In this document: positions 1 through 64,000 of the stretch, piece by piece
How the letters are laid out: every line of letters begins with the position of its first letter
Position numbering within the stretch: position 1 is the first letter of the stretch
Source of the DNA: Sistotremastrum niveocremeum HHB9708
Taxonomy: Eukaryota; Basidiomycota; Agaricomycetes; Sistotremastrales; Sistotremastraceae
NCBI GenBank assembly: GCA_001630475.1
Contig: KV419398.1
Location: forward strand, 905,825 to 969,824
Direction of reading: 5' to 3'
Length of the DNA: 64,000 nt
Translations under genes and position numbers: made by a program
The notes under the pieces: model-generated
What the model saw: only the letters and a program-made list of their open reading frames with translations
Told to the model about the DNA's origin: nothing
Database searches by the model: none

Positions 1-556
1 ATATATAGGAATTGTCAGGCCACCATGTCTGAATCTCTGGATCAGAACCAGTAGGTCGCGGAAGCATATATGCCCTTTTCGGGACCGCGTTTTCCGCGTC
101 GAGTCGGTATCATGACGGAGTCAATTGTAAGACGCCCAGAATACGCAGCAGATACTAGAGAGCGATATAATCGGACCGATGAAATTGACATTAGACGCGA
201 CTAGAAGAGAACTAGTAATCAAGGGGAGCTTTGACGGCTTTGAAAAGGATAGGATGAGGAAAATGGCAAAGGGTCCCACGCTACGGCATCGTCGGTTCAA
301 AACTTCTCTGTACCTGAGCCGCACAATGACCCACTTCGAAACAGCAACACACAATACAATCAATTCAGTTCTTCTAAGCGGCAGGAACGCGGCGGCCACA
401 GACACGCGCTATCCACCAGATCGCCGTACGATCGAGATTTGTACCCTACAAGGCAGGACGCGTGTCAGTCGCGCGAACTACTTTCCTCCTACAGCACCGT
501 GTGCCTTTAGGATATTCCCACATGAATATCCAGTAATTCACTCAGTAATGATACCT
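1..556. other. left-edge region, no gene recognised
   Basis: Open frames on both strands are short, compositionally unremarkable and match no family I recognise. The stretch lies directly downstream of the biotin ligase stop, so it holds that gene's 3' flank and perhaps the flank of a neighbour outside the window. Confidence 0.5.
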
Positions 557-2755
557 TCAGGTCTTGGTCTTGATGAGCCCTGCCATCATATCGAAACTGT
601 TACCATCGGGTTGCAGGTCGATGTAGCTAGGTTTTGCACTCCACATGCTTTCTTCCGTAACGGTACGGAGGAGGCCGTGGTCTGGCGTGAGGCCGACGAT
701 CCGAACAGACTTGTGCGGCGTGACTGTTGTTAACGTCACTTGTTCGTCTCTGTAGAATGATATGTAATGTTAGAAGATAGGAACAGGCTGATAACTCTAG
801 CAGAGCGGAAACGTACGAATGGAGCCATCTTTCGAGATACAGTTCCATGAATGGATCGAACGAGCCCCTGGCGTCCACAAACCTTGCCCACATACTTTCG
901 AATTGGGCCATGATGTGCGCAGCCGTCTTTTCCATGCTCAGATCCACCTGATGCCCTCGCGCCAACGCTGACAACGACGTTGACGGGCGTTCATTGAAGA
1001 CATTGACGCCACAGCCTGAAACGCTCCGTCGGCCCGGGGAAAATTAAGAAGAAATGAAGAACTTACCAACAACGATGGACACGGAAGAGCCGCTGAAGCT
1101 AGTGCTAACGATTATCCCTCCCAGTTTCTTCTTCTCTTCCTTGCCGTCTTCGTTCTGGACGATGCCATAAATATCGTTCGGCCATTTCAGGCGAACGCGC
1201 TCGCCACCCTGACCGATGCCTAGGACGTCTCGGCAGGCTTCGACGACCGCTAGGCCCATGAGGTATTGTATAAACACTAGTCTGGGCGGAGGGACATAGC
1301 GATCCTTCGCAGAACCAAGTTCGGTGGAGACCCTCAACATAATGGAGAACTGGAGGCATCCTGCCGGTGACAGCCATACATTAGCCCCTCTTCCTCGGCC
1401 GGAAAGCTGATGAGATGCCAGAGATAATAGGGGCGTAGGGAGATTGCCAAGGAGCTTCGGGTTTCTGGGTAAGCGAGCTTGTATCGTTCAATGTAATTTC
1501 GTATAAGCAATCAGCTCTACCTGTCCAATAACGTCTGAGTGCTTGTTACAGCCTCTCCATATAACAAAAGTTCTCCTATACCCCAACGGGCGTTCGAGCT
1601 TTGAGGTAGACCAAGCGCAGGTCGCGTGTTCGCCAAATATTGATGAAACGCGTGGATATTGAACTTTGGTGTGTCAGACACCTTTGGCGAATCTCCGTCG
1701 CATATGAAGATCTGTCGGACGCCGCCCAAAGAAATCTCGGTCTGAGGGTTTGTCGAGGAATCATGATCTTCGTCAGCAAGAGCATTTCGGACGCTTTCCT
1801 CGCTGTATTTGCGAAACAAGAATTCATCGTTGATATCGGGGATTCTGACAGGATCATCCTTTGACTCGGCGGGGAAAGCCTGGCTAAAAGCTTGCCATGG
1901 CAATCCGCTCAAGGAAGGTGCCGATGTCAAAAATTGAGGGAGAGGGCCGGAATAGGTTCGCTCGCCTGATCGTCCGAGCTTTAGCCCTAATAATTGGACT
2001 GTATCCCTGATCAGCGCGATTCGCTCAGATTCCATGGAAGATGGATCTTGTGATCGCGATGAGCCCACTGTGGAAGATGTCCATGTTCGATTGAGGGTGA
2101 CGAACCCTGGACCTGAGTTTATTGGAAATTCGAGATGTGGGCCCCATAATATCGCACGACCTCGGCCGACGTTGCATAGAACAGCAGCGGTCTTTCCAGC
2201 ACCTTCGTCATCGAGATATTCCGCCAAGATTTTGACATTGGGAAATGTCTCGGCATCTACGAATTCGCCTCCGCCGTTGTAGAAAATACCGTCGACTCGT
2301 GTGCCTTCGCGACTGGTGTGTAGTTCGAGAGATATTGATCGTGCGCCCGTGTCAGATTCATATCTGAAGCCTGGGTAAACGCAGCCTCGAGCGATGCCAG
2401 GGAAAAAGCGATGGGGGCGGTCGCCGACGACCTCGTAACCACCATTGCCTACTTCCCATTCAACGCGTCCGGAGGCATAGTAAGCTCCCGCACATATGCC
2501 GAGGAATGAGCCACCGTTATTTACATAGTCATTTATAACGCGAACAGCGGGTGCCAAAGAGGAAACGTAGGGTAAATCCCTGCCACCGGGTATGACGAGT
2601 AAAGCGCATGATTGAGCCCATGGATGAGATGATAGCTCTTTTGGAGAGATCGTTTGGACTGTGTAGTTTGATTCTAGGACTGATTTAAGTGAGGAGATGG
2701 TGTATTCGAGACAAGTGTCTGATACGCCTGGCCCGGACAAGACAAGTACGTTCAT
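557..2755 (-). CDS. BPL1: biotin-protein ligase (holocarboxylase synthetase)
   Basis: Attaches biotin to a lysine of biotin-dependent carboxylases such as acetyl-CoA and pyruvate carboxylase. Four exons (2755-1521, 1464-1067, 1015-817, 749-557) join in phase to 674 codons, close to yeast Bpl1. The N-terminal half is the glutamine-amidotransferase-like domain of eukaryotic ligases, with LVIPGGRDLPYV and the cysteine-bearing GICAGAYYAS turn. The catalytic half carries the biotinyl-AMP loop GRGRGANVWLSPAG and the KWPNDIY motif, and the last exon is the small C-terminal capping domain. I start at 2755 because MNVLVLSGPG aligns with the yeast start (MNVLVYNGPG); an in-frame ATG at 2827 would add 24 residues inside the promoter shared with RAD6. 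Confidence 0.93.
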
Positions 2756-2859
2756 GGGCGTGAGATTAGATTTGACGCGCTCAGCGCCTCGGAACTGGCT
2801 GGATTCATTTCTGCCCTTAACCACCACATCAACCTCTATCGTCCCTCGTATTCTAGCTC

Positions 2860-3533
2860 ATGGTAAGTGTTCAGGCAAGTCGATGGCTTCGTCTTCATCT
2901 GTCTAATGTCGAGTATAGTCCACCACATCCCGCCGACGCCTCATCCGTGATTTCAAACGACTGTCGTCTGACCCCCCAGAAGGCATATCTGGGGCGCCAT
3001 GCAGCGACAACATAATGCTCTGGAACGCCGTTATCTTCGGACCACGTACGTCTCTCTTATCCTGCACGACGATCTCGAGAAAGCTGACCTCTTGCGCGTT
3101 GATGACTCAGCCGAAACACCCTTTGAAGATGGCACCTTCAAACTGCTGCTCACTTTCGACGAACAGTACCCCAACAAACCGCCTTCCGTGAAATTCCTCT
3201 CGCACATGTTTCATCCCAACGTCTACGCTAATGGAGAACTCTGTCTGGATATCCTCCAAAATCGATGGAGCCCGACGTACGATGTTGCCGCAATCCTGAC
3301 CAGTATCCAATCGCTACTACACGATCCTAATCCTAACAGGTATGTACTAGCTCTCGCTTGTGCCAACTGTGAGCTCATCGTTTCACAGCCCCGCCAACGC
3401 AGAAGCCGCTCAACTCTATCGGGAAAACATGAAGGAGTACGTCAGACGGGTCAAGGTGACCGTCGAAGAATCATGGCTTGACCCTGGTGAGGAGGGCGAT
3501 GCGGATGAGACGGCATCGCAGGAGACTGCTTGA
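2860..3533 (+). CDS. RAD6: ubiquitin-conjugating enzyme E2 (Rad6/Ubc2)
   Basis: E2 enzyme that with E3s such as Rad18, Bre1 and Ubr1 ubiquitinates PCNA, histone H2B and N-degron substrates. Exons 2860-2862, 2919-3045, 3111-3339 and 3389-3533 join in phase to 167 residues. The product starts [19 protein letters not shown] and contains [20 protein letters not shown], the active-site cysteine in [13 protein letters not shown], and a SPANAEAA helix, close to fission yeast Rhp6. A short acidic tail (GEEGDADE) follows, as in many fungal Rad6 proteins. The first coding exon is only the ATG, with the donor GTAAGT directly after it. It is divergent from BPL1, with 104 bp between the two start codons. 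Confidence 0.95.
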
Positions 3534-3828
3534 TGACCTAGGGGTTTTTGGATGGCGTCCGTGTATAACATCTGAGTGATATCACCCGCTCTACTTTCTT
3601 GCTTGTATTCATCTCACTATCTCGCACTTGTTTCCGGATTAACTTGTTTTGTTACATTCATTCATTTACTTTCTTTCCTTGTCGGGCGATACATATAATT
3701 TATACATGCGTGCAATATCGGAAATTTCAGGCTGAACGTATTGACGAGATATAGCGAAAGGGGCTGCCAGGTGTGATCGAGAAACAAGGTTCATTGGGTT
3801 GCTACGCCGAAAAAGTCAGTCAGCTCAG

Positions 3829-4639
3829 TCAGCTGCAGAACGAAGAACACAGCAAGGGCATGATCTCACGTGGAGCGGATTGGCCGTCAATAACACCTTT
3901 CGTGGTCAAGGCGCTTTTCTCGTCGTGTTCGGTGGCGATAGTACGAGATCTCGGAAAGAGCGATTGAATTTCTGAGAACCAGATCTGGGTACCCGACCAG
4001 CCCGACGCTCGGAGATGGATAACCAGCCGGATCAGAAAATAGGAGATGATCGAGACGAATGTGAGAGAAAGTGCGAGGCAGAAGAGGAAGGTCAGGATCG
4101 ACGAGAGCACAAGTCCTGGAATTTGGTCCCAGAGTGTAAATCAGCCGATGTTCATGCATGACTCGCAGATGACGTACCTCCAGCCAGGATGACGACGAGA
4201 GACGCGGAAAGAGCGACGACCAAGGCGAGCGCGACAAACGAAAACAGAGTGAACGCTGAGACAATCCTGCAGTCAAAGCGACGTGAAAAGATAGCATTTT
4301 GTCTTGGATTGCCACGCACAAGAAAAGAGTCACTGGGAATAAGCTGAGAGCGGCGAAGATGACCAGAAAGACCTGCAAAAAGCCACGAATAAGACCGTGT
4401 CCAGAGCACCGAGGTTATTTCAAAGACTCGCAAAAAGGAATGGACGACGACCAGCAAGTTCCTGTGTTCGTCGACTCGCAGGCGCGAAATACGAGTTTTC
4501 CAAGCTACCTCACGCCATCAGCTTCATCGGAAATTCTAAGACAAAGAACGTACTGGTCAGATTCCGTCTTCACTTTTTCAACTGTAGCCTCGAACCATTC
4601 TTCCAATTCTTTTTGGGATGGAACTCGACGAGAGCTCAT
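3829..4639 (-). CDS. promethin/LDAF1-like lipid-droplet membrane protein
   Basis: Five exons (4639-4509, 4461-4428, 4372-4320, 4266-4178, 4115-3829) join in phase to 197 codons. The N-terminus is a charged amphipathic helix (QKELEEWFEATVEKVKTESD). About 80 nearly unbroken hydrophobic residues follow, arranged as closely spaced hairpins: LRVFLVIFAALSLFPVTLFL, FVALALVVALSASLVVILAG and LVLSSILTFLFCLALSLTFV, then SIISYFLIRL. The C-terminus is polar. This order resembles human promethin (LDAF1/TMEM159) and yeast Ldo proteins, which work with seipin at ER sites of lipid-droplet birth. The assignment rests on topology and spacing, not on a diagnostic residue. The second intron has a weak donor (GTCTTT). 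It could instead be an unrelated four-helix membrane protein. Confidence 0.6.
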
Positions 4640-5939
4640 TATAGTGGGAATGAAAGAGACACAGCGTCAGGCCATAGGAGCTGTCAAAATGTCAATTTTA
4701 CATTCCCCGAACCGAACATATATTTCCGGCTTCGGGATCGGAATCGGATGACGGGTACCCGGTGCCTTTCCGATTCATTGCTGCTTGGTTGTTTTTCAAG
4801 ACGAGTATTAATTGGAGCATACTGAGCGTTGGGCGGCGAGGAACGTGAGCCAGCTCAACGATGGCTGTCGATAAAGAAGTCGCATAACATCAAAGTTAAT
4901 ACCCGAGTCACATGAATAGATGCGCAAACACTTGAATTCGCTCGGAAGATTCAGATGTTCTGTACAAACACCGGGCTCCAAATATCACGTTGGTCTCAGC
5001 CATTCAACTCAGCTTCCCAAGACGTCTATTCCGTTGTTGTTACGCAAATCCCGAGTTTTACCTAACAGAATCCTGTTCTGAATGGGGAACCTGGGGAACT
5101 TATGGGGAAGATGTTTCATTAAACAAACCTAAGAAATTTCATCGGGACGACAGAACAGTACACGTGAATGAGACTGCCAGCGAGTCGCTCTTCCGTGATA
5201 CATATATCGCACGTTCAAAGTTCAACATCCAAAACCAGCCAGAACGAAGGCAAGAGAGCGGGATTCCGCCGCATCAGCAACTTTCAGGTGTCCCCGAAAT
5301 CATGGAGACTTTTCGGAACACCTTTCAGGACACTTCGAGCAAACATCTTGAAAAATATGAAAGAAAGTCGAGATTAGGAACACCGTGGGAATGGTACCTG
5401 AGCGGAAGCAAACGATCGGGTCTTGAGTCGCTTAGCGCCCGAGGCCGGCCGCGCCTCTCATGCTTATCCTCAAAATTGGCATAGCAAATCATAAACCTCG
5501 AATATTTTCCCCAACGGTCAGAAGAAGAGCGGGGCCTATAACTTCTTGTCTGGACTATCGAGAAGGCGCTATTTTCGTGAGTATTCGGAGAAACCGAGTG
5601 CCGTTGATTTGAGATCCGGGACGGCACCCTTTGCCTGGCTCAAAACGTCCAAGCTCGACGGGTCGAACTCCGTATTTTCGTGTCGAGGCAGGGTCCTTGA
5701 AAAGTAATAGAGGTAGTGTTTCGTAATAAGCACACATCTTTCGGCGGTGAACGCTCCAAAAGAGCTGTATATGTATATTGTGCGTGCGGAGGTATCGATC
5801 TTCTCACAACGAGGAAGGCGATTGGATGATAACCGGATCTCACAGCTTTCTCTTCTTCTCCATAAGGCTTGCAACGACCCTCGGTCCTCTTGGAGTGTTG
5901 GCAATCGAGGTATAAGACTCTTGAGAGCTGGATGCATCC
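4640..5939. other. 1.3-kb intergenic region
   Basis: The longest open frames (about 150-165 codons at 4990-5484 and 5569-6021) have no recognisable domain and no consistent splice structure. Part of the right half may be the decayed 5' end of the first TupA-like copy, whose signal-peptide exon I could not find. No repeat or RNA gene was recognised. Confidence 0.4.
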
Positions 5940-7121
5940 TAGGAGGGTTGTCAAGTTCGCCCAGCCTTTCGATGGAGATGTACCAGGCAAAAAACATGGT
6001 TTGAAGGTAGCGAAGGCTCATAGGATGGAGCCAAAGGCGGTGTATGATGGTGGCTATCCTCTCGCACGTGGAGTTCGTCTGCGTATAGCGGCGGGAGGAC
6101 CAGGAAATTCAGGACTTGTGGAGGCATTGTCTAATGCCTTTATCCAGTACATGGTCGAGAGTCAGAGCACGAAACCATTCAAGGTATTTAGTTCCAGTCG
6201 TTCCATGACGATGATAGGCGCCTAGACTCAGAGAGCTCCTAGATTGCGTGGTATCTCAGCGACACAATACGAAGCCTCGAGTACATCGAACATGGAATGG
6301 TCGACATTGCGATTACGCATAACAAAAGCGCAGAGGAAGACTCGCTATTTTACGGTCATGCTAAAAAGCGCATGTTCGCGTTCTGCGACAGGTTTCTGAT
6401 CGTCGGACCGACGTAAGTCAAATTCGTTTTGTGGGATACATGTAGATACTTACAGAGGTGGATAGAGAAGACCCGGCTGAATTACAGAAAAACGCCGACG
6501 ACGAGCACAGGATGCTCAGCAGACTGTGCCGTGTAGCCAAGTCGTTAAGCCCAAATCCAAAGGTACAGTTATCGAAATGGAGCTGGAACCAAACTCAACG
6601 TTGGCTATATAGCACTTACCAATACGCTTCGTTTCTCGAGGCGATGGATCCGCGACGCATATCCGAGAGTGTGCTCTCTTCTCGAGAATAGGCCAGGTCA
6701 GTTAAGTTGAATAAAACCTATGAAAAATATGCACTGAAAAAAACAGGCACCCTGGGCAGATATAAAATCTACCTGGTATCACACGGCCAGAAATCCAACC
6801 GCGCAATCATCACAAGCGACCCTCGCCCACGCAGCAAATTTATCGGCATACACGCTCACAGATTTAGGAACATACCTCTCAGCTCCGAAGAATATTCGAG
6901 ACAAGCTTCATGTGTTTCGGACAGGGAATGAAGATTCGGATGATTTGATGATGAACCCTTCGAGAATATTGATGAGCGCGAAAGTTCCTGGGGAGAATGC
7001 GGATTTAGTGGAACAGTTTATGGAGTGGATGGATGATGAGGATGAGGGTGGACAGAGTATTGTTAGTGATTTTGAGATCAATGGTCAACATTTGTATTCA
7101 ATAGCTCCTCCTGGGTATTAA
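5940..7121 (+). pseudogene. decayed TupA-like substrate-binding protein, array copy 1
   Basis: First of three tandem relatives of a bacterial-type periplasmic tungstate/molybdate-binding protein. Homology to copies 2 and 3 begins at AQPFDGDVPG (about 5957) and runs in order through RLRIAAGGPGNSGLVEALS, SLEYIEHGMVDIAITHN, FLIVGP, DPAELQ, AYTLTDLGTYLSAPK and the C-terminus ending LYSIAPPGY with a TAA at 7121. Introns sit where they do in the sister genes, but frames do not join: the third exon (from 6456) needs a one-base offset, and the exon ending near 6693 has a two-base shift before IGQ. No signal peptide or 5' exon is visible. The last 300 bases are still open, which suggests fairly recent decay, or a gene that uses different splice sites from those I see. 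Confidence 0.7.
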
Positions 7122-7570
7122 GAGTAAAGGTTATTGCATGTTGGAAAGCAAACATATCTGGCGAATCGTCTGCTTTGCTCAATGGAGTCTGATAGCGCTC
7201 TGCAGAGCGAAGATGAGCGATTCACCTTCATGGTACCAATTTTGGCTCCGAGGCTCGGGATTCTCGTAGCACCGCGAAATGATATTATCGAGAGAGTTTT
7301 GCGATATTTGGACAATGACACGAGTGTTTCCTGGTCTCTGCGTGGGGATGGTCGAAGTCGTCACGAAGTAGAATGCCCTGTGAACTCCATCAGTCGAATT
7401 AGGCAAGAATAGGTGGACAGCACGGAACGAAGGTACGTGCGCTACCGGCTTTAGCGCATCGTGGGAGCTTTGCTCGCAGGCGCCGCCGGTTCTTCTATCA
7501 ACGTCCATCAACTCAATTTCTCACTTTTGTTCAGTACGGTCTGATTCGGTTTGCTGTGGTGCCGAAGGAG

Positions 7571-7577
7571 TATAAAA
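7571..7577 (+). promoter_or_regulatory. TATA box of TupA-like copy 2
   Basis: A TATAAAA sits about 65 bp before the start codon at 7640, a usual distance for a fungal core promoter. Copy 3 has a weaker CATAAAAAGG about 50 bp before its start. Confidence 0.5.
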
Positions 7578-7639
7578 AACCATGTTCTTGCATCAATGCT
7601 GTCCCCATCTTGGCCCCCATCCAACCCCACCTCTTGATG

Positions 7640-8906
7640 ATGAAATATTCTCTCGCCTTTTCGCTGTTCCTGGCAACTGCGTCAGGTCTTAAAGTCCAAA
7701 GTCCATTTGACACTGAACAAGTCATACCAGAAGGCCTTGTATCACCACCTATAGGCGGCTGGAACGTTGTCGAACCCTTCAATGGCGACGTACCGGGATG
7801 CACTGCTGATGCCACCGTTATGGCTGCTGATGCATTAACCCCTCAGAAGACCTACAATGGTGGATACGCGGAGGCCACTGAGATTCGCCTGCGTATCGGA
7901 AATGGAGCTGCTGGACAATCAGGACTGATCGGGGCTCTGGCTGATGGATTCATCCAATGGATGGTCAAAGCCGACGTAGGCTTCAAGCCGTTCAAAGTAG
8001 GTTCCATCAGTCCTTCCCGAGTCTATGCTTATATTGAACCAGGTCGGCTGGGTTTTGAGCGACACGACTCAAAGCTTGGATTATCTGGAGCAAGGATTGG
8101 TTGACATCGCAATCACCTACAATGAGGCAGCCGAAAATCAATCCTTGGCTTCCGGAGCAGCCGTGGAAATTATTTATGGCTTCAGAGATCACTTCTTGCT
8201 CACAGGCCCTCCGTACGCTCTTTCGTCCTGCCCGTTATCGGGTTCTTCATAAAATAAATGCAGATCGAACCCTGCCCAATTGGCTATTGGAAAAGACGAT
8301 GTCTATACCATGTTCAATAAATTGAACAAATTTGGAAAATCGGCTACTCCGACGGTAAGATTGTTCATACGTCTAGCTTGAAATGAGTATTAAGTGACCG
8401 ACTCTTGCTCGATCCAGGACCCCCCAACGCGTTTCCTGTCGCGCTTTGACAAATCTGCTACCAATATCAAGGAAAATTCACTGTTCATAGCAATAGGACA
8501 GGTATATCCTCCCGCCTCGTCCGAGGAGACATACTGACCAAGGACTCTCAATCAGGTCCCATGGGCATACGCCTACTCAACCTGGTATCACCAATATCCC
8601 CGCTTTCCCCTACAGGCTTTGCAGGCGTCAGGGCAGCTCAACGAGTACACGCTCACTGATCGTGGAACCTTCCTCTCCTCGCCGAAATCTGTGCAAGATT
8701 CCGTCAAAATTTACATTGCGGGCACAGATGCCGCAAGCGACCCCTTGCTCAATCCTGCACGAGTCCTTCGTAGTGCAAAAGTTCCATCAGAGAATTACTG
8801 GATTGCCCTCAATTTCATGACTTTTGTGAAATCGGCAACCATGGGTCAGAAAATTATCCAGCAATATTCCGTCAATAATCAGACCTTGTATTCGCCGGCT
8901 CCGTGA
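7640..8906 (+). CDS. secreted TupA-like substrate-binding protein, array copy 2
   Basis: Five exons (7640-7996, 8043-8212, 8264-8354, 8418-8501, 8556-8906) join in phase to 350 residues. A signal peptide (MKYSLAFSLFLATASG) is followed by a type II periplasmic-binding fold. The order of motifs matches bacterial TupA: RLRIGNGAAGQSGLIGALAD in place of the TTTS anion loop region, then LEQGLVDIAITYNEAAENQS, FLLTGP, RFDKSATNIKE (bacterial S-R-G-D-D-S-G-T-H-x-K-E), WYHQYP, EYTLTDRGTFL and LLNPARV. In bacteria this protein delivers tungstate to an ABC importer. Here no permease or ATPase is nearby, and the protein should be secreted, so its role is unknown; scavenging or sensing an oxyanion is only a guess. 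I start at 7640 because copy 3 begins with the same MKYS; an ATG at 7637 directly precedes it. Confidence 0.85.
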
Positions 8907-9534
8907 AGGCATGGATTAAAGCATTCGAAATGTACTATCACGATTCCGTAAGTATTGTAGACAGAAAGGACATCTTTCGAGCCTTTGTCGATATTATTCA
9001 ATTCCGCTTTCGGCGTTGGTATGTCTGTGTTTGGCTCTGTTTGTAAATCCTCCTTCAATGTGCTCTGCCGGATTCGCGAACATGTTCGTCCTCGATGATG
9101 CGATGACAACACAGCTCCCGCAGTCCAGCTTCTAAGACACAGCCTTATCGTTATTTGATCTTCTACGTGCATTCTGCCTGCGTCGCGACGACTCTCAATG
9201 CCAAATGGATGTTGGCGGAACGTAGCCAATGCCGACTCGGAGGCTTTCCCTCGACCAAACGTACATCCAATTGCATTGCTTCATGCTGGCACCTGCGAGG
9301 AGCTCACAAGTTAAATGGGACCATCATGGACGGAGACCACGGAACCGAACTCTGTCCGGGGAAAATGGATCGGCAATAGCTTGTCGTGGGAACGATGAGG
9401 TCGAGTTGCCGCGTACTCTTCCTTTCTGGGTTTCGTTCTTGTTCGGGAGCAGATGAGGAGCCTGTCAAAAGAAACAGCATAAAAAGGCGAGATTTTGGAT
9501 CCATGGCGCCGCTGCCAGCTGACTTTCATCCACT
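8907..9534. other. spacer between TupA-like copies 2 and 3
   Basis: No gene seen. It holds the 3' flank of copy 2 and the promoter of copy 3, with a TATA-like CATAAAA at about 9479-9485. Confidence 0.5.
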
Positions 9535-10803
9535 ATGAAGTACTCTATCGTGTTCGCAGGCATCGTAGCCACCGCGTACGGTCTCGCAACTCAAAGCCAA
9601 TCCGCGTTTAATCCAGAACAACCTTTATTGGACCAGCTTGTCTCGCCGCCTGTGGATGGGTGGAATGTTGTGACGCCATTCGAAGGAGACGTTGCTGGCT
9701 TTTCGGGCGACTTCAATGTCATGGCTGCCGATGGTCTAGCTCCAGAAAAGAATTATACTGGCGGATTCACAAACGCTACTGAGATTCGCTTGCGTATTGG
9801 GAATGGCGGGGCAGGTCAATCAGGCCTGGTCGGTGCCCTGGCCGACGAGTTCATCAAATGGATGGTAAACAGCAACGTCGGCTGGAAGCCTTTCAAAGTA
9901 CGGTTGCATCTCTAAAGCATTTGAATAATATACTGAATTTGTGCTAGGTTGGATGGTATTTGGGCGACACGACCCAAAGCTTGGAATTCCTTGAGCAAGG
10001 GCTGATTGACATTGCGATCACGTATAATGAAGCAGCCGAGAACCAATCTCTTGCCTCTGGGGCTGCTGTGGAACGCGTGTACGGATTCAGAGATCACTTT
10101 ATGCTCACTGGACCCGAGTAGGTCTCAAAGATTCTGTAGCATTCCTTACTGATGCAACCGAATATAGCTCGAATCCGGCCCAACTGACCATTGGGAAGGA
10201 TGACGCCTATACTATGTTCAATAAATTGAACAAATTCGGAAAGGCCGCCAACCAGACTGTGAGCCACCATCCTCCCGTGTCACTCAGCGTGTTTTACTAA
10301 CTCGCTATGTCTTAGACCCCGCCTACGCGCTTCTTGTCTCGATTTGACAAATCTGCGACAAACATCAAGGAAAGCGCCCTATTCACAGCCATCGGCCAGG
10401 TACGGATGCTCCTCACATCGCAGAAATGTTTTGCCAATGCTTACTTGACTAGGTCCCCTGGGCGTACGCTTATTCGACTTGGTATCACCAATACCCTCGT
10501 TTCCCACAACAAGCTCTCCTTGCAGCAGGACAGCTGAACGAATATACTCTCACCGATCGCGGCACCTATCTTTCATCTCCTAAATCCGTTCAAGACTCCG
10601 TGAAAATTTATATCGCTAGCACGGACGCCGCCGACGATCCATTATTGAATCCTGCCCGCGCTCTTCGGGGTGCCAAAGTCCCTGATAATAATTTGTGGGT
10701 GGCGAAAAACTTCATGACGTTCATCGCATCCCCGGGACTGGGTCAGAAAGTCATCAGGGAATATTCCGTCAATAACCAGACGTTGTATACACCTGCTCCA
10801 TGA
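9535..10803 (+). CDS. secreted TupA-like substrate-binding protein, array copy 3
   Basis: Five exons (9535-9897, 9948-10117, 10168-10258, 10316-10399, 10453-10803) give 352 residues. The last four exons have exactly the lengths of those in copy 2 (170, 91, 84, 351 nt), which shows a fairly recent tandem duplication. The signal peptide is MKYSIVFAGIVATAYGLA. Motifs are RLRIGNGGAGQSGLVGALAD, FLEQGLIDIAITYNEAAEN, RFDKSATNIKESALF, EYTLTDRGTYLSSPKSV, LLNPARALRGAKVPDNN and a C-terminus VNNQTLYTPAP shared with copy 2. Several N-x-T/S sites suggest N-glycosylation of an extracellular protein. The fold is that of bacterial tungstate/molybdate-binding proteins; the ligand in this fungus is not known. 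Confidence 0.87.
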
Positions 10804-10948
10804 AACTGTCATGGCGGTGGCTGAGAATTGTTGTGCCCGAAATACAAAATGTACTATTAGTAATCAATGAGAAATGTATCTTTGGTCCGAATTCATGAAA
10901 ATATTGTCAGTGTCAGTTTGTTTGTAGTTGTTTGCAAATCTGCCTTCA

Positions 10949-11794
10949 ATGTTTTCTCTCAGGCGAAGTCCGTGTGCTAATGCTATCTCAAAGCACACAC
11001 GACAATATGCCATCTGGATCGAAACCCCTCGAGTCTATCCTGATAGACCTGTAGAGCGAACCTTCGACGTTCGCAAGACACATCTCAAAAACCGCTGCCT
11101 GGCTCTCCTCAATACCAAATCACCATTACTCTTTCTCAACCACAAAGACTTCACCGCACAACGGCTCATAAGACTTCGTCGAGAGATCAACGAAGCTTCT
11201 AAAAAGGGCACCAAAGCGTCCACCGATCCCTCACCTGCGTCCTCATCGAACGTCGAAGGACCACGGTTAACAGTTGTCAAAACTGCCGCTTTGGGCGTCG
11301 CCATACGGGAGTGCGATCACCTCACAATACCCACGAAACGGAAGCTCGCCAAAATCATCAGTAAAGGCGCTCTAGCTATCCTCCATATCCCCACTCTCGA
11401 CCCTCCTCAACTCACCGCCGTCCTCCGCGCACTCGATCGTGCCGTGCCACCGAAGAAAATCGAGACTCCGGAGGATATCGCTAAAGCCAAACAGGCTGCT
11501 GAAGCCGATTTCGTCCCTGGACGGAGACAGAAGCGCGTTAAACCTATCTTGACGCCTGAACTCACTCTGACGGGTGCCTTGATTGACGGGCAGGCGTTGG
11601 AGGTGCCGAGAGTGAGGGATGTTGCGAAACTGCCGACGTTGGACACGTTGCGCTCGCAGATCGTGGGTCTGCTCAGTTCGCCTGCTAGCCAGTTAGCTGG
11701 TATCCTCGGGGAGGCTGCTGGAGGTCGACTGGCACGGACGTTGGAAGGTTATAAGAAGGGATTGGAAGAAGAAGAACAACCAACTTCGTCATAG
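10949..11794 (+). CDS. mitochondrial large-subunit ribosomal protein uL10m
   Basis: Intronless frame of 281 codons. The first 25 residues are rich in Arg, Ser and Ala with no acids (MFSLRRSPCANAISKHTRQY), as expected for a mitochondrial targeting sequence. The body matches the L10 family: HLKNRCLALLNTKSPLLFLNH near the start, a predicted alpha/beta core, and a C-terminal VPRVRDVAKLPTLDTLRSQ helix followed by IVGLLSSPASQLAGILGEAA, a pattern typical of bacterial and mitochondrial L10. In the ribosome L10 forms the base of the L7/L12 stalk. The start is taken at the first ATG (10949); the frame is open a little upstream without another ATG. Confidence 0.82.
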   Translation: MFSLRRSPCANAISKHTRQYAIWIETPRVYPDRPVERTFDVRKTHLKNRCLALLNTKSPLLFLNHKDFTAQRLIRLRREINEASKKGTKASTDPSPASSSNVEGPRLTVVKTAALGVAIRECDHLTIPTKRKLAKIISKGALAILHIPTLDPPQLTAVLRALDRAVPPKKIETPEDIAKAKQAAEADFVPGRRQKRVKPILTPELTLTGALIDGQALEVPRVRDVAKLPTLDTLRSQIVGLLSSPASQLAGILGEAAGGRLARTLEGYKKGLEEEEQPTSS

Positions 11795-12234
11795 CCTCCA
11801 ACATCTGTCCGCAGGTCTCGTGTCCTCTTGCATGACAGGCCTACATGTCCTATGTTACGCAAACATGGATGACAGGGCCGCTTTTCTTCGGAGCCACAGG
11901 ATCTGGCCTTCATTGGCACTCATCGATCCAATTACTACTCATCTTCGACCAGCACGTAGATTAATTCATGCTCATACCTCACGAACGAATTCTATATTTG
12001 CATAGGGTTGCATAGATCGGACAGAACATGATCATAAAAGGTCATTAAAGTAAGAAAGTTTGTGAATGCAGTAAACTGGAGAAGGATATCGTGAGTACAA
12101 CAATGATGAGAGCAGAGAACTACGGCGTCGAATGAGAAGGAAGATGGGCGAGTGAAATGTAAATAAACTTGCAAGATGAATATATGTACCGATAAATGTG
12201 ATACCAGCTATCTAAATGCCCGATGGTCTGGCCT

Positions 12235-14942
12235 TCACTTCTTCCCAGCATCAAAGAACTTGACCAGCTGGTCAATTGGAACCTTCGGCTTGCCAGCAGC
12301 AGCTTGAACAGGCGTCTTGGGTGCGATGAAGCTGTCTCTCTCCTTCTTGCGAATGACAAGTGGATCGACAAACTTCCCGCCATTAGGAGTCGTCAGCGGA
12401 GTGGTGATAATACCGAGCCCAGTTCGTCCTGTGGATTGCGAACGGATACGCGGTCGAATGCCGGCGGCCATTGTGGAAGGTGCCGCGGGGCCATTGCCAC
12501 TCGTAGGGAATCCATAGCTGGAGATGGCTCGACTTCGATTGCTGGGAGATCCACTGGTACTCTTGGGTCGTAGAGTGGGCAGCTTTGTGCTCTCTGACGT
12601 ATTGAGATTTGTGCTATTCGCCAAAACAACTCCTTGTTTCCTTCCGACTGTCTCCTCAGCTTTATCGTCCAGGGATAATTGGAGATCCGGCACGTCCGCC
12701 TGGAAGGCATTTTCCAGCTGTACACCAAAACTTGAGCCGATCGGCGAAGGGGGTGCAATAAGAGGACCACCGAGGGCAACGGTATAGCGCTTCCGAGGGG
12801 TTGCATTCGGGCTCGCAGAACCAGGACGATTACTGAAGCCTTGTGGCATTGGCAATCCACTGGCAACAGGCGACATGGACCGAGAGAGGGTCGAGACAGG
12901 CGAGGTCGCTTGGGACGTAGGTCTATTCCTACCGACATGTTCGGATGAGGATGGCCCAGGTGATTGGGTAGGTGAACGAGGGTTGCTATCGATGAGGGTA
13001 TAATCACCGGTTGGGTATGGTAACTTTGTACGGGCCTGGCTCCGGGCTGAGAAATACGAAGAAGTAGAAGATGGATGAGGAGACGGTGAGCGAGATCTAT
13101 CGGAGGCGGACGAATAATCCCCAATAGTAGGTGCAAGCGCTGCCTTCAGAGGAACAGGGCTATTGAACCTCGGGATGGAGGGCAGTGAGCGCGTAACCTG
13201 GAGGGGCTTTATTGCACTTTCCGCAGGTGGCGACTTCGCTCTTGTAGGGACTGAAATAGCGGCAGGTGCGGGCGGAGGCGAGGGCATAGCTACAGGTTCT
13301 GGTGAAGACTCCAGGTGATCCTCCTCCTCTTCCACCATTTCAAATTCGTCCTGTTGGGGAAGAGGAGTTGGAATGCTTTCCGGCGACGGAGTGAGCATTT
13401 CTACAGGCTCAGGGCGTGCAATTGTTGGTTGAAGTGTCTGTGCAGATCCTACTTGAGGGGTCTGTATAGGTGTCAAAGGAGCGGTGACCGCTACAGGTTT
13501 CGCAGCCGGAGGAGCAGCGATCAGTGCTGGAGAAGGGGGAGGAGCAGCTGCAAGTCGAGCCATTTCTTTTCCAAGAAGGCCCACCCGTCCTCTGAGCTCG
13601 TCGAGCTCATCTCTCATTACACCCATCTCACTAGTGACTGCCTCGACAACAGAGCTGTTGTCATCCAGGGACTTCTCCTTGGTGACAACATCGTCAGAGT
13701 CCTGCCATCCTTTTCGGCCCCTTTCTTTGTCTCGTTCTTTCTCCTCTTCCTTCTCTACCAGCCACTTTTCGACATCGCTCATGCGCTCTTCCAAAGCACG
13801 CACATGACCGACACTCCATTTTTCGAGCTTTTCGAAGCGTTTTGCGATTGCCATAAGAGTGGCTTCAATGTCGAGAGTTCCCATAGACGTATAAACAGCA
13901 TACATCGGTGGTTCGCCGGGCGCAGGAGAGCCCATGCTGCTCATCTGACGCCCTGGAGAAGAAGTAGGGGTCAACTGAGTATTAATAGTCGGTCGGTTGG
14001 GAACCGCGATAGGTGCAGAGGGCTGCATTCTCGGAGTGGAATTCTGTGATCGAGCAGGAGACTGATTGGGAGGCGTAGACGTCTTTCCTGGGCTGGCCGA
14101 GGTAAGATTCTGGAAAGCAGGGTCCGCGTATTTTGTCTGCGCAGATGCGGGCCATTCTTGCTCTTTAGTTCGTTCACGAGATTTCTTCTCCTTCTTCTCC
14201 TTTATCTTAGCCTCTTGAATAATTTGTTGAGCGGGTGTCAGAGGGTCTTTCTCCTTAGTGGGTGTCAGTCGAGCTTTAGCCGCCGCCCACCAGCCTGGAG
14301 TATCCTTGGGGGAAGAACTCAGTGAAGGCTGTGACGGCGGAGCAGGTGGCAGAGGCTGTTGCGTTTCACGCGCTGGGACGGGAGGAGCAGCAGCGTTTCG
14401 CGAGCCGTCTAGCAAAGCAAGGACGCGTTCCTCGACTCTGCGTCTCTCTTCCGCTTCTCTAGTCAATATTCTCTCGGCTTCTCTCCGACTGAGCTCTCGT
14501 TCCCTTTCAGCTTCTGCCTCCAGTTCAGCATCCGTAGGTAGTCTGGATGTGCCACCGAAGCCTACACGCTGCGCGAGCGATGATGCTAGACGAGAGAGCG
14601 AGGAGGTGGGAGATTCGGGCATCCAGCCATCGTCATCCTCGAATTCGTCTTGGGTGTGACGATCGGATTCGGGAGATCCGTCTTCGCTTGCAGTAGTGCT
14701 ATTACGAAGAGGAGACGGGGGTCGTCTGAAAGGTGCGCGACCTGGACTGGGTGGTTGGTTCTATCCATAGCAAGAAGAGTCCGTTAAGTGCATAAGTCAA
14801 CCATGTCGAAAAACGCGACACTCACAGTGGTATCAATTGTGCTAGGTTTGGGAGGAGGTACCAAAGATGATGGTTCAGTCATAAGCCGGACTGGCTTTCT
14901 TGTGGGCGTTCCAGGATATTTGGGTTGATTGGCATAAGACAT
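12235..14942 (-). CDS. large disordered coiled-coil protein, function unknown
   Basis: Two exons (14942-14826 and 14760-12235) join in phase to about 880 residues. I do not recognise the family. The N-terminus is proline-rich (MSYANQPKYPGTPTRKPVRL). Around residues 100-150 is a charged coiled coil (ELEAEAERERELSRREAERI). The middle holds the best candidate for a folded part: MYAVYTSMGTLDIEATLMAI, then a long heptad region with EKWSVGHVRALEERMSDVEK and MRDELDELRGRVGLLGKEMA. A long Ser/Pro-rich stretch with many SP and SPT sites follows. The protein ends in a short ordered-looking tail, VPIDQLVKFFDAGKK. The composition suggests a phosphorylated scaffold protein, perhaps cytoskeletal or at the cell cortex, but that is inference only. 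Confidence 0.8.
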
Positions 14943-15757
14943 TCTTGAAGTGTGATCGACGGTGTTAAATGTACAGGAGTTGTGGTCCGAGTTGAAGTTG
15001 ATTTATCTTGAGATTTCGACGCGACGAAGACGTTCTGTATATGAGGATTCAATTCACAATGTATCGGAATGATTTAAAGGTGAGCTGATGTAGGCTATAG
15101 GTCGTCAGAAACTGAAAGGGAGGCCACAGTGAACCTATAGCACAAGTTGAACTTGCTGAGATCGGAGTTTAAACTCGCGTCGTTCGGAACCAACTTGGAG
15201 CACAGCAGAGTTCGGCCGGCATCCAGTCCTGGATTTTGAATATAATATTCGAACTTGGTGCCTTTCGATATGTATGTTCCTTAAAGCTCATGGACTGGTG
15301 TAGTTTGTCCTCCAAGAGTCAATGAATCACCCAAACTCGGGCACCTATTCTTATGGCTTCGTCCGACGCTTGCGCTCAAGCAGGACTGCTTTGAATATTT
15401 CCATCCAGAATATTTTGCTCAGCAGTGTACTGGAGTTCATTTCACAGTCGACAGGATATTCGCAGAGTTTGATTTTCAATTTGCATCGCGTTCGTACAAG
15501 AGTTCCTAATATTATGCAAGTACAAATATGGAGATGGAAATGAAGTGAAGAAAACAAGTGGTACAGCGGCGGAGCGGATTACAATAAGTGCACAAGAATA
15601 TGATATACAAAATTACAATGTCAAGAAGATGATGATGCTGATGATGCCAATCGAGGGATGGAAAAGAATGCCGCTGATGTCTGAAGAACCAGAAAAGATG
15701 AGAGATGAGGAAATCGCCTATGGCCGTCAGCTCAACTGGCGGCGGGTAAAGAAATGA
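14943..15757. other. intergenic region between the coiled-coil gene and ATG1
   Basis: It holds the 5' flank of the coiled-coil protein gene and the 3' flank of ATG1. Short open frames such as 15322-15543 carry no recognisable domain. Confidence 0.5.
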
Positions 15758-18700
15758 TCAGTTCCTTGCTTCGTTTGTACGTTGGGGTGACGGTGGTTTC
15801 GCGTCCCAAGGAGCTGGGTATCGCATGACGTCGTCCAAATTCTGGTCGGCTCGAGCATCATTAAGTCGTTCGTCGTCGTTCATATTCATGCGAGCTCGGC
15901 ATCGGAATAGTCTCAGTTTCGTTCGCTTGATCCCTGATGAACATCGTGCAAGTCAACTCAAGGGCCGGGTCAAAGAAATAGGAATAGACTCACAGGTATC
16001 AATTAACTTATGATCTTCGGTCTGGAAAGGGTTTTCTTGTTGCATCAGGTCGTCTTGAAGGGCATATAGGCACCACAGCGACTCTTCGTATAATTTCTCG
16101 CACTCGTCATTAGAACTCATCTTGCCAAGGAGTTCCTTGCGAGCGGCCGTCCGCGACAATTGAAGTGCATGGTCGTAGATCAACTGATCCAGCCACTTTG
16201 GCGCGCGGCTGAACTCTGAGGGTAGCCAGGTCTTCACTAGCGTCACCCGCTCGTTGCACTTGATAAAATGATCCCGGAACCATACAAGCGCTGGGATATA
16301 TATTCAGCACAAGTTCTCATCTTAACGTAAGAAGCGAACATACCATCATCAAACCCTTCGCTGACAGTAAAATTCCCGTCAGGGTCTTTGGCCTTGAGCT
16401 TATTCTGGTACGCTCGTAGTACATCAATGCCCCTTTGCGAGAAGGACATCAGGAGCATGTACAACGAAACGCATGTAACCGCGTTGTATTCAGCTTCGAC
16501 TTCAGCAGTCTGCCGTTTTCTTGCCTGACGGTCCGCTTCGCCCTCCCGCTTGGAAAACTTAGTCGGGTCACTGAGCGGTTCTACATTATGTGAAAGATTA
16601 AGAAGTTTCAAAAAAGGGTAAGAACATACTTTGAGGAATCGCTTTAACATATTCGTACATCTCATCACTCCACTTCGTCAGCACAGCAGTCTTCTGCGCA
16701 AGATCTTCCAGCTTAGCAAGTAACTCGTCTTCTTCAGGATCTCTCTCGTCCTCTTCCGGGTAATAGTTCTTGATTATTAGTGGTGGTCGTCGAGGAATAG
16801 CCCTGTCTGAGGGTGAACGCATAGTTCCAAATAGCTTCTTTGAGGCAATGTTCAGAGCCCGGGATAGTGCATTGGTTGCGGTGTTGCGAGAAGGGGTGAT
16901 ATACTGAGGGGGGTATTCTGGTGATGAAGAAATAGAATGGTTTGTAACTGGAGGAAATGTGATATTGTTGGAGGCCGGAGAACCTGAGACCGAAGCGAAT
17001 CCTTCCTGATTCTCATCGTCCACTGGAGGTAAAGCAGGCTTGCGGTCACCAAGCAGTCGGCGAGTACGCTGTGAGTGGATTTCTGGAGTAGAGTTAGAAA
17101 ACTCACAATGCTCTCGCGTAAGGAATGACGCACCATCAACTGTCTTGGTAAATTCAACAGCTTTTGTATCCCCAACAATAACGTACTCTCTCCTCATTGC
17201 ACTATCTTCCTCTGTTTCACCAGGAATAACAGTACCGTCTGATTCCAAGGCAGCGGCTTGCTTTTCCCTCGTGGTCACAGGATGTAAAGGCACGCCCAAG
17301 GAACGAGGACTGGAGCGTGGACTGGTCTGAGGGAAACTACGATCACAGCGTTAGAACCGTGGATGAAAGGCTTTTACGCATGTGATGGAGACATACTTTG
17401 GAGTGCGTGGATCAGCGTCTACACCAACGCTGCTTCTTCGACTGCCCTCTGAAGTTCCGGGTGCATTACTGCTTGAGCCACTATTCTGTTCCGTGCCTCT
17501 TCTCCGAAAGTTGAACGTGCTAGGAGGTACGATCGACTTGGGATCCAGAACTTCCGGAGGAATGATTCGATGATTGTCGGGGATCCCTTGCCCAATTCCG
17601 GCTTTCGAAGCCCACGGATCCTTGGGTTTCACGGTCGCACTGGCGGTGGACACACTGGACAGAATAGAGTCTTGTTCTTTAGTTGTTTCTGCAGGTTTCT
17701 TCTCGGGCCGCGGGAACTTGCTATTCTGAAGTGCCTGACTGGCGAAAAATTCATCAAAGCTAGCTCGCTCCACAGGGTGACGCTTGAGTAGACTTCGAAT
17801 GAGCTTCTTCATGTCGGCAGGAACTGGCTGAGCATCAGACCCATTGCTATTGAAGTTGGGATCTTCGTCAGGGAAGGCGACCAACGATCGAGCTTTCTCG
17901 ATTCGTTTCAGGAGTTCGATATGATTTTGCGCGCGGAAAGGTGGCCTTCCCACACACATTTCATACAGAACGGCTCCCACGGACCAAAGGTCGGCTTTCG
18001 CATCGTATTTTTCGTAGCGCAGGATCTCCGGTGCCATGTAGAGTCTGCAAGGAGTCAGCAACGCGTCGTCGATGAATGGTAAGCAAACGCACGGTGAACC
18101 ACACAGGGTTTCTGCCATCGTTGCATTAGGCAAGATGCGTGCAAAGCCAAAGTCGGCTACTTTCAAGATCGGTACTCCCAACGGATGACCCTTTGCGAAA
18201 TCTTCCTCGTCTGCGGGCGTCAGAAGTAGATTTTGAGGCTTGATGTCACGGTGAAGTAGATTTCGATGTCGAAGGAACTTCATAGCTCGAGCTACGCGTG
18301 GATCAGTAAGCAGTCTGGACCGGACTCCAGAGCGAACGTACCTAGTTGACGCAAGAAGCTCCTGACCACCAGCTCTGCCAGCCCGCCATTTCTTGGATGT
18401 GGATAGTATGTGGGCGCCTCACCTGGGGCGGGAATGTAGGACAAGCCTTCGACCTTGCCTCGACGCTTGATGTACAGGGAGAGATCGCCGCCGGAGCAGT
18501 ACTCCATGACGAGATAGTAGTACTTGGGTCGTTCTTTGATGTCGATGAGTTGGGTAATATGCTTGTGTGAAAGCTGCTTCAGGATATGAATTTCGGACCA
18601 TAGATTGTCGACGAGCTTTGGAGTTAGGATAGATCGTGAGACAGTCTTGACGGCGACGACCTGACGTGTGACCTGCGAGAATTGTCAGGAATTGAACGCG

Positions 18701-18912
18701 ACATTATGCATCGAGAACGCGAAGCTCAGATGAGGGCGTACTTCGTGATAACCGCGATAGACGGTGGCAAAGCTTCCTTTGCCGATCTCAGCACTGAGCA
18801 CATACGGTCGGACCTCTTCTTCATCGGTGGCTGTCCTGGCTTCAGGTGACGAAGCAGCAGCGCCTTTGAGCTGGGTAGTGCCCGCAGGAGCAGGGCTAGG
18901 TGAAGGTGGCAT
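15758..18912 (-). CDS. ATG1: autophagy-initiating serine/threonine kinase Atg1
   Basis: Kinase that starts autophagosome formation with Atg13 and Atg17. The multi-exon product begins [17 protein letters not shown]. The kinase domain shows the glycine loop [16 protein letters not shown], the hinge [17 protein letters not shown], the catalytic loop [21 protein letters not shown] and [21 protein letters not shown] long Ser/Pro-rich linker follows. The C-terminal half has the Atg13-binding tandem MIT region, ending in the typical [19 protein letters not shown] of Atg1 proteins (last exon, stop at 15758). An in-frame ATG at 19008 would add 32 hydrophobic residues (MVPFLFLFYFFSSC); I treat this as leader because Atg1 is cytosolic. 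A roughly 25-residue proline-rich insert sits inside the kinase domain ([20 protein letters not shown]). Confidence 0.93.
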
Positions 18913-19324
18913 GAAGAACGGAAGAGATATCAAGGGAACAAGGCGACGGAAATGAAATGTAGTAGTACAAGACGAGAAGAAATAGAAAAGGAACAGAAAC
19001 GGAACCAATATTGGGTTAACGCTCCCCGGTGCTGACTAACGCGACACGGCGGACAAGCTGTGTCGTGCGCTGGGACGTGCAACGTAGAGGACGAGCAGAG
19101 GGCGAGTGATGCGTCGCAGTCGGCCGTGTAACCGTCGGGCGGCGGCTGTGGATGAGCTCATCACGACTCACTTCGGCGCCTTCGGTTTCGACAGCGAGCA
19201 GAGTCAGCCATCTCGGGAGCGTCGCTATTTCTACTGTCTACATTATATTCGACCATCTATCTAGTGACTCATAGACCCTTGCAGCATACCCTGGAAGACA
19301 CAGGCTCGAAGCGGAAGCAGATCT

Positions 19325-21192
19325 CTACATTATGATCTGGTCCGGCTCACCGTAATGATCCGACGTGTTACAACCTCCCTGCACGCACTCTGCAATGGCT
19401 AATCCAGCCTTCTGACCTTCGAAGTATGCACCATGAAGATACCCTGTGTCGGCAAGTCAAGCTCTAGCACAACGCACAGAAAATGAAGAGCTTACCGAAA
19501 TATTTCCTAGACGTGGCTTCGCCGGCAAACCACACCTTTCGATCTACTGGTGCTCGCAGGGCATTCTGACGTTCCGTCGAGAACGACACAGGCCAATTCG
19601 AATAAGACCCCCTGAATAGAGGGTTCTGCGACCATCTAGGAAAGAAAAAGGCTAACGGCGCCGGAATGTCCGCCTCGGGGAACATGATACGCATAATCGA
19701 CAGCACTTCTTCACGAACTTCCTCATCCGTCATGGACTCAATCCGCTCCGAGAAGTCGTTCTGTCGGGGTCGATCATCTTTACCTAAAAGAGAGCATAAA
19801 TGACGCAAAGGGACTCACTGTAACAGTGACCATGAGAATACCCGAATTAGGTAAGAACTCAATATGATCCAGTGATTGCCAAACAGGATAGCGACCTCGT
19901 TCATGATCAGCATATAGCGCAGCCTGGACTTCGTGGTTCAGTCAGATTATCGCGATCGGCTGACGAATATTTACCGCCGTATCAAACCAGAACTTCCTGG
20001 AGAACTGAAAGAAAATTTTGGTGTAGATTCCCTTGATCGAAGTTAGGCAAGAGACCCAGAAAAGGTAGAAAACGAACCGACCATCGTCATTGCATGGATT
20101 GCATCCTCTTTCCAGGAAGGCAACTCGGGAACGAAAGTCACTTCGTCATTTTGCAGGACGCCGAGACTGACAGTAACCAAGACGTGATCGGCAAACAATG
20201 CTTCGCCACTATTCAATTGAACTTCTACACCCAAATTTGTGTATTCAATCTGTTTCACAACAGAGTTGTACAAAATTTGATCTGGGCGGAGAAATGTTTC
20301 TGCTTCAGTCGAAAGGAACGTCTTGAAGCCTCGCTGATCTACACTCATGGCAATCCCTCCACCAAATCCTCCTTGGGTAGCATCGTACGTATAATTACTT
20401 CCCTAAATATCTGAGTTGGTAAGGACGAAGTAACACGATGAAATGCCTCGCTTACCCAAGCAGAAGCAAACCAAGAGGACTCATCAGGAGTCTGGGAATA
20501 TTCCTGATCGAAAAGGAGGTATTCTACGGCACGTTCCTGGGGCGTATGCGGCCTCCATTTCGACAATGATAATCCAGTTCGTGCGGACATGTCTTCTTGA
20601 TTCCTTGCCATTCGCAGACCTTTTTGGATACGTCATTATCCATTCAACTGTCGACGAGCATTTCAATCCACTAGCCTGCGTCAGCTTTCATTGACTCAAA
20701 CGCGCCGGCGAAGTTCAACAGCTCATCTGTGAAATCCACGGGACCTGAGTAATCATATGTTGCTGCATGGACGTCAGCATATATGTGGGGATATTGGAAA
20801 AATTCAAAAGTGTGCGTACTGAGATCATACTCAACATTTCGAGTGTCGAGTTGACAATTCTGTGCCAGCAACCAAATGGGATTTGCAGGTCCTTCACCTT
20901 CCTGAGTACCGTGTATCCAGTTCGCTCCAAGTTCCAGAGTGACGCTATTTGTCCCGAATTGAATATCTTGTAGGCGGCCACCTATTTCTTCTCTTCCCTC
21001 GACGATCAAGAAATCTGAAACCCCACGCTGAGCTAGCGTCCTTGCCGCTATGATACCCGTGACGCCGGCACCAATTATAATTACAGAGGCATTCTTGGCA
21101 GGGTAGAACGGTGGTAAAGGTGATGAAACAACCGGACTCGAAAGTAAGAACCAGCTCGAGAAAAAAAATGGTGCGACGAGTCTGACAAGCAT
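19325..21192 (-). CDS. secreted FAD polyamine oxidase-like amine oxidase
   Basis: Flavin amine oxidase of the polyamine oxidase group, which oxidises spermine, spermidine or their acetyl forms and releases hydrogen peroxide. The N-terminus is a signal peptide (VAPFFFSSWFLLSSPVVSS). The FAD dinucleotide motif VIIIGAGVTGIIAARTL and FLIVEGREEIGGRLQ follow, then the GANWIHG substrate-channel segment. Further on are VLVTVSLGVLQ and the C-terminal FAD site KVWFAGEATSRKYFGYLHGA. The second exon aligns with known enzymes only if intron 1 (20675-20620) uses a GC donor, CAG|GCTAGT. The head-to-head neighbour is LCB1, 338 bp away. The exact substrate cannot be told from the sequence. Confidence 0.87.
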
Positions 21193-21530
21193 GGTCGTGT
21201 GAGGTGAATGGAAATGAGGGGAACGCGGGCAAAGATCAGGTTCCGTGTGCCCAAGGTCTTTAAATTAGGAATAGAACCGAACTAGCGAGATAACGAGACA
21301 GGAGCCTGAGAGCGCCTGGCAAGATGCATGATCGGACTGAAAGGAGCACGATAGCATCTGAGTCGAAGTTTATCTCTCCTCGGTGATAATACCCGTACCG
21401 CGCCGGACGCAAGAAGATAATCTCCGTCGAAATGCCGAAGTTCGGCGAACGGGATGGGCCGGGCGTCTGAGCCCAACTATCCCCGAAACGCGAACGAACG
21501 ACCGCTCGACAGACGACCGCAGTCCAAACC

Positions 21531-23363
21531 ATGTCGGCCCCTTCGAGCTTGGATCCTTTGCTCACTTTCTTGTCTTACTCGCTCTTGAAAGTTCAGGACA
21601 TTTTTTTCCAACTTCCTGGTTCAGCTGTTATTGCGCGCTATGTCAGGTCTTCGCATCAAAATGATCCAGGCAGAACCGCACTCGAGCTCATTCTCGTTGT
21701 TTTCGCTGTCCGAACGTTGCTTCAATCGCGTACTCGAACAGACAGATCTGCTAGCAACTTCGTAAAGCTGACCGAAAAGGTATGTGCCTTGCATCCTCTC
21801 GCGAAAAGTGCTCACGCTATCTTGATAGGAAATCGACGAGCTTGTCGAAGAATGGGTTCCCGAACCGTTCACTGCGCCTTTAACGCCAGCCGAGGTCCAC
21901 GAATTAGCCAATTTACCGGTCATTCAAGGAGCATCTGGCCCCAAACCGAAACTCGTGAACACTGGAAAAACCGTTTTGAACCTCGCGAGCTACAATTTCG
22001 CTGGGCTCGCGGGCAATGAACAAATCAAGGAACGCGCTATCGAGACTCTCCGGAAGTATGGCCTTGGAAGTTGTGGTCCTCCCGGATTTTATGGAACAAT
22101 CGGTGAGTTGTTACTGGAGGCAAACGTGCATTCGCTGAGACGTTTTGGAAGATGTCCATATGGACCTTGAACGTGACATTGCCGAATTCCTTGGGACCGA
22201 ATCATGCATCATCTACTCGCAGGGCTTCTCGACTGTTGCATCCGTCATCCCCGCGTTCTGCAAAAGAGGCGATCTCATCGTCGCTGATCGTGGAGTCAAT
22301 TTCGCTATCCACAAAGGCATCGACATCTCTCGTTCCAACGTGCGTTGGTTTGACCATAATGACCTCAAGAGTCTTGAAACCGTGCTGGAGTCTATCGAAA
22401 AGGAGAGGAAAAAGAAGGGCGGGAAGCTCACTCGCCGATTCATCGTCACTGAGGGCATTTTTGAGAACGACGGACAAATGCTGGATCTTCCCAAACTGGT
22501 ATTTCTTTGCAAGTCTCTTTCAGGCGATTTCTTACCATCTATTTCTACTAGATTGAGCTGAAGCAAAAGTACAAGTATCGCTTGATTCTAGATGAGAGCT
22601 TCTCATTCGGAACGGTCGGCCGCACTGGACGTGGCTTGACGGAGCTATACAACGTCCCTGCTACTCAAATCGACATGATTGTGGGATCGATTGCTAACAG
22701 CTTATGCTCTGCCGGAGGCTTCTGCGCCGGTTCTCGTGTTGTCGTGGATCATCAGGTGAGTCATTTTAGTCCTATTGGAAAAGCTTCTCGCTGAATGCGC
22801 TGCAGAGAATCAACGGATCTTCGTTCGTATTTTCCGCAGCTATGCCTGCACTTATGGCCGTCTCAGCTTCGGAGGGCATCAGCCTCCTGACATCCCAGCC
22901 ATCACTCCTGACCACCTTGCACGAGAACATCCGTGCGTTCAGATTGATTCTTGATGCCACTGCGACCGTCTGCCCTATCCAAATTCCGTCTCATCCCGCT
23001 TCGGCTATTGTGCATATTCAATACCGGCCCAATGCTCCTGCCACCCTCCAAGTTCCAACAGCCACCAGCCATAAACTCTCCTTATCGCCTAGCAAGCAAT
23101 CAAATCCAAGCTCACTCGCTCCTCGTGATGCCCAAGAATTTGATATCGAGTTGGAGGACAAACTTCTGCAAGATGTCGTTGACGAAGCTTTATCTCAGGG
23201 CGTCTTGATCACTAGGGCCAAGAGGCTCCGTGGCCAGGAGCCCGCGGAACCGAGACCTAGCATCAGGATTGCAATTACCGCTGCTCTCACGAAGAAGGAG
23301 ATTGAGAAAGCAGGCTCTGTTGTGCGTTCCGCGTTGGTCAAGGTTCTGGGGAAAAGGCGATAA
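21531..23363 (+). CDS. LCB1: serine palmitoyltransferase subunit LCB1
   Basis: Non-catalytic partner of Lcb2 in the first step of sphingolipid synthesis, the condensation of serine with palmitoyl-CoA in the ER membrane. The N-terminus has the expected membrane segment ([16 protein letters not shown]). The PLP-enzyme fold follows: [73 protein letters not shown]. The position of the PLP lysine in Lcb2 is occupied by [15 protein letters not shown] without lysine, as is normal for Lcb1. Several short GT-AG introns interrupt the frame. The stop is at 23363. Confidence 0.93.
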
Positions 23364-23604
23364 GCTTTCGTGTTTCTGGAGCATTTAAATTTCATATTTT
23401 TCCCCAGCGCCATCTCTTATCGTACGGGCGTCATTAATACAGTAGAACATTGGGTAGCAACGCATATATGTGGATTTTCAGAGTAGCTGTGCACAGTAGA
23501 CTCGGAGCGCCCGAGCGGACTTCGGCATTCGCGTTTTTCTGACTTTTCGTCCGTTACGTTCAAGTCTCGTTTCTCGACATCTTGGCTGTCGTCAACTCAG
23601 CACA

Positions 23605-25021
23605 ATGCCAACCCCTCCAGATGTTCTCAGAGCATCCATCATCAAACATAACGAAACATTTACGTCTCTTTTGAAGCTAATACCGGCGAAGTACTACATC
23701 GCAGACGCAGACAGCGAATCCAAGGCGAGCTGAGAAGTTCATTCAAAAAAAGTCCATCCTAACGCGGATACTCGAGTACAGGGAGGCTCAAAATACCAAG
23801 TCAACTCCAAAAATGCGAAGGCTCCGAAGCAGGCTATCAAGGAAGCCACCAAGAAGGCTCGGCGAGAAAAGGTGGCTTAATTTATCACTCTCAGTTGGTT
23901 TCTACTGTGGCTTAAAGTCTCTGTCTACAGCTTGACCCTGCAAATAACAAAACCGTTGTAGAGATTCAGGAGGAAAAGAATGCTCTCAAGATACCCAAGT
24001 CGTCGAAAGGAAAAGGCAAAGCAGTCGAGGATGACAATTCTGAATCCATCGACGTCGAGATGGACGAAGATGTGGCAGATGAGATGGACGTTGAAGACTC
24101 GCAGCCAGTTCCTATGCCAGCCTCTGGTGGTATACAGGAACTTCGAGAGAAGCTGCATGCTAAAATGGCGACCGTGCGACGCGGACCTAAAATTGGCGGA
24201 GAGGCCGATAGCAGGGACGAGTTATTGGAACAGCGAAGGAAGCAGCGCGCGACATTGAGAGAGAACAGGCGAAGAGAGACGAAGGAGAAAATACGGAGAC
24301 AGAATGAGAGTAAAGGGAAGAAAAAGAAAGGACAGGAGAATACGAATGCTGGTCCCAGCACACAGGTTTGGTTTGTGTTCGTTCGTTTGCCACCGATGTT
24401 GACGTGTTGCTCTAGTCCCAGCTTATTGTTCCCGAGCGATTGACTAACACTTTCCAACCAGATCCTCAGTCTTCCTTCGCCAACGTAGCATTCTCAAATG
24501 TTCAAGGCGCTCCATCGACTTCGTCAACGGCGAGGAAGCATAAAGTTTCCTCCGACCCCAGTCAGGCTCTTGCTCAAATCCAAAAGCGAGCCTCGAAGTT
24601 AAACGCATTGCCCGAAGAGAAACGAGAGCAGATCGAGGGACGTCAGAAATGGGAGAAGGCTGAGTTGCGCCTGGAAGGCGAAAAAGTGCGAGACGATGAA
24701 ACTCGGTTGAAGAAGGCTGTGAAGAGGAAGGAGAAAGAAAAGGAGAAGAGCAAGAAAAATTGGTAGGCATCCTTTTATCATCCTCTCTTTGACCTCCTCT
24801 GATTTCTGCTTAACAGGGACGAAAAGAAAGAGCAATTAGCTGCGTCCATGGCTGCGAAACAGAAGAAACGAGCCGATAACATTGCCACGAAAAACGAGCG
24901 GCGCAATGACAAGCGTAAAGGCGTGAAAGTCAAAAATAAAGCCCGACCTGGATTTGAAGGAAAGTCATTCGGGAAAGGTAAAGGGCATTCAAATAAACCG
25001 AAGGGCAAAGGCGGCAAATAG
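23605..25021 (+). CDS. SURF6/Rrp14 ribosome-biogenesis protein
   Basis: Nucleolar RNA-binding protein needed for rRNA processing of both subunits. Five exons (23605-23724, 23782-23871, 23931-24365, 24416-24762, 24817-25021) join in phase. The N-terminal SURF6 box reads [19 protein letters not shown], then [20 protein letters not shown], with KARREKLDP at the exon join. The conserved core [16 protein letters not shown] and the very basic C-terminal helix ([20 protein letters not shown], later [20 protein letters not shown]) are family hallmarks. Intron 1 (23725-23781, 57 nt) appears to use a GC donor, AAG|GCGAGC. The last exon ends in a Lys/Gly-rich tail. Confidence 0.88.
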
Positions 25022-26319
25022 AATACCCTTAATATCGTTTACATGCATACTTTTAGTCCTTATATTACTTTTCAACCCCGTATTCGCTAGGGGCCATCTA
25101 AGTATATGCGGGTTTTGAAGTCTTTCGATAGTCATTGGGTCTGACGTGGACGCTCAGTACTCAGTGCTCAGCACTCGAATCATCTTCATTGCTAGCACGT
25201 TTCATGACTTGTTGTGGGTATCCATGACCATGGCAAATTCAAGAGCGGGTTAAGTTAAGACAAAGATAATCCAGTTCAATTATGGCTGCTGTACTTCGAA
25301 ACATTGCTTACGGTCTAACTAACTACTTACTAGGTACCTTAGAGAGGGACAATTGATGCTCTGCCTATAGGATAGTCAGCTTCGGCTTAGCCTTGGTTAT
25401 AGCGGAAGAGAATGGATCAGAAGGAAGGCAACGGAAAAATCCACATGGGGTTTTGCGCTCTCGGACAACAGAGCCTCGATGAGGTCTCATTTACATCCGT
25501 AATGATTGCATCAGGGAAAAAAGAAGACGTGGACAGGGATGAAATGACGAGACACTTACAGGAAAAGAGCTACGAGGCCAGCCGAGAGAGCGAGTGTGAA
25601 GAAGCCTAGAAAACTTCAAAGTAGGTTAGTAAGATGGCTTGCAAGACGAGATTCACAGTGAAAAAGAGAAAGCTTGGCTCAGCTACCGTTGTAGAAAGAA
25701 TGAATTCAGCACGAGTTATACGAGAAGTAACACTCGTTCGAACAGTGTGAATAAGATGTCATCACCGCCAGCATTTGAATAAAAAGGGTAATCAGAAACT
25801 TGAATAATACATACCAAGTGTTAGCGTGGACCATGCATCTAGTCAAAGAGTTGCTGGTGGAAGGCTTGAATGAGGTAGAAGAGAGGATGAAGAACGGAAG
25901 CGATGATGCGGAGAATTTATAGCGTGTGAGTTTGGCTTTGTTTGTGCCACACAGCACGTGGTCATAGTAACTTAGAAGTGAGGTGGGTCCAGATTCCCAA
26001 ACAACAATGACTAACGCAGTAGCATACGTAGAGTCCAGAATCTAGGGTAGGCTAACGATAATTGAATCGTCCAGCTATGATGAGAGAAACTAAGTAAAAG
26101 ACATGTCCGCATAGTTTGATACACATGATCATGCACTGCAATTATTATATGTATGCTCCAGAGAGTGATATGAATATGCCAGAGTCCAATCGGAAAAGAT
26201 AGCAAAACAAGTGAGCGGCAAAAGCAGTAGTAGTTAACTAGAGAGAGGAGTACTGTGATACTCCTATATGCAAAGTCCGATTAAAAAGAGAAAGAAAGTG
26301 TTCAGATGTCCGATATCAA
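25022..26319. other. 1.3-kb intergenic region between SURF6 and chitin synthase
   Basis: The two genes converge here, so both 3' UTRs lie inside. Frames such as 25412-25609 and 25706-25957 have no domain or splice support. A small perfect hairpin (AGGAGTA, 6-nt loop, TACTCCT) is at 26247-26266, 55 bp after the chitin synthase stop. Confidence 0.5.
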
Positions 26320-29300
26320 TTACTGATCGCCCAACAGGATTTTGTCAATGGCTGCATTGATAGAGAGCTTTCTGGACGATAGATCACAGCCGAACATGTC
26401 CTCTAGCCGCTGGCGAATTTCGCGTTTCGTGACCGTATCGAGGTTCACTTCCTGCAAGATGCTCTTGACAGCGTCCATAATTTCGGTGTCCGAGGGCAGA
26501 CCACTCGTACTCTGAGCACTGGGAATGCGGACGTCGAGGTAATTGGTGATGGGACGAGATGGCGCGTTTCCATACGGAACATGCGCAGAGGCAGGCCGAG
26601 CAGACAAAGCCGGCGAATTGCGTCCTGATTGGTAACCAGGCGGCGCAAATCCAGCCTGAGAGGGAATAGGGGAGAAGGTCCTGGATTGGCTTGCATCATA
26701 GAATGTCTCGCGGCCATACACGGAAGCGGTATGAGCATCGTAGTCCATGAATTCCTTTTGAGGTGGCACCCATGATCCAATTGAGTGATTGGATTCTTTG
26801 TCCCAAAGCTCGTTTTCCTAGCAGAGGATCAGTTTACAATGTCACGACCAAGCTCATGATGAAGCATACGTAGTCGTTCCAAGACTTGAGGGGAATAGAT
26901 CGTGGATCAAATTTGCCTTCGTCCTGAGAAAATAATCATGAGTAATGATCACCGGAAGCTCGAACAATACATACATGGACGATGAGCTTCTTGCCCTTTT
27001 CACCGAGTACGACACGCGTGGCACCCCACGAGAAATCGTCCATCTTCCAGAATGAATACAGGGGCAAGAAGAACGAGAAAGCCGGGATAGCAAGAATGTA
27101 AAAGACCATCCACCCGATCATGTCCCATTTCCTGCGGAAGATGAAGATGAGCGCTTGAAGACCATAGATTGCGCCCAGCATGATCAGTGAAAGTGTCGGG
27201 ATCGGTTGTTTCGCAGCTACAGTCAGGTAGATGAGGTAGACAATCTGACATAAGATCAGAATCTCGACTGACGCAACAAAGAATGAACACGTACGTAAGC
27301 CACAGAGACGGGTTGGACGAGGGTTGATAACAAGTCGATGAAGACGATGAACCGCATCGAGAAACAACAGAAACCGCACAATCTCTCGAGGAAGACAAGT
27401 TCTCCAAGGTTGTGGATTGTAGAGTTAATCCATCGACGACGTTGAGACAACAAAATCTTCCATTCATCAGGAGCCACCGTGTAAGCATGCGCATCGCGCA
27501 CGAACTGCGTCTTATATGCTGGGAAATGCTTCAGGAGAAGAGTAGTCAGATAACGATCTTCACCGAGATGCAGCAAGTTCTTCATGTGCAGTGTGTCAAC
27601 GCGATTTTCCGAGTAATCTTGGATCACTTGATTAGAAATGAAGAGCGGCTTGTGCGTATCAGGCGTCCGCAGCCGATACATGGTGAAACAACCTGGCAAA
27701 CAAGTTACGGATCCGAACAAGCTTTCGAAGGCCTTGGCAAGGTGATGGGAGATAAAGTACTCGTACACCTGATGTACTCATCAGAGGTGTCTTGATCATG
27801 AAATAGAGCGACTCACCTGCATCATGGTAATGATTGACTGCTTGGCGTTCGCCAGCGAAGTTTCACCGCAAACACCAAGAACCTTCTTATCGTGCACCAT
27901 ACTACAGAGTGGTCAGATAGGAACCGCTCATCACACGAGCGCTGTGCTTACGCAGAGACCAGACGATTCAAAGACATTGTATCAACGGTAGTATCAGCAT
28001 CCACCATGAATATGTACTCATAGAACGAGGGGTTGACGCCGATAACATTCTTGATTTGATGATAGATCTCCAGTTCGAGAGGATTCATCGGCGAGTTGAA
28101 ATGAACCTATGACATCAAAGTTGGCCGTTCGTCAGCCAGATCGCGAGACAATATCAGCTAGCATACCTTGTTCAAGAAGTGCATCAGAACCATCTGAGAG
28201 TCACGCTTTCCACGATTCCCTGGACGCTGACGTTCCGTTGGCTTGCCCACTTTGACAAGGACCAAGTACGGCACAACGTGACCGGAACATTCATATAATC
28301 CAGAATAAACCTTGCCCATGTTGTGTTGCTTCGCACCTTCACCGAGTGAAAGGAAGCTTAGAGGCTCAGGATCGACGTTGGGGTCTGCGCCGAGAATGTC
28401 GAGAACAATGCGGGGTGTCGGGCGATCGTTACCGGATCCGACGATCATACCGTCACACACGATGAATAACAGTTTACGTTTGTCATCATAGCGCAATTTA
28501 GCCAAGGAGTCAATCGTCTTCCTCAGGGACTCTTCGCCTTCAGTGTAACAAGGAACCTGGCAGACAATGAATTTGTCGTGATCTTCGGGAGCCCTCGGAG
28601 CGCCAAATTGTAAGGCAGCCAAGAACTTGAAGCCAATCACGGACACCATCACGATGGACAATACGAGTAGGATGTACTTCGAGAACAAACACTGAGGGGA
28701 TTGCCGATTGTCCTGTTTGCCAATGGTGAAAAGGTTGCGAAGACAGATCTTCTGACGAATCAAGGTGTCCTTGTTGATGTTGAGGTTATCAATAAGTTTG
28801 GTGACGTCCTTTCCGGAGTTGAGCTTGAAGACCTCGACAACTTCAGGAGCCATGAATTGCGCATTGATGCCATCCGGTGGTGATTGTCCTGGTGGAGCAC
28901 GCACAGCAGGTCCTGTGTTGATATACGTGGTCAAGTCGTAGACGAGACCATCGTATACACCAACTGCCAGACCTGCGCTGGCCATGTCGCGAAGGGTAGA
29001 TGGAGTGTATCCCATGAAGCCAACTCGATAATGATAACGAAGAATGACCATGTTCTCCCAGTACCAATCCGGTCGGGGATCTGTAGTAGACACACGGAAG
29101 TCATGGTATTGCGCGTTCACGTCGGTGGTGTTTGTAGCATCCAAGACGATGTAGGGACTCAAATTACCGTCCGTACCATCACAAAGCGCGCTGACCTGTG
29201 GCGGATAAACACGCTGCACTTCGTTGAGATATCAAATTCTTACCTGTACAGGGAAAATGTCGGTGGCGTCTAGGCCGCCATACTTGAGGACCGATTTCTT

Positions 29301-32300
29301 TGGAACCACGTTGACGATGGTGGAGTGCGTATTTGCAAAATTGGAAAGGTCGAACACCTCACCACGAATGGCGGTGTAAATGTGGTTGGGATCGCCTTGA
29401 GACGAGTGCGATGCCAATTCGTCAGTTCCGAAGACGAATTCACGGGGACAGATGACGTTTCCGAGGACGGCGATCACGAATACCGCGCACCCACAGATGA
29501 ACCAGATGACCATGTTGATGGCCAGTTTTTCTCTCCAGGCCTGTCGAACATCCAAGCGTTTCATGCGACCGAACCATGACAAGAAGGGATTGGGTAACCA
29601 GAAAGTGAGGAACCACACAAGAACCAGCCATCTACGACGAGTAGAGGTATCTCTAATCTCCTCGGTGACCTCGCCTTCTTGAATTTCACCGGGAAGAGCA
29701 TCCTTCTCGCCCAAGGCTTTCTTGTCTGCATTCTGGAACATATTTCGAGAAGGTGCGTACGACTCCGATCCAAAGTTCGACCCCGTGTCATCGCGGTGGC
29801 TAGTATACCGGCTGACGCCATCAAAGTCTTCGCTGTGCACAGAACCTCGTTCGCCTTGCTCCTCGTACATGTCCGCGCGCATGAAAGGCGCAGCGTTTGC
29901 GACGAGAGGTAGCTGCTGGCTCGAGAGGTTGAAGGCATCGCCGTAACCTGCGGCAGGGGAATGGGCCTCAGAAGCTGGTGTGCTGTAAGGGGCGTAAGGG
30001 TCCATAGCAGGACGTTCAACCAACCCCGCTTCTGCCTCTGCGTCGCGGAGTCGATTACGCTTCTGCTCTTCGACGTCCGTTGCTCGCAAATGATCTTCGA
30101 GCTTATGGAACGCAAGATGACTCAAGAAGACCTGGTGCGAAATAAGCAAAACTGTGATATGTCGAACCTAGATAACTAACCTTATATTGCCCCTGAACTA
30201 GATCCCACTCTTGAAGACCCAACGACTGTCTGGCTTGGATGACTCTCTCGATATCCTCCCCGTCTTCGACTCCAAGAAGAGCGAGCTGATCCCTATATCT
30301 CTCGCAGAATTCTGAGGGCGTCATGCTGACTTCAAATACTGTGCGGTTCCTCCTGGCGATCTCGCTGAGCCCAATGCTTCGTATCTGTGCCTTCACACCT
30401 CTGCCTTCCAGCTGATTGGGAAGTTGAGAGTCATTGGGGTTGAGACAGAATACAAACCAAGGCTGAGTCTCGTCGAAAGTCTGGAAGAGAATTTCGAGGG
30501 CCGCACGGAACTCTCCAGCCTTACAAGCAATGCCGCTCTTAGCCTCATTTGCACCATCTTCGTCGTCGTCTTTGTCATCGTCACCAAGACCGACCTTGCG
30601 TCGAACGGTGCCTTTGCGCCGAGTCGAAGGTGCTCGCATGGGTTTAACGGGTTGCTGAGCAGCAACGATGGTATCCTCATTACGAGGATGCGCTTGTGTC
30701 GCAATGGCCTTACTTGAGAAGAGACCCCGTACGAAAGGATTAATTGAACCGGTCATTTCCGACCCCGACGGGATGTTGGCAGGTGCATCGGGAGTGGGAC
30801 CACGAAGGAGTGACACGAAGTCAGGATTCAAGGCAGCAAGATTCTTCTCCAAGAAATCTTCTGCGGAATACGTCACGCCGCCCGTATAGTGATTAACGGT
30901 AAAGGACGGGAACCCTGAACGATCCATATTCCCAATCTTGAAGCTAGAGTGATTGCCCCATCTTTTCCCAAATGCTTCGACCATGGTATGCTCGGTCTTC
31001 TTTGGCATCTTTCGTGCTTGATCGTCCATGATGTGAATGAGACCACCTGGACGATTTTCAAGCAATCTGACACATTCCGAATTGTCGAAATAGGGAACCT
31101 GAGGAACATAGTTGGATATGCCCTCGGCGCTGTATTCTTCGACGTGGCTTTCGAAAAGGCTTTTCTGTATCCAGTTCTGCAGTTTCTCGTTGGCGTAGTT
31201 GACACAGAACTGGTCAAGAGAGTTGGAGCGACTCGAGGAGGATGGGATATTCTGAGGACCCGGGAGATCCAACAGGCCAATCATGGAGGAGAAATCATCG
31301 CGATGGAGGCGTTGGTTGATGTTCTCGTTGACCCATGAGAACAAGAGGGAATAAAGGGTTTGGGCGAGAGCGTCCCTGTTTTCTGCCGCACCCTCTGGAT
31401 CGAGGAAGACAGTGCATAATTCCTTCTTCACCAACTTGGTCTTGTAAGAGAATACTGCCTCTAAGGCGGAAGGTTGTACGCCTAAGAAATCGGCGACGAT
31501 ATCGAGGACATCAACGTTTTTTACAACAGCTGCGTCGAGATTTCGATGACGATCAATGGTAAATTCGAGGTTGCCAAGGTGAAGAATCGCGGCAATTAAT
31601 TGGCACATTTGAGCGACAGAGCGTTTCGACAAGCCCACGCTCTTCATGGCCATTTTTAATTGCTCGAAACGCAATCCATCATCCTCTCCGCCATTTCGAG
31701 GGATCGCACGCTGCCCCAGATAGCGGAAGGCCTGTTTATCATGGAGATGGAGATGCTGTCTTTCTTCCGTAGACGCGCCGGCAATGAGATAATAGAATAT
31801 GTGAAAGTTGCGCTCTCCGGACGGGGCACCCGTAACGCGGGAACGTTCCAGGTAGTATTCAAGAGTCTTGACTCCACTAACTCGCCCACGATCCGTGAAT
31901 TGCAGCTCTGTGTATTTTCCGAAGCGAGAAGCATTCGGGTTGGAAAGGGTTCGTGCATTGCCAAACGCCTCGAGGACGAACTCGGCGGATGGGATTTGAT
32001 TGGAGAGCTTGGATCCCTTTTTGCCAGGATTTGACACGCTGAGTTCCAGCAGGGATTTGATGATGAGGCGTCGACTCTCTGATTTGCCGCTACCACTCTC
32101 ACCACTGTCGGAGAAACCATGAACAAGAACTTCACAATGTAGATCTATAAATAGCGCACCTGATGAGAATGCCCTGATCCTGGCCCGTCCGTCTCATATG
32201 ATAGTACGCATTGTTGGCCAGCTGGAAGACATGGGGAGGCAGGTAAGTTTTCTCCTCGGCAGTATCGCGATATTCGGCTGCATATTTGACCATGACGGCG

Positions 32301-32509
32301 TCCGCGCTGGAGTTGACATATTTGTATGGGTTGATCGAGACGACGGCAGAGGTCCCAATGGCAGTATATATCTGATCAGTCATAAACCTGTCCCGGATGC
32401 AGGACAGAATGACATCGTCTGATATAGTAGGAAGTTTGGTAAGATCTGTTTCGTTTTCGAGGCGCTGGTAGCTCGAGCTGCCGGATTGTTCACGCCCTGG
32501 CCGGCTCAT
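26320..32509 (-). CDS. chitin synthase with N-terminal myosin motor domain (class V type)
   Basis: Membrane enzyme that polymerises GlcNAc from UDP-GlcNAc into cell-wall chitin and is targeted to growth sites. The product is about 1,950 residues over several exons. The order is: a myosin-like motor with P-loop GESGSGKSE and switch [10 protein letters not shown]; two membrane spans around [20 protein letters not shown]; a cytochrome-b5-like domain; further membrane spans; and the GT2 catalytic core with [11 protein letters not shown], the [12 protein letters not shown] segment and QRRRW. A C-terminal membrane cluster and a DEK_C domain ([20 protein letters not shown]) complete it. The motor's switch II is DLPGPQN rather than the myosin DxxGFE, so force generation is doubtful, as known for related fungal proteins. 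The start [10 protein letters not shown] is the first ATG of the exon. Confidence 0.93.
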
Positions 32510-32760
32510 GGCTGCAGCGGAAAAGAGTAAAGGAAGGAAAGACTAGAACGTTAAGGATCGTAAGGTATGCAAGCAGCTGTTCGTGGTGTTCAGTCAATCA
32601 CTGCACGGCCACCAGGCTGAAACGCACGCGGTGAGAGGTTTGTTTGTTCTTTGTTTGGGTTGCCGACTTTTTCCACTGGTTCGGCGATCGACGTGCCGAG
32701 CATCACGACGACGCAATGGCAACAAAGGAGAAGAAAAATGATCATTCTTTTTATTTCAGA

Positions 32761-34147
32761 CTAATCAAAGGGAATAGGACGTATGCCCGAACCGCTCAGT
32801 CCTGCATCTCCGGCGACTTTTGCGCCGAAAACGCTGGGCACAGGAATACCACAACAATCTGCCCAAGTATTGATTCCGGCGCCATGATTGTGACCTGCAT
32901 GACGGTCGTTTTCGTCCATGGGCGAGGATGGTCCAACAGGAAAGTCTTTGGGAAGACTGATGATTGACCCGAATAGGAAATGTTGGATGACAGGAAGCTT
33001 TCCTAGAACTTCCGCCTGATACATCTTGATCATCCCTGAATTCAATTTATCCCAGGTTTTCACCTGACGTAGGCGCTGAGTTGGATTCCATGCTGCAGAG
33101 ATAAAGAACTTACGATGGATATATCATCCAGCATCGGCGAGTGCCATCGTAAGGATGCTGTTTTGATCTGCGGAGAGGCTCAGAATACATTAATGGCACA
33201 TAAGAGGCTACACACCGAGTTGATGAATTGGATGCAAGCAAGATACATGTAGTCTTTAGAGTATTGTTCGAGGATGTCCTTGTCGTGGATCGACTTGGGC
33301 CGAATGTATTTGTGTCCTCGTAGTTGCGCGCTTCCAAACAAGAACGGAAGAAAATGATAATCGTCCAAGCCCCAAACGCCATGCGAACCAGCGGGCTCAA
33401 GCCAATAGGTGGATTGAATCCTTCTCATGACCTGGATGTATCTGTTATGGGGCTCGATCAGAATTTGACAGGGTTCAAGACAACAACAAGGATGACCTCC
33501 AGAAGACTCGCAGGACGAGGGCCTTGTGGTCATCACTACTAACAACGCCCAGTCTTTCCATACACATCCTGAGAATATCATCAGTGAGGGATGTTAGCGA
33601 CAACGACAGCCACGCACAACCAACAAAGGAAGTTCAGCTCCATCCCACTGCCATAGTCGATTCTAGTGCGATTTCCCCAAGCCTCATTGAAGTACGTCGA
33701 CACCTCATCTATCGCGTCTTGAGGAAGCCCAGGAATGTGTGCATGGATTTGAGGCGCTGACTATGATCAGTAAGAACGGTGTCCTGGCGAAGTCGATAGA
33801 ATTCTAAGACCTCGGCGACTTTGTCGTAGAAATCCCTAAACGCAGGGTTGCCAAATCTAGAAGCCTTGTTCTCGACTGCAGGCGTCTCAATCGCGATCTT
33901 CTCCACGCTATCCAGAGCTTCGACCAGCGCCCTCACATTCTACGAATAGTTAAGTTTCTATAGTTTAGTTACGGGACCTCGCGAGGCTCACGTGCGATTC
34001 CTTACATTCTTCAGTGAGCTTGACACCGATCACGGATTGGTTGAGAAGCTCAATGTAGGAAATAATTTCTTTATGGGTAGACGACGATTGGAAAGCTTGC
34101 AGCTGAACTGGAGAGAGTATAGATTTCGTTGGTACACGGTAAGACAT
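32761..34147 (-). CDS. PP2A phosphatase activator PTPA (peptidyl-prolyl isomerase)
   Basis: Activator of serine/threonine phosphatase 2A with prolyl isomerase activity (yeast Rrd1/Rrd2, also called Ypa1/Ypa2). The product begins [20 protein letters not shown]. Family blocks seen in order are [40 protein letters not shown] followed by [38 protein letters not shown], and [20 protein letters not shown] with [10 protein letters not shown]. The join RVFW|RYIQVM needs a 55-nt intron with donor AG|GTCATC; without it the frame carries a false Cys-rich segment. The C-terminus is a short polar tail ([13 protein letters not shown]). An in-frame ATG at 34207 exists, but MSYRVP is the better family start. 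Confidence 0.9.
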
Positions 34148-35673
34148 GACAAGGTGCTTTCGGATTTTGATTACGTTAACTCCGTTGTAATCCAACTCTG
34201 GGCCCACTCTGCTGACTTCTTCTTATGTATGAATTAGATTGAAAGCCCTTCAATTCCTACCCTACTCCATCTTTCCTCGCTATGCCGCTGCCAATGACGA
34301 TACTCTACTTACTCTAGCGCAATATTAATACGGCATCGCCAAACGCACCGCAAACTACTTGAATGGTGCCTTGACAAGCGCGTCCCGTATCGACAGCTGC
34401 GGATTACGATGAACTAGCATCGGGGTTGAAAGTTGAGACCCTGGTAACAATACTCTTGCTGGACTGGAGAATCTCTGAAATATGATGATCTGGGGTGCAA
34501 CTTGAAGCGCGGTTAGAAGCCAGCGCAGCCTCCATTGCACCGGATGGGTAGACCTTGAATCGGAATGCTGTACAACACCTGTCTTACCCCATGTGAACGA
34601 CAATCGAGCGACCCTGCATGGAAGAAAACAAAACAAGGAGTCATCTTCAAACAGATGCGCTTGGAGCACGAGCTCGAGGCTTGCTGCGATTATTCAACCA
34701 TTGTGACACAGTTGCTGTAAAGTTTTGACTAGCACTAGAGGCCCAGATCCTGTGGAGATAAATGGGTCAAGCATCCGTCTCGTAGACGCGTGAGTTGCGG
34801 CCTCCGCCGAAAACGGAAAGTGAAGTGAGCCAATGTCGCCCACGAGCAGTATAGAAGTGAATCTGTGAATGAGTGAGACGACAGGTAGGTAGTTAAGTAC
34901 CAACTCGAGGGGTTCTGACGCCCGCGAAACGACGTGTGCAATTTTGAACTGCCCTGGTCCGAAGTAGGGTCGTAAGGTCTGAAGATTGAAAAGGTGCTCG
35001 CTCTCCGCGTCATCGTCACGACAGATTGTTGAATAAGTGGTGTCAGATCCAGGATTGTGGGCTGCGGCGATCGAATTTTGACCGATGGCGAAAAGGTACG
35101 GTCACTATTTTGGTTCCTCCACAGCTGCGTCGAATAGAATTGGTATTTCTGCTTAGGGACTATAACGGACTTTGTTTTATGGTGGTAGTCCGCATGACCA
35201 GTCCCACATGTCATGAGATAAAAAACAGGAGACCAAACTTCGAGCGACCCTACAAGGAAATTACCACGAGATGGACACAACGCTCCGGTCGAAAGTTTGG
35301 GAAAATTGTTTGGAAGGGAGCGTGCATGCCAGCCAATCAGGATTATTGTATAGACACCAGAAAGTGAGGTTCAGGTCGTGATGCTATGCTTTCCTTTGAA
35401 GTCATTATTCACACAATATTGAGGACTGGTCCGATAGCTTGTCAGGGCGACTGGACGGAGTTTCGATCAATCATGAGTTGCAACACAGGATACGGGATTC
35501 AATTGCCGTGTGAAGGGGCGAAGAAAAGGGGTGGAGGGGTTGGGTATGCAGTAGTCTGCGCATCAGCATTGCGGATGTTTATAAAATCCTCACCAGAATG
35601 TCACCCTCCATCTCGCCCCAGCACAATCTGCGCGCGTGCACCGATAGCTATAAAACATTGACAAGTGCAAATC
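34148..35673. other. 1.5-kb divergent intergenic region
   Basis: This is the shared upstream region of PTPA (-) and the orphan gene (+). Open frames on both strands are unsupported. A TTTATAAAA at 35578-35586 and a TATAAAA at 35649-35655 lie 90 and 20 bp before the orphan start; the first is the better TATA box. Confidence 0.5.
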
Positions 35674-36655
35674 ATGCCTTTTCCTTCGAATACGAGCCCG
35701 CAAGAAAATCTTGGGGCCGCAATCGTGACACCGGTGCCATTTCGACGGCGTCGACAGATCATGCAGTCAGCATCAGCCTGTGAGCTAGGCATGACAGACG
35801 GTAAGTGTGTGGTTGACGTGGATCAGATACAACATTGACTCCATTTTCTAGGGCTTCCACCCTACCGAATGCCGGTGGCGGGTTCCCAATTCGTGTCGAC
35901 TCCCAGTCACATCGACCTCTCCACCTTAGACGGTGACCAGGATCATTCATTGCCGCCTTCTTTTGTAGCTGCTACGTTAGATGCGCCACCCTCCTACACG
36001 TATGCGACACAAGGAGTCATGAGTTCTCCGGCCAACAGAATAGTTCCTGGGACTCCAGAAGGGGAGAAATTTATCCTGGAAATCAGTCTGTATGGCGGCT
36101 TATGTGAGTGCTCTTCATCAGTTTAAATATATCTAATTCACTTACAATCGAGCAGACTTCAATAATAACCGCAGAGTGGGCTCACCTATCCACCCTATTC
36201 TCGGAAACTTTCACGATCATATCTATATTGACATGATCCGTTCTGTCGAGGACATTTCTGTAGTCGGACTACTCGCTCTCCCTTATATGAGCGAATCGGC
36301 GTTCGAGCCTCCCCGTACACAGATCAAAATAATGGTCGGCGCCTTCGAACTGGAGATTATCGACGAGTTCAATATCCGCGTTTGGACTATCGTCAGCGCA
36401 TTGGTTCACTTCTTTTCTTGCGCACGTTCTGCAGGAGAACAGGCCGTGATGGTAGAGGAGTTTATGGCCTCTCGCATAGGCAGCCACGACACTGCCAAGA
36501 TCCAGAACAAGGCCGTCGAAAAAAGTTTGAGATACGTGGATTTCCTCTGGAAAACAACTGTCCTTGGTTGCCTCAAGCAAGTCGTTACGAGTGACGATAC
36601 GTTCAAAATGTACCTAGTCGTGGCAGAGAGAGGAGGTCAGCAGGAATGCAAGTAG
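35674..36655 (+). CDS. orphan protein, no family recognised
   Basis: Three exons (35674-35800, 35852-36103, 36156-36655) with good GTAAGT/GTGAGT donors join in phase to 292 residues. I do not recognise it. The first 130 residues look disordered and rich in Pro and Ser. The rest looks folded: EGEKFILEISLYGGLYFNNN, GNFHDHIYIDMIRSVEDISV, VGLLALPYMSESAFEPPRTQ and a long mixed helix/strand region ending in LKQVVTSDDTFKMYLVVAER. There is no signal peptide or membrane span. A TATA box upstream and clean introns argue that it is a real, expressed gene, perhaps restricted to a fungal lineage. Confidence 0.7.
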
Positions 36656-37048
36656 GATGGTTGGTCTTCCACAGCTGGAAGAGGTTCAACTTGTTTGTTA
36701 GCGGATTCAAGGCATGGAATGTATATTAGAAATCAAACCCACTCTCAATGTATCTGGTAGCATATCGGCGACAGACTGTGCCAGGCGTAAAGCGCCACGT
36801 TTAAGACGCATGCTAAACTAAGCTGACAATGATCCATTTTCGAATGGGTCGAGCAATATAGAGAGCTTATGTGGATAGCTGAAGCATACTTGTAATTAGA
36901 GGTGCGTCGAAATCGCGACAGGACTAGACAAACTTGTTTAACATCGAACGGCGTAGGGCGCTAGCGCTACTCTCGGCGGAAGCATTTCCGGCTATGACGG
37001 CGAGTAGCGGAGTTTGTAAAGTTCGCGGCTTCTCTCGTTACCCTCATC
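36656..37048. other. short intergenic region before the SFM1-like gene
   Basis: No gene or motif recognised. It contains the 3' flank of the orphan gene and the promoter of the methyltransferase. Confidence 0.5.
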
Positions 37049-38133
37049 ATGCCTTTCACGTACATTATTGGTGAATGAATCGAGAGTAAATTTGGTTTCC
37101 CAAAGCTCATAGAAAATGATCTATCAGAACACATGGAAGAAGATGAAGGAAGTGCTCAAAAAATCATCCCAGAATGGGTTCAATTGGAGTACTCGGTACC
37201 TTAGAGTCCTGACGGAGGTTCTCTTAATCTGATTGACCTATTCTGATAGCATATGAGAAGCTTCGCTGGCCCTTCCTCACGTGTGGCTTTCACTTCTTTG
37301 TCTCGCGATGCAAGCGCGTCACTCTCGGTGGCATTTGAAGCGGCGTCGAACACCGAGGCCAACGCCGCCCTTGCAAAGGCATCCATTTGCAACTACGGCA
37401 TTCTTCAATACATCTCCTCTTCATCTGAGAGCCTGACTCTCGAGGAAGTTTGTCTATTGGATCCTCGAGCTGAAACAGAATTGTCTCCGGAAGACGGCGA
37501 TGGCCGCTTCAAATGTTTTCTTTTCGGTGTGAGTAAGTAATAGCGCATCCTGAAAAACAGCGAGATCTTATTGTCGATGGAATATGACGTGGCATAGGGG
37601 ATTCTCGGTGAGTTTATTCACTGCAAATTGAGCTAACGAAAAGTAGAACAAACGCTTACTATGTTTGCTGAAAAGGCGACGACCCGCCTCGGGACCGAAC
37701 GGCTGAACTCCGAGTGCTTGGGTTCCCGTCTCGACGGCTAGGGCCAGTGCAGATGACCACCGATACGGCGCTTGGCGTAACCAAAACAGTCGTCGAGGAT
37801 AAAGGTACTTGCTCCTTCGAGGACCCTCATAAACCAGGCGTAATCTCATTTCCACAGTTCCCCTGAACAATATTCCCTATATTGTGCGTTGTTCACGGAC
37901 TTCGATGAAACATGTGTTTTCTGAGATTCATCTTCCGGTAGGACTTCCCGACTATTACCTTCAATGCCAAAGAAAGCGTAGAAATGCCATTCAGTGAGTT
38001 GAGACGCTTCGATCTTGATCACCGCGTGTAACATGACCCTTCAGGGTACATATCCAAAAACGGGGAACCTCTGTTGCCTCCCGGGATGCGAGAACTACTC
38101 CATAAGGATTTAAACAAAAGTTTTGAGTTTTAG
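37049..38133 (+). CDS. SFM1: SFM1-type SPOUT protein-arginine methyltransferase
   Basis: Yeast Sfm1 is a SPOUT-fold enzyme that methylates one arginine of ribosomal protein uS3 (Rps3). Eight exons (37049-37070, 37113-37195, 37250-37528, 37598-37607, 37676-37804, 37858-37883, 37942-37993, 38045-38133) join in phase to 229 residues. The N-terminus is MPFTYIIENDLSEHMEED with PEWVQLEYSHMRSFAGPSSR. The cofactor-knot blocks read VCLLDPRAETELSPEDGD, FLFGGILGDDPPRDRTAEL and RRLGPVQMTTDTALGVTKTV. The end reads KESVEMPFRYISKNGEPLLP. Only with the 10-nt exon 4 and the short exon 6 does the whole family pattern appear, which makes the model convincing. Confidence 0.92.
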
Positions 38134-39721
38134 CGTTGAAAAAAGGCGATAAACAATAGGTGACCAACGTAGTTACCGAGGCATCCGACACGAACCGGCC
38201 ATCATGAAGTGACGTCGGCCGATGAAGACATGTTGAAAACTTCACGATCGACACTCGAATCTAGTTAGCTCGCCACACAAGCGACGGTTCGTCTGCATGA
38301 AACGTCTCGATAAGGATAAGTTGACAGACGTTCGAGACCGTTTCTACTGCTCCAACCTGGAGAAGCAACGACTCATTCATCAGCAAGCGAAAAGTCCGGT
38401 GGAAAAAGAAGGAGCCGAGTTGAATCGAGAATATTTATTCACGAGACGTCTCCCCTTGTGCCAAGTCATGGCCTCGTCGGTGATTCGGTCTCATTTGCGC
38501 GATTGCATATGATTGGATCGTGGCTAGAGTGCTCACGGTCCGACTATCTAGTAGCTCCCGAGAATGGCAAATTTGTCGAGGAACAAAAAGAAGCAGAGTG
38601 ATTTTCGCTAGAACATCCGAAAGAAAATGACGTGCTTCTCTACTTCTGAAACTCGTCCCTGAGCGCCACATCGAGTGCGCAAAAGGTGCCAATCAGTTTC
38701 AGGGCCGTTGGGGAAACAAGGCGAGTGTGGGGTCGAAGCACATGGTCCGCACGACTCCCGTGGGCTCATGTGAGGATTGACAGATTGACCCACTTGTTCC
38801 GTGATGAATCGTACCGTCGCCTCAGCAACGTCCGAGGCACAACGCAGACGCTAAGATGAGTCAGGTACGAGATCTTCGGCTCCAACTCCCGTGACGTTCG
38901 GCTAACCGGCGCCACTCCTAGCCGAGGGAGAGATCACCCAATACAGATCGGTCAGGCTTCCCCGGTTTCTGGCCCGTTCCTTACTTTGGAGCCGCTCGAG
39001 TGTTTCCATCGCGATCTCACAGTTAGACTTGTAAGCACTAGCGTGTTTGGACTCCGTCGGATCCGCTTCGCATCATCGCTGCATCATCATTGGCTAATCG
39101 TACACTCATCCGACCCGACCGTCGGGAAATTTTCCGTTCCCCACGGGAGGCTCTTGCGCGCTCCCTGCAAGGTCATTCTGTGCTCGTGTTTCTTGTCCCA
39201 AGCTTCGCTTTCATGGCTATCAGACTCAGACTCTCACAGGATCCGCCAAATTATCCCAATGCGCTCCATGGCACGAACACCGTTAGATATAGGTACAGTG
39301 GAAGAGTAGCCAATAGATAAAGTGTACAAAGCAAGAGAGAATGAAACGGAAAGATCCAATGCTACAGGGGAATGTGCGTCCTCCCGTCAGGAAGGAGATA
39401 TATATACTAGAATTGAGCAAAACCAAACGGTTCAGGGAAAGCAAGGAAAGCACAGGGAAATATATACAATAAAATACGAAGACTTGCCGAGCAGGGCCCT
39501 TAACATGATGAAGGGAAGCAATAAGGAACCGGGACAGGGTATTGATCCAAGCCAGGGCCCTGATGGCTTAATTAAGACCTGAGACGCTCCCTCGTGACGC
39601 ATGTTTTCCGCCAAAGGGTAGGCCAATCAATGGTCATCCCCGTGGTCCGACGGTCGGGAGATTTTTTTTTGTTGGGAACCGGAAACACGATGTCTTCTGC
39701 GCCGCAGTTTCAGCAGCAGAG
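38134..39721. other. 1.6-kb intergenic region between convergent genes
   Basis: No gene recognised. The strand from 39322 to 39580 is purine-rich and open for 86 codons, but it has no domain and lies in the 3' flank of the bZIP gene. A T-run is at about 39661-39670. Confidence 0.45.
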
Positions 39722-41117
39722 TCACCAAGAAGATGGCAGGGGCGGCGGTGATGCTACCCCAGATCGCTCCTCACGATGTCCGTTTGGCCAGCTTGCGCCG
39801 GGAGATGGTGATAAGGGAGATGGCTGGTAGGCATAGTTATGGCCTGGATGATACATGGTCATCGAAGTAGACAATGAAGCCATAGCAGGCTCTGACTGCA
39901 TGTGATAGTTATGCAGCTGTTGTTGCGATGGGGCCACATTGGCAATAGTTTCATCCTGAACGATGGATCGCTGATATTAGCCTCGAAAAAAAGCCTATTC
40001 TGAAGCGATGGACAACTTACGACATAAGAATCCTCTTCTCGTTTTGGAATCACGTATCCTGGGTGATGTTGTGGACGCGGCAGTTGGAGCGGCGACGGAT
40101 AGTCAGGTGGTTGTGGAGCTTGGCCAATGTGCGACGACGACGTGTATGTGTGTGGCTGATATGCACGGCTGGCAAATGGGGGGTGGGTCTGTAGGACAAG
40201 AGCGTCACTAGGATCCAAAGTTGTACGAAGAGACAGAATATAAATATGGCAACGAGAGGGAGAAGGTCACAATGACCGATCAACCAAGGAGGATGTTGCG
40301 CACAAGAAGAGATCGAGAAGAGAAAGACCACTCGCCGAGTATACTGGACTAGAGCCGGCACTGCCTGAAGGCAGGTTTGGATAGTATCGACCACCATATG
40401 GAGATGATGAGGATGAGGACACGAAGTTTCCCAGGGTGCTCGATGAATTGGCTCCGGAAAAGGTTGCAGGGTAATGAGCAAGAGAGTACTGCTGGGGGAA
40501 TGTGGCCGATGGAGGCGGTGTGTTGTTTGGGGTCTAGAGGAACATAGGAAACGATATAGGATCAAACGGTCAACGATAAGGCAACAATCGGGCACTCGCC
40601 AAGTACGGTCTGGTCATCGGTGAAGTACCATCGCTGTCCCGTCGTCGCCTCTTGCTCCCACCAACAACCTCACGATCACCTCGGTCAAAGTCGTCTCCGT
40701 TTGAGCCACTCCCGTTGGCAGGTGAGATCCTGGGTTCATAGTTGAAGCTGCCACTATCGCCATCGCTCGCACACGATGCAGAAGTCGGCGATTGGGCTAG
40801 GGAGTGGCGGAGCTGTTGTTTGACATAGTCGAGCTCTGACCGAAGCTTCTCGTTCTCTTCTTCAAGGTCGCGGATGCGAGATTGAGGGGCGGGCAGCGAG
40901 GCAAGGTCTTCGCGCGTGAGACTCATCGCGTCCTGCAACTTTTTGACCGTTTCTTCGAGCTGATAAGAACAATCGAGGAAGCTTATTGAGACAACGATAT
41001 AGACATTTCAGAAAGCTAATGAACCTGAGCAATGTAGGCTTTACGCTTCTCCCGATGGCGAGCTTGAGCACGGGCATTGCGGCTGCGCTGAGGCTGGCTT
41101 TCTGGAAGAGCAGCCAT
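39722..41117 (-). CDS. bZIP transcription factor
   Basis: DNA-binding regulator. The N-terminus is directly the basic region, SRNARAQARHREKRKAYIAQ, containing the N-x7-R spacing of bZIP proteins. A leucine zipper follows across an intron: LEETVKKLQDAMSL, then LEEENEKLRSELDYVKQQLR. The remainder is low-complexity: SKRRRRDSDGTSP (possible nuclear signal), then Ser/Pro/Tyr/Gln-rich segments over two or three exons, ending GVASPPPLPSSW. The start at 41117 (MAALPESQPQRS) is the first ATG and leaves only 10 residues before the basic region. Target genes cannot be told. Confidence 0.87.
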
Positions 41118-41502
41118 ACAGAAATGAGTGACTGATAACAAGTGAGAGGATCTTAGAATGCAGCAAGAGAACGAACAGAACCGGGGGAGGGCGGTTGAGG
41201 CTGGTACGAAACTGGCAAAGGTTGGTTATAACAGAAAACTGAGCCGCGTGAGTTCTGGTACCTTGGCACACTAGTTACGGTGCCCTGAGAACGGGACAGC
41301 CTCGCCTACAATGATGTCCGTTCGCTCTTCGCTTCGCGGGTCCCTTATTCGTAACCATAGTGAGGCGAATTTGCCTCTTCTAATATATAATGCTATATAC
41401 TCCTCACTGCAGGCTCGCGCAATGTCCGTATAGTCCGAAGATGCTATATAATACACCAAAATATGACTCGAAACCAGACACGAGACCCCAAGCCAGGCTA
41501 GG

Positions 41503-43115
41503 CTAGGCTTCGTCCCATGTCCCCCAGCGCTGAACAGAGAGATAGAAGAGATGAGAAGTCTTTTATATGATGCCATCGGCGGAAAGAGCGTACCTCGGTT
41601 TCCCATTTCGACCAGTCATGATATGCCACTGCTCTGGGAGGGTCCTTCTGCCATAAGATCCGCTCCTCTGCGTCAGAGGGGACCAACTCAATCGTCCGAT
41701 CCTTTCTCACTCGCTCATACTGAGCAACGTCATAGGCCACGCTGCAACCCCGGAAAAGCAAATAAACAGCAGTCAATATCGATATCCCATGCATTCCGCT
41801 ACCGCACGGCCGACCGGGCACGTATAGCGAGGCGGCCTGCAGACCAACAAACAAAAACAAAACTCACCTTGCTCGTTTCACAACTGCAATTTTACCGAAG
41901 CCCTTCTTCCAGAGATCGACGCAGATCAAGAAGCACTCGCTCTCCTTGTCCGTTTTGAGTCCTTTTTGTTTCAGATCGTTGTGTGCTGTCCGGAAGTGCA
42001 CGTTGAAGGGTGGTAAGAAGACATCGGCGCTAATGGCCGCCATTCCGTTCCAGCATGAAAACACTTGCATTGGAAGATCACGCTCGAAGAGTTCGCGGGA
42101 GGTGGGATCATCTGGCAGTACGGGGGGTACAGGCCGCCGAAACAATCGCCATATGGAATGGAAGTAGGCCGAGAGATCAGAGACGAGGTAGAATGCGCTG
42201 TATGGTTCAGAGGACGCAAGTCAGGGTCGGTCGATTAACTATAAGACAGCAATGAACGCACCGGCCGCTGATTGCACGAATGACCCAACGATCGTACACG
42301 ATGTCTGATTCCCAGTCCACACTGCATGTCATGTCTGCGCCCTGCCGGTCCTTCTGATACAACACTTCTAGTGCATCAGCTGGACACCATATGACATCGT
42401 TCATGAACAAAACCTGCGCAGCCTTGACTTTCTTGCTCGTCAAAGGTGCCAGCGCCTCATTTCGAACATAAGCCAACACCGGAATTCGGCCGCCCTTGTG
42501 TTTCATTGTGGGATCCGCTATACGGACCTCGGACCCCTTGGCGAGTATGGTATGTGGGGTGCCAAGTTGATCCAGGAGGGTTGCTAGAAGCCTTAGCAAT
42601 ATGGGGGTTGCGTCGGTAGAGCCATTCTCATATATAGACACGTGGACTCTGTGAGGACCGACAAAGGTCAGGAATTCGGACAAGGAGTAGAGGAATGCGG
42701 GGAGTATTGGGGCGGCGTTGTGAAGATTGATTGCAAGAAAGAGTGTGTCATTAGTTTGTGATGATGAGAGAGATGAGTATCGTGATCTGTGGGCCGATGT
42801 GAGCTCGCAAGTGGGTCGTGATGGCTTCAGAATGAGAGCGTCGGCAATCTGAAAGAGTGTGTCTGCGTCGATCAAGGTGGCATTGCCACCAGTAGTATCT
42901 GGAGCAGCGCCAGATGAGAGATTAAACGTTCGCGGGAGAGCTGTAAGCTGCTCGATTTGTTTATTGAGCTCAGGAGAGTTGTGTGCCACGCGACGGTAAG
43001 AAAGAGTGATGCGTTCTGAATTTGAATAAGATATGAGAAGAAGGAGAGCAGAGAAGATAAATGCGAATAAGAAATATTGTCGAGGATGCAGTCTAAGTCG
43101 TTTGAGGATGGACAT
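41503..43115 (-). CDS. GT69 family glycosyltransferase (CAP59/CMT1 alpha-1,3-mannosyltransferase type)
   Basis: Type II Golgi membrane enzyme of the family that includes Cryptococcus Cap59 and Cmt1. After a short basic cytoplasmic tail comes one membrane anchor (YFLFAFIFSALLLLISYSNS). The lumenal part has FLAINLHNAAPILPAFLYSL, VHVSIYENGSTDATPILLRL, ILAKGSEVRIADP, RIPVLAYVRNEALAPL, the presumed metal-binding VLFMNDVIWCPADALEVL, and FSCWNGMAAISADVF. The last exon follows a 73-nt intron and ends KWETERWGTWDEA at a TAG (41503). I use MSILKRLRLH (43115) as start; an in-frame ATG at 43145 would add 10 residues. It probably acts on wall or capsule-like mannan; the exact linkage is inference from the family. 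Confidence 0.87.
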
Positions 43116-43145
43116 GATGAGAGAGCGGACGAAGCTGGGACTCAA

Positions 43146-45306
43146 ATTTCAGGGACGAGGCTGTCTCTAAATCCCATGCCACCGTCTGCAACTTCCAAAA
43201 CACCTTGTCTAGCAGCTTCAGCATCTACCTTGTCTTACTCGTTTGACTGCTACTGCTCTGGACGCTGTCTGCATATAGCTATTCGATTTCCGGCTCTTCA
43301 AATCCACGTGGCTATGTATAATGCAGTCTGGATTTTATGCAGTGCCTTGATCTGCACGCCGGTCCTGCCGCTGACCCTATTCTTGTCTTGTCTCACTACT
43401 CGAAAGCCAGTGAGACATTGTATTTGTCAGGTGCCATATCCTTATTCGTTTACAGAAATGCAGCCAATCGTCTATCGGCTCCCTTGTTCAGCCCCTCTGC
43501 AGAGAATTGGACACGGCGGTGCCTGAACCCCCGAATCGTCCCCACGACCTCCTATACACTCCTACTATCTGGAAATATTTCTCGAGGACATATTCCAAAT
43601 GGAGGACATATGCTTTTGGACTAGACCAAAGATTCATCAGTTACCCGTCGGACCCTTCCTTTCACGAGCTGCACGCAGGGTTAAATCTGAATCTTCAGGA
43701 TGGCTTCCCTGCTTATCTGCACTGCACCACACGTCATTTCTATGCGACATATTAAAAGGGCGTTCTGGTTCTAGTTCTTAGGGGCCCCTACGCACTAAGG
43801 CACGCACTAATCCTCTGTTTCCAATTGTTTTTTGGTCGGCGGAGCAGGTGTCAACTCGGTTAGAGATTCCAGCCCCTCAAATGCGCGCAGTGCCACTTGA
43901 CAAGCAAACGTTCATTCCCTACGCTGTCCTCGTTACGATTGCCAACGCCTTGATGACTACGTTTGTGATGAGAGCCGAACCTGGATTCCCGACCGCAGAT
44001 GACACTCGAATTCAATGATCTACCTGCCTCGGCGCTCGGGAAAAACGCCCTCCATGTGAATTCAGGACCATGCCCGATGTCAGCAGTTGCTTTCGATCTC
44101 TACCTCGAATTATGGAGGCGCACAAGCTCGCAGGTGGATCACGGGGGCCTTGAATTGATGTTGCCATTCGGAAGACCTATGTGAATTCGAATCTGGTCGA
44201 GACGCCCAAAATGTGCTTTGTGTTCGATCGAAGGGTTCTAGTCTCGTATAGTATAGCGCGACTGCATACAGAGATAGAGATGTTGTTCACACCAGTCCTT
44301 TCCTGAACTCAACACGATCATCATCTTCCTCGTTTATCCCACTCCTCGAGCTTCTTATGGCCAACACCGAGGGAGATGAACGCCTATATGAACTTTACAT
44401 ATAATGATCAGCTCTCAGCTTCATATGGATTTCATCATCGCTGACTGCGATTAGACACTACTTTCTTTGACCTCCGGAGCCATCTTATTACCCACAACTC
44501 GCGACCGGTCCCTACTTGTCAACGCAGGACCCTTTAAACCGTGTGATTTCTTAGGAGCTGAGAGACTTTCATGAAACTGCACGGTTAGACCGGACTTGCT
44601 GTTTCGTCGCTCGACCACTGCGGGGATATATAATGAAAGAGGGTCATCGCTTGCCAGAACATGAACATGTTCCTCATGACCTTGACCTCGACGACGCCCT
44701 CACTTGATTAGGCCATACGCGCGCGCTCGAAGCGATTTTGGGGGCACCTTTGCAATCAAACGCAAGATCAAGCCGAGTTGATATCTCTGAGCCTGTGAGC
44801 AGATGGCCTCTCCTCACGGTCAGATTGTCACGAGATCCTGACATCAAACTGAAGGAACAGGATTTTGGCGACCTTTATCAGATGATTTCTTGGTTTGTTG
44901 ACTGAGCAGTTCTGAGGACCCACAGCAATTCAGTCGGAGTTGAAATTTGGGGTCACTGACTGCTTGGAAAGGCAAATCATCCATCACGGAATGTTCGGTA
45001 GGAAGCCTCGAGGTCAGAGCCGACAGGATCAACAATTGCCCAGCTATGCCGAAGCCATCGTTGCTAGGGCCATACAAATTTTCACTTGCGCGCGCAGTCG
45101 TCGAACCCGTTCAGAGGGACCCACACGATTGTCCAAAAGACTAGAAGTAAAATTACTACGGGAAAATATCGAAGACAAACACAGGACGAAGATTGTAATG
45201 AGGACACAATGATACAGTCTCCTTCGGTAGCAAATCATTATTGTAACATGAGATGCTTCAATCATCTGAGACGTCAAGCGTGCAAAAGCTTATCAGCTTA
45301 AGACAT
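43146..45306. other. 2.1-kb intergenic region, the longest gap
   Basis: The region holds the 5' flank of the GT69 gene on the left and the 3' flank of the CFEM gene on the right. Open frames up to 149 codons (43077-43526) show no domain, splice pattern or signal peptide I trust. A GGATATATAAT sequence near 44626 looks like a TATA box but has no gene downstream. A non-coding RNA or a small unrecognised gene cannot be excluded. Confidence 0.4.
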
Positions 45307-46069
45307 CTAGAGAGAAAGCATGAAGGCAGCGAGAGCGCCAAGACCGCCCAGGGCAGGGACAGTGTAGCGGGTAGCACCAGAGCTCCTGCAGATTACGCGT
45401 CAATAATCAGGATTGTTTCAAAGAACAAAGTATACATACGTGGTCGCGGCGGGGGAAGAGGCAGAAGAGGAAGTAGAGCTGCCAGTGGAAGTGGGGGCAG
45501 TGGAGGAGGCCTTGGATGCGCTGGACGACGAAGACGAGGAGGAGGACGCGGATGAAGACGAAGAGGCCGCGGACGACGAAGAAGACGCAGCAGATGAGGA
45601 AGACTCGGTGGTGGAGGCGGCAGCGGAGGTGCTACCGGAGCTGGGAGTGGGAGTAGCGGTCAAGGTAACACCCTAATCAAAGTGAGACAAAGGCTCGATC
45701 AAGAAAAAACTGCTACTTACGACGGCAGCGCAAAGCTGTTGGGCGAAGGTCTCGGCGGCAGCGAGGTCAGAACCAGAGCAAGAGGTCTCAATGCACTGGG
45801 TAGCAGCGGTGATGAACTTTTGGTCGTGGCAAAGGCAGTTGTCATCAGTAGCAGCGCAGTTGTCTAAACCAAAGGTCAGATGTGAAAAGAGTTGAACTGA
45901 ATAGCAACTTACCGGTGGGGGTGTTGGTGAGACAAGGGAGGGCACAGCCTGACGAAAGACACGGCAGTTAGCAACGACGACACGATGGGTACGATTGGTG
46001 CTCACTGGGAGGAGCGGCCTGAGCGTAGACGGCAGCAGCGAAGGCGAGGAAGGTAATAGCGACACGCAT
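45307..46069 (-). CDS. CFEM-domain GPI-anchored cell-wall protein
   Basis: Small secreted protein with the fungal eight-cysteine CFEM fold, a family involved in haem capture, wall structure or host contact. The signal peptide is MRVAITFLAFAAAVYAQ. The spliced CFEM domain reads CALPCLTNTPTDNCAATDDN followed by CLC, CIETSC and a last cysteine in AQQLCAAV, giving all eight cysteines. The aspartate before the third cysteine (TDNC), which ligates haem iron in some members, is present. A Ser/Ala-rich stalk of about 70 residues follows, then SSGATRYTV and a C-terminal hydrophobic tail (GGLGALAAFMLSL) fitting a GPI-attachment signal. It has five exons with GT-AG introns. Confidence 0.92.
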
Positions 46070-46158
46070 TTTGGCTGGAGAAAGTGAAGGAGAGTGTATT
46101 AGGACGAGTAAGGTGAGATGATGGGGGATGGGAGAAAGTTGTGAGGGAGATAGCCCGC

Positions 46159-46166
46159 TATATATA
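46159..46166 (-). promoter_or_regulatory. TATA box of the CFEM gene
   Basis: A TATATATA lies 90 bp before the CFEM start codon, on the promoter side, at a usual fungal TATA distance. Confidence 0.5.
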
Positions 46167-46890
46167 CGTGTTTCATAAATTAGGTTCAGTCCGCTAAGGG
46201 GCCTTTCTAAACCGAAGACTATACGGCCCCTTTTGTGCCGTCCCATATGTTACCTCCTGTTATCTCGCGGCATGGGATATTCAACTCAAAGATAGTACAT
46301 ATCCAGAACAATACACATTTCTTGTACTCTCTATTCTGGACAAAGGAACGCGTATCTACAGACGAATTTGGCAGAAAGAGAAGGTGGCCATTGCCCTATT
46401 TGGCAACTGTCCAACAAAGGGGGAACCCGGGTGATTGATTGATCTGATCAGGGGTCGGCCACACCCCATCTCCGGGGAGCCACTGAAAAGCTAAGCACAC
46501 TCTTGTTCATCATCTATATCCATCTTGATGCCATCATGACCATCAGTAACGTTTATGCGCGAGCTCTTGTTCCAGTGCTTGATGTGTTCGCTTCCTGATA
46601 AAAACGGTGATCCCTGGGTCCAGGAGGCTATAGTCTTGTCTCGCCTGCACCTTTTATTTGATTTGATATCTTCCCCACATGACTAGGCAGATAATTTGTA
46701 TACAAAGTTCTAGAATCTCCTGACGATCTGATCTACAATAATGTACACTTTTCTTTGAATCTCCGAGCCAAACCCGACGGAGAGAGGCCTGCCCTAAAGT
46801 TCCCACGGGCTCGTCGGCCGTTGCCGGTCTGTACAGTTGTCTGTGTCTGAACCTTAATTTCTCACTCACGTCTATCGAAGCCCGCAAGTC

Positions 46891-47499
46891 ATGGTACGTT
46901 GCTGCTGCACTAGGCTCCGATGTTGAGCACATTTCACTGATACAACTTGTTTCTTAGGCCCCCAAGGACACGAAAACAAAAAAGGTCTTGTCATTATTGC
47001 GGATCTGCAGCGAATATACGCCTGACGTTCTATACCTGGATAGACCACGAAGACGCGGAGTGCTCTCCAGGATGTGGTGACTCGGGAATATACTATCCAT
47101 CTCCACAAACGTGTACATGGCCGTTCATTCAAAAAGCGTGCACCTTGGGCTGTCAAATCGGTGGTTGATTTTGCTCAAAAGGCTATGGGAACCAAGGATG
47201 TGAGACTGGACCCCAAACTCAACCAGGCTATTTGGGCTCAGGGAGTGAAGAACGTCCCCCACCGGTTGCGGTTGAAGCTTGAGCGTTCGTCGTAAAAATT
47301 CATCCAGCAAAATGTTGATCCCAATATTTATATTTCAGGCAAGCGTAATGACGACGAGGATGCTACTGAAAAGCTTTACACTTATGCTTCACATATCCCC
47401 GTCACTTCGTTCAAGGTCCGTAGCATCTCCTTCCTCCATACTCTTTGTATCTGATCATTTACATAGGGTCTTGAGACTGTTGTCGCCGATGCCGAGTAG
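46891..47499 (+). CDS. RPL31: ribosomal protein eL31
   Basis: Structural protein of the cytosolic 60S subunit. Five exons (46891-46893, 46958-46984, 47044-47284, 47339-47415, 47467-47499) join in phase to 126 residues. The product reads [20 protein letters not shown], then [20 protein letters not shown] and [20 protein letters not shown], and ends [17 protein letters not shown]-like (here [18 protein letters not shown]), all typical of eL31. The first coding exon contains only the ATG, followed at once by a GTACGT donor. The upstream region is shared with the divergent CFEM gene (822 bp between starts). Confidence 0.95.
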
Positions 47500-47959
47500 A
47501 GTTTTTTTATTCCACTCATACCGTCTATGTATCCCACTCTGGCATAGGGAAATGCCAATCATGTCATAGGCACAAAATTTCTCATATGTCTCCTTGCATT
47601 CCCAACAACCGGTGTCATTATTTCCAACCGCACGCGCACGTCGTCTTTGTCCATGCCATGCGCTTCCGTCAGAGTGTGAAACTGTAACCAATTATTCTTT
47701 TTGTTCCGCTTACTTGAACGAGAGTTGTCGTGAGGTGTAAACTGGGTGCGACGAAGGCTGTGTTCGTTGCCGTTTTGCAATGCAACAGGCGGCTATTGTG
47801 GAAACCGACCGTTGTTTATCCTGTACAAATAACCGACGTACGACGACCACCGGCTGCTGCGCCTTTGTACTCTTCCTATAAATCATCTCATCTTCTGTGC
47901 TCTGCTCTCAATCCCTCTGTATCAATAAGTTTCGTCCCTCTAATCAAGCTTCATCAAAC

Positions 47960-49424
47960 ATGTTTCGTCGTCCTGCTCCTCCGCACGGTGAGCACACTCA
48001 GGCTGTGGTTGGCGTATACCCGATGACATCAGTGCCTTACATTCGCGAATTCTAGGTAAGACGAAGGATACGTGCCACCAAAGTTCATGGTACTGAAGAC
48101 AGAGTTTAGGGCATCCACCTCCATATGCGTTCGTAACAAGAGTGTACCAGAAGAGCTTGAGGCCTGTGGTACTTGCGTGAGTGGGTTGTCAACTGTCGTT
48201 TGATCAGAATGACCGAACGAGCTTCAAAGGATGGGATTCGCTGCTTGGTTATGGACACTGTTATGGTACGTTCAACACTCCTTCAGCCGTTGACTAAGTC
48301 ATTAACGTTGGGCACAGGGCTGTAAGTGGCGGGCGTTAACGGTCAATGCAAGGTTGGCTCATAGGCTCGACATGCAGATCAGCAACTTCCAAGACATTAG
48401 TGGAGATAGATCTCACAGTGAGTCTTCGAGGCCGAGTCGGCTTCATGTTTGGTGCTCATGTATGCCAGACCTTCCGAAATTCGTCGTTTTTGACATTGTG
48501 CTGGGCGCATTGTACATATCTGTGACGGCGATGGAGGTAAGCATAAGACTCGTCCCTTCGAGTATTTCATTCTCACTCGCAGTGGCATAGACGTTTGGCA
48601 TTGCGGCTGTATACTTGGTGAGTGGCCCTGCCTCGACGACATATGCGCGTCTCACCGTCCGTTAGCAAAATCTCGCTCTGGTCCGATTATACGTCGGAAT
48701 GTCTCTGTTGGCAGCCTTCATAGTCTCCGGCGCTGAGCTCCTGAATATCGTGCTTCATTTCACATTGAAGGTATTTGCACCTAGCATTTTCGGGATCCCA
48801 TCATAATGGCCGACTGCGACCCAGGACACATTGATCAATGAATGCACTCAAGCAGCAACGAACGAAACCATCAGCTTCGTGAGCACCTACTCTTAGCGCC
48901 GCAGTAATATGACACTTATTGTGTTTTCACCAGAATTTTGGTTTCTTCGGTGGACACACCTCGGAAGTTTTGACACCGGATGAAGCCAAACAATGTACGA
49001 CAATTTTGTAAGAGAGTCTACGCAGCTAATCTCACATCACGGTGTAGGGTGCAACAATGCCTGGAGTCACGATACCTTCTCTGACTTTGCCTGGTTCCTC
49101 GTTGGTACTAGTAAGTATTCACTTTCTCATTAGTTACATTATTTCATCTCGGTTTTAGTTCTTGGTCTCCTCTTCGCGAGTACGGTATACTCGTACTACC
49201 ACCAGCTCCTCGACCCGACGTCCGTTGCCTCGAGACTCCCTCGTGCTACCGAGGATGTCAACTTGAATACCTTCCCCTCTAATTCTTACGCACCGCCACC
49301 AGGTCTCCCTCCCTCCACTTCAGCGCCGCCTTACGATCCCGCCAAATTACCGAAGTACGGTGCAGATGCTGGATATACTAGGTTCGATGATACCAAGGAG
49401 GGTCAAAGCAAATTCGACGATTGA
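47960..49424 (+). CDS. multi-spanning membrane protein, function unknown (tandem copy A)
   Basis: About ten short exons encode a protein with roughly four membrane helices: VVLAMGFAAWLWTLL, FVVFDIVLGALYISVTAM, YVGMSLLAAFIVSGAELLNI and FLVGTILGLLFASTVYSYY. A loop between helices 3 and 4 has paired cysteines (INECTQAATNET and WCNNAW). The cytosolic C-terminus is Pro/Tyr-rich (NSYAPPPGLPPSTSAPPYDP) and ends KEGQSKFDD. The topology recalls tetraspan proteins, but no family was recognised. The second intron stretch (47988-48109) contains an internal AG|GT junction. The exon between 48266 and 48375 is uncertain: either a 4-nt microexon at 48318-48321 or a single longer intron. Confidence 0.7.
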
Positions 49425-50296
49425 ATGGTGTCTCTTTCTGCCTTCGTGATATGACTTTTCCCCGCTTTGGATTGAATTTACGACTTGACTAGGATAACTC
49501 TTTGTAGGTGATGTTGATGTGGACTCTGGATTCAGTCACTTCCCCATGTATCTACTATAATAACGCTTGACAACGTCTTTCGATCATCTCTCCGATCGAT
49601 GCAGCAACTCCGTCCTGGGAACAGAACTCTACAGATGCTGTGCTCGTGCGAGATTATACTATATACTCGAAGCTCGCCCGGACTGTCTACGTTGCGGAGG
49701 CTCACAAACGTGCAAGAACGTTTGGATATATATGTCAGCTTGTTCTTGAAGCTGTACCTTTGTATCTGGGCTGCGCTCAGGGGCTCATTCTCCCGAGAAG
49801 TCATAACGCTGGAGTGATCGTCAGTGGGGCGTCATAACATTTTCATCCTGCGCTTCCGGTACATCTCTCTCAGCTTTTGTGAAGTATCATGAGTACAGAA
49901 CGCGGTGCTACGGTCTTCGCGTGAGTCGTTGGCCGTTCCGTCATGAACTTTGCGCAATTGCAATTGCGCTTGCGACACGCCAGTGGCACAGCCACTACGC
50001 ACGCTCAACGTCGGATTCCGACTTGATGCATTGTTTGACTCACAATTTTTTTTTTGTTTACTAGATATTCGATAGTAGTGTTTGCTGTGATGCTGAGATG
50101 GTCGGTTCTCTGAATCCTTATCATCTGTAGATACTGACGAGAAATTAGGGCCGCAAGTTTTATTCCCTGGAGGGGACCATTCAAATGGCCAAACTTGTGT
50201 ATTAGATTACGAACTTCGTAGCGCTAAGAAGTGATAGCTCCCGGGGTATGTGGACAGACTGAAGAGAATCTTCCGCTTATTCAGGTCGATCTATAG
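49425..50296. other. spacer between the two membrane-protein copies
   Basis: No gene seen. If the downstream copy ever had the first exons of copy A they should lie here, but I could not find recognisable traces. Confidence 0.4.
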
Positions 50297-51187
50297 GCCT
50301 CCATCACCTTGCCAAGAACGACCTAGCTTTGGCTCTTATGTACCTCGTTGTGTCGCTTCTCGAGGTGTGTTCTTCAAAACCATTTCTCGTAAACGTAGAC
50401 ATCACATATAACCAGGCATTATGCGCTGCCTTTACATGGAGCGTGAGTTCATTAGTACTTATATATCTCGCGAGCATCTCTGTGAACTTGCACAGTTCAA
50501 AGAGACAAGGGCACTGATGGCAGCTATATGTTCAGCCCTTGGCTCGTTCATCGCTATCGTTGCAACCGTCGTGTGTATAATTGTGTCGTTTCATTTCAAG
50601 GTAACCGTTCTTTTTTTAATAATATGCGAGGCCAACCTTTTCGCTGATACGAACAGACGGAGATCGAAAACGCATGTGTACAGAGTGCACTTGAGCAAAC
50701 CACAACCAATGTTTGCCTCGCCGCCGTTGTCCGTTACGATAAAATGAAACTGAGTGAATACTGCCGCAGGAGTCTGGCCAACCTATAACTCCCGCCAAAG
50801 CAGAAGCGGGTTCGTGTGGTTTTTCTGCTGCACTAACCATTGTTCGACACCTTATTCATCAACAGTCAACACATTGTCGAACCCAATTCAAGCGGGATAC
50901 AGCGATAAATCTTGTTCTTTTGGCTTTAGTCGTTGGTAAGTCGAATGTGTCAAACTTACGGTCGCCTTCTTCAATGACGAGGATCGACAGTTTTGCTACC
51001 GATCTTAACCAGAGTAGCATGTTTGCGGTACCGTGCAATGAAGCCCCAGGAGGAACCGGCGCCTGAAAGTGGGCAGCAAGCAAGAGAGATCCCATTCAGA
51101 AATGAACCCGCAGTGGTTGAAAAGGTTACATTTTGGTCTTGTTTCAACCCTCTTGGTTCCTTCAAGTTTGCGCGGCAAAGAAACTGA
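50297..51187 (+). CDS. diverged tandem copy B of the membrane-protein gene, 5' end unresolved
   Basis: Exons at about 50297-50364, 50416-50442, 50496-50600, 50657-50710, 50770-50935 and 51015-51187 join in phase. Three successive exons have exactly the sizes of copy A (27, 105 and 54 nt) with the same phase 0 joins, though protein identity is low: ALCAAFTWS against TFGIAAVYL, and TEIENACVQSALEQTTTN against DTLINECTQAATNETISF. Hydrophobic segments LALMYLVVSLLE, SFIAIVATVVCIIVSFHF and INLVLLALVVVACLRY match the helices of copy A, and C-R-T-Q-F-K-R-D-T matches C-N-N-A-W-S-H-D-T. The loop intron of copy A seems to have become coding. Exons for the first helix were not found, so the gene may be truncated or start in diverged sequence. 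Confidence 0.5.
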
Positions 51188-51774
51188 TGTCTTCCTGAGG
51201 ATGACTGCCTTAGAAGGTCATAGAGTTTGACAGTAGAGAGACAATTATTTCTTGGACTTAATGATGTTTGGACTGCATCATAGGTTTATACGAGTGAACA
51301 TTTGTCGATCTTTCGTTCCTCCTTTCGAGCGGGCTAGAGTAGAGGCTCCACATTGGGGCGTACGGATCATGGATCCGCTCATGTGGCCTTATGTTTTGCA
51401 AGATTAGAGGCATACAGGTGTCTGAGCATTGAGTGTTGCGTTGTTAACAATCCTGCGCTATGGTAGAATCAGGGTACTAGTAGATTTCACAATGGCTAGT
51501 ATCATTCACGCCATACCCATTATAATTTCCTAGCGTTTCGCCGTCTATTGCGTACTGCCCGCATACACGCAGTGTTGTAACCAATGAGCGTTGATAGTGG
51601 CTGATCAGGTTGCAGACCGTGATCATGAGTCGCAACCAATCCAACGGAACCAAATCGAGCTTCAGGGCCGGGGACTCGGACCCCTAACTCCGTCACGGTG
51701 ACGCTGTTCAGCCAACCCAGTGCACAAGCCATTTCCAGACATCAAAAGCCTCAACGCTCCCTGAAGTTAAATGA
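51188..51774. other. intergenic region before VPS15
   Basis: It holds the 3' flank of membrane-protein copy B and the VPS15 promoter. No RNA gene was accepted here. Confidence 0.5.
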
Positions 51775-51848
51775 ATGGGAAATTCAGCATCAGTCGGTCC
51801 TATCGCGACTGGGGCTTTAGACAGCTATGTTTCGGAGCTGGGAGATGA
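51771..51848 (+). promoter_or_regulatory. upstream ORF overlapping the VPS15 start
   Basis: An ATG four bases before the VPS15 ATG (ATGAATGGG) opens a 25-codon frame that ends at TGA 51846-51848, inside the VPS15 first exon. Translation from it would compete with the VPS15 start. Whether the mRNA leader includes it is not known. Confidence 0.4.
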
Positions 51849-54800
51849 ACTCGTGTACGAGAAGAGGTGAGCACTGGAGTTCGCGTTTCTGGAGAAGGTG
51901 TCTTACATTCTTTGTAGTTTGGGCTCTACGCGTTTCTTGAAGTCTGTCAAAGTCAGGCATCGCAATGGCCCCTTAGTTATCAAATTCTTCATAAAACCTG
52001 ATCCTGATCTTTCCCTGCGGAACTATCACAAGAAGCTCAAATGTAATGCCACTTCGCCATGCGTTCATCATGTCTGACGGTATCCGATCAGCGGAGAGAG
52101 AAGCTCTGGCAGATATTCCAAATGTCCACAACTATCAAGTGTTCTTTGAGAATGAGAAAGCTGGTTACATGATTCGCCAATGGGTGGCCAGCAGCCTTTA
52201 CGATCGAATCAGGTGTGTTATGATTTTGCAGTGCATTCCATTTGATATTGATAGAAGAAAAGCACTCGACCTTTCTTAGCTCTCATTGAGAAGAAATGGA
52301 TTGCTTTTCAGATTCTTCATGCTTTGAGAGATGCAAGGAATAGGCGAGTGAGTCGACCCCATTCTGGTGTGCAATATCTCGATCGCTCATGAGGCTCATT
52401 GTAGATATCTCATGGAGACGTAAAATCCTCCAATATACTTGTCACTTCGTGGAACTGGGTTTACCTCACCGATTTTGCATCCTACAAGCCAACATACCTA
52501 CCTTTGAAAGACCCTGCAGACTTTTCGTTCTATTTCGACACCTCTGGTCGCCGTACTTGTTATGTTGCGCCTGAACGTTTTTATGATGCGGAGAACGAAC
52601 CCCCTAAACGGCGAGTTGCAGGCGATGACATCCCCTTCGGCCGTCGGGAAGGAAAGCTTTTGGAATCGATGGACGTCTTCAGTGCTGGATGCGTGATAGC
52701 GGAGTTATGGCTAGACGGCGATCCAATCTTCAGTCTCAGCAGTATGTTCAAATACAGGAGTGGTGAAATGACCTTGGATGGAATTCTTAGTCGAATAGAA
52801 GATCCGGACGTCCAGGTACGTGATTGCTCCCGTTACAGAAAAATCGCGTCCAACAAATGATCTTAGTCTCTCATCCGTCGGATGACCTCTCTTGAGCCTG
52901 CGGCTCGGCCAACGTTCGATTCTCTTCTTCATCTTTACCGAGGAAGTGTCTTTCCGGAAACCTTCTATGCTTTTCTGCATGGATATGTTTCGTCGATGAA
53001 CATGCTCAGTACGCCAAATCCTTTTTCGGCAATGGAGTCACAACCATCGCCGGATCGTATTGTAATGAATGGCCTGCAATCCAATCAGAAATTACCCAGC
53101 GACGCTGATCATCGCCTTGAACGCATATGGGCCGAATACGACGGCATTGAACCCAATCTGTTGGCCGACTCGGAAGCCAGTACCGTGATGCAGCGACACT
53201 TAGAGGCCGATGATCATCTGGCTCTCAGCGACGAAGCAAAACACTTGTACAAAGTTAGCTGTCTCCTTGTTCAAGCATTTGCGCGTCTGACTTTGTTCAG
53301 GACATTTTCCCTGTTGTTCTTCATCTCGCCAATCGTGAATCTCAAAGTTCTTCAAGCATAGTTTCGGCTCCCCCAAATCGACTTCCAGATGGTGAGTATC
53401 ATGCTGCTCTCTTGGCCAAATCGTTGACATATTTTGACATAGATGACAGCCCTGCACTAATACTACTCTCTCTCATCTTAGCAAACATTCGCAACGCGTC
53501 ACTCCCATCTTCTAAACTCAAGGCACTTGACGTTATGTTAGCTTTGTCCGCTCATTTAACAGATGAGTCGAAGTTAGACCGAATACTCCCTTATCTAGTT
53601 GATTTGACGCGGGATGATTCGGCTGTTGTCCGCGCAGCTGCAATGAGAACGCTGATGCAGCTGGTGAGTGAAATTTGAATCAGTGACGTGCATACTAAAA
53701 GTGACTCTGTCTAGAGCATGCGCATCGTCGCTGTCACTCCCGCGAATGCGTCTATCTTCATTGAATATATCATCCCGAATGTTCGATCTTTGTCTTCGGA
53801 CCCCGATGTCTTGGTGCGATCTATGTTTGCGCAATGCATATCTTATCTAGCAGATACCGCCGCAACTTTTGTGGAGAAAGGACAGGCCCTGAGAGCTCAC
53901 GGCACCTTTGCAATCACGGATGGATCAGATTTGGATAAACATTACGAGGTAAACCAGGTCTATCTCTGTAGATGCGCCGGCTGAGACGACCTAGGCTTCT
54001 TACGATACCAATCTCAGTGATTTGCATGGTTTCATCCAAGAACTACTAGGAGTTGCGCTAGCGGACCCGTCGAGCAGTGTAAAGCGCGCTGTCCTTCAAA
54101 ACGTCTCATCTCTATGCGTTTTCCTCGGACGCGAGAAAACCAACGACCTGCTCCTGAGCCATATGATCACCTATCTCAACGACAGAGACTGGCTTTTAAG
54201 ATATGCTTTCTTCGACGCTATAGGAGACGTTGCCATACGGGTGGCCGGGAGAAGTGTCGAAGAGTATATACTACCCCTCATGTACCAGGCGCTATCAGGT
54301 GTGTGCCACCTTCTTCTTGCGGCATTCTATTGACACCCAGTGACAGACGCGGAAGAAAGCGTGATCAGTAAAGTGCTCGCTACCTTGACAAGCTCAGCAG
54401 AGCTCGGGCTTTTCGCCAGAATTCGAGTCTGGGAGCTCATGAGTGCCTCATTGGGCTTCCTGTATCACCCCAATATATGGATTCGACAAGGCATGTCTTT
54501 GGTCTCGAGTTAGGATGTAGAGGCTGATGGATGCATAGGAGCTGTTGCTTTCATCGCCGCAGCAACCAAAACCCTACCCAAAACCGATATCTGGGCCATC
54601 TTATATCCATCGTTGAAACACTACCTACTTGCTGATGTTGATCAGATCGTGGAACCCGAATTGCTAAGCTTTCTGAAGCCTCCAGTTCGTATCCATTTCG
54701 CACAATCCCCGCACTGTCTTATTTTGTCCAGTTACCACGGCAAATCTTTGATGAGGCTCTGAGCTGGGCGATGAAGAATGACAAGTCTCAATTCTGGAGG

Positions 54801-57611
54801 CTCGGCAGCCCCAAGCCTCGACCAAATGATTCTGCGAAAGAGAATATGGCAAGCGCTAGAAAGGCCGGCCCTGCAAGCGTCCGTCAGCCTGTTCCGAAAT
54901 CAGAAGAGTGAGTGTACACCCAGCGGCGAGTATCTTCAACTTACATATTGACGTGTAGAGATGAAGCTCAGCTAGCCAGATTAAGGCTATTCGGCATGAA
55001 CAATGCAGATGAGGCGAAGCTTCTCACTTTGAGGGAATATTTGCTCAAACATGCGACTTCTATCGCAAGGTGGTTATTGATATCTTTGTCGGAATGGAGA
55101 AGGGAAGATTCTAATGATAAACCATAGCTCCTCTTCCCGAGTCAAGATCGAAGCTGAAACAGAAGCGCTCTGTCGTACTGATGGTATCGAGTTGCAGAAG
55201 CTCGGCGTCATTCTCCGCACCATTTTCTTGGGTTCCCGAGGGACCGAAAACAACCAGATTCGGAGCCAAGCAGAGAGCGCACGCATGATTTCCGAGTCAA
55301 TAGGTTCTCGACGCACATCGTTGACTTCCAGCCCTCGCCCTCAGACACACGCTGATAGGAACGGCAGCTTGGTCGTGGACGACCTCCGACGTCAACTGGT
55401 TATGAATAGTTCCACTGCATCTTTGACACAAGGCGCGCATAGCAAAGAACGCCGAGGTTCTGTCTCTTCTACAAGCGGCGTCAGCGTGTCAATACCTCTG
55501 CCCCCTTCTGCTATCCCAGGAACTGCGCAAGACATTCCGTTATCAAGTCCGTCGGGCTCCCTTCCGTCTAACACCCCCTTTTCGACGTTGAGGGGGAAGT
55601 CGCGTCTTCCAATGGGCCTTAGTGAGCCTCACAAGGCTGCAGCAGCCGTTGCCTCCAGCAAAACTAACGCTGTCGGAACGATGGAACCTACGGCTCAATT
55701 GCGGGCAGGAACTCCTCATGCTCCTTCCTCTGGCAGGACATCGCCTGTCTCTAACGTAGGGACTTTGCGTGGGCCAGAATCTGCCATGTTACCTCTTCAA
55801 TCGAGGTTCGGTACGTAGTTCGAGCCTAGATTAAGTATGTCGTACTGATCAAAGCTTCAACAGGACTACAAACACCGGGCACTGAAGGTTTGCTGGAACA
55901 GATCTATCATGACTATGAAAGATCCCGAGACGCATCCAATGAGTTCGGACCACCCGTCCACGAGGGACCAGTACGCCGCCGAAATGCACTCCGCCAGCCT
56001 TTCAGCCAACGGTCAAGGGGAGATTCCCCAGCTGAGGCGCAACTAATTGCTCATCTGGCTTCACACGGAGGTCCCGTAAATGGAATAGCCGTTGCTCCTG
56101 ATCACTCCTTCTTCGTCTCTTGTTCTGACGATAAGACCGTCAAAGTGTGGGATACAGCACGCCTTGAGCGTAATGTGACTAGTAAAGCGCGACATACATA
56201 TTCACAACACCATTCCAAAGTGACAGCAATATGCATATTGGAAGGTTTGCACTGCTTTGCGAGTGCTGGGGAAGATGGAAGTGTGCACGTTGTCCGCGTG
56301 CACTTGTCACAGAGTAGCTCCGTGCCAAAGTACGGCAAATTACAAATCGTCCGGGAACACCGATTGTGGCACGCGGGGGACTACGCTACTTGTATGGTCC
56401 ACTACAAAGAAGGTGTGTCCGGAATGTATGTCATCAATATTTCAGCGTCTCATCCATTTGACGAACCAGAAACGACGTCAAATCTTGTTTACGGGAGCAA
56501 CCAAGGAATTGCAACGGTTTTGGACTTGAAAACGGGCCGCACATTGTTCACGTTGTCAAGTCCCCGGCACTCCGGTCCTATCGTCAGCCTATGTTTGGAT
56601 CCAAAGCGCATATGGTTGGTAACAATCACTATTTCTGGGATGCTTTCGCTATGGGACTTGCGCTTCGGATTATTGCTCAAAAAGTGGAAAGTGGGACATC
56701 GAGGAAGTCGCGTCTCGCACTGTTGCCTTCATCCCTCGAAAGGTAAAGGGCAATGGGTGATCGTAGCTGTTGATGGCTGTAACGAAACTTGTGGGACTGG
56801 GGCTCCAGGTGTCACCCTTCTCGAAGTGTGGGATATCGAGACTTCCTCTCTTGTTGAGAGTTATTCGACCTCGCTACATCAAGAAGGAAAGGGTGATGAA
56901 AGGGCTGAGCGTCCACCGCCGGCAGATTGTCAAGCGCGCAACTCTGACAAAGACACTGCAGCGCAAGCCATCGCAGAGTTGGTTCGTTCTCGAACGACGA
57001 CACGCGCTGTGGATGAAGGGGCCGGCGTAGCTACTCTTGCCTCTCCTTTCCTCGACCACCACAACAGCGAATCAACAGAGTCTCAGGCTGTCTCGAGTCT
57101 CGTCGCAGGCCTTGACTTGGGTGGACAGCCTCCCCCGGGATCGCAGGAACCATTTGGGCCTTTGAACATCGATGGTGATAGAATTGAGACTACCCGCCGA
57201 ACCCAAGGTTTCCTTTTGACGGGTTCCAGAGACACTAAACTCCGGCTTTGGGATTTAGAGCGCGTAGAATATTCCTCGGTCCTTTGTGGCGCCGATGTCG
57301 AAAACCATCAACCCTCATACAGGTGTGTATCTTGTCTTCAGTGCGTTGACCTCCAGTGATGACGAAGTTTTCGCAGTACATCGTCCAGCGAAGAAGGCAA
57401 GCCTCAAGCTCATCTTGAGACCTGGCCGCCTTCCAATACCCGGAGGCTTCTATCACGAACAAACCTGATTGCAGGACACCAGCAAGCTCTCTTACGGGCT
57501 CATCAGGATAGCATCACTGCTGTGGCTTGCGTTGACTCTCCTTTCCGAAAAGGAATCATTACAGGGGACCGGGCCGGGGTTCTGAAGGTTTGGAGAGTTG
57601 AATATCCGTGA
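51775..57611 (+). CDS. VPS15: Vps15 protein kinase, regulatory subunit of the class III PI 3-kinase
   Basis: Scaffold and pseudokinase-like partner of Vps34, needed for autophagy and endosomal sorting. The product begins MGNSASVGPIATGALDSYVS, an N-myristoylation signal, which decides for this start over the out-of-frame ATG four bases upstream. The kinase part shows IKFFIKPDPDLSLRNYHKKL, the catalytic loop HGDVKSSNILVTSWNWVYLT and GRRTCYVAPERFY. HEAT-type helical repeats follow (HLTDESKLDRILPYLVDLTR, VRAAAMRTLMQL). After a Ser-rich linker comes the C-terminal WD40 propeller (GPVNGIAVAPDHSFFVSCSD, KTVKVWDTARLE, ending GDRAGVLKVWRVEYP). Many short introns join it; the stop is at 57611. Confidence 0.94.
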
Positions 57612-57784
57612 TTAGACTGGGTTGTAATTTATTGTGTTTTCGTTGTACCATTCGACTCCATTCCGTTATAGCTGAGGCTATCTCGTGCATGATCTTGATC
57701 AATCTCCCTGATCTCCGGACTGCGATCGGAGATGCCAAAAACATCTGACTTCGTGGCAAGTGACTTCTCAGCCCGAGTCAGTGC

Positions 57785-60700
57785 ATGCTTTATAGGCCTT
57801 GGGCTTTACGATTGATATCTCGAAACCGCTTAACCCGCCTATCCCCCCACTTCCGTCTGTGCAGTCACATCATGGCTACAAAGAATCCATCCAACGTCGA
57901 ACCTATCCCTCAAGGGACTAGTGCAAGTGGACAGCTACCGGCCAGTGGCAAAAAAGTCAAAGCCGAGGCTGAAAAGACCGAGAAAACCAGCTATCCATTA
58001 GAGGCGAGCACTTAGATGCACTCAAACGGTTCATAAAATTAACGATTTCCTCCAAAAGCTATCACCCAGGCCAGAATTCGTCGATCACAGGATCGAAATG
58101 TTTGAACGACTAAAGAAAGAACATGACGAACACGTTAAAAGTGAGTTTACCCTGAAACCTAGCATTGCACTAATCAATTCCCCATCTTGCAGCTTTGCCT
58201 CGCCAGGAGATACACATCACGATGCCGGATGGCTCACAGAGGAAGGGCACCAGTTGGGAGACCAGCCCTCTACATATTGCCAAAGAGATTTCCAAAAGCT
58301 TAGCCGAGCGCGTTGTCATTGCAAAGGTTCGCCATGTGTTACCCTACGAGTCGCTTAGCTGACGAGTCGCTAGGTGGATGGGCAGTTGTGGGATCTCGAA
58401 CGACCCTTCGAGGGTTCATGTTCACTAGAATTGTTGGATTTCGAGCATGACGAGGGTAAGAACACTTCTCTTGTTGTGCGAGCAGTGTTCACCGAAAACA
58501 GGAAAGAAGGTCTTCTGGCACTCTTCAGCGCATGTACTTGGCGAAGCTGCTGAACGACACTATGGCTGCCACCTCTGTCTCGGTCCTCCTACTGACGAGG
58601 GATTCTTCTATGAGATGGGTATGGAGGACCGGTACATGCACTTTACCCCCATCCTTTCACGTTTGCTGATCGTTACACAGAGCGGTCTCCAATGCTGATT
58701 ACCCCGCTTTGGAAGCCATTTCAAGTAGTGCCATCAAAGAAAAGCAGGTCTTTGAACGTCTGGTCGTCTCTAAAGAAGATCTGATGAAAATGTTTGATGT
58801 ACGTCATCTGTGCCTCGAGGCTAGCATTCTCTGACTCTCATGTCCAGTACAATAAATACAAAGTTTACTTGATCGACTCCAAAATACCTGATGGCACTTC
58901 GACCACGGTCTATAGATGCGGTCCCATGATCGATCTTTGCGTTGGCCCCCATATACCTCACACTGGTCGGATCAAGGCCATGATGATCACAAAGGTAAGT
59001 CGAGTTTATTGGGGGCATCATCTCAGATCAGTGACATGTGTAATCAGAGTTCCGCTTCATATTTCTTAGGGGACTCCAACAACGACACTCTCCAGAGAAT
59101 ATACGGCATTTCTTTCCCGGACAAGAAACAACTTGTTGAATACAAGCAGTTCCTCCTCGAAGCTGCGAAGCGTGATCACAGAAAAATCGGACGAGTACGT
59201 GCCCTTTTATACCCTTCGTAAACAGGTTGACATATCTCCATACAGGAGCAAGAACTATGGTTCTTCAACGAACTTAGTCCAGGCAGCGCTTTCTTCCTTC
59301 CCCATGGCACACGCATTTACAATACTCTTCAAGCATTTGTGCGAGTGAGTGTACCCAAAATTGTTCTACTGTCCCGTGCCTGACGAAGTACAGGGAGAAT
59401 ATCCTAAACGAGGGTACCAGGAAGGTGGGTCGTACTGGTTCGACACGGGCTTCAAAGCTGACTTGACGCAGTTATGTCACCCAACATGTTCAACTCCAAG
59501 TTATGGGAAACCTCGGGTCATTGGGCCAATTACAGCGAGGACATGTTCAAGCTAGATGTTGAGAAAGAGAAATTCGCCTTGAAACCGATGAATTGCCCTG
59601 GTCACTGTGTCATATTCGATAGCCGTGACCGATCGTATAAGGAACTACCAATCCGAATGGCCGAATTCGGTGTACTTCACCGCAACGAAGCTTCCGGGGC
59701 TCTCACTGGATTGACAAGGGTCCGACGTTTTGTGCAGGATGATGCCCACATTTTCTGTATGCCGTCGCAGGTAATGTCGACTCACGAGTCATCTGTCAGT
59801 AACTCACACTGATGTTGTGATGTTGGACCTCCTTAGATCGAAGAGGAAATTGGTCAGATCTTTGATTTCTTCAACTACCTATATGGACACTTTGGATTCG
59901 AAGCCAAGTTCGCTCTCTCTACCAGGCCGGAGAAGTTCCTAGGGAAGATTGAGACATGGGACGAAGCTGAACAGGTGAAGCTCACGACTTCCTCAATATA
60001 GTGTACCGACCGACTAAACCCATGATGCTCAGCAACTGAAAAATGTGCTGGATCGCTTTGAGCCTGGGAAGTGGGAGCTTAACCCTGGGGACGGTGCTTT
60101 CTATGGCCCCAAAATTGACATCACCATTCGGGATGCTCTAAAGCGCTCCTTCCAATGTGCCACCATTCAGCTTGATTTCCAGCTACCGGAACGCTTCAAG
60201 CTGAAGTATCGCAGCCCCGAAGACCACGATGAGCCCGATCGGCCACCTTCACGCCCCGTCATGATCCACAGAGCTCTTCTCGGTAGCTTTGAGAGATTCC
60301 TTGCTATCGTCACCGAGCATTTTGCGGGCAAATGGTAGCTTCATTCGTATCTGGACACGGATTCTACTCATGTCGTCAATATAGGCCATTCTGGTTATCT
60401 CCTCGTCAAGTCCTCGTAATTCCTGTCGCCCTCCCTTACGTGAGTGGACATTCATGTGTGGTGCATGAGCATCCTCTGACTTGCAATACAGAGAGATTAT
60501 GCAGCGGAAATCGGCGAGAAACTCAGCGCCGCCGGTCTCTACGCCGATGTCGACAACGGCTCTGATACATTGGGCAAGAAGATTCGTAACGGAGAAATTG
60601 CTCAGTATAACTTCATTCTCGGTATGTACAGAGCATGTCATTACAGAATTCCTACTGAATCCGAATAGTGGTTGGACAAGACGAGCTGGATGCTCGATCT

Positions 60701-60829
60701 GTCAATGTACGCAACCGAGACGACGTTGGAAGCAAAACGCGTTCCGAAGTCATTATCCCCTTGGATAGCATAGTGACCCAGTTGACGGCGCTGAAGGAGT
60801 CAAAGAAAATAGAAAACAAACTAGAGTGA
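57785..60829 (+). CDS. THS1: threonyl-tRNA synthetase, probably cytosolic and mitochondrial
   Basis: Class II synthetase charging tRNA-Thr. The order is a TGS domain ([20 protein letters not shown]), the editing domain with [17 protein letters not shown], and the catalytic core with [26 protein letters not shown], motif 2 [33 protein letters not shown] and [11 protein letters not shown]. The anticodon-binding domain ends [20 protein letters not shown]. The first ATG (57785) gives an extension, [20 protein letters not shown], rich in Arg and Leu and free of acids, like a mitochondrial presequence. A second ATG at 57872 (MATKNPSN) starts the cytosolic form. Intron 1 (58004-58058) seems to use a GC donor, GAG|GCGAGC. 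The gene converges with CstF-64, with 30 bp between stops. Confidence 0.94.
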
Positions 60830-60859
60830 AAAAGCTAACTCCCATACATTGTATCTACA

Positions 60860-62319
60860 TCATGATCCAGCGGCTCCCAGATTGAGAACTTTCCTCTGTT
60901 GTTTGATCGATCAGAACAACGGGTCAAATAATCGTATGACAATGCGACATACCAGCTGTTCAACGGCAGCCCTTTCACTGGGTGGCAAGGTACTGAGCTG
61001 CTCTGGGGTCAATTGTAGGACTTGCACCAACATGGCCTGCTGAATTCTAGAGTCAAGTTGTGCCCGACGGATAACATTGAAATACTAACTCTCTGTTGTT
61101 CAGGATGACCGTTATCCCCCACTTGTGGCGCGGGCTGTTGCGAGACTGGAGTGGCCGCTGGAGGGGGTGCTTGATAATAATTCGGCATTGGAGGCGCTGC
61201 TTGGGGAGGCTGCCCATACATAGGATTCTGAGGAGGCACTCCATAGTTGACTGGTGGATAATTTTGAGGAGGGGTTTGATATTGAGCTAACAGTGGGTTG
61301 AATGCGGGAGGTGCTCCTTGAGGCATACGAGGTTGCATTGAAGGTGGCTGAGCTTGTGGAGGAGGTTGAGGCTTATTTTGAGCAGCTGTTGCGGCCGCTT
61401 GTGCTTGCATGCGCTGACCGAGTAGATATCATCAGGAACACTACTTATACCAGATATAATGGGAATATTCACTTCAACGACAGATCGATCGACGATGTTG
61501 TTGAGTATCAATGCTTGAAAGAGCGCACAGGCCAACTGAGGATTTTGAGACAAGAGCTCTCTCGCCATTCCGGGTGAATTGAGAACGAAGGACTAGATTT
61601 GAGGCATTCATTCACGACTTGACTCAAAGAAAGCACTGGAAGAAAAGGATATTGTACCTTCATGGCAGCTAAGAGATCAAGTACTTGGCCAGGTCGCATA
61701 TCGGCTAAAGATCGAGAGATGACATCCATTGAGGACATGCCGTGTGGCACTGAGACTCCAGGGGGTAAAGAAGAGAGCCAATCGTGTCGACCTCGTTCCG
61801 GCCCTCTACCAGAGTCGCTGCCTTCCATAAGTTCGCCTCGAACAGTAGTACGCCCTTCCAGGAAGGGATCAGAATCGGCGAGATCTATGCGTAGTGGGCG
61901 GCCGCCAACGTCCGCATTGTTGAGATTACGAACGGCTGACTGAGCGGTTTCATGATCTATATCAGAGCTTCAGTTCGCATGGTTAATCTGAAGAGGACTT
62001 AGAACACACCTGCAAATTCGCAAAACCCATATCCGCGAGGTTTCCCAGTGTCTCGATCAAAGACCAGCCTAATAAAATTCAGAGTGTCAGTCGTATGTAA
62101 CATACCAGACGGGTTCTTAGTCACCTGAATCCAATCACTGTGCCAACGCTTTTGAAAACCTCGATAAGTTGGTCCTGTTTCGTTCAGTTAGTCAGAGTCT
62201 TCAACGAATCGGATGAACTGACTTCGCCCATGTTATAAGGAACATTGCCGACTGTGTGATGAGATGAACATAGGCCGCATCTGAAAATCGTGAGACTCAC
62301 CAAATACCACTCTACTCAT
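60860..62319 (-). CDS. CstF-64/Rna15-like mRNA 3'-end processing factor
   Basis: RNA-binding subunit of the cleavage stimulation factor that recognises the downstream element during polyadenylation. The N-terminal RRM is spread over short exons: MSRVVFVGNVPYNMGEDQLI, VGTVIGFRLVFDRDTGKPRG with YGFCEFADHETA as RNP1, and NADVGGRPLRIDLAD. The hinge domain follows (SSMDVISRSLADMRPGQVLD, LLSQNPQLACALFQALIL). A Pro/Gln-rich segment (QPPPQAQPPSMQPRMPQGAP) leads to the C-terminal Pcf11-binding helices (LQLTPEQLSTLPPSERAAVE). The last exon (QLRKVLNLGAAGS) ends at TGA 60860. The start at 62319 is 161 bp from the divergent QCR8 start. Confidence 0.92.
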
Positions 62320-62480
62320 GTTGGAAGATGCTGAGAGTCACTCCTATGAGCTAAAGAAGCAGACGGATTTCGTTTCGTGCCTGCCTCCACTCGACCGAGG
62401 CCTTCGTTTTGTTTGTTCGGACCAAACAACGCTCATTGCATCTGCTAGTTTCATTCGATCAGCCTCTGCCCGCTGACAAG

Positions 62481-63022
62481 ATGAGGCCATCACTAGTCGC
62501 CAGAGGCGATATGCCTGGAGGTATGCCAGCCCCATTTGTGTCAATTCATGGCGTCATATCTGATAATCCACGCTAGGCAAACACTACGTATGCTCCTACT
62601 CTTCAATCACCTCGATAAAAATGTTCACTAACATTAACCGTTAGATTGGTTGGTGGGGAGATATGGGTGGTCCCAAGCAGAAGGGGATAATTCAATACTG
62701 TACGTCGAATCTTCGGTTCGCTACTTATCCCAACTGAATGGTCGTCTTATCAGCTCTGTCACCGTTCAAGCAGCGAGCATTCAAAGGTGCTCTGACTGGC
62801 TATGTCTTCAACGGTTATCGTCGGTTGGCAGGCCATTTCCCTTATTTCATCCTTCCTGTGGTCATCGGTCAGTTTTGAGCTTCAGTGTCTCCGACATAGC
62901 CGATGAACTTGACAACCGTGCCAGGCTACACCACATACACCTGGGCCAGTGACAAGTATCACTGGCTGAACAGCAAGGAAGGACATCAGTGGACTGCAGC
63001 ACACGAAAGCGGCGAGCATTAG
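62481..63022 (+). CDS. QCR8: cytochrome bc1 complex subunit 8 (QCR8)
   Basis: Small inner-membrane subunit of respiratory complex III. Five exons (62481-62520, 62577-62587, 62645-62699, 62754-62867, 62925-63022) join in phase to 105 residues. The product reads [40 protein letters not shown] and KQRAFKGALTGYVFNGYRRL, then the membrane helix FPYFILPVVIGYTTYTWASD and WLNSKEGHQWTAAHESGEH. The second exon is only 11 nt (codes for most of GKHY), and the family sequence reads through correctly only when it is included. It shares a 161-bp promoter region with CstF-64. Confidence 0.94.
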
Positions 63023-63482
63023 AAGAATGTGGCAATATAGATCCTCAAAAGCAGTCTTGTATGTCGACTCAATCGTTATTATTCATGCATACAGCCTCTT
63101 TCGACAACCAAAGTGTCTCCATGAGGATAGCGGTGGAAACCTGTCTATTCCTTGGTAGAAGATTATCTCACGTCTGCGTATACTACTTCACCAAGTTCAT
63201 GCGCACACCTCGCCGTCAGTCTTCGGATGCTTGGACTCCAACGTATGACAGATTTTGTGATGGTCTATGAAACGGATATATGTCAAGTGATGTTACAGGA
63301 TGGGTGCGAGATATGTAGCTATGTGAACAGCATTGGGCTCGGATATGCATGTGTGGGTCAAGAAAGCGAAAGCGAAATGAAAGCGAGAAATCGGATTTGG
63401 CCTGGCCTGGCATCCGGAGGAAGATCCAAATATTACGAATAAATATGTTCCGGCGGATAACATTCCAAGACAGGACGGCAGA
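63023..63482. other. intergenic region after QCR8
   Basis: Convergent 3' flanks of QCR8 and the right-edge gene. No feature recognised. Confidence 0.5.
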
Positions 63483-64000
63483 TCACAAGAATACTTTGGG
63501 CGTCATGTTCACTTGAGCCCATAATTTCGCAACCCGCCGTTGGGCATCTTGAAATTCGTTGTATTCATGCTCGTCTCCGTCGAAGTGGCACTCAATGTAG
63601 AGCTTTCTCATTTCCTCAGTCGACGGAAGCGCATTGTCCGGGAAAGTTTTGCCGTAGATCGTCACAAAACCTGAACAAACCGCTTTAATGCCGATTTCAC
63701 TTTATGTCATATCTGAAACTCACTTTTACACCAGAAGTTCATCGAGGTGGCAAGATGAAACAATTCGGCGCATGAAAAGTGGGATAGAGCTGGTTCAATC
63801 GATCCCTGCGGTGGTGATTCTGCGCGTGGACGAGGACATTTATGGCGAGAGGAAGCATGGGAAAAGCCAACAATTCGGAAAGCGTGGCCTCTTGATACAA
63901 CGCTGCTTCCCGTTAGATTCCCATGATGCACTTCCATATCATGGAGCACAGAGGCAAGTCTAAATAGCTCGTCCCTGGTAACAAGATTAACCATATAAAG
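63483..64000 (-). CDS. kinase-like protein, 3' part only (cut by window edge)
   Basis: Two exons are visible: the frame is open from the window edge to about 63722, then joins after a GTGAGT intron to an exon ending at TGA 63483. The residues LASVLHDMEVHHGNLTGSSV followed by FRIVGFSHASS resemble the catalytic loop and following strand of fungal phosphotransferase-like proteins (typically HGDLxxxNV...IDF). The catalytic Asp would be Asn here (H-G-N-L), and the metal-binding Asp of the DFG-like site is replaced by G-F. The C-terminus reads ECHFDGDEHEYNEFQDAQRR and ends NMTPKVFL. Because the N-terminal part is missing, the family call is weak. Confidence 0.5.

Follow-up and report, generated by a model that had tools for sequence, protein, structure and literature searches.

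What do proteins built like TupA, the bacterial tungstate-binding protein, do in a fungus, where no importer of the TupA type is expected? The question is raised by three head-to-tail genes at positions 5932–10803, plus strand, of the window (the whole stretch of 64,000 nucleotides from Sistotremastrum niveocremeum HHB9708 that was analysed). An initial annotation had placed them at 5940–10803, with shared intron positions and two intact genes of 350 and 352 residues. The arrangement is as it described, and all four intron positions are common to copies 1, 2 and 3. Copies 2 and 3 are indeed intact, at 351 and 352 residues, but the count was too low: splicing of copy 1 likewise leaves an open frame, of 325 residues, and so three genes look intact, not two. 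The array is also larger than had been recognised, with two further copies outside the window on the same contig, some 32–39 kb upstream of copy 1 and on the opposite strand.

Window 5932–7121, plus strand: copy 1, exons 5932–6183, 6243–6412, 6466–6562, 6613–6696 and 6747–7121; 325 residues, spliced without internal stop
Window 7637–8906, plus strand: copy 2, exons 7637–7996, 8043–8212, 8264–8354, 8418–8501 and 8556–8906; 351 residues
Window 9535–10803, plus strand: copy 3, exons 9535–9897, 9948–10117, 10168–10258, 10316–10399 and 10453–10803; 352 residues
Contig 878898–880082, minus strand, outside the window: copy 4, found by protein search
Contig 872989–874181, minus strand, outside the window: copy 5 (C5), found by protein search

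The gene models are our own, from GT-AG junctions and homology, and those of copies 1, 4 and 5 are tentative at the 5′ end. All five give spliced open frames with GT-AG introns, and in each of them exons 2 and 4 measure 170 and 84 nt. With copy 3 as query against the whole genome, all 22 matches lie within the five genes, as do all 20 with copy 1. A search of the same genome with the PF12849 family returned no match, missing all five genes that protein search had found, because the genes are matched exon by exon. Its failure with known genes means that negatives for BPD_transp_1, MOT1 and NMT1 in this genome are weak.

Compared by sequence, the five proteins are to be regarded as homologous to bacterial TupA, yet not as TupA. 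The likeness to TupA that prompted the initial annotation is well founded. The nearest solved structure to copy 3 is 3cvg (E 3.6e-88), and TupA 5my5 is also matched (E 3.1e-10). A profile of the five copies finds 3cvg at 2.2e-108 and the bacterial TupA structures 5my5, 3lr1, 3muq and 3kn3 at 1.9e-17, 2.3e-15, 2.8e-13 and 1.6e-9, the likeness to these spanning both lobes from the loop onward. Copies 1, 2, 4 and 5 match Pfam PF12849 (PBP_like_2) with 55.6, 48.9, 29.1 and 46.5 bits (cut-off 27); for copy 3 no PBP_like_2 match is listed, despite its 76% identity to copy 2 in pairwise alignment. The NCBIfam model for TupA, NF041772, has a cut-off of 400 bits; of the two copies scanned with it, copy 3 reaches 46 bits and copy 2 reaches 41.

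The structure 3cvg (‘Putative metal binding protein’) comes from a different organism, which we take to be the fungus Coccidioides immitis, and is of the same subfamily; compared over its chain residues 2–283, it aligns to copy 3 residues 68–352. It has in common with copy 3 the LRIGNGGAGQSGL loop, SDTT, FRDHFML and SRYDKSATNIKE, and both are without GQGM. A literature search found neither a ligand nor a paper for it. Its marks of a glycine loop (NG[GA]AG-type), [GS]DT and absence of GQGM are found in all five copies, and from its FLSR.DKSATN block SR.DKSATN is found in copies 2–5, with SRGDGSATH in copy 1. The motif blocks quoted in the initial annotation are present.

The pocket is where the array departs from TupA, the roles of whose residues are taken from PMC5517513. 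All five copies keep the lobe-B anion residues at TupA R118, S122, T124 and D170 (R217, S221, T223 and D271 in copy 3); across the aligned rows the first three places are kept in 22 of 22 and D170 in 21, the exception being Halosolutus. The TTTS loop of lobe A, present in none of the five copies, gives way in all nine fungal and Nostoc orphan rows (the latter are considered below) to a glycine loop shorter by one residue; the GQGM motif is lost as well. TTS is present in all 11 TupA/VupA rows that cover the loop stretch. In two copies the replacement lies at:

Window 7898–7924, plus strand: glycine loop GNGAAGQSG of copy 2, at the TupA TTTS place
Window 9799–9825, plus strand: glycine loop GNGGAGQSG of copy 3, at the TupA TTTS place

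Whereas bacterial TupA has TTTS, GQGM and H59, the array has the glycine loop, no GQGM and, at the place of H59, Tyr in copies 2–5; only copy 1 has His there, and it retains a TupA-like SRGD..TH. The loop change had been correctly noticed in the initial annotation, though it is not special to the array, being shared by 3cvg and the Nostoc orphans. VupA-like Nostoc rows (VupA is the cyanobacterial vanadate binder; the label on these two rows is our own, from vnfD near one of them) are of the same fold family and keep the lobe-B residues. Both have Asn at residue 59, so this position can vary; unlike the array, they have a TTS loop, a GSGM motif and adjoining ABC partners. VupABC is described as most similar to TupABC in PMC4284476. 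With lobe B kept and lobe A replaced, the tungstate name is therefore probably a misnomer for the subfamily, or at best unproven, and a changed ligand for the fungal proteins is plausible. Kept pocket residues are in any case no proof of binding: R118 of TupA works within a whole pocket, the other half of which is altered here.

The reading that we favour, though we put it at an even chance, is of an old family of the two-lobed periplasmic-binding-protein fold whose members would close on a small anion without an ABC importer, with a ligand preference other than that of TupA, copies 2 and 3 acting outside the cell and copies 1, 4 and 5 inside. The five proteins would be two-lobed clamshells for which closing on the anion needs no such importer. 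The glycine loop would grip the anion through main-chain amides and, given such a grip, an oxyanion or small anionic compound would still be bound, with preference shifted away from that of TupA. Copies 2 and 3 may work in the wall or outside the cell, capturing or buffering the ligand on behalf of an importer of the fungus or a partner at its surface, while copies 1, 4 and 5, which have no clear signal peptide, may act within.

The division between outside and inside depends on the N-termini. The initial annotation took the whole array to be secreted, and this holds for copies 2 and 3, the only ones of the five with signal-peptide-like hydrophobic starts as called by a hydrophobicity test only; it does not extend to copy 1, which, like copies 4 and 5, has no clear signal peptide in a model whose N-terminus is tentative. 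Under strict splice rules no hidden signal-peptide exon was found 5′ of these three. Loose rules gave a candidate for copy 1 (hydrophobicity 1.71), a weaker one for copy 4 (1.36) and none for copy 5; since 18% of 600 random pieces reach 1.5, the loose-rule exons are not significant. N-glycosylation sequons are not in excess over a protein's own shuffles in any copy (copy 3 has 5 against a shuffle mean of 2.7, with 13% of shuffles reaching 5; copy 2 has 2 against 2.3), so that copies 2 and 3 show no second, independent sign of secretion.

That three of the five copies have no clear signal is also what would be seen had the fold been recruited as an intracellular enzyme or regulator, with the signal-less copies as the original form. 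A precedent for such recruitment is the fungal thiamine protein THI5/NMT1, which has a fold of the periplasmic-binding kind. The Nostoc orphans likewise start without a signal. So do two Coprinopsis cinerea genes, CC1G_09458 and CC1G_15616, which PMC4704728 names ‘Extracellular tungstate binding’ and lists as SignalP N, without signal peptide; they are likened to the array by name alone, not by sequence. However, no motif suggestive of catalysis was recognised, signal-like starts are present in copies 2 and 3, and the NMT1 family search of the genome was empty (a weak negative), leaving the THI5/NMT1 precedent unseen here. We regard recruitment of this kind as unlikely, if worth keeping in mind.

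With the Coprinopsis genes and 3cvg, fungal relatives were already on record; in the literature searched no functional study was found of fungal proteins named for tungstate binding. The expectation that fungi have no TupA-type importer agrees with PMC6147048, where Table 3 scores TupABC as absent from all 176 molybdenum-using eukaryotes. BPD_transp_1 gave no match in the genome, in the type of search that missed the five known genes. The Moco-enzyme domain PF00174 has six matches at three places in the genome, and MFS_5, presumably the family that holds MOT2, is matched with E 7.3e-28; the genome therefore has a use for molybdate. This use, and the kept lobe-B residues, would suit true tungstate or molybdate binders that scavenge the metal extracellularly and so supply a molybdate importer of the fungus. 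Against them are the loss of TTTS and GQGM, the restriction of His59 to copy 1 and the shortfall of both scanned copies from the TupA cut-off. MOT1 gave no match in the exon-by-exon genome search (again a weak negative), and among 15 ORFs scanned nearby or in the window, nine of them with a family match, there was no molybdenum or oxyanion gene. We consider binders of this sort improbable.

A secreted anion sink, withholding a scarce oxyanion from competing microbes, would fit the starts of copies 2 and 3, which are of the secretion type, and the expansion of the family to five copies. The two Coprinopsis genes, to the extent that a likeness by name can bear on this, go down on challenge instead: Table 3 of PMC4704728 records a fall of 4.1-fold for C. 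elegans, 4.9-fold for A. avenae and 6.2-fold for B. subtilis. Such a sink is very unlikely.

Copy 1 is 44–45% identical to each of the other four in pairwise alignments. Values of pN/pS are 0.19 for copies 2 and 3, 0.25 for copies 4 and 5 and 0.39–0.52 for the eight remaining pairs, with pS at 0.74–0.81. Silent sites have reached saturation, or nearly so, in all ten pairs and the proteins are still conserved; the copies are therefore old duplicates under constraint. Purifying selection, as judged from these ratios, acts on the five-copy family. That the genes are functionless, decaying relics of a bacterial transfer, as might be thought from the failure to find a partner gene and the patchy knowledge of the family, is scarcely credible given open spliced frames with GT-AG introns in every copy and such pN/pS values at saturated pS.

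The initial annotation also proposed an old gain from bacteria. As stated this does not stand: the search for prokaryotic relatives came no nearer than three Nostoc orphans, at roughly 28% identity to copy 5, and any transfer could have gone either way.

L023: Nostoc orphan on plasmid pC052_C of Nostoc sp. C052
L025 and L026: the other two Nostoc orphans

The orphans resemble the fungal rows in glycine loop, [GS]DT, DKSATN and the lack of GQGM; unlike them, they are without the N-terminal PFDGDV segment and have a single exon. Read from their N-termini, they have no signal start. The C052 orphan scores 24.2 bits with PBP_like_2, below the cut-off of 27. A tree places the fungal rows with the three orphans on one side of a branch and the 13 TupA/VupA rows on the other (support 100/100). 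The orphan branch is very long, at 2.95 changes per column. No branch of the best tree sets the fungal rows apart by themselves, and a tree constrained to unite them is not rejected (p-AU 0.181).

Profile search of bacteria was confined to the cyanobacterial phylum, where one of 386 genomes, namely the Nostoc genome used as centre, was found at E ≤1e-15. A motif pattern scan of genome contigs gave 146 matches, two of which encode a relative, both Nostoc. Plasmid search gave 43 records with copy 3; the C052 orphan retrieved nothing but itself. Phage records gave no match, and viral contigs gave none in four scans, three of them protein-based and one by pattern. An AlphaFold2 model of a Nostoc orphan, from a two-row alignment, had a mean pLDDT of 33.8, too low for use in a fold search. 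A wider reading, which we hold to be improbable, is that fungi and Nostoc of the plasmid-bearing, plant-symbiotic sort exchanged a gene of the family, perhaps with the fungus as donor, and that clamshells with half a tungstate pocket and a glycine loop form an anion receptor system of their own, signal-bearing members outside and signal-less ones inside, from one cluster and with no ABC importer.

Taken as a whole, the observation in the initial annotation is confirmed and its interpretation partly supported. If a ligand is found for these proteins, it would show how a binding protein made to serve an ABC importer is able to function by itself in a eukaryote.

Judged by their sequences, the tandem genes and two further genes on the same contig (KV419398.1, here C5) encode homologues of TupA, the bacterial tungstate-binding protein of the TupABC importer, but not TupA by the curated standard. 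The genome comprises 34.7 Mb in 111 contigs, with the window at C5 905825-969824. The copies are:

Window 5932-7121, plus strand: copy 1
Window 7637-8906, plus strand: copy 2
Window 9535-10803, plus strand: copy 3
C5 872989-874181 and 878898-880082, minus strand: copies 4 and 5 (~32-39 kb upstream of copy 1)

The initial annotation recognized three head-to-tail genes with shared intron positions, two of them intact. All four positions are common not only to these three but to all five copies, each with a 170-nt exon 2 and an 84-nt exon 4. Copies 2 and 3 do splice, into five exons each (GT-AG introns of 46-63 nt), but copy 1, similarly spliced, is also open, giving 325 residues with no internal stop. 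Whole-genome searches with copies 3 and 1 yielded 22 and 20 matches, all inside the five genes, and no sixth copy elsewhere, though divergent exons could escape them. pS is 0.74-0.81 across all ten copy pairs, and pN/pS ranges from 0.19 to 0.52; the duplications are thus old and the proteins under purifying selection. dS has no finite value for eight pairs and is 3.0 and 3.4 for the others. Copies 2/3 have a pN of 0.14 and copies 4/5 one of 0.19; the remaining eight pairs span 0.31-0.39, copy 1 being the most divergent.

Fungal-type genes in and around the window include a biotin-protein ligase, a ubiquitin-conjugating enzyme, a CAP59-type mannosyltransferase and a chitin synthase adjoining a myosin head. 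The size and density of the introns suggest a fungus of the mushroom type. Other features are:

Window 25409-25523, minus strand: C/D-box small nucleolar RNA snoZ13_snr52 (65.6 bits)
Window 28161-32193, minus strand: open frames matching chitin synthase, cytochrome-b5-like and myosin-head, arranged as in a myosin-motor chitin synthase
C5 886797-887927, 889006-890130 and 891189-892328 (stretches L014-L015), upstream of the window: three similar open frames in tandem, each ~375-380 residues long and sharing ...GKP[IL]EHLA...; a Pfam scan of one of them (L015 1206-2330) gave no match

The TupA-like build stood as homology. Copy 3 matches PDB entry 3cvg (E 3.6e-88; our literature search found no paper on it) and the TupA structures 5my5 (3.1e-10), 3lr1 (4.3e-10), 3muq (3.9e-8) and 3kn3 (0.0021). 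For a five-copy profile the corresponding values are 2.2e-108, 1.9e-17, 2.3e-15, 2.8e-13 and 1.6e-9, followed by eight chance-level matches to other proteins (E 0.14-0.92). Pfam PBP_like_2 is above cut-off in copies 1, 2, 4 and 5; the scan lists none for copy 3 (window 9535-10803), though it is 76% identical to copy 2 (48.9 bits), so domain annotation is patchy in this family. Against the NCBIfam TupA model, with its cut-off of 400, copies 3 and 2, the two scanned, reach 46 and 41 bits.

The binding site of Desulfovibrio TupA is described as Thr9-11, Ser12, His59, Arg118, Thr124 and Asp170 (PMC5517513), and the H59-R118-T124-D170 spacing is consistent with the aligned 5my5 stretch. Our 22-row alignment has 13 TupA/VupA rows (VupA being the vanadate counterpart) and nine fungal and Nostoc-orphan rows, the latter including:

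L023 5956-6840: orphan on conjugative plasmid pC052_C, Nostoc sp. C052
L025 3933-4817 and L026 3417-4301: the other two orphans, one each from Nostoc sp. FACHB-973 and Nostoc sp. NMS7

R118, S122 and T124 are conserved in all 22 rows and D170 in 21 (Val in Halosolutus). The proposed change of the TTTS anion loop holds throughout the nine rows, where it gives way to a glycine loop shorter by one residue; 5my5 and 3lr1, which count among the 13 TupA rows, do not reach the TTTS stretch. At position 59, eight of the nine have Tyr and copy 1 has His; His also occupies it in 11 of the 13, the two VupA-like rows having Asn. The nine carry DT in place of the TupA G[TS]G, and G[QSC]GM is missing from all nine rows but from none of the 13.

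The tree was built on 299 of the 451 columns of the 22-row alignment, its bacterial side drawing on 11 of the 43 plasmid records matching copy 3, one a Nostoc orphan and ten TupA-type. It separates the six fungal and three Nostoc rows from the TupA/VupA rows with support 100/100. At 2.95 the Nostoc branch is very long; its placement among the fungal rows, with copy 1 outside, is weakly supported, and a tree constrained to keep the fungal rows as one group is 5.3 log units worse yet still not rejected (p-AU 0.181). The suggested gain from bacteria is only a possible reading. Among prokaryotes, the fungal-type loop turned up solely in the three near-identical Nostoc proteins, and transfer between fungi and symbiotic cyanobacteria, in either direction, is possible. 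An ABC permease gene adjoins the binding protein at seven of the ten TupA-type plasmid loci. Of the other three, Halosolutus shows no such gene, Indioceanicola just an iron permease and further binding proteins, and the Nonomuraea stretch carries no annotation. In 12.8 kb of the C052 plasmid 12 features are annotated, with no ABC component among them, so the changed loop accompanies importer loss in the single annotated bacterial case too.

Secretion, claimed for the whole array, fits copies 2 and 3, whose best hydrophobic 11-mers at the start score 1.83 and 2.15; copies 1, 4 and 5 score -0.05, -0.07 and 0.54, and an upstream scan for a signal exon gave no convincing candidate for them. N-glycosylation sequon counts were uninformative on secretion. 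Two Coprinopsis cinerea genes are listed as 'Extracellular tungstate binding' and SignalP negative, with expression lowered on challenge: 4.1-fold for C. elegans, 4.9-fold for A. avenae and 6.2-fold for B. subtilis (PMC4704728). A survey of 176 molybdenum-using eukaryotes records TupABC in none of them (PMC6147048); family searches of the present genome found Moco-enzyme domains and an MFS_5 gene.

Most likely the protein is two-lobed and closes on an anion, lobe B, like that of TupA, contributing the conserved Arg, Ser, Thr and Asp and lobe A presenting its glycine loop, probably in contact via main-chain amides. Copies 2 and 3 may capture ligand outside the cell and the signal-less copies bind it inside; with no ABC importer to work with, the bound form would need another use.
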